From assembly GCA_903943975.1 (NCBI GenBank), contig CAJAQB010000019.1, forward strand, positions 186,001-250,000: DNA of 64,000 nucleotides. The letters run 5' to 3'. The notes under the pieces are model-generated. The model was not told the DNA's origin and made no database searches. It worked only from the letters and a program-made list of their open reading frames with translations. The position numbers were made by a program, and so were the translations under genes. Positions 1 through 64,000 of the stretch are shown piece after piece; position 1 is the first letter of the stretch; the number at the start of each line of letters is the position of its first letter. This DNA is from Synechococcus lacustris (GTDB taxonomy: Bacteria > Cyanobacteriota > Cyanobacteriia > PCC-6307 > Cyanobiaceae).

Positions 1-786
1 AGCTCCAATGATGCGGATCATGCCTGAGTCCAACGGTTGAGCGTGCATGCCCCCAGGCCGATGGGACGGTTGCCATCCCGCCACAGTCGCCTTACCCAGC
101 CGTTGGCACCAGAAAGGCGCCACCAGGGCATGGGCGGAACCGGTAACCGGATCCTCGTGGATACCCAGGCCCGGGCCAAAAAAACGCAGCTGGTAGTCGT
201 AGGGGGCCGTAGCCGCCTGCATCAGCACCCAGGCCCGTTCCGGCCCTTCAGCCCAGGCGCTGGCCCCAGGATCCAGGGCGGCGAGGGGATAGTCATCGGG
301 CAACAGCAGCACGCCGTAGCCCAGCGCTGAACTCCACTGGCCCAGGGGGGGGCGACCCAGCACGGCTTCCATCCAGGGGGCCCCAGGGCGGGGCAGCAGG
401 CCAGGGGAGGGCAGGTCCAGGCTGACCAGGCCAGCGGCCGTTAACTCCACCCGCAGGGGGCCGCTGCGGCTGTGGAGGGCCAGCGGCTGGCCAATGGATA
501 GCAAGCCCCAGTGGTGCAGCGCCAGGGTGGCCCCCAGGGTGGCGTGGCCGCAGAGGGGCACCTCGCAGCTGGGGGTGAACCAGCGCAGCCGCCAAGCGTC
601 GGCGTCTTGCCAGAGAAAGGCAGTTTCCGACTGCTGTAATTCAGCGGCCAGGGCCTGCATCCAGGCGGCCGAAGCCGGCCCCGGCAGGAGGGCCACCGTG
701 GCGCCATTGCCCGCCAGCGGTGTGCTGGTGAAGGCATCCACCGCCGCCAGACGCACCGCCGCCATTTGCACCTCTGTTTTCGTCAT
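1..786 (-). CDS. PhzF family isomerase/epimerase-like protein (3' end outside window)
   Basis: The frame is open from the ATG at 786 to the window edge, giving 262 residues without a stop. The text matches the PhzF fold family: an N-terminal stretch AVDAFTSTPLAGNGATVAL, a central CGHATLGA motif and the hallmark GIHEDPVTGSAHA near the end of the visible part. Family members are diaminopimelate-epimerase-fold enzymes; PhzF itself isomerises a phenazine precursor, but most bacterial homologues have unknown substrates, so no phenazine pathway should be inferred. The start overlaps the gpsA stop as ATGA, so the two are probably co-transcribed. An internal ATG at 765 is a possible alternative start. 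The missing piece is only the last few tens of residues. Confidence 0.88.
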   Translation of the reverse strand, partial: MTKTEVQMAAVRLAAVDAFTSTPLAGNGATVALLPGPASAAWMQALAAELQQSETAFLWQDADAWRLRWFTPSCEVPLCGHATLGATLALHHWGLLSIGQPLALHSRSGPLRVELTAAGLVSLDLPSPGLLPRPGAPWMEAVLGRPPLGQWSSALGYGVLLLPDDYPLAALDPGASAWAEGPERAWVLMQAATAPYDYQLRFFGPGLGIHEDPVTGSAHALVAPFWCQRLGKATVAGWQPSHRPGGMHAQPLDSGMIRIIGA

Positions 787-1691
787 TCGCTCCTCAGCCG
801 CCGTTCCATCAATTCCTGCAGGGCCGTGCCGGGATCCTTGCGGCCCTCCACCAGGGCCTGCACCTGACGGGCAATCGGCAGGCTCCAACCATGCTCCTCC
901 GCCAATCGGCAGAGCCCCGCACAGGTGGGCACCCCCTCCACGGTGGCGCCGATGCGTTGCAAGGCCTCTGGCGCCGTTAAGCCCTCCGCCAGGGCCATGC
1001 CAAAGCGATAGTTGCGGCTCAGGGGGCTGGTGGCGGTGGCCAACAGGTCGCCCAGGCCCGCCAGGCCAAACAGGGTTTCCTGGCGGCCCCCCAGGGCTTG
1101 GATCACCAGGCCCATCTCCGCCAGGGCGCGGGTGAGCAGGGAAGCCCGGGCATTGGCCCCCAGCTTGAGGCCATCGCAAACGCCAGCGGCAATCGCCATC
1201 ACATTTTTGAGACCACCGGCCAGTTCGGTGCCGAGCGGATCGCTGTTGCGATAAAGCCGGAAACGGTCGGTGCTGAGCGCCCGCTGATAGCGGCTCACCA
1301 GCGGTTCATCGCTGCCCGCCAGCACGCTGGCCGCCGGTAGCCCCTGGGCCAGTTCCTGGGCCAGGTTTGGGCCACTGAGCACCAACAGCGGCCAGCTGGG
1401 GCAATGGCGTTGCCAGAGCTGGCTGGCGGTGAGGCCAGTGGCGGGATCCAGCCCCTTGGAACAACTCACCAGGGGGCGGGGTTGGGCCCAGGGGGCCAGC
1501 TGGCCGGCGAGGGGCTCCACGCCCACCAGGGCCACGGCGCTTACCACCAGGTCGCAAACCTGCAGGTCTGCTAAGGCCGCTGGCCCATCGCGGCGCCGCC
1601 AGAGCTTCACCCCATGGCCGGCCTGGCCAAACAACTGGGCCAGGGTGGAACCCCAGGCTCCCCCACCCAACACAGCGATCGCCAGGGTCAA
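783..1691 (-). CDS. gpsA: NAD(P)+-dependent glycerol-3-phosphate dehydrogenase
   Basis: This enzyme makes sn-glycerol 3-phosphate from dihydroxyacetone phosphate for phospholipid and glycolipid synthesis in the cytoplasm. The 302-residue protein starts with the dinucleotide-binding loop VLGGGAWGSTLA (residues 7-18). It carries the substrate-pocket segment GLKNVMAIAAGVCDGL around residue 160 with its catalytic lysine, then GLAGLGDLLATATSPLSRNYRFG. Length is slightly short of the usual 330 residues because the region between the Rossmann loop and the SKG segment is compact. The stop overlaps the PhzF-like start by four bases. A HIP1 octamer lies inside the gene at 1675-1682. Confidence 0.95.
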   Translation of the reverse strand: MTLAIAVLGGGAWGSTLAQLFGQAGHGVKLWRRRDGPAALADLQVCDLVVSAVALVGVEPLAGQLAPWAQPRPLVSCSKGLDPATGLTASQLWQRHCPSWPLLVLSGPNLAQELAQGLPAASVLAGSDEPLVSRYQRALSTDRFRLYRNSDPLGTELAGGLKNVMAIAAGVCDGLKLGANARASLLTRALAEMGLVIQALGGRQETLFGLAGLGDLLATATSPLSRNYRFGMALAEGLTAPEALQRIGATVEGVPTCAGLCRLAEEHGWSLPIARQVQALVEGRKDPGTALQELMERRLRSE

Positions 1692-1715
1692 TCAGCCAGG
1701 CCAGTGCGTTGGCCA

Positions 1716-2099
1716 TTATTCCCTGGAGACCGCCTTTTCCTGCAGCAAGCTCAGCTCAATCAATTCCAGGCTGCTGCGTTCACAGGCCTCGAGGATTACC
1801 CCCGGCGCCATGCCATCCCAGTAGGCCTCCAGCCAGCGGGCCGCACAGAGGCACCAACGGTCGCCGGGCTTAAGGCCAGGGAACAGCTGGGCTGGTTTTG
1901 GGGTGCTGAGGTCATTGCCCTGGGCCTTGCTGTAGCGGAGGAAGGAATCGGTAAGCACCACACAAACCGTGTGGCGGCCAATGTCATCAGCATCGGTGCG
2001 GCAGCTGCCGTCGCGGTTCCAGCCGGTCATGGGATCACAACCGCAGATTTCAAGCGGGGTGCCGAGCACATTCTCTGCGGGGCCACCAATGGCAGTCAT
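1716..2099 (-). CDS. DUF2237 family protein
   Basis: A 127-residue protein of the DUF2237 family. The family pattern is clear along its whole length: NVLGTPLEICGCDPMTGWNRDGSCRT near the N-terminus, then GRHTVCVVLTDSFLRYSK, GNDLSTP and GLKPGDRWCLCAARW. Several conserved cysteines (in the CGC, SCRT, TVCVV and CLC segments) suggest metal or redox chemistry, but no function is established for the family. It is followed by gpsA on the same strand with only 24 bases between, so it may belong to that transcript. Identity to the family is confident; function is unknown. Confidence 0.85.
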   Translation of the reverse strand: MTAIGGPAENVLGTPLEICGCDPMTGWNRDGSCRTDADDIGRHTVCVVLTDSFLRYSKAQGNDLSTPKPAQLFPGLKPGDRWCLCAARWLEAYWDGMAPGVILEACERSSLELIELSLLQEKAVSRE

Positions 2100-2253
2100 G
2101 GACAGGGGGAAGAGGCACCCCAGTCTCAGTCACAACTCAGAAGAATCGCTTGGATTACTTGACGGAATCGGGGGGGGAGGGGCTATGGGTCTTGGAGCGG
2201 CCAGCTTCTGGATTCGCAAACACCCCCCCCACTGAACCGACGAGACAGGCCCG

Positions 2254-2484
2254 ATGAGCTGGGATTTCACCGAAGATGCGGCATTCCAGGCTCTTGTGGA
2301 TGCCTTCCAAGAGAGTGGCGAAAGCTCTGCCATCGAATTCCTCGCCAATGGCGAAGGCGCCTTCCATTTCCAAGACCTCACCCAAACAGCCGCCGGGGAG
2401 GGCCTAGACCTTTCCGACTCCGAGAACCTGGAAGCCTTCCAACAGGAGGTAATCGACAGCATGGAAGGCCGCCGGCGCGAATAA
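2254..2484 (+). CDS. Small acidic hypothetical protein
   Basis: A 76-residue acidic protein rich in Glu, Asp, Ser and Ala with no membrane segment or signal peptide. It contains repeated aromatic-hydrophobic positions (FTEDAAFQALVDAF, AFHFQDL, LEAFQQEVIDSM) compatible with short helices. It starts at ATG 2254, stands alone on the plus strand between two minus-strand genes, and ends 10 bases before the convergent gene at 2495. I do not recognise the family. GC-rich third positions like its neighbours and the lack of a longer ORF on the other strand support it as a real gene. Confidence 0.6.
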   Translation: MSWDFTEDAAFQALVDAFQESGESSAIEFLANGEGAFHFQDLTQTAAGEGLDLSDSENLEAFQQEVIDSMEGRRRE

Positions 2485-2494
2485 TCCGCCGGAT

Positions 2495-2767
2495 TCAGCC
2501 AAAGAAAAAGGCAATTTCCTTTGGCTTCAGCCCTTCCCAGCCGGCGGCCAGCAGGCGCTCGTTCAGGCTGGTTTGGTCAAAATGCTTGGCCCCGGTTTTA
2601 ACGATCCGGTTGCGCATCGATTTTTTAACGCCGCTGCGGGCCCGTTTGCTCTCTAGATCCATCACCTCGTTGTAGAGGCTCAGCATCTCCGCGGGAATCG
2701 GGGAACCGTCGAGATCGATGCCGGCGGCAATCGCTTCGTCAACGCCGTTGGGACCGGCAATGGCCAT
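2495..2767 (-). CDS. Conserved hypothetical protein, 90 aa
   Basis: A 90-residue basic protein starting MAIAGPNGVDEAIAAGIDLDG and ending in GLKPKEIAFFFG. The middle is strongly basic (SKRARSGVKKSMRNRIVKTGAK), which would fit nucleic-acid or ribosome contact, but that is only a composition argument. It lies downstream of metH on the same strand with a 53-base gap, so it may be the last gene of the ilvE-metH transcript. I believe similar proteins occur in picocyanobacteria, but I know no function. Confidence 0.7.
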   Translation of the reverse strand: MAIAGPNGVDEAIAAGIDLDGSPIPAEMLSLYNEVMDLESKRARSGVKKSMRNRIVKTGAKHFDQTSLNERLLAAGWEGLKPKEIAFFFG

Positions 2768-2820
2768 GGGATCAGAAAAGAACAGGCGTAAGCCTGGCAG
2801 TTTTGGCTGGCAGCTGCGGG

Positions 2821-5800
2821 TTAGGCGCTGAAGTAGCGGGCTTGGCTATGGAGCGCCACCAGGGCTGTGGTGCTTTGTTCCGGTTCCAGCTGGTCGCTTT
2901 CATCCATGCTGAGACCGATGCGACTGGCCCCCAGCCACTCCAGTTGGGGCCGGGAATCAGCCACATTTGGACAGGCGGGATAACCAAACGAATAGCGACT
3001 GCCCCGGTAGCGCTGGGCCAGCACATCCCTCAGGGCAGTGGGTTCTTCGGCGCCAAAGCCCATATCCCGGCGGATGCGGGCATGGACCCATTCCGCCAGG
3101 GCCTCTGCCAGCTGGACGCCAAGCCCATGGAAGTAGAGGTAATCGCTGTAGCGATCGGCGGCAAATAATTCCCTGGCAAAGTCACTGGCCTTGGCCCCCA
3201 TGGTCACCGCCTGCATGGGGAGCCCATCGCTGGGGCCCCCCTCCACTAAATCGCGATAGAAATCAGCGATGCAGTAGCGATTACCAGAGCGTTGGCGCGG
3301 CAGCTCAAAGGCGCCAAGTCGGTGGCTGCGGTCGGCGGGATCAAACAGCACCACGGAGTTGCCCAGGCGGCCACAGGGGAAATAGCCGTAAACCGCCCGG
3401 GGGCTCAAAAGCTGTTCGTTCTCGATGCGCTCCAGCCAGTGGGCCAGCACAGGCTCCGCCTGTTCTTGTAGCTGCTGCTCGTATTCCTCGCGGCTCTGTT
3501 GCTGGCTTTTACGCATCTGCCACTGGCCGGCAAACAGAGCATTGCGATCGAGGTAGTCAAACAGTTCCGCCAGGGGGATGCTGTCTTCCAGCAGCACCTG
3601 GGTTCCCCAGAAGGGGGGTTCAAGGGCCGGCTCCTCCGGCACGGCGGCGGAGCGTTCAGTGCTGGGGGGAATGCTGGGGGCAGCAGTGGCTGCCTCAGGC
3701 TCAGTGGCAGTGCCAGGGCTGTTGCTATTGGCGTTGCTATTGCCGCTGCCGCTGGTCAGCTCAAGCCCCAACCCCGCTGGTGCCCCCGCCAGGAAGCCGC
3801 GCTGGTCGTCCCATTGCTGGGCCTGCTTTGCTTCCACCAGGGCATCCATGAAGCGCAAATCTGCGAAGGCATCACGGCCATAGATCACTTGGCCCTGATA
3901 CACCTCACTGCAGTCTTTATGCACAAAGCGAGGGGTAAGGGCCGCCCCGCCCAGAATCACCGGCACCGAAATACCAGCGGCATTAAAGGCCTGGAGATTA
4001 TCTTTCATGAAGGCCGTGGATTTTACCAACAAGCCACTCATGGCAATGCAATCTGCCTGGTGTTTGTGCTGGGCCTCTATGATTGCCTCCACCGATTGCT
4101 TGATGCCTAGGTTGACTACTTCGTAGCCATTATTGGTGAGAATAATATCAACAAGATTCTTGCCAATGTCATGCACATCACCCTTCACGGTGGCAATCAG
4201 AAACTTAGCTTTTGCCGAACTCTCCCCTTCCTTTTTCTCCATGAAGGGCTCGAGGTAGGCCACGGCACTCTTCATGGTTTCAGCGCTCTGCAACACAAAG
4301 GGAAGCTGCATCTGGCCGGAGCCAAATAACTCGCCCACCACCTTCATGCCATCCAGCAGGTAGGTATTAACAATTTCCAGGGGACTGTGGCTCTGTAGGC
4401 CCTCGGCGAGGGCTGTATCAAGGCCAATGCGTTCCCCATCAATAATGTGCTGCTTGAGGCGCTCCTCCACGGGCAGATCCGCCAGGGAGGGGCCAGAGGC
4501 CCGCGCTTCCCTGGCGGATACCCCCTCAAATAATTTGGTCAGTTCTGTGAGCGGGTCATAAATACAAACACCATCATCAAAACGCCTCGCATCATTTATC
4601 AGATCACGGCATACTTGCTGATGTTCATCGCTAATCTTTGCCAGGGGAAGAATCTTGGCAGGGCTAATGATTGCCGCATCTAGGCCGGCTTCACAGCATT
4701 CGTGCAGAAAAACTGAATTCAGCACGATCCGGGCCGCTGGCGAGAGGCCAAAACTGATGTTGCTTACCCCCAAAACCACATGCACGCCAGGCAGCTGTTG
4801 GCGGATGCGGCGGATTGCCCCCACGGTTTCACAGCCGTTGCGGCGATCCTCCTCAATGCCGGTGGAAATGGGCAGGGCTAGGGGGTCATAGAAAATTTCG
4901 TGGGCGGGTATGCCGTATTCGAGGGCAGCGCGGTAGGCCCTTTGGGCAATGGCAAATTTGCGATCGGCAGTGCGGGCCATCCCCTCCTCATCGATGGTGC
5001 CCACCACCACCCCAGCCCCGTAGCGGCGGGCCAGGTCAAGCACCTTGAAGAAGCGTTCATCGCCATCTTCGAAATTGGTGGAATTAAGCAAACACTTACC
5101 ACCGGCCACCTTCAGGCCGGCCTCCATCTTCTGCCACTCGGTGGAATCCAGCATCAGCGGTAGATTCACATTGGTGACTAAACGGCTCACCAACGCCTGC
5201 ATATCTCGCTCTCCATCGCGGCCCACATAGTCAACATTCACATCAAGAATATGGGCATTTTCCTTTACTTGGCCCCGGGCCACCGCCACCAGGCCATCCC
5301 AATCTTCTTCATTAAGTAACTCACGCACTTTTTTTGACCCACTGGCGTTGAGCCGCTCGCCAATGATCAAAAAGGAGTTGTCTTGGTGATAGGGGGTAAT
5401 GCCATAGAGAGAGGCCGCCGCTGGTTCACCCCGCAGCAGAGGGCGAGTTTTATGGTCAGCAGAGCTGCGTACTTTGCGGGGGGCCGGCTGCATACCGCTG
5501 GCCAATTCCACCAGGGCAGCGATGTGGGCAGGTGTGGTGCCACAACAGCCACCAATCACCTGCACCCCCAGGTCTTCGATGAAGTGGTGCAGGGCCATCT
5601 GCATTTCCGTGGGGGTGAGCCGGTAGTGGGCCACCCCCCCCACATTTTCCGGCAGGCCCGCATTCGGGATACAGCTCACCACGCAGGGGGCATGCTCACT
5701 CAGATAACGGATGTGTTCTTTCATCTGTTCTGGCCCGGTGGCGCAGTTGAGACCGAGCACATCAATGGGGAATGGTTCAAGGATTGCCACCACCGCGGCA

Positions 5801-6423
5801 ATGTCGGAACCCACCAACATCGTGCCGGTGGTTTCCATCGTCACGGAAACCATCAACGGCCGCCGTTCACCGGTGGCGGCAAAAGCCTCCTCAATGCCCG
5901 CTAGGGCAGCCTTGATCTGGAGGACGTCTTGGCAGGTTTCAATGATGAAGAGATCCACATCGCCAGCCAGCAGCCCGCGGGCCTGCTCGGCAAAGGCGGC
6001 CTTCATCTCGTCGAAGCTCACATGGCCCAGGCTGGGCAGCTTCGTGGTGGGCCCCATCGAGCCGGCCACAAACCGGGGTTTCTCCGGGGTGCTGTAGGCG
6101 GCTGCCACCTCTTTGGCCAGCAGCGCCGCCTGGCGATTGAGTTCGAAGCAGTGCTCCTGGAGGTCGTATTCGGCCAGCACTAACGACGTAGAGCCGAAGG
6201 TGTTGGTTTCAATCACATCGCAGCCCGCCTCCAGAAATAGCCGGTGCACCGCCTGCACCGCATCCGGGCGCGTAAACACCAGATGCTCATTGCAACCCTC
6301 CAGGGCCGGCCCGCCGAAGTCGTCGGCGCTGAGGTCCATCAACTGAAGCGAGGTGCCCGTGGCACCGTCAAACACCAACACGGGTCGCTCGGGCCCGTGC
6401 AGTCGCTCCAGAAACGTTGTCAT
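2821..6423 (-). CDS. metH: Cobalamin-dependent methionine synthase
   Basis: MetH transfers a methyl group from 5-methyltetrahydrofolate via cobalamin to homocysteine. All four modules are present in 1200 residues: the homocysteine module with the zinc site [14 protein letters not shown] near residue 292, the pterin-binding module from about 345 ([15 protein letters not shown]), the cobalamin module with GDVHDIGKN near 746 whose His is the cobalt ligand, and the C-terminal AdoMet reactivation module (ending with [20 protein letters not shown]). A long Ser/Asn/Pro/Ala-rich linker lies at about residues 884-938, between the cobalamin and reactivation modules. It overlaps the ilvE stop by four bases, so translation is probably coupled. 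The divergent cobN next door fits a B12 theme. Confidence 0.97.
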
Positions 6424-7337
6424 CCGTCGAGCCTCACCCGCGTTACCCAGTGCTCGAAGTTAGGGTCACGGCCCTCGGTGATGGCGGTGATCCGTTCGCG
6501 CAGGGCCTCCATCACCGGCCGCTGGCTGGGCATTTCCGTGGTTTCCACCCGCCACACCGGGGTGACCTTGGCGGCGGTGCCGGTGAGGAAAACCTCCTCG
6601 GCCACAAACAACTCAGTTTTATCAACGGGGCGCTCCACCACCTGATAGCCCATCGAGCGGGCCAGCTCAATCACGCTGGCCCTGGTGATGCCCTCAAGGA
6701 TGTCTTGGTCTACGCCGGGGGTAAAGATCACGCCATCGCGCACGATGAAGAGGTTCATGCCCGAGGCTTCACTCACCTTGCCGCGGCTGTTTAGCAGCAG
6801 GGCCTCATCAAACCCGCTTTTAACCGCTTCTGTTTTGGCCAGGGAACTGGTGATGTAAGCGCCGCTGATCTTGCCCCGTAGGGGCAGGGAGCGGTCCTCC
6901 TGGCGGGTCCAGCTGCTGATCCGACAACTCACCCCCTTAGGGGAGAGGTAATCCCCCAATTCCAGGCCATAGATCAGGAAGTCGGTCTCGATGTCATGGA
7001 GCCGCGGGGCGATGCCGAGATCTGAGGTGTAAACAAAGGGCCGCAGGTAGCTGGGGCTGGTGGGACGGTTGGCCCGCAGGAATTCTGTGACGGCATTGAG
7101 GATCGTTTCCTCTGGTAGTTCGGTGAGCAGCAGCCGGGCGCTCTGGCTGAGCCGGTGGGCATGGCGGTCGGCCCGGAACAGCAGAATCTCGTTGGGGTCT
7201 GCGGGGTTGGGCAGGGCTCGCATGCCGCCGAAGGCGCCGGTGCCGTAGTGCAGGGCATGGGTGGCCACGGAGATGGTGGCTTCGGCGAAGGGCACGCAGC
7301 GCCCTTTAAACCAGGCGTAGGGAAGAAAGTTATGCAT
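6420..7337 (-). CDS. ilvE: Branched-chain amino acid aminotransferase
   Basis: A class IV PLP aminotransferase that makes leucine, isoleucine and valine from their keto acids. The 305-residue sequence opens with [17 protein letters not shown] and has [16 protein letters not shown] (phosphate and substrate region). The PLP lysine lies in [18 protein letters not shown], followed by [26 protein letters not shown] and the C-terminal [14 protein letters not shown]. Length is normal for the family. Its TGA is shared with the metH ATG. The upstream 96 bases separate it from the divergent cobN; I see no clear riboswitch there. Confidence 0.95.
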
Positions 7338-7433
7338 GCGATCGGGGCCAACCTGGGGCCGATCTTCTCACTTCCCAGTGATCAGTCCCTGTAATCAAGG
7401 CCAGCGCTGGCTGCCAACGGGGAGGATGGGGCG

Positions 7434-10400
7434 ATGCACAGGCTGGCGGCGATCCCAGGGGCCCCCTCAGAGCAAGGGGTGGAGCTGGTGGAACAAAGCA
7501 GTGCTCCGCTGCTGTTTCTCACCAGCGCTGACAGCGACCTGGCCCTGCTAGCCCAGCTGAAACGCCAGCCCCGCTGGCGGGATTTGCAGCTGCGGGGCCT
7601 GAACCTGGCGGCCCTGCAGCACCCGGCGGCGTTCGACCACTACCTGCGCTGCACCGCAGCGGCGGCGCAGCTGATTCTGGTGCGCTTACTGGGGGGGCGG
7701 GGCCACTGGAGCTATGGCCTTGAACAGCTACAGCATTGGGCCCGCTCCCGGCCTGGCCGCCAGTTGCTGGTGGTATCCGGCACCGAAGACGGAGCTGAGG
7801 AGCTGGCCAGCCTCAGCAGTGTTGACCCGGCCCTGAGCTTGGCGATTGGCCGCTGCCTGCGGGAGGGGGGCCCCAACAACCTGGAGCGGGTGCTGGCCTG
7901 CTGTTCCAGCCTGTTGGCGGGGGAAACAGCCCAGCTGCCCCAGTTGGAGCCCCTGGCCGATCCGCTGCCCTACGGCTGGCAGGCGGATCCAGGTCCGCGG
8001 GTGGGGCTGATTCTCTATCGGGCCCTCTGGAGCAGTGGTGACACCGCTTTGATTGAGGCCTGCCTCACGGCGCTGCGGGCCGAGGGGCTTTGTCCGCGAC
8101 TGCTGCTGGTGAGTGGCCTGCGGGAGGCGGCCGTGCAGCAGGGGGTGCTGCAACTGTTGGCCCGGGAGCAGGTGCAGGCGGTGCTCTGTGGCACAGGCTT
8201 TGCCTCGGTGCGGGCCGATGAGGCCGATGCCGGGGCGCCACTCTGGCGGGCCCTGGGGGTGCCGGTGCTGCAGTTGCTTTGCAGTACTGGCAGCCGCCAG
8301 CGCTGGGAAGACAGCAGCGTTGGCCTCGGCCCGCTCGACCTCACCATGCAGGTGGCCCTGCCGGAACTGGATGGCCGGCTCACCAGCCGGGTGGGCAGCT
8401 TTAAAGAACTAATCAGCGCCGATCCCAACCTGGAATGCGCCATCCAGCGCTACAGCCCCGATCTAAAAAGGCTGGCCTGGGTGGCGGAACTCTGTCGCCG
8501 CTGGGTGAGCCTGCGCCAAACCCCAGTGGCCCAGCAGCGGCTGGCCCTGGTGCTGGCCAATTACCCCACCCGCAACAGTCGCCTCGCCAATGGGGTGGGC
8601 CTAGACACGCCCGCCAGTGCGGCGCTGTTGCTGCACTGGCTTCAGGAGGCCGGCTACGAGCTGGGCAGCGCACCACTGCCTAGTGATGGGGAGGCCCTGA
8701 TCAGAAGCCTCACCCGGGGGCGTACGCCAGATCCTGAAAGTTGGCACCAGCCGGCCCTCGCCGCCCTGCCCCTACAGGTTTACCAGCGCTGGTATGAACT
8801 GTTGCCTGCGGCGGCCCGCAGCCTGATCGAAGCCCGCTGGGGCTGCCCAGAGCAGGATGCCGGCCTTGGTCCCGACGGCTTCCCGATCTGCGGCCTCGGT
8901 TTTGGTTCAGTGCTGGTGTTGCTGCAGCCCAGCCGCGGCTATGACCGCGACCCCTCGCTCAATTACCACAGCCCTGACCTACCCCCCACCCACGCCTACC
9001 TGGCCCATTACCTCTGGATCCGGGAGAGCTTTGGCGCCCATGCAATCGTGCACCTGGGCAAGCACGGCAACCTCGAGTGGCTGCCGGGTAAGGGCGTCGG
9101 CCTATCGGAGGGGTGTTTCCCGGAGCTGGCCCTGGGGCCCTGGCCGCACCTTTATCCGTTCATCGTTAATGACCCGGGGGAGGGCTCCCAGGCGAAACGC
9201 CGCAGCCAGGCCCTGATCCTGGATCACCTCACCCCACCGCTGGCCAGGGCCGGACTGCATGGGGATTTGGCGGCCCTGGAGGGCCTGCTGGATGAGTACT
9301 GGGAGGCAAACCAAATGGGTAGCGATCGCCAGGCGCTGCTGCGCCAGCAACTGCAGGAACGCTTTGAAGGGCTGGAGCTACCGCTGGGGGCCGCAGGCGC
9401 CAACGACTGGGAGGCGCGGCTCAACCAGGCCGATGGCTACCTGTGTGAATTGAAGGAGGCCCAGATCCGCACTGGCTTGCATATCTATGGCCAGGATCCA
9501 GCCCCTGGGGCCTTTGATGAATTGCTGCTGGCCATTGCCCGGGCGCCGGGGCCGGGCCGCCTAGGGCTCACCCGGGCCCTAGCTGCTGACCTAGCCCTCC
9601 AGCTGGACCCCTGGGCCGGGGAGGAGGCTGATTTGCTTTCTGCAGAAGACCGCCAGGGCTTGGCGCCCCTAGCGGGGGGAACGCAGCCCCGCAACCTGGG
9701 GGACGGCGTGGCCCTGCTGGAGGCCTGGGCCCTGGCCCTGCTGCAGGGGCAGGCTCAGGGGCAGAGCCCAGCCCTGGCCCCTGGCGCCCAGGGGCGCGCT
9801 GAGCTGGCAGCGGTGGCCAAGGAGCTGTGCCCCCGGCTGCAGGCCTGCGCCCAGCAGGAGCGCCAAAACCTGTTGGCGGCCCTGCGGGGGGAACGCATTG
9901 AAGCTGGCCCCTCCGGCGCCCCCACCCGGGGCCGGCCCGATGTGCTGCCCACCGGCCGCAACTTCTACAGCGTGGACCTGCGGGGCGTCCCCACCGAAGC
10001 CGCCTGGGACCTGGGCCGCCGCAGCGCCGAGCTGCTGCTGGAACAGCACCTGCAACTGGAGGGATCGCCGCTCACCCACCTGGCCATCTCGATCTGGGGC
10101 ACCAGCACCATGCGCAGCGGTGGCGACGACGTGGCCCAGGTGCTGGCCCTGATGGGGGTGCGGCCCTGCTGGGACGGCCCCACCCGGCGGCTGGTGGGGC
10201 TGGAACTTATTCCCGAGCTGGCCTTGGGAAGGCCGCGGGTGAGCGTGACCGTGCGGATCTCAGGCTTTTTCCGTGATGCCTTCCCCCAGCTGGTGAGCTG
10301 GTTAAACGAAGCGGATCGGCTGGTGGCTGGCCATTGCCAGGTCTTTGGCTCCGCCCCCGGCGCCTATGGGGCCGGCCTGCAGGGCTTAATCGACAGTGGC

Positions 10401-11084
10401 GCCTGGGAAAATTCCGACGACCTGGCCGAGGCCTTCCTCAACTGGAGCCGTTGGCGCTACGACGGCAGCGGTGAAGCCAGGGATGACCGCGAGGGCCTGG
10501 AGCAACGGCTGCAGCAGGTGCAGGTGGTGCTGCATAACCAAGACAACCGCGAACACGACCTGCTGGATTCCGACGACTATTACCAATTCCAGGGGGGCCT
10601 GGCGGCGGCGGTAAGGCGGGTGCGGGGCAGCGATCCCGGCCTCTGGTTTGGCGACCATTCCCGCCCAGAACGCCCCCGCCCCCGCCCCCTGGCCCAGGAA
10701 CTCGACAAGGTGATCCGCAGCCGGCTGCTCAACCCCCGCTGGCTGGAGGGGATGGAGCGCCATGGCTACAAGGGGGCCTTTGAATTGGCCGCCAGCCTTG
10801 ACTACCTATTCGCCTACGACGCCTGCACAGACCTGGTGCCCGACTGGGCCTATGGGGCCGTTTGTCGCCAATGGCTCCAGGCGGAGCAAGTGCAGAGCTT
10901 CCTGAGGCGCAGTAACCCCTGGGCCCTGCGGGACATGGCCGAGCGCCTGCTGGAAGCCCATCACCGGGGACTCTGGACTGGGCCAGAGGCCGGCCAGCTA
11001 GAGGCCCTGAAAGGTCTGGTGCTCAGCAGTGAAGCTGAGATCGAAGCTGGCCCTGGCCAGCAACCGTCTACAGCAGGTTCCTGA
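7434..11084 (+). CDS. cobN: Cobaltochelatase subunit CobN
   Basis: CobN is the large ATP-dependent chelatase subunit that inserts cobalt into the corrin ring during cobalamin synthesis. The 1216-residue length and the block [19 protein letters not shown], followed by [28 protein letters not shown], are characteristic of CobN. The homologous ChlH (Mg-chelatase H) is about 100 residues longer. Further support is [21 protein letters not shown] and [25 protein letters not shown]. A good Shine-Dalgarno GGAGG lies at 7421-7425, eight bases before the ATG. The 3' end overlaps the convergent gene at 11068 by 17 bases. The ChlI/ChlD partners are not in this window. Confidence 0.93.
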   Translation: [1216 protein letters not shown]

Positions 11085-11562
11085 AGGGATCGGTGGAGCC
11101 TGGGCTGGAAGGTTTAGACCCAAAGGATTCCTGGGAATTCTCCTGTTTTGCCGCTGACTTCGAGCTGGCCCCAGGGCCATTCGTACCGGCCACCGCTGAA
11201 CCCCTGAGGCGATTCTCCAGTTCCTGCTGGCTGATCTGTTGCGCGAAGGTTTTCTTCACCTGCTTCGGAACCCCGGCAGTGGGGTCGTATGGATTGGCTT
11301 CGCTGGCATCTGCATTAGGCAGGCCCTCGGAAACCAGCTCAACCCGAGACTGCATCGAAGCCACTTCGTCGATGCGCTCCTTCAGGCCAGGGTTATCGAC
11401 CGTACCGGGGTAGGTATGGCGAATCAGGTTGGAGCGGCGCATGAACTCCACGTCGCCCAAGCTGCTGGACTTGTCAGCGTCGAGGTAAAACGACTTGTCA
11501 TTCCCCTCGCCAGTGGGGGTCTGGGCGGCAGGCTTGCGACGAAAACGATCGAATAGACCCAT
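11068..11562 (-). CDS. Conserved hypothetical protein (MGLFDRFRRK start)
   Basis: A 164-residue hydrophilic protein. I choose the ATG at 11562 because the protein then begins MGLFDRFRRKPA, a common start in cyanobacterial proteins; a longer frame from 11631 would add 23 unlikely residues. The central part (SFYLDADKSSSLGDVEFMRRSNLIRHTYPGT) looks like a folded or peptide-binding segment. The C-terminal third is low-complexity Ser/Gly/Pro-rich and ends DPFRNLL. There is no membrane segment. I do not recognise a named family. It sits just downstream of the PHP gene on the same strand and overlaps the cobN 3' end. Confidence 0.7.
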   Translation of the reverse strand: MGLFDRFRRKPAAQTPTGEGNDKSFYLDADKSSSLGDVEFMRRSNLIRHTYPGTVDNPGLKERIDEVASMQSRVELVSEGLPNADASEANPYDPTAGVPKQVKKTFAQQISQQELENRLRGSAVAGTNGPGASSKSAAKQENSQESFGSKPSSPGSTDPFRNLL

Positions 11563-11588
11563 GACATCCACGTTCGCTGATCCAGAAC

Positions 11589-12254
11589 CTAGCGGCCCAG
11601 AAGGCTCATTCCATGGGTATCGGTGCCACAACTCTGCAAAAGGTTGAGATCTTTGCAGAGGGCCGCCACGTGATCACACACATGGGGGCTGGGTCGCCAT
11701 TGGCTTTGCATCTCGTAGTCGTACCAAACCTCGGCCCCGTCAAATTCCAGGCTGGCGGCGGCCCTGAGCAACGGCTTGAAGCTGAGCCGGTAGCGGGCCG
11801 GATGGGCCAGCAGGGCCAGCCCCCCCGCCGCCTGGATCGCTTTAACCACAGCACTGGCCAGGAGCAAATCCCCCACCACCGTGTCCCCTTGGAGATAGGG
11901 GGCCATGGCGGAATGGGCAGGCTCAAAGCCGAGGGCCAACACATGCACCAGGCAACCTTCGAGCAAACAGCTGATCTCGGTGCCACTCCAGAGGCTGGGC
12001 ACCTGGGCGCCCCCCTGGCGGTGCTGATCCAGCCGAGCCTGCACCAGGGGGAAGGCCTCGATGCTGTGGTGATCAGTAACGGCGAAATGCTTTAGGCCAA
12101 TTTTTACCGCCTGGTCGGCAAGCTCCTCTGGGGTGAGACTGCCGTCGCTGCAGAGGCTGTGGCAATGGAAATTGAACTGGCGGGGGCAACTCTCCTGGCT
12201 GACCTGCTCCAGCACAGGACTGAGCGGATGGCAGGTGGGGGCTTTACGACGCAT
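11589..12254 (-). CDS. PHP domain metal-dependent phosphoesterase
   Basis: A 221-residue PHP-family hydrolase. The metal-binding motifs are all visible in order: FHCHSLCSDGSLTPEEL near the N-terminus, VTDHHSIEAF, WSGTEISC, LLAHPARY and the C-terminal SCGTDTHGMSLLGR. Stand-alone PHP proteins of this size include 3',5'-nucleoside bisphosphate phosphatases, but the exact substrate cannot be read from sequence. The ATG at 12254 (MRRKAPTCHP) is chosen; it overlaps the hemJ 3' end by 11 bases, which suggests one transcript hemJ-PHP. Confidence 0.88.
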   Translation of the reverse strand: MRRKAPTCHPLSPVLEQVSQESCPRQFNFHCHSLCSDGSLTPEELADQAVKIGLKHFAVTDHHSIEAFPLVQARLDQHRQGGAQVPSLWSGTEISCLLEGCLVHVLALGFEPAHSAMAPYLQGDTVVGDLLLASAVVKAIQAAGGLALLAHPARYRLSFKPLLRAAASLEFDGAEVWYDYEMQSQWRPSPHVCDHVAALCKDLNLLQSCGTDTHGMSLLGR

Positions 12255-12873
12255 GGGAGGCCTCCCGCTCCGCCCGCAGCCTTCGCCAGCGGGCATAAAA
12301 CTGAATCGACCCTGCCATGAAAACCACTAAAGCAACTGTGAGCCAGGTGGCAGCGCCGGTGGGAAATTGCTGTTTGAACACAACCAACAACACCACAATC
12401 ACCAGCAACAGGGTGGGCAACTCATTGAGGGCCCGCAGCTGACGGCCGCTCCAGCCACATTCCCCCCGTTGCAACTGGCCCATCAAGCGATAACAAACCA
12501 TGTGATACGCCAGCAGGGCCGCCACAAAGCCCAGTTTGGCGTGCATCCAGCCCTGCTGTAGCCAGGCTGGGTTGAGCCACAACAGGCCAGCGGCGCAAGC
12601 CAGGGCCACCACCATGCCTGGGGTGGTGATGATGTTGGCCAGGCGCTTTTCCATCAGCCCGTACTGGGCCTGGAAGGCCCCCCGCAGCGGTTCGGGTTGA
12701 TCGGCCGCCTCTTGGTGATAGATGAACAGCCGCACCAGGTAGAAGAGCCCCGCAAACCACACCACCACCCCAATGATGTGGAAGCTTTTAAACCAGAGGT
12801 AGCTCTCAGCGGGAAGGGTCAATGGAAGGGTCAAGGGCAGGCTCAGCAGGGCAGCGGCTCTTAATCCATTCAA
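12244..12873 (-). CDS. hemJ: Protoporphyrinogen IX oxidase HemJ
   Basis: HemJ is the membrane protoporphyrinogen oxidase used by most cyanobacteria for heme and chlorophyll synthesis. The 209-residue frame has four predicted membrane spans and the family's characteristic segments: SYLWFKSFHIIGVVVWFAGL and YLVRLFIYHQEA with the conserved His, then QYGLMEKRLANIITTPGM and WMHAKLGFVAALLAYHMVC. The track start at 12873 is a TTG, and about 20 extra hydrophobic residues precede the usual family start, so the true start is uncertain. It is divergent from gor and overlaps the downstream PHP gene. Confidence 0.9.
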   Translation of the reverse strand: MNGLRAAALLSLPLTLPLTLPAESYLWFKSFHIIGVVVWFAGLFYLVRLFIYHQEAADQPEPLRGAFQAQYGLMEKRLANIITTPGMVVALACAAGLLWLNPAWLQQGWMHAKLGFVAALLAYHMVCYRLMGQLQRGECGWSGRQLRALNELPTLLLVIVVLLVVFKQQFPTGAATWLTVALVVFMAGSIQFYARWRRLRAEREASHAS

Positions 12874-12924
12874 GCCCTGGGGCGGTGCGCCTGGTCAAGA
12901 TGGAAAAGTTCTGCCCTGGCCCCC

Positions 12925-14256
12925 ATGGACTTTGACCTGCTCGTGCTCGGTGCCGGTTCCGGGGGCCTGGCGGCAGCCAAACGGGCCGCCAGCTACGGGG
13001 TTCGGGTGGCCATTGCCGAGGGGGACCGGGTGGGGGGCACCTGCGTAATCCGCGGCTGTGTGCCAAAAAAATTGATGGTTTATGCCTCTGAATATCAGGA
13101 GTTACTAGCCAATGCCAGCAGCTACGGCTGGCAAACAGGGGAGCCGCATTGCGATACCAGCCTGCTGCTGGCAAATGTGCGCCGGGAGGTGGATCGGCTC
13201 AACAGCCTTCATATCTCCCTGTTGGCAAAAGCAGAGGTGGAGCTGATTCCTGGCTTTGCTCAGTTTCTCGATCCCCACCGCCTAGCAATTGCCGGCCGGG
13301 AAGTGACGGCCGAACGGATCCTGATCGCCGTTGGCGGTCGCCCCCATCGGCTGGCGATCCCCGGGGCCGAGAAAGCCTGGGTAAGCGATGACCTCTTCCT
13401 GCAGGAACGCTTGCCAGCCTCCATCGTGATCGTGGGGGCCGGCTACATCGCCTGTGAATTCGCCTGCATCCTCAGCGGCCTGGGCGTTGCCGTTACCCAA
13501 GTGGTGCGCGGCGATCGTTTGCTTAAGGAGTTCGACCGCGAACTGGCCACGGCGGTGCAGGAAGGCATGGCCGAGCTGGGGATAAACCTCTGCTTTGGCC
13601 AGCAACCCACGGCGATTGAAGGCACAGCTGCTCAGCTCAGCCTGGTGGCTGGCGAACAGCGCTGGAACTGCGAGGCCGTGTTGTTGGCCACTGGCCGGCG
13701 GCCCTTCCTTGAGGGGCTGGGCCTGGAGCAGGCGGGGGTGACCGTAGAGGGCCAGCGCCTGGTGGTGGATGCCCAGCAAACCACCAACGTGGGCCATATC
13801 TTTGCGGTGGGTGATGTGACCGACCGGGTCAATCTCACCCCCGTGGCGGTGGATGAGGGCCGGGCCTTCGCCGACACGGTCTACGGCTCCAAACCGAGGG
13901 TGGTGAACCATGAATTAATCGCCACGGCGGTGTTCACCCAGCCAGAGATGGCCACGGTGGGGCTCTCCGAGGAGCAGGCCGTGGCTCGCTTTGGCGCTGA
14001 GGCGATTCGGGTACACAGGGCCCGCTTCCGCAGCCTCAACCAGGCCCTGCCGGCCCGGGGACCCCGCTGCCTGCTCAAGCTGGTGCTGGAAAAGGCCAGC
14101 GATCGGGTGCTGGGTTGCCACATGGTGGGCAGCCACTCCGCCGAAATTATTCAGATGGCTGCCATTGCCCTGGGCATGGGCGCCACCAAGGCTGATTTCG
14201 ACCGCACCATGGCCCTGCACCCCAGCATTTCCGAAGAGTTCGTAACGATGGCTTAG
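12925..14256 (+). CDS. gor: Glutathione-disulfide reductase
   Basis: A class I flavoprotein disulfide reductase that regenerates reduced glutathione in the cytoplasm. The 443-residue protein has the FAD loop GAGSGGLAA (residues 9-17) and the redox pair C40/C45 in GGTCVIRGCVPKKLMVYASE. It also has the second dinucleotide loop IVGAGYIACEFACILSGLG, FAVGDVTDRVNLTPVA, and the C-terminal MALHPSISEEFVTM with the catalytic His-Glu pair. The RGCVPKK form after the cysteines is typical of glutathione rather than lipoamide reductases. It is followed 57 bases later by an SQR-like gene on the same strand. Confidence 0.95.
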   Translation: MDFDLLVLGAGSGGLAAAKRAASYGVRVAIAEGDRVGGTCVIRGCVPKKLMVYASEYQELLANASSYGWQTGEPHCDTSLLLANVRREVDRLNSLHISLLAKAEVELIPGFAQFLDPHRLAIAGREVTAERILIAVGGRPHRLAIPGAEKAWVSDDLFLQERLPASIVIVGAGYIACEFACILSGLGVAVTQVVRGDRLLKEFDRELATAVQEGMAELGINLCFGQQPTAIEGTAAQLSLVAGEQRWNCEAVLLATGRRPFLEGLGLEQAGVTVEGQRLVVDAQQTTNVGHIFAVGDVTDRVNLTPVAVDEGRAFADTVYGSKPRVVNHELIATAVFTQPEMATVGLSEEQAVARFGAEAIRVHRARFRSLNQALPARGPRCLLKLVLEKASDRVLGCHMVGSHSAEIIQMAAIALGMGATKADFDRTMALHPSISEEFVTMA

Positions 14257-14313
14257 TAAATAGCGACGTCCACCAGCTAAGACGGTGGAGGCAATCGCTC
14301 GCATTCCAGCCCC

Positions 14314-15564
14314 ATGACCCAACCCCGGATCCTGATCGTTGGTGGCGGCGCCGCTGGCCTCACCGTGGCAAGCCAGTTGCTACAAGCCCGGCCAGGGCTG
14401 GTGATCACGATCCTGGAGCCCGCCGCTGACCACTACTACCAACCCGGTTGGACCCTGGTGGGGGCGGGCGTATTCAGCCTGGAGGAAACCCACCGCTCCG
14501 AACGCCAGCTGATTCCGGAGGGGGTGGAATGGCTGCAGGCCGAGGCCGTCAGCTTCGATCCCGAACACAACCAGGTGAGCGCCAGCAATGGTGAAACGAT
14601 CAGCTACGACTTCCTGGTGGTGGCCACCGGCATGAAGCTCTGCTGGGAGGCGATCAAGGGTTTGCCAGAAGCCCTGGGCACAAACGGCATCTGCAGCAAC
14701 TACAGCAAAGACACCCTTAATTACACCTGGGAAACGATCAAGAATTTCAAAGGCGGCTTGGCGGTATTCACCTGTCCGCCGATGCCAATCAAATGCCCCG
14801 GAGCGCCCCAAAAGATCGCCTACCTGGCAGATGATGTCTTTAAGCGTTCCCCCGAGGTGGCGGCCAGGTCCAAGGTGATCTATGCCACCGCCACCCCCGG
14901 CATCTTCGGTGTGCCCACCTATGCGGCACCGTTGCGGAAGGTGGTGGCCCGCCGGGGCATTGATGCCCGCTACAACCACACCCTTACAGAAGTGCGGGCC
15001 GACAAGAAGGAAGCTGTTTTCAGCGTTAAGGAGGGGGACAGTGTGCGGGAGGAAATGATCAGCTTTGAGCTGTTGCACGTAACCCCGCCGATGGCAGCCC
15101 CAGACGTGGTGGCTAAGAGCCCCCTGGCCGGATCAGCCCCTGGGGGCTTCGTGGAGGTGGATAAGTTCAGCCTCCAGCACCTACGCTTCCCGAATGTGTT
15201 CTCGCTCGGTGATGTGTCGGGGATGCCCAATTCAAAAACAGCAGCAGCCATCCGCGGCCAGGCACCGGTGCTGGTGCACAACCTGCTAGCCCTGGTGGAT
15301 GGCAAGCCCCTTAATGCTGCCTACGACGGCTATAGCTGCTGCCCGTTGATCACCGGCTATGGCAAAACAATCATGGCAGAGTTCAACTACGAACAGCAGC
15401 CGGTGCCCTCCTTCCCACTTGATCCCACCGTGGAGCGCTGGAGCATGTGGATCGTGAAGGTGAAAATATTGCCCTGGCTCTACTGGAACCGGATGCTTAA
15501 GGGGGGCCTACACGAACGCCGCTTTATCCCTGGGGCCGGTCAGGTTGTAACGCTCTCCGACTGA
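14314..15564 (+). CDS. Sulfide:quinone oxidoreductase-like flavoprotein (type II)
   Basis: A 416-residue FAD protein with the N-terminal loop [15 protein letters not shown]. The motif [20 protein letters not shown] carries Cys154 and Cys161, and [18 protein letters not shown] carries Cys342/343. The KCxGAPQK and SCPLVTGY patterns are typical of the type II (mitochondrial-like) sulfide:quinone reductases, which oxidise sulfide and pass electrons to quinone. [21 protein letters not shown] is the C-terminal FAD contact. It lies directly after gor, a sensible pairing for persulfide and glutathione handling, though the link is inferred. The 3' end overlaps the convergent uvrC by 25 bases. Confidence 0.88.
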
Positions 15565-17570
15565 TCAGGCTCCGGATCAGGCTCCGGATGAAAGAAGCCG
15601 TGGATCTGCTGGGCCAGGGCCGGCCCCACCCCTGGGGTGGCGGCAAGTTGTTCGGCAGAGGCCAGCTGGATTGCATCAATCGAGCGGAAATGGGCAAGCA
15701 GATCCTTGACCCGCTTCGGACCAAGGCCAGGGATATCGCTCAAGCGCGAGCGTTTCATCCGTTCGCCCCGCTGTTGGCGATGGAAACTGACGGCAAAGCG
15801 GTGGGCCTCATCCCGCAGGCGGCGCAGTAATACAACTCCGAGTTGATCGGCCTCACTGTCGAGGGGCTCGGAGGCACCGGGCAGGAATATTTCCTCCCGT
15901 TGTTTGGCTAGGCCACATACCACCAACTCATCGGCCAGATCCAGCTCCCGCAGGGCCTCCAGCACGGCTGAGAGCTGGCCCTTGCCCCCATCAATCATCA
16001 CCAGATCAGGCCAGTCGGTGAGCCCATCGGTTTGGAGACTGCTGGCCGGCCGCCGCCGTAACTGGCGCAGGTCGGCACCCGCCGCCTTGGCCTGACTCCA
16101 ACGGCGAAAACGGCGGCGCATGATCTCGGCCATGGCCATGAAATCGTCGCTGTGGCCGCTGCCGATGCTGCTGCTCTGGATCTTGTATTTGCGGTAGTGC
16201 TGTTTAGCCGGCAGCCCATCAACAAACACCACCTGGGAGGCCACCGCATCGCTGCCCTGGATATGGCTGATGTCAAAACCCTCGATTCGACGGGGGGGCT
16301 GCTCGAGATCGAGCAGTTGGGCTAAATCCTCAAGGGCCAGGTGCTGCTGCTCGGCCGTGCGCTGGGCCCGGGCCAATTCATAGCTGGCGTTGCGCACCAC
16401 CAGCTCAATTAGATCGGCCTTTTGCTGCCTTTGGGGATGCAGCAGGGTTACCTTGCGGCCGCGCCGTTCCCGTAACCAGGCCGCCAGCAGTTCCTGCTCC
16501 GGCAGGGGATGCTGAATCAACACCTCCGGTGGAATTTCCACTGGATCCACCTGGCTGTAGTGCTCCTCCAGCACCCGCTGCAGGATCGCCCCGGGCTCGG
16601 CGGCTTCAGCATCGGCTGTATAGCCGAGGCGCCCCACCAACTTGCCGGCCCGCACCTGAAATATTTGCACTGCCGCCACCCGTTCATCGGCGGCCAGGGC
16701 AATCACATCCCTCGATACATCGGCATCGGGCAGGGTCACCTTCTGGTCGGCAGTGAGTAATTCCAAGCCCTTAAACTGATCCCGCAGGCGGGCGGCAGCT
16801 TCAAAATCCAGCCGTTCGGCATATCGCAACATCTGTTGCTGCAATAAATCCAGCAATTCATCGTTGCGGCCTTGAAAGATCATTGCCACCTTTTGGATGA
16901 TCGTTTTGTAATCCTCAGGGGTGATCTTTTGCTGGCATACCCCTGGGCAACGGCCGATGTCAAAATTGAGACAGGTGCGATCGCGATAGAGGGGCTGGGG
17001 CCGCTGGCGCAGGGGGAAAACCCGCTTCACCACCGCCAGGGTGCGGCGCAACAGGCCCACATCTACGTAGGGGCCGTAGAAGCGATCCAGGGGACTACGA
17101 AAGCGGCGGTGCCTAGTAATGAAAATGCGGGGGTAGGCCTCACTCCAGGTAATGCATAGATAGGGATATTTCTTATCGTCTTTAAGCAGCACATTGAAGT
17201 GCGGCTGGTGGTTTTTGATTAGGTTTGATTCGAGGGCCAGGGCCTCTGCTTCGCTATCGGTAACGATGAATTCAATCTCCACCACCTGGCGCACCATCAG
17301 GGCGATGCGGGGGCTGGGCGGTTGAGCCTCACGGAAATAACTACGCACCCGGCTGCGCAGCTTCTTTGACTTGCCGATGTAGAGGATCCGATCCTCGCCA
17401 TCGCGCATCAAATAACAGCCAGGTTCCGGGGGCAGGGCCTTGAGCAACGCCTCTAAGCGGGGCGGGTCCTGCACCAGAGGCTGCTTGCCGGCCGTCAGCC
17501 CCGTGATTGCTCTACCTGGAACGTGCTGGGTCAGTCTAGGAAGACAGCCCCGCCTGCCCATGCGCGCCAT
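15540..17570 (-). CDS. uvrC: Excinuclease ABC subunit UvrC
   Basis: UvrC makes the dual incisions of nucleotide excision repair. Domains follow the family order: the GIY-YIG nuclease ([29 protein letters not shown], about residues 51-80), the [11 protein letters not shown] segment, a UVR helix pair ([22 protein letters not shown]), the RNase H-like C-terminal nuclease ([39 protein letters not shown]) and the terminal helix-hairpin-helix ([27 protein letters not shown]). The frame opens at ATG 17570, which would overlap the divergent coaD start by 11 bases. A GTG at 17474, just before the usual conserved N-terminus, is a realistic alternative. The tail has an unusual acidic Pro-Glu repeat (PEPDPEPDQ). 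Confidence 0.95.
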
Positions 17571-18042
17571 CTACCCCGGCAGCTTTGACCCGCTGACCTT
17601 TGGCCACCTCGACCTAATCGAACGGGCCAGCGGTTTGTTTGAGGAGGTGATCGTGGCGGTGCTGCGCAACCCCAACAAGCAACCCAGCTTTCCCCTGGAG
17701 CAGCGGCTGGAGCAGCTGCGTACGGCCACGGGCCACCTGCCCCAGGTGCGGGTCACCAGCTTTGAGGGGCTCACCGTCAATTTCGCCCTGCAGGAAGAGG
17801 CCCGGGTGATCCTGCGGGGCCTGAGGGCCCTGAGCGACTTCGAATTCGAACTGCAACTGGCCCACACCAACGCCAGCCTCTCCTCGGCGGTAGACACCCT
17901 GTTTATGGCCACGGCGGTGGGCCACAGCTTCCTGAGCAGCAGCGTGGTGAAGGAAGTGGCCCGATTTGGTGGGGATGTGGCTCATATGGTGCCCGAAACG
18001 GTGGCGGTGGATCTCCGCAGGCTCTTTAATCAGACAGCCTGA
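17560..18042 (+). CDS. coaD: Phosphopantetheine adenylyltransferase
   Basis: CoaD catalyses the penultimate step of coenzyme A synthesis. The ATG at 17560 gives 160 residues, the normal length, beginning [23 protein letters not shown] with the nucleotidyltransferase T/HxGH-type motif (FGHLD). Further family segments are [22 protein letters not shown] and the C-terminal [20 protein letters not shown] longer frame from 17440 exists but adds 40 residues of non-family sequence and would overlap uvrC far more. The gene is divergent from uvrC with overlapping or nearly abutting starts, and it is followed 17 bases later by the coiled-coil gene. Confidence 0.95.
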
Positions 18043-18059
18043 GTACCCCATTTATCCCC

Positions 18060-18986
18060 ATGGCCCAAGCACGACTAGAAGTGCTCGACCAGCTGGACCA
18101 GCTGGAGGAAATCGTGCTGGAGGGCACCCGGGTGCCCTTCTCCGGGGGGCGCCTGGTAAACGAGCAAGACGCGGTTGAAATCCTTGATGCTGTCCGTCAG
18201 ACCCTGCCGGGGGAGGTGGAACGGGCGGTGGAACTGCTGCGCCAAAAGGATGCCTTTCTGGCCCAGGCCCGCCAGCAGGCCGAGGAAATCATTAACCAGG
18301 CCCGCCGTGAACGGGAACAACTTATAAACAGCGCCAGCGTCCGCCAGGAGGCGGAGCGCCAGGGGGCAGAGCTGCGCGAGCAGGCGCGGCAGCAGGGGGA
18401 ACAGTTGTTGCTCCAGGCCCGCCGCCAGGCGGCCAGCGCTGAACAGGAGCAGCAAACCCGGGTGGCCCAGCTGGAACAACAGTTCGCCAGCCGTCGCCAG
18501 CAGCTGGAGCAGGAGGCAGCCAGCCGCTTCCAGCAGCTCGACCAGGAGCACCAACAACTGAAGCGCTCCCAGGCGGAAGCCCATGAGCGCAACCGCATCC
18601 AGGGGTTGCAGGAACTGGAACAGATCCGCCAGGAGGCCACCCGCCTGCAGCAGGAAAGCCAAACGGAAGCCGAACGGCTGCGCCAGGAGGCGCTGAGCTT
18701 CCGCCAATCCACCCAGCAGCAGGCGGAAGCCCTGTTGCTGCGCAGCCGCCAGGAGGCTGCCACCGTGCAGCAGGGGGCCAACCGTTATGCCGAACAGGTG
18801 CTCGGAGAACTGGATACCCGCCTGCAGGAGATGGCCAAGGTGGTGATCGCTGGCAGGCGGGAACTGGTGAGGCTGCAGAGCACCGACGTGGAGGTGGCCG
18901 GTGGCCCCGCCGAAAACAACGCCGTGCCGATCAGCCGCGCCCGCCGGGCTGCCAGCCGGCTCAGAGAGGCTGCTGGCAAGAATTGA
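18060..18986 (+). CDS. Coiled-coil protein, DivIVA-like
   Basis: A 308-residue, Gln/Arg/Glu-rich protein with one almost unbroken coiled coil from about residue 55 to 260. The N-terminus (VLDQLDQLEEIVLEGTRVPFSGGRLVNEQDAVEILDAVRQTLPGEVERA) resembles the region before the coil in cyanobacterial DivIVA-domain or F0F1-b-like proteins found next to coaD. The S. elongatus division factor Cdv3 is a DivIVA-like protein and a possible relative, but I cannot confirm orthology. It probably acts as a cytoplasmic scaffold. The C-terminus is basic (RARRAASRLREAAGKN). Its last 26 bases overlap the convergent dacB. Confidence 0.75.
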   Translation: MAQARLEVLDQLDQLEEIVLEGTRVPFSGGRLVNEQDAVEILDAVRQTLPGEVERAVELLRQKDAFLAQARQQAEEIINQARREREQLINSASVRQEAERQGAELREQARQQGEQLLLQARRQAASAEQEQQTRVAQLEQQFASRRQQLEQEAASRFQQLDQEHQQLKRSQAEAHERNRIQGLQELEQIRQEATRLQQESQTEAERLRQEALSFRQSTQQQAEALLLRSRQEAATVQQGANRYAEQVLGELDTRLQEMAKVVIAGRRELVRLQSTDVEVAGGPAENNAVPISRARRAASRLREAAGKN

Positions 18987-20253
18987 TCCGTTGGGCGGCC
19001 TTCAGCACCTGGCCCATCACGGGCACAGGTGCTGAGGAGCCGTTGGAGATCATGCTCACGAATAGGGGGCCATCGCTGGTGAGCAAGCGGCCGGTGATCG
19101 CCTTAACGCCACTGATGGTGCCGGTTTTACCGCTGAAGCGCCCCTCAAGGCTGCTGCCACGGAAATAGCCTTCTAGGGTGCCCCGCTGGCCAACCACGGC
19201 CATGCTGCCGAAATAGTTCTGGGCATAGGGGTGTTGGTACATCCGCAATAACAGGGCGGTGAAGAAGCGTGTGGTGACTCGGTTGCTGCGATCGAGGCCA
19301 GAACCATCAATCACCGACACCCCCTGCATTGGCAATCCCTGTTGCCGCAACCAATCCATTGCCCGCTGTTCGGCCACCGGCAACGACCAGCTGCCGGTGC
19401 CCTCCCGCAGCAGCACCTCGGCGGTGAAGTTGTGGCTTTCGGCGTTGGCCAGGCTCATCAGGTGGTGCATCGAACTGGAGGGTTCGCTGAGCAACAGCAA
19501 ACTGCCCTCCGGCTCCGGCGTGCCCGCCGGCACGCTGCTGATCGCCACCTGACGGCCATTGCGACTGATTTCCTGGCTGATCAAGCGCTCTAGGCGGGCC
19601 GGGGGATCACTCACCGACATGTCTACGGCGTTGGCGGTGAGGGCCAGCCGGGTAATTGGGGCTCCGTAGCCATAGTCGCGGTCGGCATAGGACCAGCCCT
19701 GGGGCCACCAGCGGCTACGTGGTTCCTCCTCCAACTGCAGGCGCACGGTGCCAGTGGCCACGCCGCTGCTGCCGCCGGAACCGGAGGCGAGCTTGGCGAT
19801 GCGCCGTAATTGGGGGAAGCCCATGGTGGGATCACCGCTGCCCTGGAGCCGCAGGGTGCCATCGGGCAATTGCCACAACTCGGTGCTGAGGCGATGGTCT
19901 GGGCCGAGGCGATCGATGGCGATCGCCGTGCTGATCAATTTCTGATTGGAGGCCGGAATCCGGGGCCGGTCGCCGTTGATATCCGCCAGCAGGCGGCCAT
20001 TCTGATCCAGCACACTGATGCTCCAGACCGGCGCCTCATTGCCAACGGCGATCTGCAGCTGGCGCTGCAGGCTGGGACAACTGATCTGCGACTGATACAG
20101 CGGTAGCCCCATGGGGGCCAGCAGCGGCGGTGGCGTTGGCGCTGGCTGGCTCTGCTGGGCGTTGGCGGCCAGGGGCGCCAGGCTGAGGAGGGGCAGGCTG
20201 AGTACTGGCAGGCTGGCAGTGCCCAGGGTGATCAGCAGCTTGGAGAGCTTCAT
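18961..20253 (-). CDS. dacB: D-alanyl-D-alanine carboxypeptidase/endopeptidase (PBP4 family)
   Basis: A class C penicillin-binding protein that trims or cleaves peptidoglycan cross-links in the periplasm. The 430-residue precursor has a signal peptide (MKLSKLLITLGTASLPVLSL, cleavage probably after ANA). The three serine-peptidase motifs are present: SNQK in PASNQKLISTAIA, SHN in NAESHNFTAEVLL, and KTG in GRFSGKTGTISGVKAITG. Length and motif order match the DacB family. It lies one base after the DUF4330 gene, so the two are surely co-transcribed at the end of a run that begins with dapF. Confidence 0.94.
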   Translation of the reverse strand: MKLSKLLITLGTASLPVLSLPLLSLAPLAANAQQSQPAPTPPPLLAPMGLPLYQSQISCPSLQRQLQIAVGNEAPVWSISVLDQNGRLLADINGDRPRIPASNQKLISTAIAIDRLGPDHRLSTELWQLPDGTLRLQGSGDPTMGFPQLRRIAKLASGSGGSSGVATGTVRLQLEEEPRSRWWPQGWSYADRDYGYGAPITRLALTANAVDMSVSDPPARLERLISQEISRNGRQVAISSVPAGTPEPEGSLLLLSEPSSSMHHLMSLANAESHNFTAEVLLREGTGSWSLPVAEQRAMDWLRQQGLPMQGVSVIDGSGLDRSNRVTTRFFTALLLRMYQHPYAQNYFGSMAVVGQRGTLEGYFRGSSLEGRFSGKTGTISGVKAITGRLLTSDGPLFVSMISNGSSAPVPVMGQVLKAAQRINSCQQPL

Positions 20254-20254
20254 C

Positions 20255-20782
20255 TCAATGGCCTCCTATTTGCACATCACTCACGGTTCCATTGATCCGA
20301 TATAGGGAACCCTCCAGTTCGATTGGTGAGCCGATCTTGAGGGCCTGGTTACCCAGCACCACGCCGCCGGCGGTGCGCTGGCCCTCGCCCTTCAGCACAA
20401 AACGGGCATCAAAGGTGGAAAAACCACTGGCGTTTGGATCGGGGGCGGTGGTCACCTGGCCCGTGGGCAACACGACTGTGACCCGCCGTTCAATCGGGGT
20501 CACCGACTGCACGGTGACGCTGCCATGGGGCTGATTACGGATCACCAGGCTGGTTTTGCCCTCCGCCCGAATTTCCTTAAGCAGGCCACTGGGATCTGAG
20601 GCGGGGATCGCCTTCACATCCACGGTCACCAGCACCGGCTTAAAGGCGCCGGTGGCCTTGGCCACGGTGCCCGCCAGCTTCGGCGTCCAAACCACCCCTG
20701 CAACGGCAAGCAGCAACACCGCGGCGGCGCCGATGTCCACCAGGTTCCAACGGCGGACAGGGGTGTTCTGGGGCTCAGCCAT
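20255..20782 (-). CDS. DUF4330 family membrane-anchored protein
   Basis: A 175-residue protein with one N-terminal membrane helix after a short cytoplasmic stretch (RWNLVDIGAAAVLLLAVAGVVWTP, residues 12-35), then a beta-rich extracytoplasmic part. The opening NLVDIGAAAVLL and the later DARFVLKGEGQRTAGGVVLGNQALKIGSPIELEG match what I know of DUF4330, a family common in cyanobacteria and of unknown role. Its position one base before dacB hints at an envelope function, which is inference only. Confidence 0.8.
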   Translation of the reverse strand: MAEPQNTPVRRWNLVDIGAAAVLLLAVAGVVWTPKLAGTVAKATGAFKPVLVTVDVKAIPASDPSGLLKEIRAEGKTSLVIRNQPHGSVTVQSVTPIERRVTVVLPTGQVTTAPDPNASGFSTFDARFVLKGEGQRTAGGVVLGNQALKIGSPIELEGSLYRINGTVSDVQIGGH

Positions 20783-20849
20783 TAGCTCTTTCTATGCTGG
20801 CCGGAGCTTAGGAGGATTCCCAGGGGCAAGCCAGCCAGGCGAGCCGGGG

Positions 20850-21536
20850 TCAGCTGCTGAGATCTTTCATAAAACGATCCACCGAGCGCAAGCCCTGGCC
20901 AAAGCCATCGGTAAGGGCTTCATCGAGTTCCTCAGGCGCCGGCCGTTTTTCAAAGCTGCCTACGGCCCTGTAGCCATCCGGATCGAGTCGATAAAGCTGC
21001 CAGCGGTCGGGATAGGCATGGCGCAGGGCGGCAGCGGCCAGGGGTTGCAAGGTGTAGGCGCTTTGCCAGGGCGCCAAGAAACCCTTGCGCCGCTCCCGGG
21101 CAACGCTGCCAATACCCACCGCCGCATCTTCGAGGCGGCTGTTTAAGAGCACCACTGCACCGCCGTGCTGGCCGCAGAGCTGCTCAACCACCTCGTAATC
21201 GGGGGGACCCAGCGCCACCAGCAGCAGCAAATCCTCGGCAGGGCTAGCCGCAGACCCCTGGCGGCGGCACCAATCGCTAATGCTGTGGCAATACTCCGCC
21301 ACATCCGGGGCATCCCGCTTGGCCAGGGCTGTGGCACCGGCATCGGCAAACAGCAGTTGGCAAGCACGGGCTTCGCTGTGCAGGGCCACCTGCAGCCGCA
21401 AGGCCACCGGCTGCAAGCGCAGCCCCTCAAAGCGCAGATCCATAGTCCAACGGCCCTTGGCCTCGGCCGCCAGGGCCGCCTGCAGCGCTGCCACGGCCTC
21501 GGTTTCAGCGCTCATTAAATCAGCGGGAAGGGTCAT
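20850..21536 (-). CDS. DUF1995 family protein
   Basis: A 228-residue soluble protein assigned to DUF1995, a family shared by cyanobacteria and plastids (the plant LPA3 protein is a member linked to photosystem II assembly). Supporting segments are MTLPADLMSAETEAVAALQAA at the start, then CQLLFADAGATALAKRD, LLLVALGPPDYEVVEQLC, VVLLNSRLEDAAVGIGSVAR and FLAPWQSAYTLQPLAAAALRH. The start at ATG 21536 overlaps the stop of the upstream cysteine desulfurase as ATGA, which rules out the longer frame from 21617. A role in photosynthesis is family-based inference. Confidence 0.82.
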   Translation of the reverse strand: MTLPADLMSAETEAVAALQAALAAEAKGRWTMDLRFEGLRLQPVALRLQVALHSEARACQLLFADAGATALAKRDAPDVAEYCHSISDWCRRQGSAASPAEDLLLLVALGPPDYEVVEQLCGQHGGAVVLLNSRLEDAAVGIGSVARERRKGFLAPWQSAYTLQPLAAAALRHAYPDRWQLYRLDPDGYRAVGSFEKRPAPEELDEALTDGFGQGLRSVDRFMKDLSS

Positions 21537-22699
21537 GGGGCCCCAGCGGCAGCCAGTTCGTGTATCACCGATTCCAGCAGGCCGGGCAGGGGTTCGAGAT
21601 CTGCCTCGGTGATCCAAGGGCCAAGGCTGAGCCGTAAACCGGCCCGGGCTTGCTCTGGGCCGTAGCCCAGGGCCAGCAGGCTGGGGCTGGGCCCGTCACG
21701 GCCGCTGCTGCAGGCGGAACCACTGCTCACCGCCACGCCACGGCGAGCCAGGGCCCGCACCGCCGCCCTGCCGGCCAGGGGCCGCCCCTCCGGGGTTTGC
21801 AACAGCAGGCTGAGGTGGTGGGGCAGGCGCTGCTGGGGCGGGCCAGTGAACTGCAAACCAGGGATCTGGCCTAGGCGCTGGCGCAACCGATCGCGCAGGG
21901 CGGCCATGGCAGCGGCCAGGGCCGGCTGCTGCCCCTGGCGCAGGGCCAGGGCCGCCACCAGGCCGGCGGCCAACACTACGGGCTCCGTACCGGCCCGCAG
22001 ACCCCCCTCCTGGCCACCACCGGCCGAGGGCGGTTGCAAGCTCAAGCCAGGCTTGAGCAGCAGGGCGCCAATGCCGCGGGGCCCCTGGAATTTGTGGGCC
22101 GAAAGCGAGAGCAGATCAACCTGTGTTTGGCCCAGGTGAAGCGGTATCTGTCCCACCGCCTGCACGGCATCGCTGTGCAACAACACCCCGGCAGCACGGC
22201 AAAGGCTGGCAATCGCCTGCAGCGGCTGCACACTGCCCACCTCTGAATTAGCCCAGCCGATCGAAATCAGCCGGGTGGGGGGCGCCAGCAATGGCTCCAG
22301 CGCCTCAAGATCCACCAACCCCTGGTGGTTCACAGGAACGGTTTGCAGCTGCCAACCCTCCCGGGCCAGCTGGGCGGCGGCGGCGGCCACGGCGGGATGT
22401 TCGATCGCCCCCAGCAACAGTCGACCCGGCACCAGGGCACGGCAAACGCCAAACAGGGCCAGGTTGTTGGCCTCGGTGCCGCCGGAGGTAAATACCACCT
22501 GGGCATTGGCCCAACCCAGCAGCTCCGCCAATGCCAGCCGACTGCGCTCGAGCAACTCAGCGGCCGCCAGGCCGGCGGGATGGAGGCTGGAGGGATTGGC
22601 CCAGGCCGTGGCCTGGTGGGCCGCCATCGCCTCCAGCACCGCCGCCGCCGGGGGGGTGGCCGCACAGGCATCCAGGTAAAGCAGCGGGTTAGCGGCCAC
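21533..22699 (-). CDS. Cysteine desulfurase (NifS/IscS type)
   Basis: A class V PLP enzyme that removes sulfur from cysteine for Fe-S clusters and thio-modifications. The 388-residue protein shows LYLDACAATPPAAAVLEAM, WANPSSLHPAGLAA, VVFTSGGTEANNLALFG, the PLP lysine in LLSLSAHKFQGPRGIGALLL, and the active-site loop VAVSSGSACSSGRDGPSP with its catalytic Cys. The long loop and SGSACSSG make it a group I IscS/NifS type rather than SufS. It overlaps the dapF 3' end by 11 bases and the DUF1995 start by four. No scaffold gene is adjacent, so the client pathway is open. Confidence 0.93.
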   Translation of the reverse strand: MAANPLLYLDACAATPPAAAVLEAMAAHQATAWANPSSLHPAGLAAAELLERSRLALAELLGWANAQVVFTSGGTEANNLALFGVCRALVPGRLLLGAIEHPAVAAAAAQLAREGWQLQTVPVNHQGLVDLEALEPLLAPPTRLISIGWANSEVGSVQPLQAIASLCRAAGVLLHSDAVQAVGQIPLHLGQTQVDLLSLSAHKFQGPRGIGALLLKPGLSLQPPSAGGGQEGGLRAGTEPVVLAAGLVAALALRQGQQPALAAAMAALRDRLRQRLGQIPGLQFTGPPQQRLPHHLSLLLQTPEGRPLAGRAAVRALARRGVAVSSGSACSSGRDGPSPSLLALGYGPEQARAGLRLSLGPWITEADLEPLPGLLESVIHELAAAGAP

Positions 22700-23666
22700 T
22701 GATCCGGCGCCTGTTGCGTTCCTCCAGGGAATTGTTGGCGAGGTTCACCATCTGATCGAGGGAGAGATTGTCGAGCAGGGCCAGGGCCTGCTGGTAGCCG
22801 GCATCACTGGCCCCAGCAGAAGCCTCCGAGTTATCGGCCAAAACACCACTAAAAACATGGACCGCCGGCCCCGCCATCTGCAGGTGATCGTTGTCATCCC
22901 AGCGGATCTGCAGCGGGCCGCCTGGCAACTCAAGGCTGGCCTCCCGGCCGCAGGCGCCCCGCAGGTGGGTGGCCACCAGGCTGGCGCAGGCCCCCGTGCC
23001 ACAGGCCAGGGTGGGGCCCGCCCCCCGCTCCCATACCCGCAGCCGCAGGCGATCGGCGGCGATTACTTGCACGAAATGCACATTGGCCCGGGCCGGAAAG
23101 GCGGGATGTTGTTCAAGGGCCGGGCCGAGCCGCTCGAAATCCAGTTGCTCAAGGTCGAGCACCTGCACCACCGCATGGGGATTGCCCATGCCCACGGCTG
23201 CCACCCACAAGCGCTCGCCAGCCACCTCCAGCTCCTGGTCCGCCAGGGGATTACCGGCGGCAATGCTGGTGGGAATGGCGGCGGGCTCGAGGAAGGGACG
23301 GCCCATGTCAACGCTGACCAGGTCCCCCTCCAGCAGCTGGGGCACGATCCGGCCGGCGGCGGTTTCCACCTGCCAGCTCTTGCCCACCGGCGCAGCATCG
23401 AGATCAGCAAGAAAGCGGGCAAAGCAACGGATGCCGTTGCCGCACATCTCCGCCTCACTGCCATCGGCATTGAAGATCTGCATGCGCACATCCCCGCCGG
23501 CCTGGGGGGGTAGGGCGAGGATCAGGCCATCGGCACCGATCCCAAAATGACGGTCACAGAGCTGCTGGGCCGGCTCCCCGGCGAAGCTGGGCAGGGTTCC
23601 GGTTCGACCATCCAGGAGGATGAAATCGTTGCCCAGACCCTGATACTTGCGAAACGGCAGTGTCAA
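22689..23666 (-). CDS. dapF: Diaminopimelate epimerase
   Basis: DapF converts LL- to meso-diaminopimelate for lysine and peptidoglycan. The protein begins FRKYQGLGNDFILLDGRTG. It carries the two catalytic cysteines in EMCGNGIRCFARFL and LACGTGACASLVATHL, plus GNPHAVVQVLDL. At 325 residues it is longer than the usual 275-290. The excess is a tail after GPAVHVFSGVL of about 50 residues (ending EERNRRRISGR), whose last bases overlap the start of the cysteine desulfurase. It heads a minus-strand run and is divergent from hfq, the same neighbourhood as in other cyanobacteria. Confidence 0.95.
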   Translation of the reverse strand: MTLPFRKYQGLGNDFILLDGRTGTLPSFAGEPAQQLCDRHFGIGADGLILALPPQAGGDVRMQIFNADGSEAEMCGNGIRCFARFLADLDAAPVGKSWQVETAAGRIVPQLLEGDLVSVDMGRPFLEPAAIPTSIAAGNPLADQELEVAGERLWVAAVGMGNPHAVVQVLDLEQLDFERLGPALEQHPAFPARANVHFVQVIAADRLRLRVWERGAGPTLACGTGACASLVATHLRGACGREASLELPGGPLQIRWDDNDHLQMAGPAVHVFSGVLADNSEASAGASDAGYQQALALLDNLSLDQMVNLANNSLEERNRRRISGR

Positions 23667-23693
23667 CGGGCGCTCCTAGCCTGATCTGATCGT

Positions 23694-23981
23694 ATGGCCC
23701 CAGTTCCGGAGAACAGCATCGACACCTCCCTGCCGGGGGTGCGGCTGTTGCAGCAATGGATCCGCCAACGGCGGCAACTGCAGCTGCAACTGGCCAGCGG
23801 TAGCAAGCTCTCCGGACGCCTGCTATGGCAGGACCCGGAGTTCTATGCCCTGGAGTCTGCGGGCAAAGACGGCCCCCAGCTGTTGAACCGGGCCCTGGTG
23901 GAATCGATTCTTCCCTTAGAGCAGTCGAGCCCAGCACCGGCGACAATTCCTTCCCCGCGGCTGCCCCTGCCGCCGATCTGA
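23694..23981 (+). CDS. hfq: Cyanobacterial Hfq-like RNA-binding protein
   Basis: A 95-residue protein resembling the divergent cyanobacterial Hfq: [44 protein letters not shown] contains the Sm1 pattern, and [14 protein letters not shown] is in place of the usual Sm2 motif. Cyanobacterial Hfq forms hexamers, but the known homologue acts in type IV pilus function and motility rather than as a classic sRNA chaperone. The proline-rich tail ([18 protein letters not shown]) is disordered. It is eight bases upstream of leuS and divergent from dapF, matching the conserved gene order I know. Confidence 0.82.
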
Positions 23982-23989
23982 AGCACTGC

Positions 23990-26608
23990 ATGGCCAGCCC
24001 CGAGACCCGCTACAGCCCCAACGACCTGGAACCCCGCTGGCAGCAGCGCTGGCTGGAGCTGGGCCTCGATCGAACGCCAGCACCAAGCGCCGAGCGCAGC
24101 GAGAATTTTTATGCGCTCTCGATGTTCCCCTATCCCTCGGGGAACCTGCACATGGGCCATGTGCGCAATTACGTGATCACCGATGTGATCGCCAGGGTGC
24201 AGCGGCTCAAGGGCAAACGGGTGCTGCATCCGATGGGCTGGGATGCCTTTGGGCTGCCGGCGGAAAACGCCGCCATTGAACGGGGGGTGGATCCAGCCGA
24301 CTGGACCGAGCAAAACATCGCCCAGATGCGGGAGCAACTGAAACGCCTGGGGCTCTCAATTGATTGGGAGCGGGAACTCAGCACCTGCCGGCCCGACTAC
24401 TACCGCTGGACCCAGTGGCTGTTTTTGCAATTCCTGGAGGCGGGCCTGGCCTACCGCAAGGAGGCGAGCGTTAACTGGGATCCGATCGATCAAACCGTGC
24501 TCGCCAATGAGCAGGTAGACAGCGAAGGACGCTCCTGGCGCTCCGGCGCATTAGTAGAAAAACGTAAGTTACGCCAATGGTTTCTGCGGATCACCGCAGT
24601 GGCCGATGAATTGTTAGACGACCTAAAGCAACTGCAGGGTTGGCCCGAACGGGTGCGCACGATGCAGGCCAACTGGATCGGCCGCTCCACCGGCGCCACC
24701 CTGCGCTTCCCCCTGGCCCAAGGCGATGGCGCCATTGAGGTGTTCACCACCAGGCCCGACACAATTTTCGGCGTTAGCTATGTGGTGCTGGCGCCAGAAC
24801 ATCCCCTGGTGGAGCAATTCACCACAGCGGCCCAGCAGACGGCGGTGGCGGCATTCAAAGCAGAAGTGGCAACTGTTAGCGACCAGGATCGGGTCGCTGA
24901 AGACCGTCCCAAGCGGGGGGTGGCCCTAGGGGGCAGCGTGCGCCATCCCTTCAGCGATCGAGACGTACCCGTATGGATCGCTGACTATGTGTTGCCGGAT
25001 TACGGCACCGGCGCCGTCATGGGGGTGCCCGCCCACGACCAGCGCGACTTCAGCTTCGCCCGTAGCTATGGGCTGCCGATTACCACGGTGGTAGTGCCGG
25101 CGGTGGTAGTGCCGGGCCACCAAGCCGAAAGCCAGCCAGCCCAGCCCCCGGCCGCCCCCGAGCAGGCCTTCACGGAGCTCGGCACCCTGGTGAACTCGGG
25201 CGAATTTGATGGCCTCACGGGGGAGACAGCCAAGCAGGCAATCATCACGGCGGCAGTAGCGGCGGGGGTGGGGGCCGCCAAGGTGAATTTCCGGCTGCGG
25301 GATTGGTTGATCTCCCGTCAGCGCTACTGGGGCTGCCCGATCCCGGTGATCCACTGCGACAGCTGTGGGCCGGTGCCGGTGCCCGAGGAACAGCTGCCGG
25401 TGGAACTGCCCAGGGATGTGGACCTGAGCGGGGTGGGCGGCAGCCCCCTGGCCAAGGCAGAAGCCTGGAAGCACGTGGCCTGCCCAAGCTGCGGCCAGCC
25501 GGCCCAGCGGGAAACCGACACCATGGACACCTTCATGTGTTCCAGCTGGTATTACCTGCGCTACACCGACGCCAACAACCAGGGGCAGGCCTTCAGCCGC
25601 GCTGCAGTGGATGCCTGGATGCCTGTAGATCAGTACGTGGGCGGCGTGGAACACGCAATCCTGCACCTGCTCTACTCGCGTTTCTTTACCAAGGTGTTGG
25701 CCCAGCGGGGGCTGGTGGCTAGCAATGAACCGTTTAAACAGCTACTCACCCAGGGGATGGTGCAGGCAGTTACTTACCGCAACCCCAGCAGCCGTCGCTA
25801 CATCGCCCCGGCAGTGGTGGCCGATCCCAGCAATCCCCAAGACCCAGACAGCGGCGAAGCGCTGGAGGTGTTCTTCGAGAAGATGTCGAAGTCGAAGTAC
25901 AACGGCGTTGATCCCGGCGCCGTGATTGATCGCTACGGCGCCGACACGGCCCGGATGTTCATTCTGTTTAAGGCGCCCCCCGAAAAGGATCTGGAATGGG
26001 ATGACGCCGATGTGGAAGGGCAGTTCCGCTTCCTGCAACGGATCTGGCGCCTCTGTGAAGGGGCCAAGCAGGCGGGCCTAAGCCTGGCTCAACCCAGCCC
26101 CCTGCCAGAGCAGCTAAACCCCGCCGACCAGGAACTGCGCCGGGCGGTCCATAGGGCGATTGAGGCGATCAGTGAAGACCTAGATGGCGATGTGCAGTTC
26201 AACACCGCCATATCGGAACTGATGAAGCTCAGCAATGCGATGGGCGGCAACCTGGAGGCCGTAGCCGTGCCGGTGGCAGAAGAAGCCCTCGCCAGCTTGC
26301 TGGTGCTCTTGGCCCCGTTTGCGCCGCACCTCGCCGATGAACTCTGGGAACAGCTGGGGGGTAAGGGCAGCATCCATCAACAGCGCTGGCCGCTGCTGGA
26401 TGCCGCTGCCCTGGTGCGGGACACGGTGACCGTGGTGCTGCAGGTAAAGGGCAAGATGCGCGGCCAGCTGGAGGTGCCAGCCAGCACCGATGCCGCAGAA
26501 CTGGAAAGGCTGGCCCTGGCCAGCGACGTGGCAGTGAAGTGGTTAGAGGGTCAACCGCCCCGGCGGGTGATCGTGGTGCCAGGGAAACTGGTCAACCTCG
26601 TCCCCTAG
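23990..26608 (+). CDS. leuS: Leucyl-tRNA synthetase
   Basis: A class Ia synthetase charging leucine to tRNA-Leu. The ATG at 23990 ([21 protein letters not shown]) gives 872 residues, the normal size; the frame extends further upstream but only through hfq in another frame. The motifs HMGH ([16 protein letters not shown], about residue 53) and [12 protein letters not shown] (about residue 631) are intact. The editing domain ([39 protein letters not shown]) and the zinc-type insertion ([37 protein letters not shown]) are also intact. It follows hfq closely. Confidence 0.97.
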
Positions 26609-26619
26609 GTCCCCAGGGC

Positions 26620-27063
26620 TCAGTGGGAGGGGTGTTGCTTGGCGTAGGCCCTCACGTATTCATCCATGGAGTTGCAGGGCATCCACTCCCCACCCATGGC
26701 ATGGGCACCGCTGCAGCCCATTTCCAGGGCCTTCTTTTCCGCCTCTGGCTTGGTGGGATACATGGTGGATTCCTTTTTCACCTGGGCAATGGCCGGGGGG
26801 CTGAACTGCATGCGGATCGGCCCCATGCCCACCACCCCGGCCCAGGCCACACCCATGGTGGTGATACCGGCCGTGATCACGCCCATGTTTACGGCGGCCA
26901 CACTGATCAAGCCCATACCCACAGCTCCAAGCGAAATCACCCCCATGGGTACCACGCCGATGGCGATCACCCCCATGGGCACCACCCCGATCGAAATGAT
27001 TCCCAGCGGGGCGATCCCAGTGGCAAGCAGGCGGGGCTTGTGGGAAGAGGGCTTTTCAGGCAT
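26620..27063 (-). CDS. DUF3721 protein with hydrophobic Gly-pentapeptide repeats
   Basis: A 147-residue protein in two parts. Residues 16-85 form 14 consecutive five-residue units of the type G-(V/I/A)-x-x-(M/I/L), alternating as decapeptides such as GVVPMGVIAI. The C-terminal 50 residues (MYPTKPEAEKKALEMGCSGAHAMGGEWMPCNSMDEY) match the small cyanobacterial domain DUF3721, with two conserved Cys. The start at ATG 27063 is preferred to the TTG at 27084. The repeats could be membrane-embedded or a beta-solenoid; I cannot tell which. It lies convergent to leuS, 11 bases from its stop. Confidence 0.75.
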   Translation of the reverse strand: MPEKPSSHKPRLLATGIAPLGIISIGVVPMGVIAIGVVPMGVISLGAVGMGLISVAAVNMGVITAGITTMGVAWAGVVGMGPIRMQFSPPAIAQVKKESTMYPTKPEAEKKALEMGCSGAHAMGGEWMPCNSMDEYVRAYAKQHPSH

Positions 27064-27152
27064 ATGGCTTGGGCAGATGGGCAAGGCTAGATAGCTGTTG
27101 GCTGGCTGGAGTGTGGCAGCGGCACTTGCATTGGTGCGGGGGCCGTGTCGAT

Positions 27153-27581
27153 TCAGAAATCACCCGGCAGCCGCAGCCGTGCCACCTGCATCGACATTCG
27201 CAGTTCCCGAAAAAAACAAAACAGCGCCACGATCAAGAAAGCCATGGTGAGGATGAAGGCAGGGATTACTAACAGAGAGAGATCCACAGGCGATACGGCG
27301 CTGATGAATAGCACCATGACCACAAAACAAACCAGGATTGCCGCCAAGGTGGCGAAGCTGAAGGCCCAATTCACCAGCAGCATCCGCCTTTTTTGTAGCC
27401 GCACCAGGTGGTCTCGGTTGCCGCTGGGCTGCTGGGTGACCATCGTCATCAATTGATCAAACAAGCGGGCTGCCCTTTGGCTGAGTACCCCGAGGAAAGC
27501 AAAGATGCCGGTGATCAGAAACACTGGAGCCACCGATAGCTGGATGGCCTTGGAGAGGCTGGTGGGAGGTATGGGCAGCAT
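27153..27581 (-). CDS. DUF2721 family membrane protein
   Basis: A 142-residue protein with three membrane helices: APVFLITGIFAFLGVLSQRAARL, then WAFSFATLAAILVCFVVMVLFI and LLVIPAFILTMAFLIVALFCFFREL. Between the first two is the basic loop RDHLVRLQKRRMLLVN. The order VFLITGIFAFLGVLSQRAARLFDQ, the RLQKRRMLLVNWA segment and the C-terminal FREL match DUF2721, a family of unknown role. ATG 27581 is chosen; the upstream extension to 27632 lacks membrane-protein character. Confidence 0.82.
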   Translation of the reverse strand: MLPIPPTSLSKAIQLSVAPVFLITGIFAFLGVLSQRAARLFDQLMTMVTQQPSGNRDHLVRLQKRRMLLVNWAFSFATLAAILVCFVVMVLFISAVSPVDLSLLVIPAFILTMAFLIVALFCFFRELRMSMQVARLRLPGDF

Positions 27582-27670
27582 CGCGGATCTGCAGCAGGGT
27601 CCCAGTGTGCTGCCTGCACCGGCAAGGGCCAAATGCTGATTAACTTTGGAGCCAGAACCAGTTCTTGCTT

Positions 27671-28477
27671 ATGCCGTCCTTCCCGATGCCGTCCCTGCCG
27701 ATCAGGCTTGCCCTGGCTGGGGGCCTGGCCGCTTGCCTCAGCCTGGCCCCCAGCCAACCGGCGCGGGCCCAGAACCTCAGCTTTCCAGCCCCTGGGGTGA
27801 TCTGCGATGGCTCCGCCAAGTTCTGCTACGACAAGCAGGGGCTATCGGTGGCCCTCACCGGCGTTGCCTATGGCCAACGGGCCCAACAAAAGGCATTGAC
27901 GAGCCTTAACAACGGCAACCCCAGCCAGGAGTTCAAACTCAGCAATGGCAGCGTTTGTAGCTTGGCCCTGGGCGCCTGCTGGGAGGACGGCTGGTCTAAG
28001 CGGCGCCTGGCCAACAACCTGAGCATGCAGCTGTTTGGGGTGGTGCCAGCGGTTAATCCCGCCTATCCCAACGGCGATGGCAACTATGGCAGCGTCAATG
28101 GCAATAGCAATGGCAACTGGAATTCTGATGGGGTAAGAAATTCCGGCATCTGCAGCCTCAGCCGTGCCGGCAGCCGGAACTTCGATGGACCCTGTGAACT
28201 GAAGCAGGTGCAGGGGCCCGGCGGCACTCGCTATCGGGTAAGGCTGGGGAACGGCACCAGCTTCACCTTTGTGAATCAAGGCAATGGCTACCGCATCCAA
28301 GACGCCATGGGCGGCAGCTGGCCCGTGCAATTTGTGGACCAGGGTCCCACTGGCATCTTCCGCTGGGGCAACAGCACCCTGGTGGCCACCCAAAGGGAAT
28401 GGAATGGCTACCAGCAGGGCCAACAAACCCCTGCCGGTCGCGCCCTCGGCAACCTGCTCGACAGCCTCTTCCGTTGA
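27671..28477 (+). CDS. Secreted YcgJ-like (Fels-1 prophage-like) protein
   Basis: A 268-residue precursor with a signal peptide (LPIRLALAGGLAACLSLAPSQPARAQ, cleavage after ARA). The mature N-terminus FPAPGVICDGSAKFCYDKQGLSVALTGVAYGQRAQQKAL resembles the YcgJ/Fels-1 prophage protein family: conserved Cys pair, 'GLS..LT', and a G-K/Q-R-A segment. The middle has a Gly/Asn-rich stretch (YPNGDGNYGSVNGNSNGNWN), and the C-terminal half is beta-rich (GTRYRVRLGNGTSFTFVNQGNGYRI). Function is unknown; a periplasmic or exported location is well supported. Confidence 0.7.
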   Translation: MPSFPMPSLPIRLALAGGLAACLSLAPSQPARAQNLSFPAPGVICDGSAKFCYDKQGLSVALTGVAYGQRAQQKALTSLNNGNPSQEFKLSNGSVCSLALGACWEDGWSKRRLANNLSMQLFGVVPAVNPAYPNGDGNYGSVNGNSNGNWNSDGVRNSGICSLSRAGSRNFDGPCELKQVQGPGGTRYRVRLGNGTSFTFVNQGNGYRIQDAMGGSWPVQFVDQGPTGIFRWGNSTLVATQREWNGYQQGQQTPAGRALGNLLDSLFR

Positions 28478-28512
28478 GTTGCTGGCCTGGCTGAGTTAGG
28501 CAGCTCAACACC

Positions 28513-29409
28513 TCAACGGGTGTAAACCGTAAGTAACGAATCTGCCGGATTCCACTGCCAGCGGGGCTGCCGTTGGGATTGGGAGGGCCCATGGCGATGC
28601 TGGGCCTTCCAGGCCGCCAACTCCTTGGCCAGGGGCCCCTTTAGGTAGGCGCGGGCCAGGGCCAACCGTCGCTTGAGGCCGGGATGGGTGCCCTTGGGGT
28701 CTTCTGGGGGTGCATCGCCATCGAGTTCCGCCGATCGCTGCAACCAGCTAACGCAAGCGGCGGGGTTGTGGCCGGCGATAGCCACTAGGCGCATAGCTTC
28801 GCGGTCGGCCTCCAGCTCCTGTTGCTGGGAAAGGGCCGCCAACTGGAGGTTGCGATCATCGTCTGATAAATCGGCCAGGGGGCCATTGGCCTGGAGGCTG
28901 GAGCGGTAGGCGTGCTTGCGTAAAAAGTGAGACAACTCATGGGCAACCACACAGCGCAGGGCATCGGGGTCCCGCTCATGGACCAAGAAAAAGGAGCGGT
29001 CAAACATCACCACCCCGTGGGAATAGGTGTGGGCGTAGGCCGAACCAGTGAGATAGGCCAGCCGATTCACCTCCTGCTGCAGCGGCCCCTGGGCGTTGCC
29101 GGGGGCCCGTTCCGCCCAGAACTCACAGGGGTCCCCCTCCTGCTTTTCCTTTTGACTGGAATGGCAAAGGCCAGCTTTCTCCGCCCAGTAGGGGGCCTGG
29201 GAGCCGGCCCGCAGGGCGAAATGCAGCGGCGATGTGTGTAGCTGATTGCGAAGCAGCAACTCCTGGCTAACCAGTTGCACCTGCTGCAGCTCCTCCGGGG
29301 GGCGGGGGCGCAGGGCGAACACGATGGCAACGCCAAGGCCAGCTAGGCCGAGGCCGGCAGCAAGGATGGCCAGCCGCTTAGGCCATGCGGCAGAGGGGAA
29401 CGGGGGCAA
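28513..29409 (-). CDS. M48 family metallopeptidase, membrane-anchored
   Basis: A 298-residue zinc protease. An N-terminal hydrophobic segment (LAILAAGLGLAGLGVAIVFAL) acts as a signal anchor. The zinc motif is HELSH in RCVVAHELSHFLRKHAY, and the third ligand lies in QQELEADREAMRLVAIAGHNP. A conserved HPGLKRRLALARAYL follows, typical of M48 peptidases. The only in-frame start near the anchor is a TTG at 29409. It follows the small secreted protein on the same strand by eight bases. Related proteins act in envelope quality control; the substrate is unknown. Confidence 0.88.
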   Translation of the reverse strand: MPPFPSAAWPKRLAILAAGLGLAGLGVAIVFALRPRPPEELQQVQLVSQELLLRNQLHTSPLHFALRAGSQAPYWAEKAGLCHSSQKEKQEGDPCEFWAERAPGNAQGPLQQEVNRLAYLTGSAYAHTYSHGVVMFDRSFFLVHERDPDALRCVVAHELSHFLRKHAYRSSLQANGPLADLSDDDRNLQLAALSQQQELEADREAMRLVAIAGHNPAACVSWLQRSAELDGDAPPEDPKGTHPGLKRRLALARAYLKGPLAKELAAWKAQHRHGPSQSQRQPRWQWNPADSLLTVYTR

Positions 29410-29417
29410 AGCTCTAC

Positions 29418-29813
29418 TCAGCGGCTGTAATTCTCGAGCAGGTTGAGGCCCTTCTGCATCAGCTTTTGGCCTTGCTCCTGGAGCCTCTGCTCCGTGGGTT
29501 TAAAGCTACAGCTCTTGGTTTTGTATTGCACCAGGCGGGTATGGGGCTCGTACCACACAGATTCCAGCACGCAGAAGCTGCGGCCGTTCTGACCCTCTTT
29601 GAGCTTGTACACCTCCCCCTTACGACAGATGTAACCACCATTGGCCACCTGCTCACAGGCGCCGAGGTTCTTGAAAAAGGGCTGGCTGCCTGAACTCCAC
29701 TTCATGTTGTTGGCGAAACCAGCAAAGGAAACGGGGTCTTGGCTGAAGGGGGCCGCCAGGGCCGTGGCCGGTAGGGCACAGCAGAGGCCCAACAAGGCAA
29801 CGGCATATCTCAT
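29418..29813 (-). CDS. Secreted hypothetical protein with four cysteines
   Basis: A 131-residue precursor with a clear signal peptide (MRYAVALLGLCCALPATALA, cleaved before APF). The mature part has four cysteines (GACEQV, GYICRKG, SFCVLES, KSCSFK) that could form two disulfides in the periplasm, and it ends in an amphipathic stretch (EQRLQEQGQKLMQKGLNLLENYSR). I do not recognise the family. It is co-directional with and just upstream of the M48 protease gene, so the two may be expressed together. ATG 29813 is preferred to the upstream TTG at 29834. Confidence 0.65.
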   Translation of the reverse strand: MRYAVALLGLCCALPATALAAPFSQDPVSFAGFANNMKWSSGSQPFFKNLGACEQVANGGYICRKGEVYKLKEGQNGRSFCVLESVWYEPHTRLVQYKTKSCSFKPTEQRLQEQGQKLMQKGLNLLENYSR

Positions 29814-29984
29814 CAGCAGCACTGGCAAGCCCAAGCTGGCGTCAAGGTATCAGTGCGGCCGAGCGAGGAAATGACTGCAATCTGTCTGGCCGCCAGCCGA
29901 ATCTGACCAGCCATGACCGAGCGTTTCAAATCGTCGAAAACCAGTCAATCTGGAGATATGTCGCCCTGTCGCCTGGTCTGGCCC

Positions 29985-30389
29985 ATGAAACGCGCTCTTT
30001 TGATTCCAGTGGCCCTGTTGCTCGGTAGCAGCCTGGCCAGCCCCGCCCTGGCCGGTGGCTGCAAATTTGTGAGTGCCTTTGCCATGAGCTGCCCCGACGG
30101 AGCCGGTGGCTTTGTGAATTCGTTTTTTGATGGTGAGCACTGGAACACCGTCGCGGTGCCTGCTCCAACGGTGACGGTGCCCTACTCCTACCTGCGCTCG
30201 TTGCAACAACAGCCTGGCTACAGCAGCTATTACAACAATGGCTACAGCAACAACGGCAGCAATCTGCTCACCGGCATTGGGGCGGCAGCCTTGGCTATAC
30301 CGCTGCTGAATGGCCTGATTAATCAGTTCAACCGGCCGCCAGCGGTGCAAACCCCGCAGCCAATGCCGATGCCCACAGAGATGTACTAA
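29985..30389 (+). CDS. Secreted hypothetical protein, Tyr/Asn/Pro-rich tail
   Basis: A 134-residue precursor beginning MKRALLIPVALLLGSSLASPALAGG, a standard signal peptide with cleavage after ALA. The mature protein has two cysteines (GCKFVSAFAMSCPDG), a Tyr/Asn/Ser-rich stretch (SSYYNNGYSNNGSN), a hydrophobic helix (LLTGIGAAALAIPLLNGLI) and a Pro/Met tail. No family recognised. ATG 29985 is chosen because it begins the signal peptide; the frame also opens upstream at 29913. Confidence 0.65.
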   Translation: MKRALLIPVALLLGSSLASPALAGGCKFVSAFAMSCPDGAGGFVNSFFDGEHWNTVAVPAPTVTVPYSYLRSLQQQPGYSSYYNNGYSNNGSNLLTGIGAAALAIPLLNGLINQFNRPPAVQTPQPMPMPTEMY

Positions 30390-30393
30390 CGGC

Positions 30394-30690
30394 TCAGAGT
30401 AGAGCCTGCACACTGGCTACTTTGTCTTCCAGGCTCTGCTCACGATCTGTGCGGGTATGCACTTTCACAAAAGTGCTAATCCGCGGACAGCCCATGGCAT
30501 GCACCGCCCGGTGACAGGTTTCAATCGCCTCAAACACCGGCCCCCACTCCCCCTCGATCGCAGTGCCATTGGGGTGCAGCTGGATCTTTAGGCCCGCCTC
30601 GGCCAGCACCCGTTCACAGGTGGCGATGTATGGCGCCAGGTTCACCCCCACACCAATCGGCACCACACAGAGGTCTACGAGCACATGCAT
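30394..30690 (-). CDS. MTH1187-type thiamine-binding protein
   Basis: A 98-residue ferredoxin-like-fold protein of the MTH1187/YqgV family (DUF77). The text fits the family closely: a beta strand VLVDLCVVPIGVGVNLAPYIATC, LAEAGLKIQLHPNGTAIEGEWGPVFEAIETCH, then a strand and tail with PRISTFVKVHTRTDRE. Members bind thiamine or similar ligands and form tetramers; the physiological role is not settled. The longer frame to 30972 runs antisense over the ABC-transporter remnant and is not used. The start is ATG 30690. Confidence 0.85.
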   Translation of the reverse strand: MHVLVDLCVVPIGVGVNLAPYIATCERVLAEAGLKIQLHPNGTAIEGEWGPVFEAIETCHRAVHAMGCPRISTFVKVHTRTDREQSLEDKVASVQALL

Positions 30691-30736
30691 TGCTGAAGCG
30701 ACGGCAGGGTAGTGGACAAGATAGGTGTTGATATGG

Positions 30737-30904
30737 GAAGGGCATTTCGTAGCCATCGTCGGGCGCAGTGGCTGCGGTAAATCCACCCTGCGGGGCGTAA
30801 ACCAGCAGGCTCGGATCATGTTCCAGGACGGTCGCCTGCTCCCCTGGAAGACGGTGCTGGAGAACGTGGGCCTGGGCTTGCGGGGCGACTGGCGTCCCAA
30901 GGGC
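30737..30904 (+). pseudogene. Remnant of an SsuB/NrtD-like ABC transporter ATPase
   Basis: An open stretch of about 56 residues keeps two pieces of an ABC ATPase: the Walker A segment [17 protein letters not shown], and the Q-loop segment [29 protein letters not shown]. In intact SsuB-type proteins these are separated by roughly 30-45 residues, which are missing here (replaced by RGVNQQ). The signature LSGGQ, Walker B and everything after are absent; the frame runs on into unrelated sequence. The wording [16 protein letters not shown] is typical of aliphatic sulfonate, taurine and nitrate importers. It is a decayed gene with an internal deletion and a lost 3' end. Confidence 0.75.
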
Positions 30905-31052
30905 ACCGCCGAAGTACTGGAGTCAATTCTCCACAACGACGAAGGCTCAGGTGCCATAAACGAGCCAGCCATTCATGCCGCTAGTAACAACTCCCACAAC
31001 AACAAAGCAAACGGGGTGGGCAGCAGCTCAGGGTTGCCGAAAACAAGCCTGC

Positions 31053-32429
31053 CTACAGCAGTTGTTGCAAGGCCATCCGGATGATGCCGATTAGGGCCGC
31101 CACCACGATCAATCTCGGCACCGACCAGCGCCAACGCAACAGGGTCCAACTGGCGGCGCAGATCAGAATCAGGGGCAGCAACTCGAAAGACCCGTCGCTG
31201 CCGTTGGGCCAGAGCACATGGGCGGCGAAGAACACTGCCAGATTCAGGATCACCCCCACCACCGCGGCAGTGATCGCGGTGAGGGGCCCCCCAAGACGAA
31301 TATCCTCTCGGCTTGCCTCCACCAAGGGCCCTCCGGCCAGGATGAACACGAAGGAAGGCAAAAAAGTGAACCAGGTAACGGTTAGGGCCGCAGCCAGGGC
31401 GGCGACCCAGGAGCCGGTGGCTCCGAATACTGGGGTATTCCAACCACCCATGTAGCCCACGAAGGTCACCACCATGATCAAGGGGCCGGGTGTGGTCTCC
31501 CCCAGGGCGAGGCCGTCGATCACTTGGGAGGCAGTCAGCCAGTGGAAATGGTTTACCGCCTCCTCTGTCACATAGGGCAGCACCGCATAGGCACCTCCAA
31601 AACTCACCAGCGCCACACGGCTGAAGAAGCGCCCCATCGTGGCCAGCACCCCATCCCAGCCGTTTAGCAGTGTGATCAAGGCAAGGGGAACGGCGAGGGC
31701 CAGCCCTCCGGCCAGCAGGGTGAGAGCCAGGGCGCGGCGGCTGAAATGGGCGTGAACAGGGGTTGGCGTGTCATCGCCATGGATCGCCGCACTAACCAGA
31801 GGGGCGCCGCCATTGCTGTGGGCGCCAGGTATATGGCTATTCGCCGAACGAAACAGCTCTGGCCTCAGCCGCGCCCCCAGCCAGCCCACCAGTGCAGCGG
31901 TGCCGATCAGGGCGGGGAAGGGCAGCTTCAGCAGGGTGAGCCCCACAAAAGCTGCCAGCGCAATCGCCCCCAGAACGCCGTTATGGAGGGTGCGCTGACC
32001 CAGCCGCCAGGCCGCCTGCAGCACGATCGCAGTAACGGTGGGTTTGAGGGCCCAAAACACAGCCGCCAGCAGGGGTAATTGCCCCCAAAAGGCGTAGATA
32101 CTCGAAAGGACGAGTAACAACACCAGGGAGGGCAAGATGAATAGGCTGCCAGCCACCAGGCCCCCTGGCACGCCATGCATCAGCCAGCCGATGTAGGTGG
32201 CCAGCTGCTGGGCCTCCGGCCCGGGCAGCACCATGGCGTAATTGAGTGCATGCAGAAATCGGCGCTCCGAAAGCCATTGGCGCCGCTCTACCAGCTCCGT
32301 ATGCATGAGCGCCAACTGGGCGGCGGGCCCTCCAAAACTGATCAAACCCAGCTGCCACCAAAACCAGGTGGCTTCGCGAAAGCTGATTGAACGGCTGACG
32401 GTTCCCAGGGCAGCTTGGTTGTCACTCAA
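31053..32429 (-). CDS. Chromate transporter, ChrA/SrpC family (CHR)
   Basis: A 458-residue membrane protein with the duplicated CHR architecture. Each half contains the family motif: [21 protein letters not shown] with [20 protein letters not shown] in the N-terminal half, and [20 protein letters not shown] with [22 protein letters not shown] in the C-terminal half. About ten membrane helices are expected. Characterised homologues export chromate by proton exchange; in S. elongatus the sulfur-regulated plasmid homologue is SrpC. The only N-terminal start in frame is a TTG at 32429. Remnants of a sulfonate ABC transporter flank it on both sides, which suggests a former sulfur-related cluster. 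Confidence 0.9.
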
Positions 32430-32907
32430 GGTCAGCGCAGGCCATATCCCTGTAGAATTTTATACCCCAAAGTATAGAGCAAAATCAATTCAATTGATCG
32501 GGAAGTTGCAACAAAATGAATCGGACGAGTAAAAGATCAAGGACCAAAGAATGGGCCAATTTCCGCTAGTAGCATGGGACACATTTTGGTCATAAAAATA
32601 ACTATATTAGCCTTGTATGATCAAGGGTGCGAGTTATCGCAGGATGAATATAGCTTATGATAATCGCCTAATTCTTGGGTGGCGTAAACTAGTAATTATA
32701 TGGACTGCCACCACTTCATTCCCCGCCCAAATATAGCAACTAAAGTCATATGGGGCTGATCGGTTAATGCTTCAATCGAGCATAGTCGCTCGACGGCAAA
32801 GCGATGTATCCGCAATTACCAGCAAAGGGCCTTTGGATGTAGTCCGGGAGGGGCATAAAGCCCTTCGCCATCCATATAGTAACGAAGCTGATCAACCTAT
32901 GTGCCAT
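32430..32907. other. AT-rich spacer without intact gene
   Basis: About 480 bases upstream of the chromate transporter are clearly richer in A and T than the rest of the window (for example 32581-32760). I find no intact gene, tRNA or convincing hairpin. The promoter of the ChrA-like gene should lie here but I cannot point to one. The segment merges on the right into the SsuA-like remnant and looks like decaying sequence within the island. Confidence 0.5.
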
Positions 32908-33156
32908 TTCGGTGAAATTAAGAAAGAAGCTGTCGCCGTGGAAGCCAATCTCACCGCCACAGCAGCTTTACTGGTAGCCAATTTGCGACTTGAACCAAAA
33001 GTGCTTGAAGTAGCCGAACGGCGCCGTAAGCACAACGCGCTGCCACTTAGCACAGCCATTACTGATAAGCAGGAAGATATTGCTGATACTTTCAGCGATC
33101 TCAAGTTGATCCCACACCCGATCAAGGTGAAAGAGGCGATCTGGATCTGGCATTGA
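32908..33156 (+). pseudogene. C-terminal remnant of an SsuA-like sulfonate-binding protein
   Basis: The last 82 residues of an open frame resemble the C-terminal end of SsuA-type periplasmic binding proteins: FGEIKKEAVAVEANLTATAALL, then LEPKVLEVAERRR, LPLSTAITDKQEDIADTF and LKLIPHPIKVKEAIW. The signal peptide and the two ligand-binding lobes are absent, and upstream codons do not resemble the family. Together with the SsuB-like fragment at 30737 this indicates that a sulfonate importer once lay here. Base composition is more AT-rich than the core genes. Confidence 0.7.
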
Positions 33157-33192
33157 GCACGTCAACACACCTTTATAGTTGTTTAAAGATTC

Positions 33193-33336
33193 TCAATGAT
33201 CGCGGCTAGCAAGCCAGCTATCCGGAGCTGTGATCAATAGATCGATATCCGAATTTGGCCTTGCATCTCCCATGGCCCGGGAGCCAAAGATGCGAACTTC
33301 CGCAGTTGGAATCAGCCGGCGTATTGCCGCTGCCAT
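33193..33336 (-). pseudogene. Truncated MNT-type nucleotidyltransferase
   Basis: A 47-residue frame from ATG 33336 contains the nucleotidyltransferase core RRLIPTAEVRIFGSRAMGDARPNSDIDLLI, matching the GSRARG-x5-SDIDL motif with the catalytic Asp pair. It stops after PDSWLASRDH, well short of the roughly 100 residues of MNT (antitoxin-type) proteins. No HEPN partner is visible. The frame is open for about 12 codons upstream of the ATG without a standard start. I read it as the 5' end of a broken MNT/HEPN toxin-antitoxin gene. Confidence 0.65.
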
Positions 33337-33434
33337 GGATCGCTCCCTGGGACTGACGCGGACACTGCTGATCCATCCAGCCTAAAGGCAATAATCAGCC
33401 CATCCCGCCTGGTCAGCGAGCCCCCACGCGACGA

Positions 33435-33818
33435 GTGATAACTCCTGCTGAGACCGGATTGACGGGAGCTTTAGCCTTTGCATTGATTGACAGAGCGCAA
33501 CCGATAGATCTCTCAGGAGTTCATGAACCCCCAGCAGCTCCAGCTATGGCAGATGGACCGCTGGCGGGTTGGCTCCGCTCGATTCGAGCTGCTCTCGGCC
33601 TCAGCGCTGCTGCCCTCGCCGCCAGGCTTGAAATCACAGCATCGGGCCTACGCAAGCTCGAGCAAGCAGAGGCTCAGGATGCAATCACCTTGGCCACGTT
33701 GAGGCGCGTTGCCGCCGCCATGGATTGCGAATTGCAGCAGGCGCTGCGCCTAGCACGTCAGTTTCAACAGCGTGCTATTCGCACGATGACCTTAGAAGCC
33801 CAACAGAAAACAACTTAA
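33435..33818 (+). CDS. XRE-family HTH protein, mobile mystery protein A-like (possibly frameshifted)
   Basis: The C-terminal 85 residues carry a clear XRE helix-turn-helix (GWLRSIRAALGLSAAALAARLEITASGLRKLEQAEAQDAITLATLRRVAAAMDCELQQAL). The wording is close to 'mobile mystery protein A', the presumed antitoxin of an XRE/Fic pair. The in-frame start is a GTG at 33435, but the N-terminal 38 residues do not look like the family. An ATG at 33523 in another frame follows AGGAG (33515-33519) and encodes MNPQQLQLWQMDR, a plausible family N-terminus, so a frameshift near 33560 is likely. The Fic-like partner follows 67 bases downstream. Confidence 0.6.
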   Translation: MITPAETGLTGALAFALIDRAQPIDLSGVHEPPAAPAMADGPLAGWLRSIRAALGLSAAALAARLEITASGLRKLEQAEAQDAITLATLRRVAAAMDCELQQALRLARQFQQRAIRTMTLEAQQKTT

Positions 33819-33885
33819 ATTCAACTAATAAACAGCGAACCCGAGAACTGGCAGATGAGCTATTGCGTACCCATGGGAACCCGCT

Positions 33886-34269
33886 GTGGGATTGCACAAC
33901 GAGCTCCCCTCAGGGGCTACCCCTTTGGATGCAAATGAGTTGGATGGCTTGATTCCAATACACTTGGTGAATCGACGTCAGCTCAATGAATTGGAGCAAC
34001 AAAACCAGAAGGTGGCTCCGGTCGATCGGATAGTCATTGGCTTCCATCACCAACTAGTCGCTATCCATCCTTTTCCCAACAGCAATGGTCGCCAGGCCAG
34101 GTTGATCACCGACGTACTTATCCAGCAACTCGGTGAACCGCTCTTCTGCTGGGGTGGACGATCACCTCTTATTGAACCCACAAAATTGCGCAGCGAGTAC
34201 ATTGAGGCCCTGCGTTTCGCCGACCGCGGCAACCTCGAGCCACTGTGGACCTTTGCCAGGCAAGGCTGA
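33886..34269 (+). pseudogene. Mobile mystery protein B-like Fic protein with internal deletion
   Basis: A 127-residue frame from GTG 33886. The N-terminus (LPSGATPLDANELDGLIPIHLVNRRQLNELEQQN) and the C-terminal half (GFHHQLVAIHPFPNSNGRQARLITDVLI, then FADRGNLEPLWTFARQG) match 'mobile mystery protein B', a Fic-domain toxin-like protein. From my knowledge of the family about 70 residues are missing between these parts, exactly where the RMF-x-W-x-WAG helices should be. The Fic motif HPFxxGNGR has Ser in place of the first Gly. Activity as an AMP transferase is therefore unlikely; it is probably a remnant of the toxin of this pair. Confidence 0.65.
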
Positions 34270-34338
34270 GCTCAAATCCAGTAATTGGGCTCAGCACCGT
34301 AGAGGATAGGCAAGTTAATCAGCTGCCCCACCCCCCCC

Positions 34339-36030
34339 ATGGCGCCACGTCGCTGGGCTCCCCTGCTGCTTTCCGCCCTGGCCGCGCTGCTGGTGTGCCT
34401 GGGGCCATTTGCCCAGGGCAGCTACGGCGCTGGCAGCGCCCAGGCACCGGCCCCTGGACAGGAAGGACAGCTGGCCAGTGTGGGCAGCTTTGAACTGGGC
34501 AAGGTGCGGGTGTTGGGGGTACCGGTGATCACGGTGGCGTCCCCCACCCTGGGCTCTGGCAAAAACCAACCAACTGCCGAAAAACGGGGGCGGGTGATCG
34601 AGGGAAACCTGGAATTGCTCTACAAACCATTGATGCTGTGCAGCCATGGGGAGGCCCTGGCCGAACGCTTTGTGGAAACTGTTTTACATAACAAGGAGCG
34701 CCCCTGCAATGGCCAGGGGCTGGGCTTTCTGGGGGCACCAAACGACTTGAAACTTGAAGTACAACCTGGCAGCCACGGCAGCCAGCAAATACTGGCGCTG
34801 CTACCTGCGCGAGAACAACCCCTAGCACTGCTAACCGTTACCAGCGAAGACGCCCGCCTCAATGGCACCACACCCGAAAAATTGGCGGAACATTGGCGAT
34901 CTTTGCTGCAAAAAAGGCTGCGCTATGCCCGCCATTTGATGCAACCTGCCCAGCTACTTAAACGCTGGAGCTATCTGCTGCAACTTGAATTCGTGCTGGC
35001 CCTTGTGCTCACGGGCTGTGTACTGCTCTGGCGCCGCTGTCGACCGGTGATGCAACATAGCCGTAGGTTAGGGTCAAACAAGTCCTGGCTTAATGGTGCC
35101 AATGCCCAATGGTTTAGCCGCCTATTGATTGTTATTGGTTTACTGCTGCTGGTGGCTATGGCTGCTGGCCTTGTATTTGCTGTGCCGGGCCAGGTGCCGC
35201 TGGCCCTGGAGCTGCTCTATCAGCCAGCGGCGGTGCTGATGAAATTCCTGCTGCTGGGCTTCGTAGCCCTGCTGGCTCGACTGCTGGCCGGGGCACTTCT
35301 GGGCCAATGGGCGGCGAATGTAAATGTGCCCCTGGAGGCCAGGGCCCGGCGCCAGCAGCGCTACCGCAGCCTGGTGCGGGTATTCAGGCGCTTGATAGAC
35401 CTGGGGGCCCTGCTAATTGCAGGGGCTTGGGCTTTGGCCGATCTCCCTGGGATCAGTGCCCTTTCGGCCAGCACAATCCTGGCCAGTGGCGCCCTGATCG
35501 GTGCCCTTGCCCTGGTGTTCCAGGGGTTGCTACGTGATTTTGTGAGCGGGCTGGTGGTATTGCTAGATGATCGCTATGCCATTGGCGACACGGTTGACAT
35601 CAATGGGTTTTCTGGAGAAGTGATTGATATCGGTGTGTTGAGTACTGAACTTCGCTGCCTTGATCAACGCTCAGTGGTGATACAAAATAGCCAGTGCGAA
35701 CAGGTGGTGAACCACACCAAACTTCGTTCTGGCATGTTGGTGAATCTGCTGATTTCCCACCAAGCGGGCAACATCAACGGGGTACTGGCCTCGATCAGCC
35801 AGGTGCTGGAAAGCTTTGCGAATGATCCCCAATGGCAAGACCTGCTGCTGGCTGCGCCGCTTCTGCGGGGCGTAAGCGCCACTGATGCCCTCGGGATCAC
35901 CATAAGCACGCTGCTGCTCACCAAGGCCGGGGAGCAATGGCGCTGCGAACGGGAATTACGCCGGCGCCTGCTGGAACGCCTGCAAAGGGAGGGTATCCCC
36001 CTGGCGAACCGAACCACAGCTTACGTTTAG
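34339..36030 (+). CDS. MscS-family mechanosensitive channel with large N-terminal domain
   Basis: A 563-residue membrane protein. It starts with a signal-like segment (PLLLSALAALLVCLGPFAQG) followed by about 190 residues of extracytoplasmic sequence, then several membrane helices from about residue 210. The MscS core is ISALSASTILASGALIGALALVFQGLLRDFVSGLVVLLDDRYAIGDTVDINGFSGEVIDIGVLSTELRCLDQRSVVIQNS, with the pore-lining Gly/Ala helix and the beta domain. The channel releases solutes on osmotic downshock. A second, shorter MscS gene is at 44940. The spacing to the Fic remnant is 69 bases, which marks the right edge of the accessory island. Confidence 0.88.
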   Translation: MAPRRWAPLLLSALAALLVCLGPFAQGSYGAGSAQAPAPGQEGQLASVGSFELGKVRVLGVPVITVASPTLGSGKNQPTAEKRGRVIEGNLELLYKPLMLCSHGEALAERFVETVLHNKERPCNGQGLGFLGAPNDLKLEVQPGSHGSQQILALLPAREQPLALLTVTSEDARLNGTTPEKLAEHWRSLLQKRLRYARHLMQPAQLLKRWSYLLQLEFVLALVLTGCVLLWRRCRPVMQHSRRLGSNKSWLNGANAQWFSRLLIVIGLLLLVAMAAGLVFAVPGQVPLALELLYQPAAVLMKFLLLGFVALLARLLAGALLGQWAANVNVPLEARARRQQRYRSLVRVFRRLIDLGALLIAGAWALADLPGISALSASTILASGALIGALALVFQGLLRDFVSGLVVLLDDRYAIGDTVDINGFSGEVIDIGVLSTELRCLDQRSVVIQNSQCEQVVNHTKLRSGMLVNLLISHQAGNINGVLASISQVLESFANDPQWQDLLLAAPLLRGVSATDALGITISTLLLTKAGEQWRCERELRRRLLERLQREGIPLANRTTAYV

Positions 36031-36062
36031 GCGCAGTAGGCTTTAGAAAAGCATCCAGCCCC

Positions 36063-36260
36063 ATGGCCAGCCTATTTACTGTTGTATATCTTCTGTTTTT
36101 CGCTGTCATTGCCGGCGGAGCCTATGCATTAATGACTGCAAATATCCGACGCCGTAGCCCGTTGAGGTCAAGACACCCCGAAGCACCAAAGGCTGGAGAG
36201 ACTCTTTTATATATAGACCTTAACCGCGAACGGCTGGAAGAGATTTACAACAGGAACTAA
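36063..36260 (+). CDS. Small single-span membrane protein
   Basis: A 65-residue protein with one N-terminal membrane helix (MASLFTVVYLLFFAVIAGGAYALM), a basic linker (NIRRRSPLRSRHPEA) and a C-terminal LLYIDLNRERLEEIYNR segment. The layout resembles small cyanobacterial membrane proteins such as DUF2973, which are sometimes found near photosynthetic complexes, but I am not certain of the assignment. The ATG at 36063 is chosen; the same frame is open upstream inside the MscS gene. It follows MscS by 32 bases and may share its transcript. Confidence 0.6.
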   Translation: MASLFTVVYLLFFAVIAGGAYALMTANIRRRSPLRSRHPEAPKAGETLLYIDLNRERLEEIYNRN

Positions 36261-36301
36261 TCGCAAGACTTGAACCCCATGGTCAAACCAGCCAGAGCGG
36301 G

Positions 36302-36331
36302 TTGACAATTAAATAAATAGCGTTTTATCAT
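36302..36331 (+). promoter_or_regulatory. Candidate sigma-70 type promoter for the phosphotransferase gene
   Basis: A perfect -35 box TTGACA at 36302-36307 is followed after 18 bases by TATCAT at 36326-36331, in an AT-rich stretch with no gene. A transcript would start near 36338 and give a leader of about 138 bases before the GTG at 36476. No operator is evident. Confidence 0.5.
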
Positions 36332-36475
36332 ATTAATACTTGTTCCCCATAGTTTATCCAAACAGTCAGCCACCGTCACCGAGGCCCCGCCCCAGCCTGT
36401 AGAACCGCTGGCACCCACGACCCCATCCCTACGCCCAGCCGGTGCCAGCCTTCCAATAACTCAGTTATTACCACC

Positions 36476-37612
36476 GTGACCGAGGCCCAGGCCCGCTCCA
36501 GCAGCAGCCTTAAGGCGATTGCCAGCCAGTGCCAACCGGCTGAGACGATCAACGCAATCGAGCCCCTCGGCAACGGCAATGTAAATGAAACTTTTTTGGT
36601 GCAACTGAACGGCAATAACCAGGCAAACTTTGTGCTGCAACGGCTAAATACAGCGGTGTTTAGCAAGCCTGAATTGGTGATGCAAAACCTGCTGGCCCTC
36701 AGTGACCATGTGGATCAGAAATTAAGCGAGGGCATCCCTCAACTGAATGGCCGCCGATGGGAGCTGCCCCGGCCCCTGAAATGGGCCGATGGCCAGCAGG
36801 ATTGGCTAGAAGAAAATGGAAACTTCTGGCGAGCAATCACTTTTATCGATAATGCCAATTGCTTAGAGGTGCTCCAGGATCTCCAGCAAGCCCGGGAGGT
36901 GGGTTTTGGCCTTGGCATGTTTCACCTCCTGATCAGTGATCTACCCGCCACGGCCCTGGCAGACACCCTCGAAGGTTTTCATATCACCCCCAACTACCTG
37001 GCCGAATACCAGCAGGTGCTTAAGCACAGCCAGCTCATTGCCTCGGCCGACGCCGAATGGTGCATCAAGTTTATTCAACAACGCCAGGCCCTTGCCGCCG
37101 TGCTGGAGGCTGCCAAGGCCCGCGGCGAACTGCAGCTGCGGCCTATCCATGGCGATCCCAAGATCAATAACTTGATGCTGGATGCCGAGAGCGGCCAGGC
37201 CATTGCCCTAATTGATCTGGATACGGTGAAGCCAGGGCTGGTGCATTACGACATCGGCGATTGCCTGCGCTCCGGCTGTAATCCCCTCGGTGAAGAAACC
37301 ACAAACCTCGCCGCCGTCCACTTTGATCTGCAGCTCTGTGAAGCAATTCTCGAGGGCTACCTGTCTGTGGCCAGGGGCTTCCTAAACGAAGCAGACCACC
37401 ACTATCTCTACGACGCCATCCGCCTGATCCCCTTTGAACTGGGGCTGCGTTTCTTTAGCGACTACCTCAACGGCAGTGTTTATTTCCGCAGCGATTTCCC
37501 CAACCACAACCTGCAGCGGGCCCTGGTGCAGTTCAAACTCACCGAAAGCATCGAAGCCCAAGAACAAGAAATCCGCGCCATCCTGGAGCGCCTGCGGGGG
37601 TCGCAACCATGA
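36476..37612 (+). CDS. Phosphotransferase family kinase (NahK/choline-kinase-like)
   Basis: A 378-residue protein with an aminoglycoside-phosphotransferase-like kinase fold. The N-lobe has PLGNGNVNETFLVQLNG and FVLQRLN (the ATP lysine position is replaced by the FVLQ strand typical of N-acetylhexosamine 1-kinase). The catalytic loop is RPIHGDPKINNLMLD with Asp and Asn, and the metal-binding DLDT is in ALIDLDTVKPGLVHYDIGDCLRS. The closest family I know is NahK-like sugar kinases, but the substrate is not proven. It starts at GTG 36476 and overlaps the DOMON-like gene as ATGA, so the two are translationally coupled. Confidence 0.8.
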   Translation: MTEAQARSSSSLKAIASQCQPAETINAIEPLGNGNVNETFLVQLNGNNQANFVLQRLNTAVFSKPELVMQNLLALSDHVDQKLSEGIPQLNGRRWELPRPLKWADGQQDWLEENGNFWRAITFIDNANCLEVLQDLQQAREVGFGLGMFHLLISDLPATALADTLEGFHITPNYLAEYQQVLKHSQLIASADAEWCIKFIQQRQALAAVLEAAKARGELQLRPIHGDPKINNLMLDAESGQAIALIDLDTVKPGLVHYDIGDCLRSGCNPLGEETTNLAAVHFDLQLCEAILEGYLSVARGFLNEADHHYLYDAIRLIPFELGLRFFSDYLNGSVYFRSDFPNHNLQRALVQFKLTESIEAQEQEIRAILERLRGSQP

Positions 37613-38160
37613 GCCCAGCCCAGCCCTTCCTGCTTATCCCTTTCACGGCCCCTGGGGGTCTGGAGGGCCTACGCATTGATGGCAGTGTTTGCCGTCTGGG
37701 CCGTCAACTCCAGCTCCACTACCGCCTGCAGGGCCCCCTGGCCGAGCTACTGATCCCCTCAGCCCCTGCCCAGGGCGCGCCTGAACGCCAAGACGGCCTC
37801 TGGCTCCACACCTGCCTGGAGGCCTTCTGGGCGGTGGAAAATCAGCCGGGCTACTGGGAGCTGAATATTTCCCCCGCCGGCCCCTGGAACCTCTACCAGC
37901 TCGACCGCTACCGGGAGGGCTTAAAGCCTGAACCAGCCCTGGCGGCGATGGCCACTTCAATCGTTCAACGTTCAAACGAACTGCAACTCAAGGTTGCCTT
38001 TTCCCTACCGGAGGCGATTGGCCTTGATCAGGTGCTGCAGCTGAGTGTGGCTGCCGTGATCGAACAACAAAACAAACAGATCAGTTACTGGGCCCTGGCC
38101 CACCCAGGCCCCGAGCCTGATTTCCACCTACGCGATGGTTTTCTGCTGCGGCTGCCCTAA
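37609..38160 (+). CDS. DOMON-like domain protein
   Basis: A 183-residue beta-rich protein without signal peptide or membrane segment. The features HYRLQGPLAELLIP, RQDGLWLHTCLEAFWAVENQPGYWELNISPAGPWNLYQLDRYREGL and LQLSVAAVIEQQNKQISYWALAHPGPEPDFHLRDGFLLRL match the bacterial DOMON-like carbohydrate- or heme-binding fold (the LWxxTCxE...YxExNxSPxGxW pattern). Its start overlaps the kinase stop by four bases. A sugar-related role with the kinase is an attractive inference but unproven. Confidence 0.8.
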   Translation: MSPAQPFLLIPFTAPGGLEGLRIDGSVCRLGRQLQLHYRLQGPLAELLIPSAPAQGAPERQDGLWLHTCLEAFWAVENQPGYWELNISPAGPWNLYQLDRYREGLKPEPALAAMATSIVQRSNELQLKVAFSLPEAIGLDQVLQLSVAAVIEQQNKQISYWALAHPGPEPDFHLRDGFLLRLP

Positions 38161-38172
38161 GCGCAGGCGAGA

Positions 38173-38556
38173 TCAGTTATCTGTACCCAGCAACAGATCC
38201 TTGGCGCGGTTGATCGTTTGCATTGTTTCCATGTGGCCCCCCTGGTCGGGGTGGTGTTCGGCGGCGAGGGCCTTGTAGGCCACCTTCACCTGACCCTGGC
38301 TGAGCCTGCCGGCCAGGGGCAAACCGAGCAGCTTGCGGGCGCGCAATGCCTCCAGATCTGGGGCCTTACCTAGGGGGGAACGGTCAGCGGCGCCAAGGCC
38401 TGTGCCCTTACGTTTATGGCCTTTTCCTTGCCGCTTGCCAGTCTTAGAGCCACCACCAAAACCCTTGCTAGGTCCCGCCTCTTCTGGGCTCGCCTTGGGC
38501 AGTGGTGGCCGCAGCGAGAGCAGGGCGCCGCCGCGGTGGGAATGGGTTTTACTCAT
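38173..38556 (-). CDS. Protein with C-terminal J domain
   Basis: A 127-residue protein whose C-terminal 50 residues form a J domain (RKLLGLPLAGRLSQGQVKVAYKALAAEHHPDQGGHMETMQTINRAKDLLLG) with the HPD motif that stimulates Hsp70 ATPase. The first 70 residues are basic and disordered (Ser/Gly/Lys-rich, with GGGSKTGKRQGKGHKRKG). The DnaJ Gly/Phe and zinc regions are absent, so it is a type III-like J protein that probably targets DnaK to a specific client. It starts at ATG 38556, just upstream of which lies the methyltransferase 3' end. Confidence 0.85.
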   Translation of the reverse strand: MSKTHSHRGGALLSLRPPLPKASPEEAGPSKGFGGGSKTGKRQGKGHKRKGTGLGAADRSPLGKAPDLEALRARKLLGLPLAGRLSQGQVKVAYKALAAEHHPDQGGHMETMQTINRAKDLLLGTDN

Positions 38557-38613
38557 GGGCCGGCACCTCCTCAAAGCTTGCCTGGGGCAGCCAGCAACAA
38601 CACCATCGTCTCA

Positions 38614-39264
38614 TCAGGGGGTTAAGCGGCCCCACACCACTAGGTAGCGGTCATCCCGTTCGGCCAATTGCAGCTGACTCAGCCCCGCCAGCGCCAATTG
38701 TTCGCGTACTTCCGCCAGCGTGAAGGCCGCCCGCAGCGACTGGCTGTAATCACGCCGCAAAATCGCCGGCGCCCCCGCCGCATAACGCTCCACCAATGCC
38801 TCTTGCTCCGTTTCGTTGCTGGGGCGGCGCAGGTCATGGATCACCACCGCCGCCCCCGGCGCCCCCAATTGCCGCACGCTCTGCCAGAGCACCTGGGGAT
38901 CATGGAGATGGTGCAGCAGGCTGTTGCTAATTACCGCCGTGTGGCCCCCCTCCAGCTCGGGGCAGGGCAAGAGCGCCTCCTGGAAACGCACCTGCTCACT
39001 GAGGCGCCGCTCCTCCGCCAGGCCCAGCATCGCCAGGGCCCCATCCAGGCCCAGCACCCTCGCCTCGGGATATTTCTCTGCCAATAGAAAAGTGATGTTG
39101 CCGGGTCCACAACCCAGGTCCACCAGGTTCTCGCCGAGACCCCCAGGAAACTGCTTGGCAATCCACTCCACCAGGTCCCGATCACTGCTGGAAAAATCCG
39201 CAGCCCCATAGGCCTCGGCCTGGGCCAGGTCATCCATCAATTCCGCTTCACAGATCCGTTCCAT
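38614..39264 (-). CDS. Class I SAM-dependent methyltransferase
   Basis: A 216-residue methyltransferase: motif I is LVDLGCGPGNITFLLAEKYP, the acidic ribose ligand is in RVLGLDGALAMLGLA, and motif IV/post-I is TAVISNSLLHHLHDPQVLWQSVRQLGAPGAAVVIHDLRRP. An N-terminal helix (MERICEAELMDDLAQAEAYGAAD) precedes the fold. The substrate cannot be assigned. The ATG at 39264 is preferred to the TTG at 39273. It is upstream of and co-directional with the J-domain gene, with a gap of 57 bases. Confidence 0.85.
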   Translation of the reverse strand: MERICEAELMDDLAQAEAYGAADFSSSDRDLVEWIAKQFPGGLGENLVDLGCGPGNITFLLAEKYPEARVLGLDGALAMLGLAEERRLSEQVRFQEALLPCPELEGGHTAVISNSLLHHLHDPQVLWQSVRQLGAPGAAVVIHDLRRPSNETEQEALVERYAAGAPAILRRDYSQSLRAAFTLAEVREQLALAGLSQLQLAERDDRYLVVWGRLTP

Positions 39265-39287
39265 CGGCCCCAACGCCTGGCTTTAGC

Positions 39288-40007
39288 TTGGGGCCACTGT
39301 GCCGTTTGATCAAATTGCTGCGTGGGCTGGATGGTTGTGCGGCGGGTTGGTTGCTGGTGTGGGCGGAGGTGGGGGCCAGCAGCGTTGGGGCAAGCCTGCT
39401 GGCCAGCACCGCTGATCTGTCGCTAGAGGATCCAGCCACCCTCACCGCCATCGACATCCCGATAGGCCTCCACCACAACGGCCCCCGCCCCTGTGACCAG
39501 CAGGCGCGGCAGCTGCTTGGACCCCGGCGCAGCAGTGTTTTTCCGGCCCCGGTGCGTTCGGTGCTGCAGGCCCGCAGCTACAGCGAAGCCTGTGAACTTT
39601 CCTTTGAGGCCCAGGGCCGCAAACTGAGCAAGCAGACCTACAACATCCTCGCCAAAGTGCGCGCGGTGGATGCCCTGCTGCAGGGGCAGGGGGCCCTCAG
39701 CCAACGGCTGGTGGAAGTGCATCCAGAGCTGAGTTTTCAGCAATGGAACAACGGCATCCCGATGGCCCAGGCCAAGAAAACGGCGGAGGGTCGCCAGCAG
39801 CGGCTGCACTTGATCGAGCCCCGCTTCCCCGGTGCCTTTGCTGAGATCCGAGGCCGCTACAAACGCCGCGAAATTGCCGACGACGACATCCTCGATGCCC
39901 TGGCCTGCCTTTGGTCAGCGGAACGCATCGCCAGCGGCAACCATCTGCACGTGGGCCAGCCGGGCCAGATCGATGCCTGTGGTTTACCGATGCAGATTCT
40001 TGCTTGA
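39288..40007 (+). CDS. DUF429 family predicted nuclease
   Basis: A 239-residue member of DUF429, predicted to have an RNase H-like fold. Key segments are LDGCAAGWLLVWAEV near the start (metal-binding Asp), LTAIDIPIGLHHNGPRPCDQQAR, FPAPVRSVLQARSYSEAC, KQTYNILAKVRAVDALL, LVEVHPELSFQQWNN and IADDDILDALACLWSAERI with the C-terminal acidic cluster. No biological substrate is known. The listed start at 39288 is a TTG; a nearby downstream start is possible. It is divergent from the methyltransferase gene, with 23 bases between. Confidence 0.82.
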   Translation: MGPLCRLIKLLRGLDGCAAGWLLVWAEVGASSVGASLLASTADLSLEDPATLTAIDIPIGLHHNGPRPCDQQARQLLGPRRSSVFPAPVRSVLQARSYSEACELSFEAQGRKLSKQTYNILAKVRAVDALLQGQGALSQRLVEVHPELSFQQWNNGIPMAQAKKTAEGRQQRLHLIEPRFPGAFAEIRGRYKRREIADDDILDALACLWSAERIASGNHLHVGQPGQIDACGLPMQILA

Positions 40008-40017
40008 TATATGCAGT

Positions 40018-40056
40018 AACTGCTCCCATCAATTGCTCCCACCAACTGCTCCCACC
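40018..40056. repeat. 13-bp tandem repeat, three copies
   Basis: Three head-to-tail units of 13 bases (consensus AACTGCTCCCACC) directly after the DUF429 gene; units two and three differ by one or two bases. No function is evident. Confidence 0.75.
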
Positions 40057-40232
40057 AGGCCAGCTGCGATAGCAGATTATTTGCTCCTCACCCGGAGAAA
40101 ATTGCTTAGCCATGCATGTCCTGCAACAGCTTGATCGCCCAGGGGGAAGCTTTGTAACTGACATCTGTGCACATAAGTGCCATGCTGGTTACGGGCCACC
40201 CAGCAATGGGATGCACTTCCTCACACCAACTC

Positions 40233-40262
40233 AAAGCTCCGGGCGGCCCACGGAGCTTTTTC
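40233..40262 (+). terminator. Rho-independent terminator-like hairpin
   Basis: A perfect 9-bp stem (AAAGCTCCG, 40233-40241, and CGGAGCTTT, 40251-40259) with a 9-base loop is followed by more T residues (TTTC). It is 225 bases beyond the DUF429 stop with no gene between, so it either ends a long DUF429 3' UTR or a separate small transcript. Confidence 0.7.
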
Positions 40263-40619
40263 TGTATCTGGCGCCCAGCGGTGCCAGCCATTTTTTTCAG
40301 CTATTTTGCGGCCAATCTCCCCCTTGACTAGCTAGGGCTTTGCCTTGATGGCGTTTTGGCTAGTCACGGCTTTAAGCAATCCATTTTGTGTGCGGTCTTG
40401 CTTGTTACCCAGTTAATTTTCAAGCCCAGGGCTCATCACTCAAAACTCCCCAGCCGGGACTCTAAGGAAAATGACCCTAGTCATCTGACCCTAGTCATTT
40501 TCCTTAGAGTCAGCTCAACAGTGTTTGCCCAGGCCAGCGGGCTAAATAAGTTGGCCATTACTCACGGCCCCATGGGCAATCCCCTGTTTGAATCAAGCCG
40601 GATCTAACAGCAAAACACC
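40263..40619. other. Spacer without gene, contains palindromic element
   Basis: This stretch before yccF has no gene I accept. It holds the dispersed palindromic element described separately at 40458-40511. An 83-residue frame through it (40356-40607) looks non-coding by composition, although part of it resembles a frame over the second copy near 56.9 kb. Confidence 0.5.
40458..40511. repeat. Palindromic dispersed element, copy 1
   Basis: A perfect 18-bp inverted repeat (GACTCTAAGGAAAATGAC at 40458-40475, complement at 40494-40511) flanks an 18-base loop. Within it the 13-mer TGACCCTAGTCAT occurs twice in direct orientation (40472-40484 and 40486-40498). The same core occurs inverted at 56903-56956, where the outer arms have diverged. 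Similarity extends a little outside the palindrome on both sides. Confidence 0.85.
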
Positions 40620-41033
40620 ATGCTGCGTTTTCTGCTCAACCTGCTCTGGTTCCTGCTGGGCGGCTTCGTAATGGGTCTGGGCTGGTGGCTGGCTGGCCTG
40701 ATCGCAGCGATCACGATCGTTGGTCTCCCTTGGGCCAGGTCTTGTTTCGTGATCGGTAATTTTTCCTTTTGGCCCTTTGGTAAAGAGGCCGTAAGCCGCA
40801 GGGAGCTAACCGGCAAGAATGATTTCGGCACTGGCCCCCTCGGCTTGATTGGCAATGTGATCTGGTTTCTCTTGGCCGGTTGGTGGTTGGCCATCGGCCA
40901 CCTGGCCTCTGCCCTTGCTTGCTTCGTTTCGATCATCGGCATCCCCTTTGGCATCCAGCACATCAAATTGGCCCTGATTGCCCTGGCCCCGATCGGCCTG
41001 CAGGTGGTGCCCAGCCACCAACGGCTGGCTTAA
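40620..41033 (+). CDS. YccF domain inner-membrane protein
   Basis: A 137-residue protein with the duplicated YccF pattern: LLNLLWFLLGGFVMGLGWWLAGLIAAITIVGLPWARSCFVIGNFSFWPFGKEAV in the first half and GLIGNVIWFLLAGWWLAIGHLASALACFVSIIGIPFGIQHIKLALIALAPIG in the second. Four membrane helices are expected. The repeated IGIP/VGLP-W motif is diagnostic. Function is unknown. The stop is immediately followed by the nuclease frame. Confidence 0.9.
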   Translation: MLRFLLNLLWFLLGGFVMGLGWWLAGLIAAITIVGLPWARSCFVIGNFSFWPFGKEAVSRRELTGKNDFGTGPLGLIGNVIWFLLAGWWLAIGHLASALACFVSIIGIPFGIQHIKLALIALAPIGLQVVPSHQRLA

Positions 41034-41621
41034 TTGATACCCATCGCCCTGCCCCCACCAGCACCCCTGCGGCTGGCGGCCATGGTGCTGTCGATTGCCG
41101 ATGGCGACACCGTCACCGTTAACGAGGCCGGGGCCCGCCTCAAGGTGCGGCTGGCCTGCATCGATGCCCCAGAGCTTTCCCAAACCCCCTACGGCCAGGC
41201 CTCCCGCCAGGCGCTGCAGGCTTTACTGCCGCTGGGCTCCCAGGTAACGCTGCGCATCAAGGCCACCGATCGCTACGGCCGCACCGTGGCTGAACTGCTA
41301 ACTGGAAAAAACAACAGGAATATCAGCAATAACAGTAATAACAGCAATATCAGCAACAACAGTAATAACAGTAATAACAGTAATCAAAACAACATTAATC
41401 AATACAACATCAACAAAAACAATATCAACCAACACAATATCAACCAACAAATGATTGCCAACGGCCAGGCATTTGTGTATTGGAATTTCATCAGCGCCTG
41501 TGATCGAGAGCGCTATGCAAGGCTGGAAACCCTGGCGCGTCTCAAGGGGCTTGGCGTGTGGGCCGTCCCTGGCGGTCTTGAGCGACCCTGGGAGCTACGC
41601 AGCCACAGCAGACAGCGCTAA
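41034..41621 (+). CDS. Staphylococcal nuclease-like protein with Asn-rich insertion
   Basis: The nuclease OB-fold is split. Residues 17-92 contain VLSIADGDTVTVNEAGARLKVRLACIDAPELSQTPYGQASRQAL and DRYGRTVAELL, with the expected catalytic Arg, Asp, Glu and Arg positions. Residues 140-195 contain the continuing MIANGQAFVYWNF and RLETLARLKGLGVWAVPGGLERPWELR. Between them residues 93-139 (41310-41450) are a low-complexity insert of mostly Asn with Ser, Ile and Gln, encoded by AT-rich near-tandem DNA. The insert falls in the loop before the helix that completes the fold. No signal peptide is seen. The start may be TTG 41034 or ATG 41082. Confidence 0.8.
   Translation: MIPIALPPPAPLRLAAMVLSIADGDTVTVNEAGARLKVRLACIDAPELSQTPYGQASRQALQALLPLGSQVTLRIKATDRYGRTVAELLTGKNNRNISNNSNNSNISNNSNNSNNSNQNNINQYNINKNNINQHNINQQMIANGQAFVYWNFISACDRERYARLETLARLKGLGVWAVPGGLERPWELRSHSRQR
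41310..41450 (+). repeat. AT-rich repeat encoding Asn-rich insert
   Basis: About 140 bases of short imperfect repeats (units such as AATAACAGT and AACAATATC) encode Asn, Ser, Ile and Gln in frame within the nuclease. Composition differs sharply from the GC-rich gene around it. All length changes preserve the frame, as expected for slippage within a translated repeat. Confidence 0.8.
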
Positions 41622-41702
41622 TGGGCACCCCCTGACAGCTTCAAGTTTATGCTCAAATTGAGTGGCTACCTGTTGAATAAGTTACTAGCAAAATAGTTAA
41701 CA

Positions 41703-41748
41703 GCTAAATAGTTATTGGCTGAATAGTTATTGGCTGAATAACTATTAG
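41703..41748. repeat. 15-bp tandem repeat with internal palindrome
   Basis: Three units of about 15 bases (GCTRAATAGTTATTG type; 41703, 41718, 41733) lie in the AT-rich spacer after the nuclease gene. The second unit and the third form an inverted repeat AATAGTTATT/AATAACTATT separated by GGCTG. It may act as a weak terminator or simply be slippage-derived sequence. Confidence 0.7.
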
Positions 41749-41920
41749 TTAAATAGTATTACACAAGCAGCTATTAATTGAATAGTACGCATTTAAACAC
41801 TTCAAGCATGAAGCCAGCCACTGGCATGCAAGACCAGGGTGATCCCGAAACCATGCATACCTACTAGCCATCCATGGGAATCTATGGGTGCCAACTGCGC
41901 CCCCCAGCGCCCAGCCCCCA

Positions 41921-42619
41921 ATGACCTCCCTCTCCCCCCTGGACTGGCTGGAACTCTGGAACGATTGGCGCCACACCCCCCAGCAACAACGGGCGATCGA
42001 ACAGTTGCGCCGGCAGCTGCTGGATCAGGCCCCAGGCCTGCTTGATCCCGAAAGCGCCTGGCAGCAGGCCTACCGGGCCCTGCCCAGCCCCGCCCAGCCA
42101 AATCCCCTGCCCGTTGCCTGGGAAAGCCAAAACAACAACCTCAGCGGCATGGGTTATCGCGAATGCTTTTCCAGCAGTTGCGCCATGCTCGCCCGCTACC
42201 ACGGCAAAGTTCGCAACGACGACGAATACAACGAGATCCGCGCCCGCTACGGCGATACCACCTCCAGCCAAGCCCAACTCACTGCCCTGCGCTCCCTGGG
42301 TCTTACCGCCCATTTCCGCACCGACAGCAATCGCTCGATGCTGGAAGAGGAAATCAAGGCTGGCCGGCCCGTGGCGGTGGGTTGGTTACATAAGGGACCA
42401 GCCCAGGCCCCCTACGGCGACGGCCATTGGAGTGTGGTGATTGGTTTCACCAGCAGCAAGGCTGTAATGAATGATCCCAATGGCGAAGCCGACCTGGTCA
42501 ATGGCGACTATGTAAACCACAGCGATGGCCAGGCAATCCCCTACAGCTGGAAAAACTGGCTGCCCCGTTGGGAGGCCGATGGCCCCGGCAGCGGCTGGAT
42601 GCTCACCTGCAATCTTTAA
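41921..42619 (+). CDS. C39-like cysteine peptidase
   Basis: A 232-residue protein without signal peptide. The central QNNNLSGMGYRECFSSSCAMLARYHGK contains the catalytic Cys (FSSSCAML pattern as in C39_2 peptidases). GDGHWSVVIGF has the catalytic His and NDPNGEADLV the conserved Asp/Asn. The N-terminal 70 residues are helical and Gln/Leu/Trp-rich, without known motif. C39 domains elsewhere cleave bacteriocin leaders as part of ABC exporters; here no transporter or precursor is adjacent, and related stand-alone proteins are found in phages and cyanobacteria. The ATG at 41921 is chosen over the GTG at 41888. Confidence 0.75.
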   Translation: MTSLSPLDWLELWNDWRHTPQQQRAIEQLRRQLLDQAPGLLDPESAWQQAYRALPSPAQPNPLPVAWESQNNNLSGMGYRECFSSSCAMLARYHGKVRNDDEYNEIRARYGDTTSSQAQLTALRSLGLTAHFRTDSNRSMLEEEIKAGRPVAVGWLHKGPAQAPYGDGHWSVVIGFTSSKAVMNDPNGEADLVNGDYVNHSDGQAIPYSWKNWLPRWEADGPGSGWMLTCNL

Positions 42620-42621
42620 AC

Positions 42622-43494
42622 ATGGCTCCCCCACAAACGCCGCCCCGCCAAGCACCAGCCCATCCGCCACTGCCTAGGCACCTGCAACTAGCCGTAGTTG
42701 GCCATGTGGAATGGGTGGAATTCCTCTGGGTCGACCATCTACCGGGCCCCGGCGAAATCCTCCGGGCCAGCGCCAGCCTCCAGCAGCCCGCCGGCGGTGG
42801 GGCCGTGGTGGCGGCGCAGATGGCAAAGCTGGTGGGCTCAGCCCAGTTTTTTACGGCCCTTGGCCGGGATGAATTGGGGGAACGGGCCCTGGCGGAACTC
42901 CAGGCCCTGGGGCTGGAGGTGCATGTGGCCTGGCGTGAGGCCCCCACCAGGCGGGCCGTGAGCTTCATTGATAGCGATAGCGAACGCAGCATCACGGTGA
43001 TCGGTGAGCGGCTCAGCCCCAGCGCCGCTGATCCGCTCCCCTGGGAACGGCTAGCCAGTTGCGATGGCGTGTTTCTCACCGCCGCCGATCCCGCCGCCGT
43101 GCGGCTGGCCCGCCGGGCCAAGCTGCTGGCCGCCACCCCCCGGCTGGGGCTGGAAACGCTGCAAGCAGCTGCGGTACAACTTGATGCCCTGGTGGGCAGC
43201 GCCCTCGACCCATCGGAACAGCTACCGCCGGGCGCCCTCGACCCGGCCCCGAAAATCACAGTGGCCACAGAGGGGGCCCGCGGTGGCTACACCGTGCCCG
43301 GCGGCCGCTTTGCCGCCCTGGAAAGGGGTGCCCCCCTGGGCGACACCTATGGCGCCGGCGATTCCTTTGCCGCTGGCTTTAGCGCCGGCCTAGCCGCCGG
43401 CTTTTCGCGGGAGCAGGCCCTAGCGCTGGGCTGTCGCTGTGGGGCCGCCTGCATCGATGGCCGGGGCGCCTATGCCGGCCAACTGAAGCTATAA
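42622..43494 (+). CDS. PfkB family carbohydrate kinase
   Basis: A 290-residue ribokinase-fold kinase. Motifs: HLQLAVVGHVEWVEFLWVDHLPGPGEILRA at the N-terminus, QQPAGGGAVVAAQMAKLVGSAQFFTALGRDELGERA, and the C-terminal anion-hole motif GAPLGDTYGAGDSFAAGFSAGLAAG with the catalytic Asp. The sugar specificity cannot be assigned. The ATG at 42622 lies three bases after the C39 gene stop, so they are probably in one transcript. Confidence 0.87.
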   Translation: MAPPQTPPRQAPAHPPLPRHLQLAVVGHVEWVEFLWVDHLPGPGEILRASASLQQPAGGGAVVAAQMAKLVGSAQFFTALGRDELGERALAELQALGLEVHVAWREAPTRRAVSFIDSDSERSITVIGERLSPSAADPLPWERLASCDGVFLTAADPAAVRLARRAKLLAATPRLGLETLQAAAVQLDALVGSALDPSEQLPPGALDPAPKITVATEGARGGYTVPGGRFAALERGAPLGDTYGAGDSFAAGFSAGLAAGFSREQALALGCRCGAACIDGRGAYAGQLKL

Positions 43495-43536
43495 CTGCGC
43501 CTAGACCAGGGATGATGGAGTAATTGAGTTGCCCGT

Positions 43537-43788
43537 ATGAACCGAGATCGTGAGTTTTTAGTCGCCACTGGCCGCCTGGCCAGTCTCTTGAACCTCAGCA
43601 TTAGCGCCACCCGCCAACGGATCGATTACCAGATCGCCCAGGCGGGGGCCAGCGATCGCGCCAGCAAATTCGCCGTAATAGACCGGCTGCTGTTGGCAGC
43701 CACCGCCGATAGCGCTGCCAACAGCCAGCGGCTGGATGCCCAGCTCAATGCCCTGGAATCGGAAGCCGATTTCCTAGACGAAGATTGA
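43537..43788 (+). CDS. Small hypothetical protein upstream of fibrillin
   Basis: An 83-residue, probably all-helical soluble protein (LVATGRLASLLNLSISATRQRIDYQIAQAGASDRASKFAVIDRLLLAATADSAANSQRLDAQLNALESEADFLDED). I do not recognise a family. It ends in TTGA overlap with the PAP/fibrillin start (TTG 43785), so the two are coupled. A role linked to fibrillin or thylakoid lipids would be guesswork. Confidence 0.65.
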   Translation: MNRDREFLVATGRLASLLNLSISATRQRIDYQIAQAGASDRASKFAVIDRLLLAATADSAANSQRLDAQLNALESEADFLDED

Positions 43789-44330
43789 ACAGGCCCGAAA
43801 CCACAGACCAACTGCTGACGCTGTTGCGGGGTCCCAAACCCCGCGGTGAACAGCTGCTGCCGCTGATCACCGCCCTTGAACAAAGTCAGCCCTGCGACCT
43901 AAACCAGCAGCAAGCCCAACTGGAAGGGGTGTGGGAATTGCGCTGGAGCAGCAGCAAACAGCCCTATCTCCAGGTGCAACCCTGGCTTGAGAATCTGCAG
44001 CTGCTACTGCCAAGCACAGGCCAAGCCATGAACCTGCTGCGCCTAACGGGGCCGGCCGGGGGGCTGGGCAGCATTGCTGTGCTGGCGGAATTACAGCTGC
44101 AACCGCCCCAACGGGTGGGGGTGCGTTTTGTAAAGGGCGGCTGGATCGGCCCACGGCTGGGGCCGATCCAGGCCCAACTGTTGCCAGCGCTAAACCAGAG
44201 CTTTCCGGCCTGGCTTGATATCACCCTGTTAACCGAGCAGCTGCGCATCTGCCGCGGCAGCAATGGCACCCTGTTCGCCCTGCTCAAACGGCCTGAGCTC
44301 GACCCCCATAGCCTCTTGCCACGCCCCTAG
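43785..44330 (+). CDS. PAP/fibrillin family protein
   Basis: A 181-residue member of the plastid lipid-associated protein (PAP/fibrillin) family, which binds lipids at thylakoids and plastoglobules in plants and cyanobacteria. Supporting text: QLEGVWELRWSSSKQPYLQVQPWLENLQLLLPSTGQAMNLL, VGVRFVKGGWIGPRLG and LDITLLTEQLRICRGSNGTLFALLKR, the last being the characteristic C-terminal 'TYLDEDLRISRGNGGNLFVL'-like strand. The start TTG 43785 overlaps the upstream stop; no ATG lies close by. Confidence 0.82.
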   Translation: MNRPETTDQLLTLLRGPKPRGEQLLPLITALEQSQPCDLNQQQAQLEGVWELRWSSSKQPYLQVQPWLENLQLLLPSTGQAMNLLRLTGPAGGLGSIAVLAELQLQPPQRVGVRFVKGGWIGPRLGPIQAQLLPALNQSFPAWLDITLLTEQLRICRGSNGTLFALLKRPELDPHSLLPRP

Positions 44331-44342
44331 GCCTAGACCTGG

Positions 44343-44485
44343 TATAGTCAAAAGGTTCGGTTGAAGCAAACCAACCACCGAACACGCCATCTTTTTTGAC
44401 CGCCTCAGGCTTCGTGGGGTTCAGAGGATTTCCTTTAACGAAAGGAAATCAGACGCGATGGTTGATCTCATATACGTGAATGTCC
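44343..44485 (+). promoter_or_regulatory. Structured leader with candidate -10 box and hairpins
   Basis: A TATAGT box at 44343-44348 is followed by sequence that can fold into a stem GTTCGG/CCGAAC (44355-44360 with 44378-44383). It also contains a perfect 10-bp stem GATTTCCTTT-AACG-AAAGGAAATC (44427-44450). The leader ends at the ATG of the 40-residue ORF at 44486. No riboswitch family is recognised. Confidence 0.5.
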
Positions 44486-44608
44486 ATGGCTAAAGCAATT
44501 TTACGGCGCCCCCAAGAGGCGCCGACCCAATCCCCTGCGCGTCCGCTTCAACCCCTAGTGCTTGTGCGTACGCCAATCAGCTGGAGTGAACTGTTCGGAG
44601 AGCGCTGA
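44486..44608 (+). CDS. Putative 40-aa small protein
   Basis: A short frame from ATG 44486 to TGA 44608 encodes a basic, Pro-rich peptide starting MAKAILRRPQEAPTQ and ending RTPISWSELFGER. It follows the structured leader and precedes the 109-residue gene by 81 bases. A 7-bp GC hairpin (CGGCGCC at 44504-44510 with GGCGCCG at 44518-44524) lies within its first codons, which could regulate translation or belong to a non-coding RNA. There is no obvious Shine-Dalgarno. I do not know a family; coding status is uncertain. Confidence 0.45.
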   Translation: MAKAILRRPQEAPTQSPARPLQPLVLVRTPISWSELFGER

Positions 44609-44689
44609 GCCTCAAGGAAAAGTTCTGATTTAAAGGCCTTCCACTGGGCCTTAAGGGGCTTAGAACGAAGTCAGAAGCAGGGACCCTTA

Positions 44690-45019
44690 ATGACCAAATC
44701 TCCCCCACCAGCGGATCACTGCATCACGCTCACTGACCGGTTTGGCCATGAGTTGCTGGTGTGCGAGTTGCCCTATCAACTCAGCGATGAGGAAACCCAT
44801 CGGCTCCACCAGCAGATCCTCACCCATTTCCAAGGGGAACTGCATACAGATCAAGCACCCCGCCGGCTCAGCTGGCCGGAGGTGGTTAGTCGGCTGGAGG
44901 AACGCTTGGGGCTGAAATCGGTTTCCCTAGGCTGCAGCGATGCAGCAACCCAAAGCCAACAAGAGTTGGATCACCACCTGGCCCGCCGCGCCAGCGACAT
45001 CCTGCCTTCGGCCCGCTAG
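44690..45019 (+). CDS. Hypothetical protein, 109 aa
   Basis: A 109-residue soluble protein beginning MTKSPPPADHCITLTDRFGHELLVCELPYQLSDEETHRLHQQIL. It has alternating polar/hydrophobic segments and a His/Asp-rich helix near the C-terminus (QSQQELDHHLARRASDIL). No family recognised. Its last 80 bases overlap the listed ATG of the downstream MscS gene in another frame, which may mean that MscS starts later or that the two are coupled. Confidence 0.6.
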   Translation: MTKSPPPADHCITLTDRFGHELLVCELPYQLSDEETHRLHQQILTHFQGELHTDQAPRRLSWPEVVSRLEERLGLKSVSLGCSDAATQSQQELDHHLARRASDILPSAR

Positions 45020-45878
45020 GCGACTGATCAGCACGGGCCTTGGCCTAGGGCTATTGGCCCTGCTGGGCTGGGGCTGGAGTGCGCTTGCCCTGGGTGGTGT
45101 GGCAGATCGCCTGTTTCTTGGTGGTCTACAACTGCTGGCGATGGTGCTGCTGGTGCGCCTAGCCAATGGCCTGCTGGTAGGGCTCCTGGAAATCTCGCTG
45201 CAACGGTTGGGCACCGGCGCTGCCCTAGAGGGACTTACCTGGCTGGAACCGTTCATCCGAACGGTGGTTTGGCTTATAGCGGTGCTCAGCTTCCTGCAGC
45301 TCCAGGGCCTGCCCTTTAGTGCCCTACTTGGTGCCCTGGCCGGTGCTGGGGTGGGTCTTGGTTTTGCCCTCCAGGGGCCCGCCAAAGACTTCATCACCTA
45401 TCTAACGATTCTGTTTGACAAACCCTTTGAAATTGGTCAGTTACTGCATTTTGATGATGTGTGGGGGGAAGTGGAACGCGTGGGGATGCGTGCCACCCAA
45501 CTACGCAGCATTGATGGCGAACGCATAATCGTGAATAACGCCGGATTGATGCAGAAAACCCTGCGTAATTACGGCAGCCTCGAACAACGGCGGCTGGTGC
45601 AACGCTTCGGCTTGGCGATCAACACCCCTGTGGAGCTGCTGGAAGAGATCCCCAGCCTCGTGCAGGCGGTGGTCGAAAGTCTGCCCCCCACCCGCCTAGA
45701 CCGCTGCCATCTGGTCAGCTTTGACCAGGGGCGCCTAACGGTGGAACTGGCCTACCGGGTGCCCTGTGCTGACTACGTTGTCGCCCTCGATTGTCAACAG
45801 GCGCTAAATCTGTCCCTATTGAGGGCCTTCAAGCAGAAGGGCATTTGCCTCGCCCCCGCCACCCCCTGGCAGCCCTAA
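44940..45878 (+). CDS. MscS-family mechanosensitive channel
   Basis: A 312-residue channel protein. After about 35 polar residues come three membrane helices, and then the MscS pore helix and beta domain: LPFSALLGALAGAGVGLGFALQGPAKDFITYLTILFDKPFEIGQLLHFDDVWGEVERVGMRATQLRSIDGERIIVNNAGLMQKTLRNYG. This is close to the minimal MscS architecture and unlike the 563-residue homologue at 34339. The ATG at 44940 overlaps the upstream gene by 80 bases; a later start is possible. The stop overlaps the convergent ATPase gene by four bases. Confidence 0.87.
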   Translation: MQQPKANKSWITTWPAAPATSCLRPARRLISTGLGLGLLALLGWGWSALALGGVADRLFLGGLQLLAMVLLVRLANGLLVGLLEISLQRLGTGAALEGLTWLEPFIRTVVWLIAVLSFLQLQGLPFSALLGALAGAGVGLGFALQGPAKDFITYLTILFDKPFEIGQLLHFDDVWGEVERVGMRATQLRSIDGERIIVNNAGLMQKTLRNYGSLEQRRLVQRFGLAINTPVELLEEIPSLVQAVVESLPPTRLDRCHLVSFDQGRLTVELAYRVPCADYVVALDCQQALNLSLLRAFKQKGICLAPATPWQP

Positions 45879-48430
45879 CCCCAGGCGGGTGCTGGGGGCA
45901 GCAACAGCCGTTGCCCAGCGGCCAGGCCGGCGCTGCTGGCGGGATCACAGCTGAGGAATATCAGCTGTAAACCCCTGTCAACGGCCCGCTGCAGCATCGC
46001 CGCTAGCCCCGCCAGCCGCCCTGGGTCGACGTTGGTGAAGGCATCGTCGAAAAGGATCGGTAGGCAGCCGTCGTAGGCCTCCGCCAACACCTCCGCCATC
46101 GAGAGCCGTAGGGCGGCCGCCAGCAGTTCGCGGCTGCCACCACTCAGGGATTGAAAATCCCAGGCCACCCCCTCGCCCCGCTGCCACTCCAACCGGGAAA
46201 AGCCCCCTTGGCTGTCGTAATGGAGGTTGGTGCGTAGGGGGCCATTTGCCAAGCAACTCAGGTAGCCATCCAGCCGTTCGCTGAGGGGGGCGGTGTATTG
46301 CAACGCCATGGCGTTCTGTTCCTCCTCCAGCAATCCCTTGAGCAAATTGAGCATGCGCGCCTCCCGTTCCAGCCGTTGAAGTTCCCCCTGCCGCGATTCC
46401 AGGGCCGCCTGCCGCTGTTCGAGCACTGCCTGCAGATCCACCTCCCCATCCACATGCAGGCGGGCACCACTGGCCGCCTGTTGTTGCAGCAGCTGCTCCC
46501 GCCGCTGGCGTAGTTGCGGAAGGCTGGGCAGCTCAGCCGCAGCAGCTGGGGCGAGGTTGTGGCCCTGCTGCAACAGGGCTTCGAGGCATTGCAGCTGCTG
46601 CCCCTGGGCCGTTATCCGGGCCTTCAGTTGGGCCGCATCAGCCTCCAGCGCTTCGAAGCTGCCATGGCGAGCTTGCAGATCATTGATCAGGGTTTCGGCC
46701 TGCACCTGGGCGGTTTGATCCGCCTGCAGGCCGCTGGCGAGGCTGGCCAACTGCTGGCGCCCTTGGCCCAAGGCTGCATCGGCCTGGTTCAACTCCTGGC
46801 GCAGTACACGGCCCTGGGGCACAAGGCTGTCGAGTTGTTGGCGCAGGCGGGCGAGATCCGCCTGCTCTGCTGGCACCTCCGGCAGCAGTTGCCATTGCTG
46901 GCGCAACTCCTCCAAAGATTGGCTACCGCGCTGCTCCAGAAGCCGTTGCTGTTCCGCCAGCAGTTCCGTGCGTTGCCGTTCAGCCCGGGCCGCCGCCTCC
47001 ACATCCGCCAGCCCCAGGGGCTGCAACGCCGCCGCCAGCCGTTGGTTTGCTTGGCTGAGCTGGGCCCGGGCCTTGGCAACGCTGGTGCCGCCTCCGGGGC
47101 TGATCCGTAGCTGCAAGCCGGCGGCCCCGCCCACCTGGAGCAGCGTTGGCTCACTCAGCAGCAGCGACTCACCCACCGCCAGGGGTTGGCCATCGAGCTG
47201 CACCGGCCCTTGGGCCTGTAGTAGCTCCACCCCGGTGGAGAGGCTGGCCACGGCCACGGCCGCCGCCTGCTGCTGGCGCTGGATGTCCCGCAACTTCTCC
47301 ACCTGGGCAGCAGTGAGCGGCGGCAGGCTGGCCAGCAATGGCTGTAGTTCCGCCAGGCGCCGCTGCAGGGCTTCAAGGCTTTGCAACTGCTGGGCCAAGC
47401 TGAGCCGCTTGATCCACTGCTGCCATTGCTCCGCCTCGGCCAAGGCCCGTTCCAGCCGTTCCGCCGCCTGGCGGCGCTGTAGCTCCAGCTGGGGCAATTG
47501 CTGTTGGCATAGCTGTTGTTCCCCCAGGCGCGGGGCCAGCCCCAGCCGCAGGGCGCTGAGCCGTTGCTGTTGCTGTTGCCACTGCTCCAGGGCCGCCTGC
47601 CGGGGCGCCAGCTCCGTGGCCAGGGCCTGAAGCGCTGACTGCTGGCTCTGCCATTGCTCCAGCAGGGGCAGGAGCTGCCCCAACTGCTCCAATTCAGCAC
47701 TCAGCTGGTCATATTCCTGGCGGGCCCCCTGCTGGGCCGCCAGCTGTGCTTCGGCCTCGGCCTGCTGGCCACGGGCCTCCGCCTCCGCCGCCAGGGCCGC
47801 CGCCAGGCCAGAACCGGCGCGCCCCAACTTGCCTTTTTCGGTGTAACTCCCTAGCCAACGGCTATGCACCAGATCGAGCACCTGGCGGTCGAGGCTTGAT
47901 TGCATCGCCAGCGAGCCACTGGCCTGCAACCGCTGCAGCAGTCGCGGCTGGTCGATCGCCTCGGCGCTCAACAGCAACGGATCGTTGCCGGCGCTGCCCT
48001 GCCACACCCAAAGATGGCCCCAGCGCTCGCGCAACTGCTCCTCCTGGCGGGCCCGGGCCACCGCCCTAGCCCCCACCAATTGGGCCAGCTGTTCCTCGGC
48101 GCTGTCCCCCTGCCAAAGGCTGCCGCCGCTGGTGCGCAGGCTCACACTGCCGCGGGATCCAGCAAAACGCTTCTGCAGGGTGTAGGTGTGACCTTCCGCC
48201 TCAAAGCCGAGCTCCAGCTCCGGCTCCCCCTGGGCGGGCCGAGCCCGCATCGCCTCCTGAACGGCGCCACTGCTGCGGGCCGGCAGGAAAAGGGCCCGGT
48301 GGATCGCCTCCGCCAGGGTGCTCTTACCAGACTCATTTGCCCCCTCAATCACCGTGAGACCGGGGTCAAAGCTCACCGACAGTTGCTGATGGCGGCGGTA
48401 ATGGCGCAACTGGAGCGACAACAGGCGCAT
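45875..48430 (-). CDS. SbcC/YhaN-like AAA coiled-coil ATPase
   Basis: An 851-residue ABC-type ATPase split by a long coiled coil, the architecture of SbcC/Rad50. Walker A is GANESGKST (residues 30-38). The C-terminal lobe has the signature FQSLSGGSRELLAAALRLSMAEVL and Walker B LPILFDDAFTNVDPGRLAGLA. No CxxC zinc hook is present at the middle; instead residues of about 393-442 form a beta-like segment (GPVQLDGQPLAVGESLLLSEPTLLQVGGAAGLQLRISPGG) as in YhaN-type proteins. It begins two bases after the partner phosphoesterase gene. The pair likely forms a DNA-end-processing nuclease complex; this is family inference. Confidence 0.87.
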   Translation of the reverse strand: MRLLSLQLRHYRRHQQLSVSFDPGLTVIEGANESGKSTLAEAIHRALFLPARSSGAVQEAMRARPAQGEPELELGFEAEGHTYTLQKRFAGSRGSVSLRTSGGSLWQGDSAEEQLAQLVGARAVARARQEEQLRERWGHLWVWQGSAGNDPLLLSAEAIDQPRLLQRLQASGSLAMQSSLDRQVLDLVHSRWLGSYTEKGKLGRAGSGLAAALAAEAEARGQQAEAEAQLAAQQGARQEYDQLSAELEQLGQLLPLLEQWQSQQSALQALATELAPRQAALEQWQQQQQRLSALRLGLAPRLGEQQLCQQQLPQLELQRRQAAERLERALAEAEQWQQWIKRLSLAQQLQSLEALQRRLAELQPLLASLPPLTAAQVEKLRDIQRQQQAAAVAVASLSTGVELLQAQGPVQLDGQPLAVGESLLLSEPTLLQVGGAAGLQLRISPGGGTSVAKARAQLSQANQRLAAALQPLGLADVEAAARAERQRTELLAEQQRLLEQRGSQSLEELRQQWQLLPEVPAEQADLARLRQQLDSLVPQGRVLRQELNQADAALGQGRQQLASLASGLQADQTAQVQAETLINDLQARHGSFEALEADAAQLKARITAQGQQLQCLEALLQQGHNLAPAAAAELPSLPQLRQRREQLLQQQAASGARLHVDGEVDLQAVLEQRQAALESRQGELQRLEREARMLNLLKGLLEEEQNAMALQYTAPLSERLDGYLSCLANGPLRTNLHYDSQGGFSRLEWQRGEGVAWDFQSLSGGSRELLAAALRLSMAEVLAEAYDGCLPILFDDAFTNVDPGRLAGLAAMLQRAVDRGLQLIFLSCDPASSAGLAAGQRLLLPPAPAWG

Positions 48431-48432
48431 GC

Positions 48433-49626
48433 TTAGCTCCGCCCCTGGCAGGCCCCATGCAATTCCCGCAGGGCCAAGCGGGCTAATTCCGCCTCTTCCC
48501 CCGCTGCTGACGCCAGGACCTGGAGCCGTTGGGCCACCCGGGCCACCAGGGGATCCCCCGGTCGTTCGGTGAGTTGCTTGAGTTCCAGCTCATTGGGGGC
48601 AACGCTGGTGCAATCCCGCAATTTGAGCCGCAGCAGGCGGGCCTCCAGACGCTGCAACAGGGCCTGCAACTGAGCAGCGGCCTCCAGGCTGAGGCTGCCC
48701 TCCAGCTCCAGCAGCAGCAGATCACTGCCACTGCGGGCCCCAAGGCAGTCGCTCAGTTGTTGCTCCAGGCAAGCCAGGTCGCTGTCGTCATTAAAACGTT
48801 GACGTATTTGCTGCCAAGCAACGCTCCCGGTGCCATGGGGGGTTACCTGGGGCAACTGGCCCCGCTGCACCTCCACCAGCAACCCCTGGCCACTGCGATA
48901 GCCCGCCGCCCGCGGAAAGCGATCCGGTTCATGGCAACCGGCGTACCAGGCCTTAGGGCCCACCTGCTTGAGGCCATGCCAATCGCCCAGGGCGATGTAA
49001 TCGAGCTCCCCTAGGGGCAGGGCATTCAAATCGATGCGATTGGCGGCCACGGCGGGGTTCTCCCCATCGCCGTCGCCCCCCTCATCCCCACCAAAGCCAT
49101 GCACAGAACCATGGGCCAACAGCAGCCGCGGCAGCGCCCCGTAACGGTCAAAATCCAGCTGCCGCACCCAGGCGGTGGGATCCAGGGGTTCCGCCTGGCG
49201 TAACAGGGGGCAGGGCAGCAGCAGCGCCTCAGGCAACAGCAAAGGTTCGCGCTCCAGCAACACCTGCAGGTTGGGGGCCAGTTCCCGCTGAACGGCCAGG
49301 AACCAGGGCTCCTGCCAGAGACTGCCCGGGCCGCCATGGTCGTGGTTGCCGGGAATCACCAGCACCGGCAAGGGGATCGCCCCGATGGCACTGCAGGCCT
49401 GGGCCACCTCCGCCAGGGTGGGACCGATCGAATCAAACAGGTCTCCTGCCACCAGCACAAAGGCCGCCCGCTCCGCCTTGGCCACCGCCCCTAGCCGAGC
49501 GATTGCCTCCAAGCGCACCTGCTTGAGCCGGGCACGCTTTTCAGGGTCTGGTACCCGGGCATAGGGCTTACCTATCTGCCAATCAGCAGTGTGCAGAAAG
49601 CGAACCACCGGCGATGCCACAGCCAT
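48433..49626 (-). CDS. SbcD/YhaO-like DNA repair metallophosphoesterase
   Basis: A 397-residue nuclease of the SbcD/Mre11/YhaO superfamily. The phosphoesterase motifs are all present: FLHTADWQIGKPYA, FVLVAGDLFDSIGPTLAEV, LVIPGNHDHGGPGSLW, LLLAHGSVHGF and LDYIALGDWHGLKQVGPKAWYAGC. The start is ATG 49626; the codon before, a TTG, is not needed. It directly precedes the SbcC-like ATPase with a two-base gap, which is the normal order for such nuclease complexes. Substrate and role are inferred from the family. Confidence 0.87.
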   Translation of the reverse strand: MAVASPVVRFLHTADWQIGKPYARVPDPEKRARLKQVRLEAIARLGAVAKAERAAFVLVAGDLFDSIGPTLAEVAQACSAIGAIPLPVLVIPGNHDHGGPGSLWQEPWFLAVQRELAPNLQVLLEREPLLLPEALLLPCPLLRQAEPLDPTAWVRQLDFDRYGALPRLLLAHGSVHGFGGDEGGDGDGENPAVAANRIDLNALPLGELDYIALGDWHGLKQVGPKAWYAGCHEPDRFPRAAGYRSGQGLLVEVQRGQLPQVTPHGTGSVAWQQIRQRFNDDSDLACLEQQLSDCLGARSGSDLLLLELEGSLSLEAAAQLQALLQRLEARLLRLKLRDCTSVAPNELELKQLTERPGDPLVARVAQRLQVLASAAGEEAELARLALRELHGACQGRS

Positions 49627-49683
49627 CAAACTAGTTCTAGCGTACTATGGGCTGATCGTCGATCCATTGCCAAGGCGGATCTG

Positions 49684-49983
49684 GTGTCCCTATCCCCTGC
49701 TGGGCCAGTCAATGACTTTGTGCCACCCCTGCCCCTGCAGGCCCCCTGGCGCCGCTGCCTCTACTGCAGCCAATTCGAGCTCTGGGAAGAAACACTGCCG
49801 TTTTGCCAAAAACAGCAACAGGTGCTCCAGCTGCGCCATGCCCTCGAGCGGCGCTGCCCGCAGTGGCAGCCCGGCGCCACAGCCCTGAAAACCTGGGGCA
49901 CAACTACAGCATTTGAGGCCGACGCCACGCTTATTGGGGTCGGGGTGGGCCTATACCGAGCGGATGCGAACCCAACGCTGTAG
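49684..49983 (+). CDS. Hypothetical cysteine-containing protein
   Basis: A frame of 99 residues from GTG 49684 (an extended frame begins at ATG 49591 and overlaps the divergent SbcD-like start). The part RRCLYCSQFELWEETLPFCQKQQQVLQL has CxxC plus further Cys (LEHRRCP), so a small metal site is possible. The C-terminus is ALKTWGTTTAFEADATLIGVGVGL. No family recognised, no signal peptide, and the start is uncertain. It is upstream of the Rbp gene with an 80-base gap. Confidence 0.5.
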   Translation: MSLSPAGPVNDFVPPLPLQAPWRRCLYCSQFELWEETLPFCQKQQQVLQLRHALERRCPQWQPGATALKTWGTTTAFEADATLIGVGVGLYRADANPTL

Positions 49984-49995
49984 GGTTGAGAAGAT

Positions 49996-50036
49996 TCCCT
50001 GGACATGCCTAGTTCACATCTGTGCCAGTCCAGGGA
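49996..50036 (+). promoter_or_regulatory. Hairpin in rbp leader
   Basis: A perfect 9-bp stem TCCCTGGAC (49996-50004) and GTCCAGGGA (50028-50036) encloses a 23-base loop, 27 bases before the Rbp start codon. There is no T-run directly after, so it looks more like a leader structure than a terminator. Confidence 0.55.
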
Positions 50037-50063
50037 TGACCTGCCTCAAGTTTTTTCCACTGA

Positions 50064-50465
50064 ATGACCCTTTACGTCGGCAACCTCTCCTTTGATGCGG
50101 AGCAGGAGGATCTGCGCCACCTGTTCAGCCAGTACGGGGAGGTGCGGCAATGCAGCCTTCCCCTAGACCGGGAAACTGGCCGCAAACGCGGCTTCGCCTT
50201 TGTTGAACTCGTCAACGAAGCCGATGAACAAAAAGCCATCGATGATCTCCAAGATGTGGAGTGGATGGGACGGATGATCCGTGTAAACAAAGCTGAACCC
50301 CGCGGTAGCGGTGGTGGTGGCGGCGGCGGCGGTCGCAGCGGCGGTGGCGGCGGCTACGGCGGCGGCGGCAGCGGTGGTGGCGGCGGCTACGGCGGCGGCG
50401 GCGGTGGTCGCAGCGGCGGTGGCGGCGGCTACGGCGGCGGTGGCGGCGGCGGCGCCCGCTACTGA
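50064..50465 (+). CDS. RRM RNA-binding protein with Gly-rich tail (Rbp)
   Basis: A 133-residue cyanobacterial Rbp-type protein. One RRM covers residues 1-80: RNP2 is LYVGNLSF, RNP1 is KRGFAFVEL, and the tail MGRMIRVNKAEPR follows. The C-terminal 50 residues are almost pure Gly with Ser, Tyr and Arg (GGGGGYGGGG blocks), encoded by GGC/GGT-rich repeats at about 50300-50460. In other cyanobacteria such proteins are cold-inducible and bind or localise mRNAs. The leader hairpin may contribute to regulation. Confidence 0.92.
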   Translation: MTLYVGNLSFDAEQEDLRHLFSQYGEVRQCSLPLDRETGRKRGFAFVELVNEADEQKAIDDLQDVEWMGRMIRVNKAEPRGSGGGGGGGGRSGGGGGYGGGGSGGGGGYGGGGGGRSGGGGGYGGGGGGGARY

Positions 50466-50704
50466 TCCCCCAGCAGCGAAGCTGCCACCAGGTGATCGCT
50501 TAGCCGTGCCAGATGCAGGTTGATCCGCTGAATCCAGCGGATCTCCTCCCACTGACAACGTCCGTCCTCCACGGACAAGGCTGAGCTAGCCACCTGTTGC
50601 ATCACTTCCTGGCGCTTGGGCTTGATCTGGGGATCCAACTGTTTCCCCAGACGGTCCGTCGCAGCGTTCAGTAGCGACCAATGCTGCTGGCTCAGGCTCG
50701 CCAA
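50459..50704 (-). CDS. Small helical hypothetical protein
   Basis: An 81-residue protein, mostly helical (LSQQHWSLLNAATDRLGKQLDPQIKPKRQEVMQQVASSALSVEDGRCQWEEIRWIQRINLHLARLSDHLVAASLLGDQ). No known domain. The start is a TTG at 50704, and the 3' end overlaps the Rbp gene by seven bases. Together with the short frame upstream at 50717 it may be an operon of two small proteins. Confidence 0.55.
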   Translation of the reverse strand: MASLSQQHWSLLNAATDRLGKQLDPQIKPKRQEVMQQVASSALSVEDGRCQWEEIRWIQRINLHLARLSDHLVAASLLGDQ

Positions 50705-50716
50705 GGGACAGGGAAG

Positions 50717-50940
50717 CTATTTTGTCGCTCCCCGTTCTGAGCCCCATTCCAATTTTTCTTCGCAACGCCCATGGAGCAGATGCAGCAGTTGCTGCCCTCC
50801 GGGTCCATCGATATCACTGAGCTGCAACTGATCCAGATAGGTTTCCGTGCGGTCGAGCTGCGCCTGCAGTTGTGCCAGCTCCCGCTCAGAAGGGCCAGCA
50901 ATTCATAGTGCAACTGGTAATGCTCAGCCTTCCGCTCCAT
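50717..50940 (-). pseudogene. Short helical gene with apparent frameshift
   Basis: Two frames together make a sensible small protein. From ATG 50940 the first frame reads MERKAEHYQLHYELLALLS. A shift of one base then joins SERELAQLQAQLDRTETYLDQLQL to the stop at 50717, ending GRCEEKLEWGSERGATK. The downstream part alone has no normal start codon because a TGA precedes it. It could be a frameshifted gene, a sequencing error or a slip site. The 5' part overlaps the divergent gene at 50920 by 21 bases. Confidence 0.4.
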
Positions 50941-51606
50941 CTCTGGGCAAACCTGGTGGCCTACGGCACCGCCGTGAGCCTCAGTCCCCTCCATATCGGT
51001 CTGCTACTGCTGTTGCTTCTGGGTCAGGAACCGCTGCGGCGGGCCAGTTGGTTTGTGTTGTCTTGGATGCTCACCATCCTGGCGATGCTGGCCCTCTTCC
51101 TCAGCCTGGGCCACCGCTTTCTGCCAGACAGCAGCCCAGGCGCAGCCCATGGCACGATCACCGACCTGTTGGCCGCCGGCGCCCTGCTGGCCCTGGGGCT
51201 GCACAGGCTGCTTAGCCACAGCACCGCTGGTGCTGAACCGCCCGACTGGACCCACCAACTGGATCGCTTCGGCGCCCTGCCACTGCCCCTATTGATAGCG
51301 ATCAGCTCAGGCCTGGAGGCGATCAGCCCCGACGACCTTTTTCTCGTTGCTAAAAGTGCCTCAAACCTGCTGGCCGCTGGCTTGCGCCGGCCCCAGGAAC
51401 TGCTGGGCATGGGGGTGCTAACGGTGGCCGCCAGCCTCAGCCTGCTGCTGCCCTTGGGGGCCCTAGCCCTCAACCGCCACAGTATTTTGCCGCGCTTGGA
51501 GCAGGCCAAGAAACTGCTTTATGCCAATGGCGACCTGCTGGTGGGCGGCCTCAGCCTGGGGCTAGCGGGTTATCTGGGTTGGCAGGGGATCACTGGACTC
51601 GCTTGA
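50920..51606 (+). CDS. GAP family (Sap/sulfolipid-addressing-like) membrane protein
   Basis: A 228-residue membrane protein with about six hydrophobic segments. The N-terminus LHLWANLVAYGTAVSLSPLHIGLLLLLLLGQEPLRRASWFVLSWMLTILAML matches the GAP/Sap family, and LAISSGLEAISPDDLFLVAKSASNLLAAGL is the repeated second half. Members of this family in mycobacteria help place a sulfolipid; the role in cyanobacteria is unknown. ATG 50920 (MLSLPLHLW) is preferred to 50872, which would add polar residues. Confidence 0.78.
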   Translation: MLSLPLHLWANLVAYGTAVSLSPLHIGLLLLLLLGQEPLRRASWFVLSWMLTILAMLALFLSLGHRFLPDSSPGAAHGTITDLLAAGALLALGLHRLLSHSTAGAEPPDWTHQLDRFGALPLPLLIAISSGLEAISPDDLFLVAKSASNLLAAGLRRPQELLGMGVLTVAASLSLLLPLGALALNRHSILPRLEQAKKLLYANGDLLVGGLSLGLAGYLGWQGITGLA

Positions 51607-51685
51607 GGCTTTCAAAACGGTGTGATCCGATGCCATCCATGGCAGCCCATAGGATTTGAGTGTGTGATTGTGCTGCGTACGGTCT

Positions 51686-53854
51686 ATGCCTTCCCCCCAA
51701 CGCCTGAGTGCCATCGAACAGATCCAGCTGCGCCCGGCCTATCCGGCTGAAGCCGCTGAATCCCTTGATGCCCTCTGGGCCCATAACGTCTTCACCCTCG
51801 AGAAGATGAAGCGGGCGTTGCCCAAGGAAGTGTTCAAGTCGGTGCAGCGCACCCTTAAAGAAGGCGGAAAACTCGACCCCACGGTGGCCAATGGCGTCGC
51901 CCAGGCGATGAAGGACTGGGCCACCAGCCGCGGCGCCCTCTATTACGCCCACGTTTTCTATCCACTCACCAACTCCACGGCGGAGAAGCACGACGGCTTC
52001 ATTGCCCCCCAGGGCGATGGCAGCGCCATCAACGAATTCACCGGCAAGTTGTTGGTGCAAGGGGAACCCGACGGTTCCTCGTTCCCCAATGGCGGCCTGC
52101 GTTCCACCTTTGAGGCCCGGGGCTACACCGCCTGGGATATCACCAGCCCCGCCTATCTGATGGAGACCCCCAATGGGGTCACCCTCTGTATCCCCACGGT
52201 TTTCGTGTCTTGGACCGGCGAGGCCCTCGACAAAAAAACACCACTGCTGCGCTCGATCGCGGCAATGAACCGCCAAGCCCGGCGCCTGCTCACCCTGCTG
52301 GGCAACACCGATGTGGCCCCGGTGAGCTCCAGCTGTGGGGCAGAACAGGAATATTTCCTGGTGGACCAGGCCTTCATCGGTCTGCGCCCCGACCTGCTGC
52401 TGGCCGGCCGGGTGCTGTTTGGCGCCCCCTCCGCCAAGGGGCAGCAATTTGATGACCACTACTTCGGGGCGATCCCCGAACGGGTGCAGGTGTTCATGCA
52501 AGACGTGGAGCAACAGCTCTACCGCCTGGGGGTGCCCTGCAAGACCCGCCACAACGAAGTGGCCCCCGGTCAATTTGAGATCGCCCCGGTGTTTGAAGCC
52601 GCCAACGTGGCCACCGACCACCAACAGCTGATCATGACCGTGCTGCGCAGCACGGCCAAGAAGCATGGCTTTGCCTGCCTGCTGCATGAAAAGCCGTTCG
52701 CCGGCATCAATGGCTCCGGCAAACACGTCAACTGGTCCGTGGGCAATTCCACCCAGGGGAACCTGCTGGACCCCGGCACCACCCCCCACGACAACATGCA
52801 GTTTCTGCTGTTCTGCGGGGCGGTAATTCGGGGCATCCACAGCTTTGGTCCCCTGCTGCGGTCCGTGGTGGCCACCGCTGGCAATGATCACCGCCTCGGG
52901 GCCAACGAAGCACCGCCGGCAATCATCTCGGTGTACCTGGGCAGCCAGCTCGAGGATGTGTTCAACCAAATCCGTGAAGGGGAACCAAAGGGCTCCAGCA
53001 GCGGTGGGGTAATGCAGCTGGGGGTAGACACCCTGCCCGAATTCCAAAAGGATCCCGGCGACCGCAACCGCACCTCCCCCTTCGCCTTCACCGGCAACCG
53101 CTTTGAATTCCGCGCCGTGGGCTCAGGCCAGTCGGTGGCAGGGCCCCTGGTGGCAATGAACACGATCCTGGCCGATTCCCTCGCCTGGATGAGCGATCAA
53201 CTGGAACAGCTGATCCAAGGGGGAGCAAGCCTCCAGGACGCCTCCTTCCAGGTGCTGAAGCAGATCATGCAAGAGCACGGCTCCGTGGTATTTGGCGGCG
53301 ACGGCTACTCCGAGGAATGGCACCGCAAGGCGGTGCAGGAACGGGGTCTCGAGAACCTGCCCACCTGTGCAGAAGCCCTGCCGGTGCTGGAACGCCCCGA
53401 GGTGGCCGCCCTGTTTGAGCGCCACGGGGTGCTGTCGCGGGTGGAACTGCAGAGCCGCTATGAGGTGTACGCCGAGCAGTACATCCTCGCCATCGAGGTG
53501 GAAGCAAAGCTGGCCCTGCGCATGGCGCGTACGCAGATCTACCCCGCCGTCAATGGCGCCCTGGGGGATCTCAGCGCCTCGCTGATGGACCAAAAGAGCC
53601 TGGGGCTAACTGTGGACCACAGCCTCGCCGAGCGCATCGGCAGCCTCAACCAACAGTTGGCTGGCCATTGCAACAGCCTGGAGCAGGCCATCGGCGCTGC
53701 CCCCCACGGCAGCATTGCCCACATGAAGCACTGCTCTGAAGTGCTGCTGCCGCTGATGCTGCAGCTGCGGGAAGCCGCAGACAGCCTCGAGCTGCTGGTG
53801 GATGACGAACGCTGGCCGCTGCCCACCTACCAGGAGATGCTGTTCATCCGCTAA
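51686..53854 (+). CDS. glnN: Glutamine synthetase type III
   Basis: GlnN makes glutamine from glutamate and ammonium and is the GSIII form used by some cyanobacteria, often under nitrogen limitation. The start ATG 51686 gives 722 residues, normal for GSIII and far longer than GSI. Characteristic regions are [30 protein letters not shown] with the metal-binding Glu pair, [31 protein letters not shown], and [28 protein letters not shown] found no clear NtcA box (GTA-N8-TAC) in the 79 bases upstream. Confidence 0.96.
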
Positions 53855-53862
53855 GGGGCGGT

Positions 53863-53904
53863 TGCCTTGCTGGAGGCGATCTGCGGATCAGCTCCAGCAA
53901 GGCA
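53863..53904 (+). terminator. Hairpin after glnN
   Basis: A perfect 13-bp inverted repeat (TGCCTTGCTGGAG, 53863-53875, and its complement, 53892-53904) with a 16-base loop lies eight bases after the glnN stop. A T-run is missing, so it may act as an mRNA-stabilising or weak terminator element. Confidence 0.6.
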
Positions 53905-54139
53905 CAGCAGGCAACAATTGCAAAAAGCCAGTAATCATCAGTAAAATAGGTATAATTACTGTTACTGACAGAATTACAACTGCCAGAATTAGGCAACTGC
54001 AAAGCAAGGCCGATTAAGTGGAATTGTTAAGCAAGATTAAGAAGTCAGAACGAAGCCAAACAAGATTGGAAGAAGTTATGAAGACGACAGAAAAAAGCCG
54101 CCCCTGCCATCAGGTTGGTGTCCACTTACAAAACTGCCC
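53905..54139. other. AT-rich spacer after glnN
   Basis: About 235 AT-rich bases without a gene. I see no tRNA and no strong terminator beyond the hairpin. It probably contains the promoter of the 99-residue gene at 54140. Confidence 0.45.
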
Positions 54140-54439
54140 ATGACCACCCGGCTGCCGGCACCGGTGCACCTGCGCTCCTACCGGCTCACTGACCTGGGGG
54201 GCAATCCCCATCCAGTGCTGGATGATGTCTATGAGTCCTTTGAAGCCGCCTGGCAGGACGCCCTGGAGTGGTGGGAGCGCATGGGCCATAACCCCAATGA
54301 GCTTGTGGCGATTGGCGTTGATGTGAGCAGTGCCAATGGCAACTGGCGCACCCTCCAATACCCCTGCCATAACCGCTTGCATACCTATCACTTTGCTGGC
54401 CGGAATTTCACAAAATTCTGGTCAAAAAGCAACCCCTGA
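54140..54439 (+). CDS. Hypothetical protein, 99 aa
   Basis: A 99-residue soluble protein: RSYRLTDLGGNPHPVLDDVYESFEAAWQDALEWWERMG is followed by LVAIGVDVSSANGNWRTLQYPCHN and a basic-aromatic tail (HTYHFAGRNFTKFWSKSNP). The compact alpha/beta pattern and third-position GC suggest a real gene, probably one conserved in cyanobacteria. I do not know its family or role. Confidence 0.6.
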   Translation: MTTRLPAPVHLRSYRLTDLGGNPHPVLDDVYESFEAAWQDALEWWERMGHNPNELVAIGVDVSSANGNWRTLQYPCHNRLHTYHFAGRNFTKFWSKSNP

Positions 54440-54542
54440 GCGGCAAGCAAGCAACTAACAGGATCGCCAAACAACCACCACAACCACAGACTCCAACCGC
54501 TTTGTGCCATGCTCTCGGCGCCCAGCTGTGGTTGAAGACCCG

Positions 54543-55190
54543 ATGACCATCTCCGCCACTGAACTGCTAACTGGCCTGCGCTGGCGCTACGCGGTCAAGG
54601 CTTTTGATCCAAGCCGCAGCATTCCCACAGACACCTGGGATGCCCTTGAACAGACCCTGGTGCTTAGCCCCTCTTCCTATGGCTTGCAGCCCTGGAAGTT
54701 TCTGGTGATAGACGATGCCGCCCTCAAGGCAGAACTGCGGCCCCATTCCTGGAACCAGAGCCAGATCAGCGATTGCTCCCACCTGGTGGTGTTGCTAGCC
54801 AAACGCAAGATCGACGGCAGCGACCTCGATCGCCTGATCCAAGCCACCGCCAGCACCCGCGGCATCGAGGCGGCCGGGCTCGAGGGCTACAAGGGAATGA
54901 TGCAGCGCGACCTCGTAGATGGTCCCCGCAGCCAAACGATTGGCAGCTGGGCCTCTAATCAGGTGTACATCGCCCTCGGCAACCTGATGACCGCCGCCGC
55001 CCTCTTGGGGGTGGATACCTGCCCGATTGAAGGTTTCTCCCCCGCTGATTACGACCGAATCCTCGGCCTAGAAACCAGCCCCTACCGCAGCGCCGTGGTT
55101 TGCCCCTGCGGCTACCGCAGTGCCGACGACAAGTACGCCGCCCTGGCGAAGGTGCGCTACCCGCTCAGCGAGCTGATCGAACACCGCTAA
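54543..55190 (+). CDS. Nitroreductase family NAD(P)H-dependent oxidoreductase
   Basis: A 215-residue FMN protein of the nitroreductase fold. The N-terminus TELLTGLRWRYAVKAFDPSRSIPTDTWDALEQTLVLSPSSYGLQPWKFLVI shows the basic FMN-phosphate loop and the SSYGLQPW motif. ASNQVYIALGNLMTAAALLGVDTCPIEGFSPADYDRILGL and a C-terminal YRSADDKYAALAKVRYPLSELI follow. Such enzymes reduce nitroaromatics or quinones in vitro; the natural substrate here is unknown. ATG 54543 is chosen over 54504. The stop overlaps the convergent gene by four bases. Confidence 0.88.
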   Translation: MTISATELLTGLRWRYAVKAFDPSRSIPTDTWDALEQTLVLSPSSYGLQPWKFLVIDDAALKAELRPHSWNQSQISDCSHLVVLLAKRKIDGSDLDRLIQATASTRGIEAAGLEGYKGMMQRDLVDGPRSQTIGSWASNQVYIALGNLMTAAALLGVDTCPIEGFSPADYDRILGLETSPYRSAVVCPCGYRSADDKYAALAKVRYPLSELIEHR

Positions 55191-55573
55191 CGGGCAGCAG
55201 GGGTCTTAGGGGCAGCAGGGGCAACACAGTGGCGGCTTATTACCGCCTGCAGCTGCCCCCAGGAGACCAATCCATCGCTGCCCTCGTGCAGCACAGAGCC
55301 GGAACGGGATTTGAATTCCTTCGGATAGGTCTCGATGATCTGCTTCTTAACCAGATAGATGCGCTGGGCCACGGCCTGCAACTGCTTATCGGCATAGGTG
55401 TCGTCGAGGGAAGTGGCCTCGGGAGCCTTGGCGGGCAGCTGGCTGAGCCGCAGGCGCCAGGCGGCGTTGGCCTGGCGCCACTCCTGGCAGAGCTCGGCAG
55501 GCTTGGGGGCTGCGCTTGGTAGTTGGGCCCACAACAACAGGGTGGCGAGGCCGCTGGCAAGGAAAGGGGTCAT
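55187..55573 (-). CDS. Secreted hypothetical protein
   Basis: A 128-residue precursor starting MTPFLASGLATLLLWAQLPSAAP, a short signal peptide. The mature protein is helical (PAELCQEWRQANAAWRLRLSQLP, DTYADKQLQAVAQRIYLVKKQIIETYPKEF) with two Cys, and ends in an Ala/Pro-rich tail. No family is recognised. It lies just downstream of the L,D-transpeptidase gene on the same strand, separated by four bases, so both may be envelope functions in one transcript. Confidence 0.65.
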   Translation of the reverse strand: MTPFLASGLATLLLWAQLPSAAPKPAELCQEWRQANAAWRLRLSQLPAKAPEATSLDDTYADKQLQAVAQRIYLVKKQIIETYPKEFKSRSGSVLHEGSDGLVSWGQLQAVISRHCVAPAAPKTPAAR

Positions 55574-55577
55574 CGGA

Positions 55578-56117
55578 TCAATCGGAGGTGATACGCACCG
55601 GGGTGCCCAGCTGAACCATCGAAAAAACCTGTTCCACATCTGGATTAAGCATGCGCACGCAGCCCAGGCTTACGGCCGCCTGGCGGTGCACCCACTGGGG
55701 CCAGGCGGTGCCGTGGATGCCAAAGGTCCTGGAATTGGCGTCAAGGAATTCCAGCCAGCGGGTGCCCACCGGATCGCTGGGACCAGGCGGAAAAACCACT
55801 TTCTTGGAATGGCTGTAATAGGTGGGGTCCTTGATCATCTGCAGCACTGAATACATGCCCGGAGGCGTGGGGCTTTCAGGCGCACCAATCGCCACCGGGA
55901 AGCTGGCCAGGTGGGCGGGGGTTCCCTGCACCGCAGCGAGGATCGACTCTGCCGACAACACGTTGGCTGGGAATTTCAGCGGATCCACGTCCACCACGTG
56001 CAGGGTGCGCTGGCCAAGGCTCACCAGGATCTGCTTCTCAGCGGCGGCAGGACCAGCCAGGGCCAAGGCCGCCAAGGGGGCCGCAAGCCCAACGAACAAA
56101 GCGGCTAAACGTCCCAT
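55578..56117 (-). CDS. L,D-transpeptidase (YkuD family), secreted
   Basis: A 179-residue precursor. The start ATG 56117 begins a signal peptide (MGRLAALFVGLAAPLAALALAGPAAA) and replaces the longer frame from 56639, which is antisense to the neighbouring gene. The YkuD catalytic core is FPVAIGAPESPTPPGMYSV, then RTFGIHGTAWPQW and VSLGCVRMLNPDVEQVF, with the active-site Cys in SLGCVRM. These enzymes cross-link peptidoglycan or attach proteins to it. The spacing of four bases to the downstream secreted protein suggests a joint transcript. Confidence 0.88.
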   Translation of the reverse strand: MGRLAALFVGLAAPLAALALAGPAAAEKQILVSLGQRTLHVVDVDPLKFPANVLSAESILAAVQGTPAHLASFPVAIGAPESPTPPGMYSVLQMIKDPTYYSHSKKVVFPPGPSDPVGTRWLEFLDANSRTFGIHGTAWPQWVHRQAAVSLGCVRMLNPDVEQVFSMVQLGTPVRITSD

Positions 56118-56195
56118 GGCAGGGCCGCACTCAAAGGTTTGAGCGCTCAACGTACCAAAGCCAGCGCTAGTTTTTGCTGAACTGAATGGCTGCCC

Positions 56196-56702
56196 ATGTG
56201 GTTTCGCCCCTTGGCCCCCTTGGCAAGGCTCACTGGCACTCTCATTGCCAGTACCACTCTCACTGCTACTTTCGCTGCCACTCTCACTGCCCCAGCGCTT
56301 CTGATCGGCACAGCCCAGCCAGGCCAGGCCGCCCCCACGGCCAGCACCTTTGGCTACGACGACGCCCCTGGGGTGCAGGGCTGTGGCGGGGTGGGCTCCC
56401 TGCCCGGCAACAAGGCCTGGTCTGATCCGATCTATGCCGCCTGGGATTTTGTGCAGGGCAGCAGCCAGGCCCATCTGGTGCTCAAGCTCAACGGCCAAAT
56501 CCAGCGTTATCCAGCCCTGCGCAGCCAGGCCGGTGGCCTGATCACCTACAGCTCCAATCCGGCTGGGCTGCAAGCCACCCTCAGCTTTCCCAACACGGGC
56601 GATGGTCACCAAACCGTGGGCGGAGCCGGCAGCCTGCAACTATTCAGCCCTGGCGATAGCGCCCCGGTGAGCCTGCCAATCCTGGCGGTGGAGGGCTGCT
56701 GA
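56196..56702 (+). CDS. Secreted hypothetical protein
   Basis: A 168-residue precursor whose N-terminal 46 residues are hydrophobic and Thr/Ala-rich with a cleavage site at QPGQAAP. The mature part has two Cys (VQGCGG near the start and EGC at the end), beta-type segments (AHLVLKLNGQIQRYPALRSQAGGLITYSS) and GLQATLSFPNTGDG. No family recognised; exported location is well supported. It is divergent from the L,D-transpeptidase. Confidence 0.6.
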   Translation: MWFRPLAPLARLTGTLIASTTLTATFAATLTAPALLIGTAQPGQAAPTASTFGYDDAPGVQGCGGVGSLPGNKAWSDPIYAAWDFVQGSSQAHLVLKLNGQIQRYPALRSQAGGLITYSSNPAGLQATLSFPNTGDGHQTVGGAGSLQLFSPGDSAPVSLPILAVEGC

Positions 56703-56902
56703 GCCAGAGATAGCGAACGATATCTAAAAATTAATTGCCAGGGTGGTGCATGCCTTTGTATGGGTTGTGGATGCATTTGCCAGGGTTATGCAGGCATTTG
56801 CCAGGGTGTGGATGCATTGGTGTCCAACCAGGTTTTCCAACTGATCAAGCTTTCAGCAAAGGTTTTGCACAACTCTCTCGCCAGCGCAATCACTGCTTCG
56901 CT

Positions 56903-56956
56903 GACTCTAATGAAAATGACTAGGGTCAGATGACTAGGGTCAAATTCAAGAGAGTC
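56903..56956. repeat. Palindromic dispersed element, copy 2
   Basis: This is the complement of the element at 40458-40511: the 13-mer ATGACTAGGGTCA occurs twice (56916-56928, 56930-56942). The outer arms are imperfect here (GACTCTAATGAAAATGAC against GTCAAATTCAAGAGAGTC), so this copy has decayed more than the first. Confidence 0.8.
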
Positions 56957-56971
56957 GCGGCTGAGGAGTAT

Positions 56972-57027
56972 GGGCTGAGGAGCTTGAGCCGAGATGGCTG
57001 GGCTGAGGAACTTGAGCTGAGACAACT
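56972..57027. repeat. 28-bp tandem repeat, two copies
   Basis: Two consecutive 28-base units beginning GGGCTGAGGARCTTGAGC; a partial unit precedes them. They lie directly after the palindromic element. Confidence 0.65.
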
Positions 57028-57104
57028 AGGCAAAGCATCTTTTGACCCAAGCAAATCATGATCCAAGCAAACCTTGACGCATGAAAAGAGCCGTCTGAGA
57101 AATA

Positions 57105-57147
57105 GCGGCCAAAGCAAAAGCGGCCAAAGCAAAAGCGGCCCAAGCAA
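57105..57147. repeat. 15-bp tandem repeat, about three copies
   Basis: Units of GCGGCCAAAGCAAAA at 57105 and 57120, and a degenerate third at 57135. No hairpin or gene is associated. Confidence 0.7.
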
Positions 57148-57307
57148 TGCTCGCTCCGAGCGCCTTTCGTGAACTTCATAACCAGCAGATCACTGGTAGG
57201 GCGCCCTAAGCCAGTAGGGATCAAAATGTATCAAGGTCACATTACTTAAACAAATTCGCTTCAAAACAAGCAAAGGCTGATAAAGTTTCAGCCCCAGCGC
57301 TCGGCGA

Positions 57308-57586
57308 TTGGCAGCCAACGACTTCTCCGGATACTCCGTAAGCCAGAAGATCAATGCCCTGGTGAAAGGCCTTCAGGGGCACCAGCGCTGGAATGAAGCC
57401 CTGGCCAAGGCCGCAGACGCCGAAACAATGCTCGACCTGCTTGAATCCGCTTCGCAAAAACTGGGCCTAGGGCTGAGTCGCCGCCAGCTGGCCGAAACCC
57501 CACCGCTGCGGGACTGGCTTTGGTTCAAGAAAAACACCCCCTTCCTAACTATTGGCGATGAGTTGCCCCGCTATCGGCAGAAATAA
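57308..57586 (+). CDS. Small hypothetical protein, weakly Nif11-like
   Basis: A 92-residue helical protein. The segment NEALAKAADAETMLDLLESASQKLGLGLSRRQLAET resembles the helix-turn-helix pattern of Nif11-like leader/nitrogen-fixation domains (ALxxAxDxExxxxLLxxAxxxGxxLSxxEL), but the match is weak and there is no double-Gly cleavage site or modification enzyme nearby. The C-terminus (LRDWLWFKKNTPFLTIGDELPRYRQK) is different. The start is a TTG at 57308. A run of 19-bp repeats follows it immediately. Confidence 0.5.
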   Translation: MAANDFSGYSVSQKINALVKGLQGHQRWNEALAKAADAETMLDLLESASQKLGLGLSRRQLAETPPLRDWLWFKKNTPFLTIGDELPRYRQK

Positions 57587-57592
57587 GCAGCT

Positions 57593-57724
57593 CAATAAAA
57601 CCATCAACCTTCAATAAAAGCATCAACCTTCAATAAAACCATCAACCTTCAATAAAACCATCAACCTTCAATAAAACCATCAACCTTCAATAAAACCATC
57701 AACCTTCAATAAAGCGTCAGCCTT
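57593..57724. repeat. 19-bp tandem repeat, six copies plus a degenerate seventh
   Basis: Six consecutive units of CAATAAAACCATCAACCTT (57593, 57612, 57631, 57650, 57669, 57688) are nearly identical; unit two has one change. A shorter seventh unit (57707-57724) runs up to the stop codon of the prenyl synthase gene. The units are contiguous without spacers, so this is a VNTR-type repeat and not a CRISPR array. Confidence 0.92.
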
Positions 57725-58695
57725 CAATAGAGACGACTGAGTACGAATTCAGGAAGGGCCAACAACGCCTTACGGGATTCTGAGGGGGGCAGGAACGCTA
57801 AACACTCACCGGCCTGGCGGGCAAAGCCTTCCGCCAACTGGCGCGACCGTTGAATGCCATCGCTCTGGCGCACCAGGGCCAGGGCCTGGGGCAAATCCTC
57901 AAGCTCACTAAATTCCCGCTCGATCAGCACCGCCAGCAGTGGCTGCTGCTCCATCGCATAGAGCACCGGAGCGGTGAGGGTGCCAGAGGCGAGGTCAGAA
58001 GCGGCGGGCTTACCCAGCTGGGCGTCATCACCGGTGAAATCAAGAATGTCGTCCACCACCTGGAAAGCCAGGCCCAGCTGGCGACCAAATTGATAGAGCA
58101 AATCCAGTTCGGGCTCGGGCAAGCCGGAAAGCACCCCCGCCGCCCGGGCGCTGTTAGCCATCAGCGAAGCAGTTTTGCAATAGCTCTTTTCGAGATAGGT
58201 CTCCAGGCTTTGGCCGGTGTCGTAGCGGAACAGGCCCTGGCGCACTTCCCCCTCCGCCAGGTCCATGATCACCCGGGAGAGCAACTTCACCACCTCGAGG
58301 TTGTCGAGGTTGGCCAGGTGCCAACTGGCCTGGGCAAACAGAAAATCGCCGGCCAACACCGCCACGCGGCTGTTGAAACGGCTGTGCACCGTGGCCACCC
58401 CCCGGCGGGTGTCGGCCTCATCCACCACGTCGTCGTGCACCAACGAGGCGGTATGGATCATTTCGGTGATTTCCGCCAGGCGCCGGTGGCGACTACCTAG
58501 GGCGCCAGCTGGATCCAGGGCCCGGGAAAGCAGCAGCACAATGCCTGGCCGCAGCCGCTTACCACCAGCACTAAACAAATGCTCGGCAGCGGCCTGGAGA
58601 ATTGGATGGCCGGCGCCGATCAGGTTGCGCAGATCGCTCAGCAGGTCTTCAAGGTCAGACTCCACGGGCTGAAGCAGTTCTGCAACCGTTTTCAT
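57724..58695 (-). CDS. sds: Polyprenyl (solanesyl-type) diphosphate synthase
   Basis: A 323-residue trans-prenyltransferase that elongates isopentenyl units into the long side chain of plastoquinone (symbol from the cyanobacterial homologue). The first Asp-rich motif is in HTASLVHDDVVDEADTRRGVATVHSRF and the second in FQVVDDILDFTGDDAQLGKPAASDL. GGKRLRPGIVLLLS precedes them. Length and motif spacing are normal. Chain length cannot be read with certainty. It is the last gene of the nitrilase-amidase-murI run, 23 bases after murI. Its stop codon lies at the edge of the 19-bp repeat. Confidence 0.93.
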   Translation of the reverse strand: MKTVAELLQPVESDLEDLLSDLRNLIGAGHPILQAAAEHLFSAGGKRLRPGIVLLLSRALDPAGALGSRHRRLAEITEMIHTASLVHDDVVDEADTRRGVATVHSRFNSRVAVLAGDFLFAQASWHLANLDNLEVVKLLSRVIMDLAEGEVRQGLFRYDTGQSLETYLEKSYCKTASLMANSARAAGVLSGLPEPELDLLYQFGRQLGLAFQVVDDILDFTGDDAQLGKPAASDLASGTLTAPVLYAMEQQPLLAVLIEREFSELEDLPQALALVRQSDGIQRSRQLAEGFARQAGECLAFLPPSESRKALLALPEFVLSRLY

Positions 58696-58718
58696 GGCAT
58701 CGCCCGCGTCGCCAGATC

Positions 58719-59600
58719 CTAGAGGTCACCGCCTGGGCACCGGAGGTTTACCTGCTGCACCTGGGCCGGTTGACCCAACCAATGGCTGGCCCCAGCGGCA
58801 AAATCCGCGGCATCACCGGTTACCACCAGGCGGCAACGGCAGAGATCAGGCCTGGCGGCCACTGGCTGCTCGCTAGGCGGCAACAGCGATTCGAGCACCG
58901 CCATCGCCGCCAGGGCCGGGTCCACCAGCTGCACCCCGGCGGGCAGCAGGCTGCGCAGCAGTGGCTCCAGCAAGGGGTAATGGGTGCAACCCAACACGAT
59001 CACCTCCACCCGGGCCTCCAGCAAAGGGGCGAGATAAGCGGCCGCCGCCGCCCGCAGCTGCGGACTATCGAGTTCATTGCGCTCCACCGCCGGCACAAAC
59101 AACGGACAGCCCACCTCCAGCACCTGCACCCCCGCCCGGGCCGCCCGCAGGGCCTTGCCATAGGCACCACTGGCCGCCGTGGCCGGGGTGGCCAGCACGC
59201 CCACCCGCTGGGCCTGCAGCTGCTGGGCGAGGGAATCGATCAAACCCACCACCGGCACGCCGGCTTCCGCCTGGGCCACATCAAGGGCCAGGGCATTGGA
59301 GGTGTTGCAGGCCATCACCAGGGCCTGGGCCCCCTGGGCCCGCAGCCAGCCCACCACCTCGGCGGCAATCGCCCGGATTTCCTCCGGCCGGCGGCCGCCA
59401 TAGGGCACCCGGGCGGTGTCGCCCACATACAAACAAGGTTGCCCCGGGCGGCGCTGCAATAGCTGGCGCAGCACGGTTAGGCCGCCAAGGCCACTGTCAA
59501 ATAAACCAAGCAGGGCATCGGCCGGCAATTTGCCGAGTTGAGCCGCCCGCAACTGCTGCCCCGGGGGGAGCGCTGAATCGCTGCAGGAGAGCAAACTCAT
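58719..59600 (-). CDS. murI: Glutamate racemase
   Basis: MurI supplies D-glutamate for peptidoglycan. The 293-residue protein has the catalytic Cys pair in VMACNTSNALALDVA and VIVLGCTHYPLLEPLL, and LGLFDSGLGGLTVLRQL near the start, all in the correct order. The N-terminal 30 residues before LGLFDSG are longer than usual (MSLLSCSDSALPPGQQLRAAQLGK), so the true start may be further in. It overlaps the amidase stop by four bases (ATGA). Confidence 0.94.
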   Translation of the reverse strand: MSLLSCSDSALPPGQQLRAAQLGKLPADALLGLFDSGLGGLTVLRQLLQRRPGQPCLYVGDTARVPYGGRRPEEIRAIAAEVVGWLRAQGAQALVMACNTSNALALDVAQAEAGVPVVGLIDSLAQQLQAQRVGVLATPATAASGAYGKALRAARAGVQVLEVGCPLFVPAVERNELDSPQLRAAAAAYLAPLLEARVEVIVLGCTHYPLLEPLLRSLLPAGVQLVDPALAAMAVLESLLPPSEQPVAARPDLCRCRLVVTGDAADFAAGASHWLGQPAQVQQVNLRCPGGDL

Positions 59601-60715
59601 CCGCCCAGCCTCAGATAATCGAGGATCCCGGCGCTAATCGCCAGGGCCAGTTGGCGCCGGTGGGCGGGATCCATCAAATCGGGGGCATCGTCGGCGCCGG
59701 TAAGGAAACCCACCTCCACCAAGCTTGAGGGCATACGGGTGGCCCGAATCACATAGAAACGACCCTCCCGCACCCCCCGGTCCTCGCGGCGCACGGTGCC
59801 CATGATCGAGCTATGGATCGAAGCGGCCAGGTTCCTGCCCTGCTGACTCTGGAAATAGAAGGTTTCCAATCCATTCACATCCGGCCGGCTCATGCTCAGG
59901 GCATTGGCATGGATGCTCACAAACACATCGGCGCCACTGCTATTGGCCAACTGGGCCCGGGGCGGCAGGTCCACATCAATGTCGCCAGTGCGGGTGAGCA
60001 GCACATCCACGCCGCGACCGCGCAACAGTTCGGCCACCTGCTGGGAAATCTCCAACACCACATCTTTTTCCTGGGTGCTGCCGATGCCAATCGCCCCGGG
60101 GTCTGGCCCCCCATGGCCAGGGTCAATCACCACCCGGAAGCGACCGCGGGCAACGCTGGGCATGTCCGCCGGCCGTAGGGGTCGCAGGGGCTGGCGGGGG
60201 GCTGCGGCACCGGAGGGGGCCCCAGAGCCCTCGCTGGGGGCGGCAACAATCGGATCAGGGCGGTCCACACTGCCTTCCCCCAGGGCTAGGTAGCGGCCCA
60301 GCTGGGGGGGCAACTGCAGTTTCCAGCTGTCCTTATCCACCCCCACCAGCTTGAGCTGGGCAGGATCCAACTGAACGCCCGGCTGAAACTCCAGCACCAG
60401 GCGGGTGATTCCAGGTTCCGGCGTGCCCACCCGCACCTGGCGCAGGGGCCCCCCCGCCTGCAGCGTTCGGGGCCGGGAGGGGGTGCCCGGCAAATCAATC
60501 CAGAGCCGAGGTCCCTGGGCGCCGTCGCCGGGGTCAAAGGAGGCACTGAGACTGGCGTAGGGGGTGGTGCGCAGTTCCAGCAGGCCATCGGCCGTGATCC
60601 GCCAGGCCGCCAGGGCACTGAAGGCCCGGGCCGGCAGGGCCCAAACACTGGCGGCAAAGCAGCCAATCCCCAGAAAGGCAGCCAGCAATCGCTGGCGCCA
60701 ACGCCCCTCAGCCAT
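59597..60715 (-). CDS. N-acetylmuramoyl-L-alanine amidase with AMIN domain
   Basis: A 372-residue secreted cell-wall hydrolase. ATG 60715 begins a signal-anchor (RLLAAFLGIGCFAASVWALPARAF). Residues of about 30-140 form an AMIN-like beta domain (AAWRITADGLLELRTTPYASL, PRVWIDLPGT-like WIDLPGTPSRPR, ITRLVLEFQPG). The Amidase_3 domain follows with FRVVIDPGHGGPDPGAIG, VLLTRTGDIDVDLPPRAQLANSSGADVFVSIHANA and PSSLVEVGFLTG, giving the zinc ligands and catalytic Glu. It lies nine bases after the nitrilase gene and overlaps murI. AmiC-type amidases act in daughter-cell separation or septal pores. Confidence 0.92.
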   Translation of the reverse strand: MAEGRWRQRLLAAFLGIGCFAASVWALPARAFSALAAWRITADGLLELRTTPYASLSASFDPGDGAQGPRLWIDLPGTPSRPRTLQAGGPLRQVRVGTPEPGITRLVLEFQPGVQLDPAQLKLVGVDKDSWKLQLPPQLGRYLALGEGSVDRPDPIVAAPSEGSGAPSGAAAPRQPLRPLRPADMPSVARGRFRVVIDPGHGGPDPGAIGIGSTQEKDVVLEISQQVAELLRGRGVDVLLTRTGDIDVDLPPRAQLANSSGADVFVSIHANALSMSRPDVNGLETFYFQSQQGRNLAASIHSSIMGTVRREDRGVREGRFYVIRATRMPSSLVEVGFLTGADDAPDLMDPAHRRQLALAISAGILDYLRLGG

Positions 60716-60723
60716 CACAACGG

Positions 60724-61545
60724 TCAGAAAAGGGCTGGATGGCGGTGGCGCAGGCTGGGCATCTGGGCCCGCACCCGTTTGAGATGGCCAGGGTCCACCG
60801 GGGCGACGGCGGCCCCAGGGCCCACCCCGGCATCGGCCAGAACCGTGCCCCACGGATCAATAACAAGGGCATGGCCATGGCTCTGACGGCGCCCATAGTG
60901 CAGGCCGGTTTGGGCCGGCGCCAGTACATAGGCGGTGTTTTCAATCGCCCGGGCCTGGAGCAACACCTGCCAGTGGTCCTTGCCGGTGTAGGCGGTGAAG
61001 GCAGCGGGCACCACCATCAGCTCCGCCCCAGCCCCGGCCAGGTGGCGGTAGAGCTCCGGAAAGCGCACGTCGTAACAGATTGATAGGCCGATGCGGCAAA
61101 GCCCCGGCACATCCACCACCGGCGGCAACTGATCACCGGTTTTCACCGTGGCGGATTCGGTGTAGGTGTTGCCGTCGGGCAAATCCACATCGAAGAGATG
61201 GATCTTGTCGTAACGGGCCAGCACCTGGCCGTCGGTACTCACCAGCTCGGCCCGGTTATAGGTGGCGCCTTCGCCGGCGGGTACGGGGAAACCACCGCCC
61301 AGCAGGGTCACCTGATAGCGGCGGGCCATGGTCACCAGGAAACGGCTGCAGCGCTCCGCCAGGCCAGCAGCCAGTTCCAGCTTGCGGGCCTCCTCGCCCA
61401 TGAAGGCAAAATTCTCCGGCAAGCCCACCAGGTCGGCGCCCCGACGGGCGGCCAGCTCAATCAGCTCCTCCGCCTGGGCGAAGTTGGCGTCCGGGTCCGA
61501 CGTGCTGGTGAGTTGCAGGGCTGCCGCAAGAAAGCTGGTCACCAC
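60724..61545 (-). CDS. Nitrilase-superfamily amidohydrolase (deaminated-glutathione amidase-like)
   Basis: A 273-residue carbon-nitrogen hydrolase. The Glu-Lys-Cys triad is visible: DLVGLPENFAFMG, LARYDKIHLFDVDLPDGNTYTES and CRIGLSICYDVRFPELYRHLAG. The phrase HLFDVDLPDG and the Cys context place it in the Nit1/Nit2 branch, whose members hydrolyse deaminated glutathione or 2-oxo-glutaramate type amides. It heads the cell-wall run, and its link with the amidase and murI may be only positional. Confidence 0.88.
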   Translation of the reverse strand: MVTSFLAAALQLTSTSDPDANFAQAEELIELAARRGADLVGLPENFAFMGEEARKLELAAGLAERCSRFLVTMARRYQVTLLGGGFPVPAGEGATYNRAELVSTDGQVLARYDKIHLFDVDLPDGNTYTESATVKTGDQLPPVVDVPGLCRIGLSICYDVRFPELYRHLAGAGAELMVVPAAFTAYTGKDHWQVLLQARAIENTAYVLAPAQTGLHYGRRQSHGHALVIDPWGTVLADAGVGPGAAVAPVDPGHLKRVRAQMPSLRHRHPALF

Positions 61546-61584
61546 CGCTCCAATCCGTTGGGCGGACTGTACCCAGACGGGTCC

Positions 61585-62322
61585 TCAGGAGGCACGTAAA
61601 ACGCCGGGTTCCGTTTGCAGCGGCACCAGCGCCAAGCTGTCTACGGCGGCGCAGCAGGCGAAATCAGCGTCGTGGTTGCCGAGCCGCTGCAGCCGTTGAC
61701 CATGGCTGGCCAAGCGCAGGGCCTGTTCGGGGGCGTGCTGCCAGTGCTGCCAGAGGGCATGGGCCGCAGCGGCTTCGTCGTTACCAGCCAAATCCTCCAG
61801 CGAGCCGCCCCCCTGCTCCAGCAGGGCCGCCACGATCGCCCCGGCGGCGAGGCTGTCTTCCAGGGAATAGTCCCCCTCCCAGCCGCTACCCAGCACCCAA
61901 ACCGTGGCGGGCTGGGCCTGGAGTAACCGCTGCGCCACGGCAGCCCGATTCACCAGGGCGGCGGCCAGCAGCAGGGGGGCCGAACGCAGCCGATCAAGGG
62001 AACGGGTGCCGTTGGTGGTGCTCATAAAAATCCGCTTGCCCCCCACCAGCTCTGGGGTAACCGCCAGGGGTGAATTCCCCAGCTCAAAGCCCTCAAGCCG
62101 GGCACCGCCCCGTTCGCCGGCCCGCAGGCGGCGATCCGCCGGCCAGGCCCGGGCCGCCGCATCCAGCTCCTCGAGATCGGCGAAGGCCTGGATCGCCTCG
62201 GCGCCGTTCTGCAAAGACCAGGCCATCGTTGTGGTGGCCCGCAACACGTCAATTGCCACGGCCGCATCGGCCATGCCGCTGTTGGGCGCCCGCTCGGGGG
62301 TGTGGAAAAAGAAGAGACGCAT
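61585..62322 (-). CDS. comB: 2-phosphosulfolactate phosphatase family (ComB)
   Basis: A 245-residue member of the ComB family, originally described in coenzyme M synthesis but widespread in bacteria that lack coenzyme M. Family segments: [105 protein letters not shown] and [20 protein letters not shown]. In cyanobacteria a role with sulfolactate is possible, but I have no evidence from this window. It is divergent from ubiD (55 bases apart), as in related genomes. Confidence 0.9.
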
Positions 62323-62377
62323 CCGGCAGGCGACCTAAGAGGTGCGCCACAGTAGGGGCCACTGTTCTAGGCAATCC

Positions 62378-63928
62378 ATGGCGCAGCGTGACCTGCGCGA
62401 CTTTCTTGCTCTGCTGGAAAAGCGGGGCCAGTTGCGCCGCATCAGCGCCCCGGTGGATCCCGATCTGGAACTGGCGGCGATCGCCGACCGGGTGCTGGCC
62501 CTGGGGGGGCCGGCGCTGCTGTTTGAAAACGTGATCGGCAGCTCAATGCCGGTGCTGGTGAACCTGCTGGGCACCGTCGAACGGGTGGTTTGGAGCATGG
62601 GCCTGGAGCGGGTGGAGCAGCTGGAGGAGCTGGGGGCCCGCCTCGCCCTCCTGCAGCAGCCCCGCCCCCCCAAGGGCTTGCAGGAAACAGCCGCCTTTGG
62701 CCGCATCCTTTGGGACCTGATCAAGGCCCGCCCCGACCGCGATCTCACCCCCCCCTGCCAGCAAATAGTGCTGGAGGGGGAGGCCGTAAACCTCGATGCC
62801 CTGCCGCTGATCCGCCCCTGGCCCGGCGATGCCGGTCGAGTGATCACCCTCGGCCTGGTGATCACCAAGGATCCGGAAACCAAGGTGCCAAATGTGGGGG
62901 TGTACCGGCTGCAACAGCAGGACGCCCGCTCGATGACCGTGCACTGGCTGAGCGTGCGGGGCGGCGCCCGCCACCTGCGTAAGGCGGCGGAACGGGGCGA
63001 AGACCTGGAAATTGCCATTGCCCTTGGCGTGCATCCGCTGCTGGTGATGGCCGCCGCCACGCCGATCCCGGTGCAACTTTCTGAATGGTTATTTGCCGGT
63101 CTCTATGCCGGCGAAGGCGTGCATCTGGCCAAATGCAAAACCGTTGACCTGGAGGTGCCCTCCCACAGCGAGATCGTGCTGGAGGGGCGGATCAAACCGG
63201 GGGAAACCCTGCCCGACGGCCCCTTTGGCGACCACATGGGTTTCTACGGCGGTGCGGAGCAATCACCCCTGGTGCGCTTCCACTGCATCAGCCAGCGGCG
63301 CCAAGCGCTAATGCTCACCACCTTCAGTGGCCGGCCCCCCAAGGAGGAGGCGATGCTGGCGATTGCCCTCAATCGCATTTACACGCCGATCCTGCGCCAA
63401 CAGGTGCCGGAAATCGTTGATTTCTTCCTGCCGATGGAAGCGCTCAGCTACAAGCTGGCGGTGATCTCGATCGATAAGGCCTATCCGGGCCAGGCAAAAC
63501 GGGCCGCCATGGCCTTCTGGAGTGCCCTGCCCCAGTTCACCTACACAAAGTTTGTAGTGGTGGTGGATCGGGCGATCAACGTGCGCGATCCCCGCCAGGT
63601 GGTTTGGGCGATTGCCGCCCAGGTGGATCCCCAACGAGACATGTTTGTGCTGGAAGACACCCCCTTTGATTCGCTCGACTTCGCCAGCGAGCGCTTGGGC
63701 CTCGGCGGCCGCCTTGCCATTGATGCCACCACCAAGATCGGCCCTGAAAAACGCCACGACTGGGGCGAAGCCCTGGGCCGTGATGCCGAGCTGGAGCAGC
63801 GGGTAAGTGGCCGCTGGCAGGAGCTGGGGCTTTCAGACCTGGGGGCCGCCAGCGGTGAGGGGCCCAACCCCGACCCCAGCCTGTTTGGCCTCCAGCTCGA
63901 ACACGTGCTGGAACGCCTGCGGTGCTAA
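62378..63928 (+). CDS. UbiD family decarboxylase
   Basis: A 516-residue prenylated-FMN-dependent (de)carboxylase family protein. It begins AQRDLRDFLALLEKRGQLRRISAPVDPDLE. Family segments follow: GPALLFENVIGSSMPVLVNLLGTVERV, PLIRPWPGDAGRVITLGLVITKDPET, NVGVYRLQQQDARSMTVHW, VPSHSEIVLEGRIKPGETLPDGPFGDHMGFYGGAEQSPL and EVDFFLPMEAL-like IVDFFLPMEALSYKLAVISI. The homologous role is plastoquinone synthesis (4-hydroxybenzoate decarboxylation); the neighbouring prenyl synthase fits but is on the other strand. ATG 62378 is chosen. UbiX is not in the window. Confidence 0.93.
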   Translation: MAQRDLRDFLALLEKRGQLRRISAPVDPDLELAAIADRVLALGGPALLFENVIGSSMPVLVNLLGTVERVVWSMGLERVEQLEELGARLALLQQPRPPKGLQETAAFGRILWDLIKARPDRDLTPPCQQIVLEGEAVNLDALPLIRPWPGDAGRVITLGLVITKDPETKVPNVGVYRLQQQDARSMTVHWLSVRGGARHLRKAAERGEDLEIAIALGVHPLLVMAAATPIPVQLSEWLFAGLYAGEGVHLAKCKTVDLEVPSHSEIVLEGRIKPGETLPDGPFGDHMGFYGGAEQSPLVRFHCISQRRQALMLTTFSGRPPKEEAMLAIALNRIYTPILRQQVPEIVDFFLPMEALSYKLAVISIDKAYPGQAKRAAMAFWSALPQFTYTKFVVVVDRAINVRDPRQVVWAIAAQVDPQRDMFVLEDTPFDSLDFASERLGLGGRLAIDATTKIGPEKRHDWGEALGRDAELEQRVSGRWQELGLSDLGAASGEGPNPDPSLFGLQLEHVLERLRC

Positions 63929-64000
63929 CCCGCACTGGCACCATCGCCCTGCGGGCCCTGGTGGAACTGGCCCGCAGCCCCGGCCAGAGCCTGGCCGGAC
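63922..64000 (+). CDS. Start of a possible Rrf2-type regulator (partial)
   Basis: From GTG 63922, which overlaps the ubiD stop, 26 codons run to the window edge: MLTRTGTIALRALVELARSPGQSLAG. The pattern LTRxxxxALRALxELA resembles the first helices of Rrf2-type winged-helix regulators. With so little sequence this is tentative. Confidence 0.4.
   Translation, partial: MLTRTGTIALRALVELARSPGQSLAG

Follow-up and report, generated by a model that had tools for sequence, protein, structure and literature searches.

The palindrome at positions 40458 to 40511 (plus strand) of a 64,000-nucleotide stretch of Synechococcus lacustris DNA (the window) belongs to a genuine dispersed repeat family that is specific to this lineage and has a core identifiable as an operator. 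In the reading that we favor, to which we assign a probability of about 0.6, it is a small dispersed palindrome of about 54 bp, present in about 26 copies, with the tandem operator of a chromosomal operon for a Phd/YefM-like antitoxin and a PIN toxin as its core and with orphan copies that titrate the antitoxin-toxin complex. For most small dispersed palindromes of bacteria, no molecular partner is known. In this case, comparative evidence links the core to one particular DNA-binding protein, namely a Phd-like antitoxin, and a single protein and a single DNA fragment would therefore suffice to test the binder and the role of the repeat.

Repeat unit and its copies in the window

The unit of about 54 bp consists of arms GACTCTCTTGAAW…TTTTCAAGAGAGTC enclosing two 13-mers, TGACCCTRGTCAT, placed 14 bp apart. 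According to column statistics for an alignment of 23 copies, the consensus runs from arm CTCTCTTGAATA through site TGACCCTAGTCAT, a single variable base, and site TGACCCTRGTCAT to arm TTTCAWKAGAGT, and weak similarity among copies extends about 20 bp rightward of the unit. Each 12-bp TGACCNTRGTCA is a near-palindrome in itself.

Copy 1, of 54 bp (GACTCTAAGGAAAATGACCCTAGTCATCTGACCCTAGTCATTTTCCTTAGAGTC), lies between a DUF429 gene (39306 to 40007, plus strand) and yccF (40620 to 41033, plus strand). The perfect 18-bp inverted repeat around a doubled 13-mer described there by an earlier, sequence-only reading of the window was confirmed. On the plus strand, the left arm GACTCTAAGGAAAA (40458 to 40471) is followed by two operator-like 13-mers, both TGACCCTAGTCAT, at 40472 to 40484 and 40486 to 40498, which have a 14-bp period and both match the toxin-antitoxin (TA) operator matrix introduced below, and by the right arm TTTCCTTAGAGTC (40499 to 40511), the complement of the left arm. 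Copy 2, on the minus strand at 56903 to 56956, is indeed the second copy with damaged arms that had been recognized, as it is identical to copy 1 at 48 of 54 positions, with the mismatches in the arms; its operator-like 13-mers, again TGACCCTAGTCAT, lie at 56930 to 56942 (site 1) and 56916 to 56928 (site 2), both on the minus strand. The exact 13-mer occurs four times in the window, always within these two copies, and at up to two mismatches there are six matches versus 0.79 expected, a number reached by no shuffle. Some similarity does continue beyond the 54-bp palindrome, as had been proposed, but it is weak (25/49 and 26/49 identical). Separately, a nuclease-like reading frame, judged as such from its sequence, occupies window positions 41034 to 41621 and carries a long asparagine- and serine-rich insert, NNISNNSNNSNN.

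The left arm reads CTCTCTTGAA in most copies, and in three, copy 1 among them, it is altered to match an altered right arm. Within-copy arm complementarity exceeded that of shuffled pairings (22 of 5,000 shuffles). Strong hairpins are predicted on both strands (RNA folding energies of -26 to -42 kcal/mol, with z of -4 to -9).

Copy number and genomic placement

The genome (2.47 Mb in 23 contigs, 95% complete, encoding PsaA and PsaB) contains 31 occurrences of the exact 13-mer and 27 of the doublet at up to three mismatches, and a BLAST search with the copy 1 locus returned the same places, arms included. The family thus comprises about 26 loci in this one genome, a count in which an array of six 14-mers on contig C21 is taken as one and contig-end copies are included. 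The sequence-only reading had seen a two-copy element, which is correct for the window but not for the genome, and had held that two copies alone, with none in relatives, would favor chance or local duplication; with about 26 intergenic copies in both orientations and amplification in this genome only, its suggestion that the element is mobile and dispersed is supported.

Based on codon-based gene calls, all copies are intergenic and occur in both orientations, the only overlaps being with a small number of weak and doubtful reading frames; the coding share of the sequence examined is 86%. About 8 copies lie in convergent gaps, 9 in tandem gaps, and 2 in divergent gaps, near the background of 26/50/24% by gap length. 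The neighboring genes are varied housekeeping genes, including ruvC, gyrA, radA-like, aspS-like, dps-like ferritin, pdxH-like, and murF-like genes and others, among which neither a shared function nor a promoter-side bias was found. These observations bear on the possibility that the antitoxin controls about 20 neighboring genes through the orphan copies, for which the match of the core to a TA operator and the precedent of MqsA, which also binds to operator-like sequences at other places (PMC4803016), could be cited. Because the neighbors have no common function or promoter-side bias, such a dedicated regulon is less likely; most copies lie off promoter sides, no pathway is common to the neighbors, and the sites are kept in no congener, and we consider this reading very unlikely.

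The hairpins could alternatively serve transcript stability or termination in 3' regions, with the operator match being incidental. The strong folds on both strands and some excess of convergent gaps (8/19 versus 26% of gap length) are consistent with such an RNA-level element. However, an Rfam search returned no known RNA family, the core conserves sequence rather than pairing, right-arm changes often break pairing, and the tight match to a TA operator would have to be a coincidence, all of which leave this explanation extremely improbable.

Two side observations concern placement. Copies at five loci (L061, L069, L073, L074, and L080) are close to genes of DNA repair or replication (ruvC, radA-like, gyrA, an exonuclease/phosphatase-family gene, and a UvrD/RecD-like helicase gene), mostly on the 3' side of the gene, a grouping made post hoc. 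Further, copies are contained in tandem units of about 108 to 164 bp at L079 (C21, about 146 to 252) and L062 (end of C2, 9860 to 10001), and one tandem copy has an expanded core with six 14-mers (TGACCCTAGTCAT C TGACCCTGGTCAT T TGAACCTTGTCAT ...). Both C2 and C21 terminate in tandem repeats and may be joined there.

Distribution in other genomes

Of 299 other genomes in the taxonomic family, a set that includes three congeners, 295 lack the doublet at up to three mismatches. A set of 399 other genomes from this taxonomic family, likewise including the three congeners, revealed no amplified family. A search for the generic doublet TGACN4GTCN3TGACN4GTCA at up to one mismatch, with palindromic matches listed on both strands, gave 26 sites here versus 0 to 2 in each of 399 others, where the matches were at chance level and mostly unlike the element. 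In congener G080, the region at yccF is too diverged to reveal an empty site.

Elsewhere in the GTDB species collection, the exact doublet occurs in two other contig stretches only, L059:5447-5473 and L060:2843-2869, which belong to two gammaproteobacterial metagenome-assembled genomes. No antitoxin homologue was found near either doublet, which counts against the operator reading. The L060 doublet seems to be placed directly after the stop of a short reading frame. A phage or plasmid origin was considered and rejected, as the exact doublet is absent from viral contigs and the element from plasmids and phages.

Core as a putative toxin-antitoxin operator

In 299 genomes of the taxonomic family, four weak matches to the core were found before any TA system was suspected, and all four lie directly at one TA family, immediately upstream of the antitoxin gene (one of the TAs is degraded). 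With the antitoxin homologue of the own genome as the query, homologues were found in 22 of 300 family genomes. We built an operator matrix from 22 orphan cores, leaving out the own TA-linked copy, and counted a score above 0 within 200 bp upstream of an antitoxin gene as a match. Matches were obtained for 15/15 close antitoxin homologues (the own one plus 14 from other genomes, representing six genera), for 0/20 distant PF02604 (Phd-type) antitoxins, and for 1/351 control slices (Fisher p of about 2e-24, with loci partly related by descent).

The protein family assignments agree with a Phd-like antitoxin paired with a PIN toxin. PF02604 was detected in 14/14 antitoxin homologues, some below the curated cut-off, and the own antitoxin scored 22.2 bits versus a cut-off of 29.8 and was below the NCBIfam cut-off too. 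Its AlphaFold model has a mean pLDDT of 78, and its closest solved structures, with sub-threshold E-values, include the N-terminal domains of VapB46, RelB, and Phd. The own toxin is a VapC-like PIN protein (PF01850, E of 1e-9), and a toxin gene was observed behind several of the antitoxin homologues.

The DNA itself shows the copies with their palindromic arms and intergenic location, as well as the core match upstream of the antitoxin in six genera; as a point against the operator reading, no such arms were seen at the operators of the relatives. These comparisons argue strongly that the core is a putative operator of this Phd/YefM-like antitoxin family. Because the matrix matches upstream of antitoxin homologues, the repeats can be regarded as operator-bearing palindromes, with about 25 of them being candidate orphan operators. 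This identity of the core is beyond what the sequence-only reading had expected.

Toxin-antitoxin operon of the own genome and the ndk locus in relatives

A single such operon is present in the own genome (C13, L071), and a family copy with arms lies at or shortly before possible GTG starts of the antitoxin frame. This copy is at -170 from the conserved antitoxin domain versus -45 to -104 in relatives, and TAACCC replaces TGACCC in both of its sites. It is the apparent operator of the own operon, a role that we only infer from its sequence in view of its farther position and the changed sites. At L071:5050-5090 (minus-strand reading), a GGATGGAT tetranucleotide run separates this element from a tRNA-like sequence.

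In many relatives (L083, L084, L085, L101, L103, L108, and L109), the Phd/PIN operon is located next to ndk in divergent orientation, and the ndk side is the apparent integration spot of this TA in relatives. The own ndk locus (L135) has neither the TA nor the doublet. Descent of the repeat from the TA leader that a congener carries next to ndk was also considered and set aside; strong local similarity was seen for one copy only, and homology of the consensus and flanks was not convincing.

Mobility and spread

Short, multicopy, palindromic, and extragenic, the element belongs to the descriptive class of REP/SDR-like dispersed palindromes. With arm GACTCTCTTGAAT as bait (up to one mismatch), 18 matches were found in the genome, every one abutting a core and all at places already known. 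Thus, the arms are never found without the core, and no copies with a lost or decayed core were detected by arm baiting of the genome. The suggestion that the two window copies are ends of a mobile element was not supported, as no longer master element uses these ends, and the genome-wide arm search revealed no autonomous element with the same terminal inverted repeats, as would be expected for a MITE. A longer master copy with a transposase, for which a search had been recommended, was not found in the genome, nor was any transposase partner or larger transposon. Target-site duplications, also proposed as a check, did not stand out (longest flanking repeats of 2.87 versus 3.00 in shuffled flanks). 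Mobilization by a RAYT was rejected; the only Y1-type transposase (Y1_Tnp) gene is frame-broken, and neither copies nor inverted repeats occur at the gene.

The further suggestion of relics of one small gene fails because the reading frame is not maintained. In 13 of 23 copies the open stretch seen contains no start codon, minor alleles are spread over all three codon positions (36/26/32), and the hallmarks of a small gene (conserved start, frame, and synonymous bias) were not found. The peptide shared by the two window copies is real but is accounted for by the repeat itself, as the missing start codons and the spread over codon positions indicate.

An ordinary REP/SDR/MITE-like palindrome that happens to hold a TA operator sequence could also have spread through its hairpins, by replication slippage, single-strand transposition, or a lost transposase, with no functional tie to the antitoxin today. 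The strong hairpins, the three copies with compensated arms, the random-like intergenic placement, the broken Y1-type transposase, and the 14-mer array, expanded locally in tandem where C21 begins, fit such a history. However, within the same copies the operator positions are far less variable than the arms (minor alleles at 7/460 operator-consensus positions versus 61/552 arm positions), although core conservation may come partly from recent spread and from core-based searching. In addition, arm bait uncovered no decayed cores, and the own TA still has a copy. On balance, we regard this alternative as unlikely, but it deserves serious consideration. As for the route of copying, we can only speculate that the hairpin arms point to a single-strand or replication-linked process.

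Proposed mechanism

In type II TA systems, the antitoxin uses its N-terminus to bind short palindromes upstream of its own operon; dimers on neighboring sites are bridged by the toxin, which results in conditional cooperativity. By analogy, we hypothesize that each 12-bp palindrome TGACCNTRGTCA would bind one antitoxin dimer and that the 14-bp spacing would let the toxin bridge two dimers, as at the YefM and Phd operators. One copy would still be the operator of the sole such operon in the genome, and the other approximately 25 would be orphan operators that, together with the hairpin arms, spread as a non-autonomous repeat for which no transposase is recognizable. Should this antitoxin-toxin complex also bind the orphan copies, as their sequence suggests, the likely consequence would be titration of the repressor away from the operon without regulation of the neighboring genes, and TA expression would then follow the complex pool.

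The copies are most likely non-autonomous small dispersed palindromes that are predicted to be able to bind and titrate the antitoxin-toxin repressor. If occupied, the orphan copies would be natural decoys for a TA repressor, a layer of TA control that we did not find in the open-access papers searched. More tentatively, and with the odds somewhat against it, a chromosomal TA operator may have turned into a selfish, hairpin-borne repeat, such that the approximately 25 orphans would bind the antitoxin-toxin complex throughout the genome, set the free-complex dose, and couple the TA module to the scattered operators. A TA operator amplified in this way was not described in a limited search of the open-access literature.

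Comparison with known systems

As a dispersed element, the repeat resembles REP/REPIN sequences and the small dispersed repeats (SDR) of cyanobacteria (PMC3116915) in being short, intergenic, palindromic, genome-specific, and multicopy, with no gene of its own. It lacks the tested hallmarks of MITEs and of RAYT-mobilized REPs, and it differs from REP/REPIN in that no intact RAYT lies beside any copy and no GTAG/CGTC tag was seen at the ends. Unlike both REP/REPIN and SDR, its core is a putative protein operator.

As a site, comparative evidence points to a Phd/YefM-type operator. The toxin partner in VapBC systems is a PIN protein, as is the toxin predicted here, and the own antitoxin resembles that of Mycobacterium tuberculosis VapB46-VapC46, with 6jqy being its nearest solved structure by sequence and fold, both as sub-threshold matches. 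Like the operators of Escherichia coli yefM-yoeB and P1 phd-doc, the core has two short palindromes little over one helical turn apart, located upstream of an antitoxin-first operon whose antitoxin has a Phd-like fold; the two YefM palindromes, L and S, are 12 bp apart center to center (PMC4803016) versus 14 bp here. Unlike those systems, the motif is TGACCNTRGTCA rather than TGTACA, the toxin is a PIN protein, and the site is amplified about 26-fold within a palindromic repeat. The pneumococcal BOX element, a dispersed intergenic repeat, touches the promoter of yefM-yoeB, a TA of the Phd/YefM type (PMC4803016); whereas BOX adjoins the operator, here the putative operator is itself the core of the repeat.
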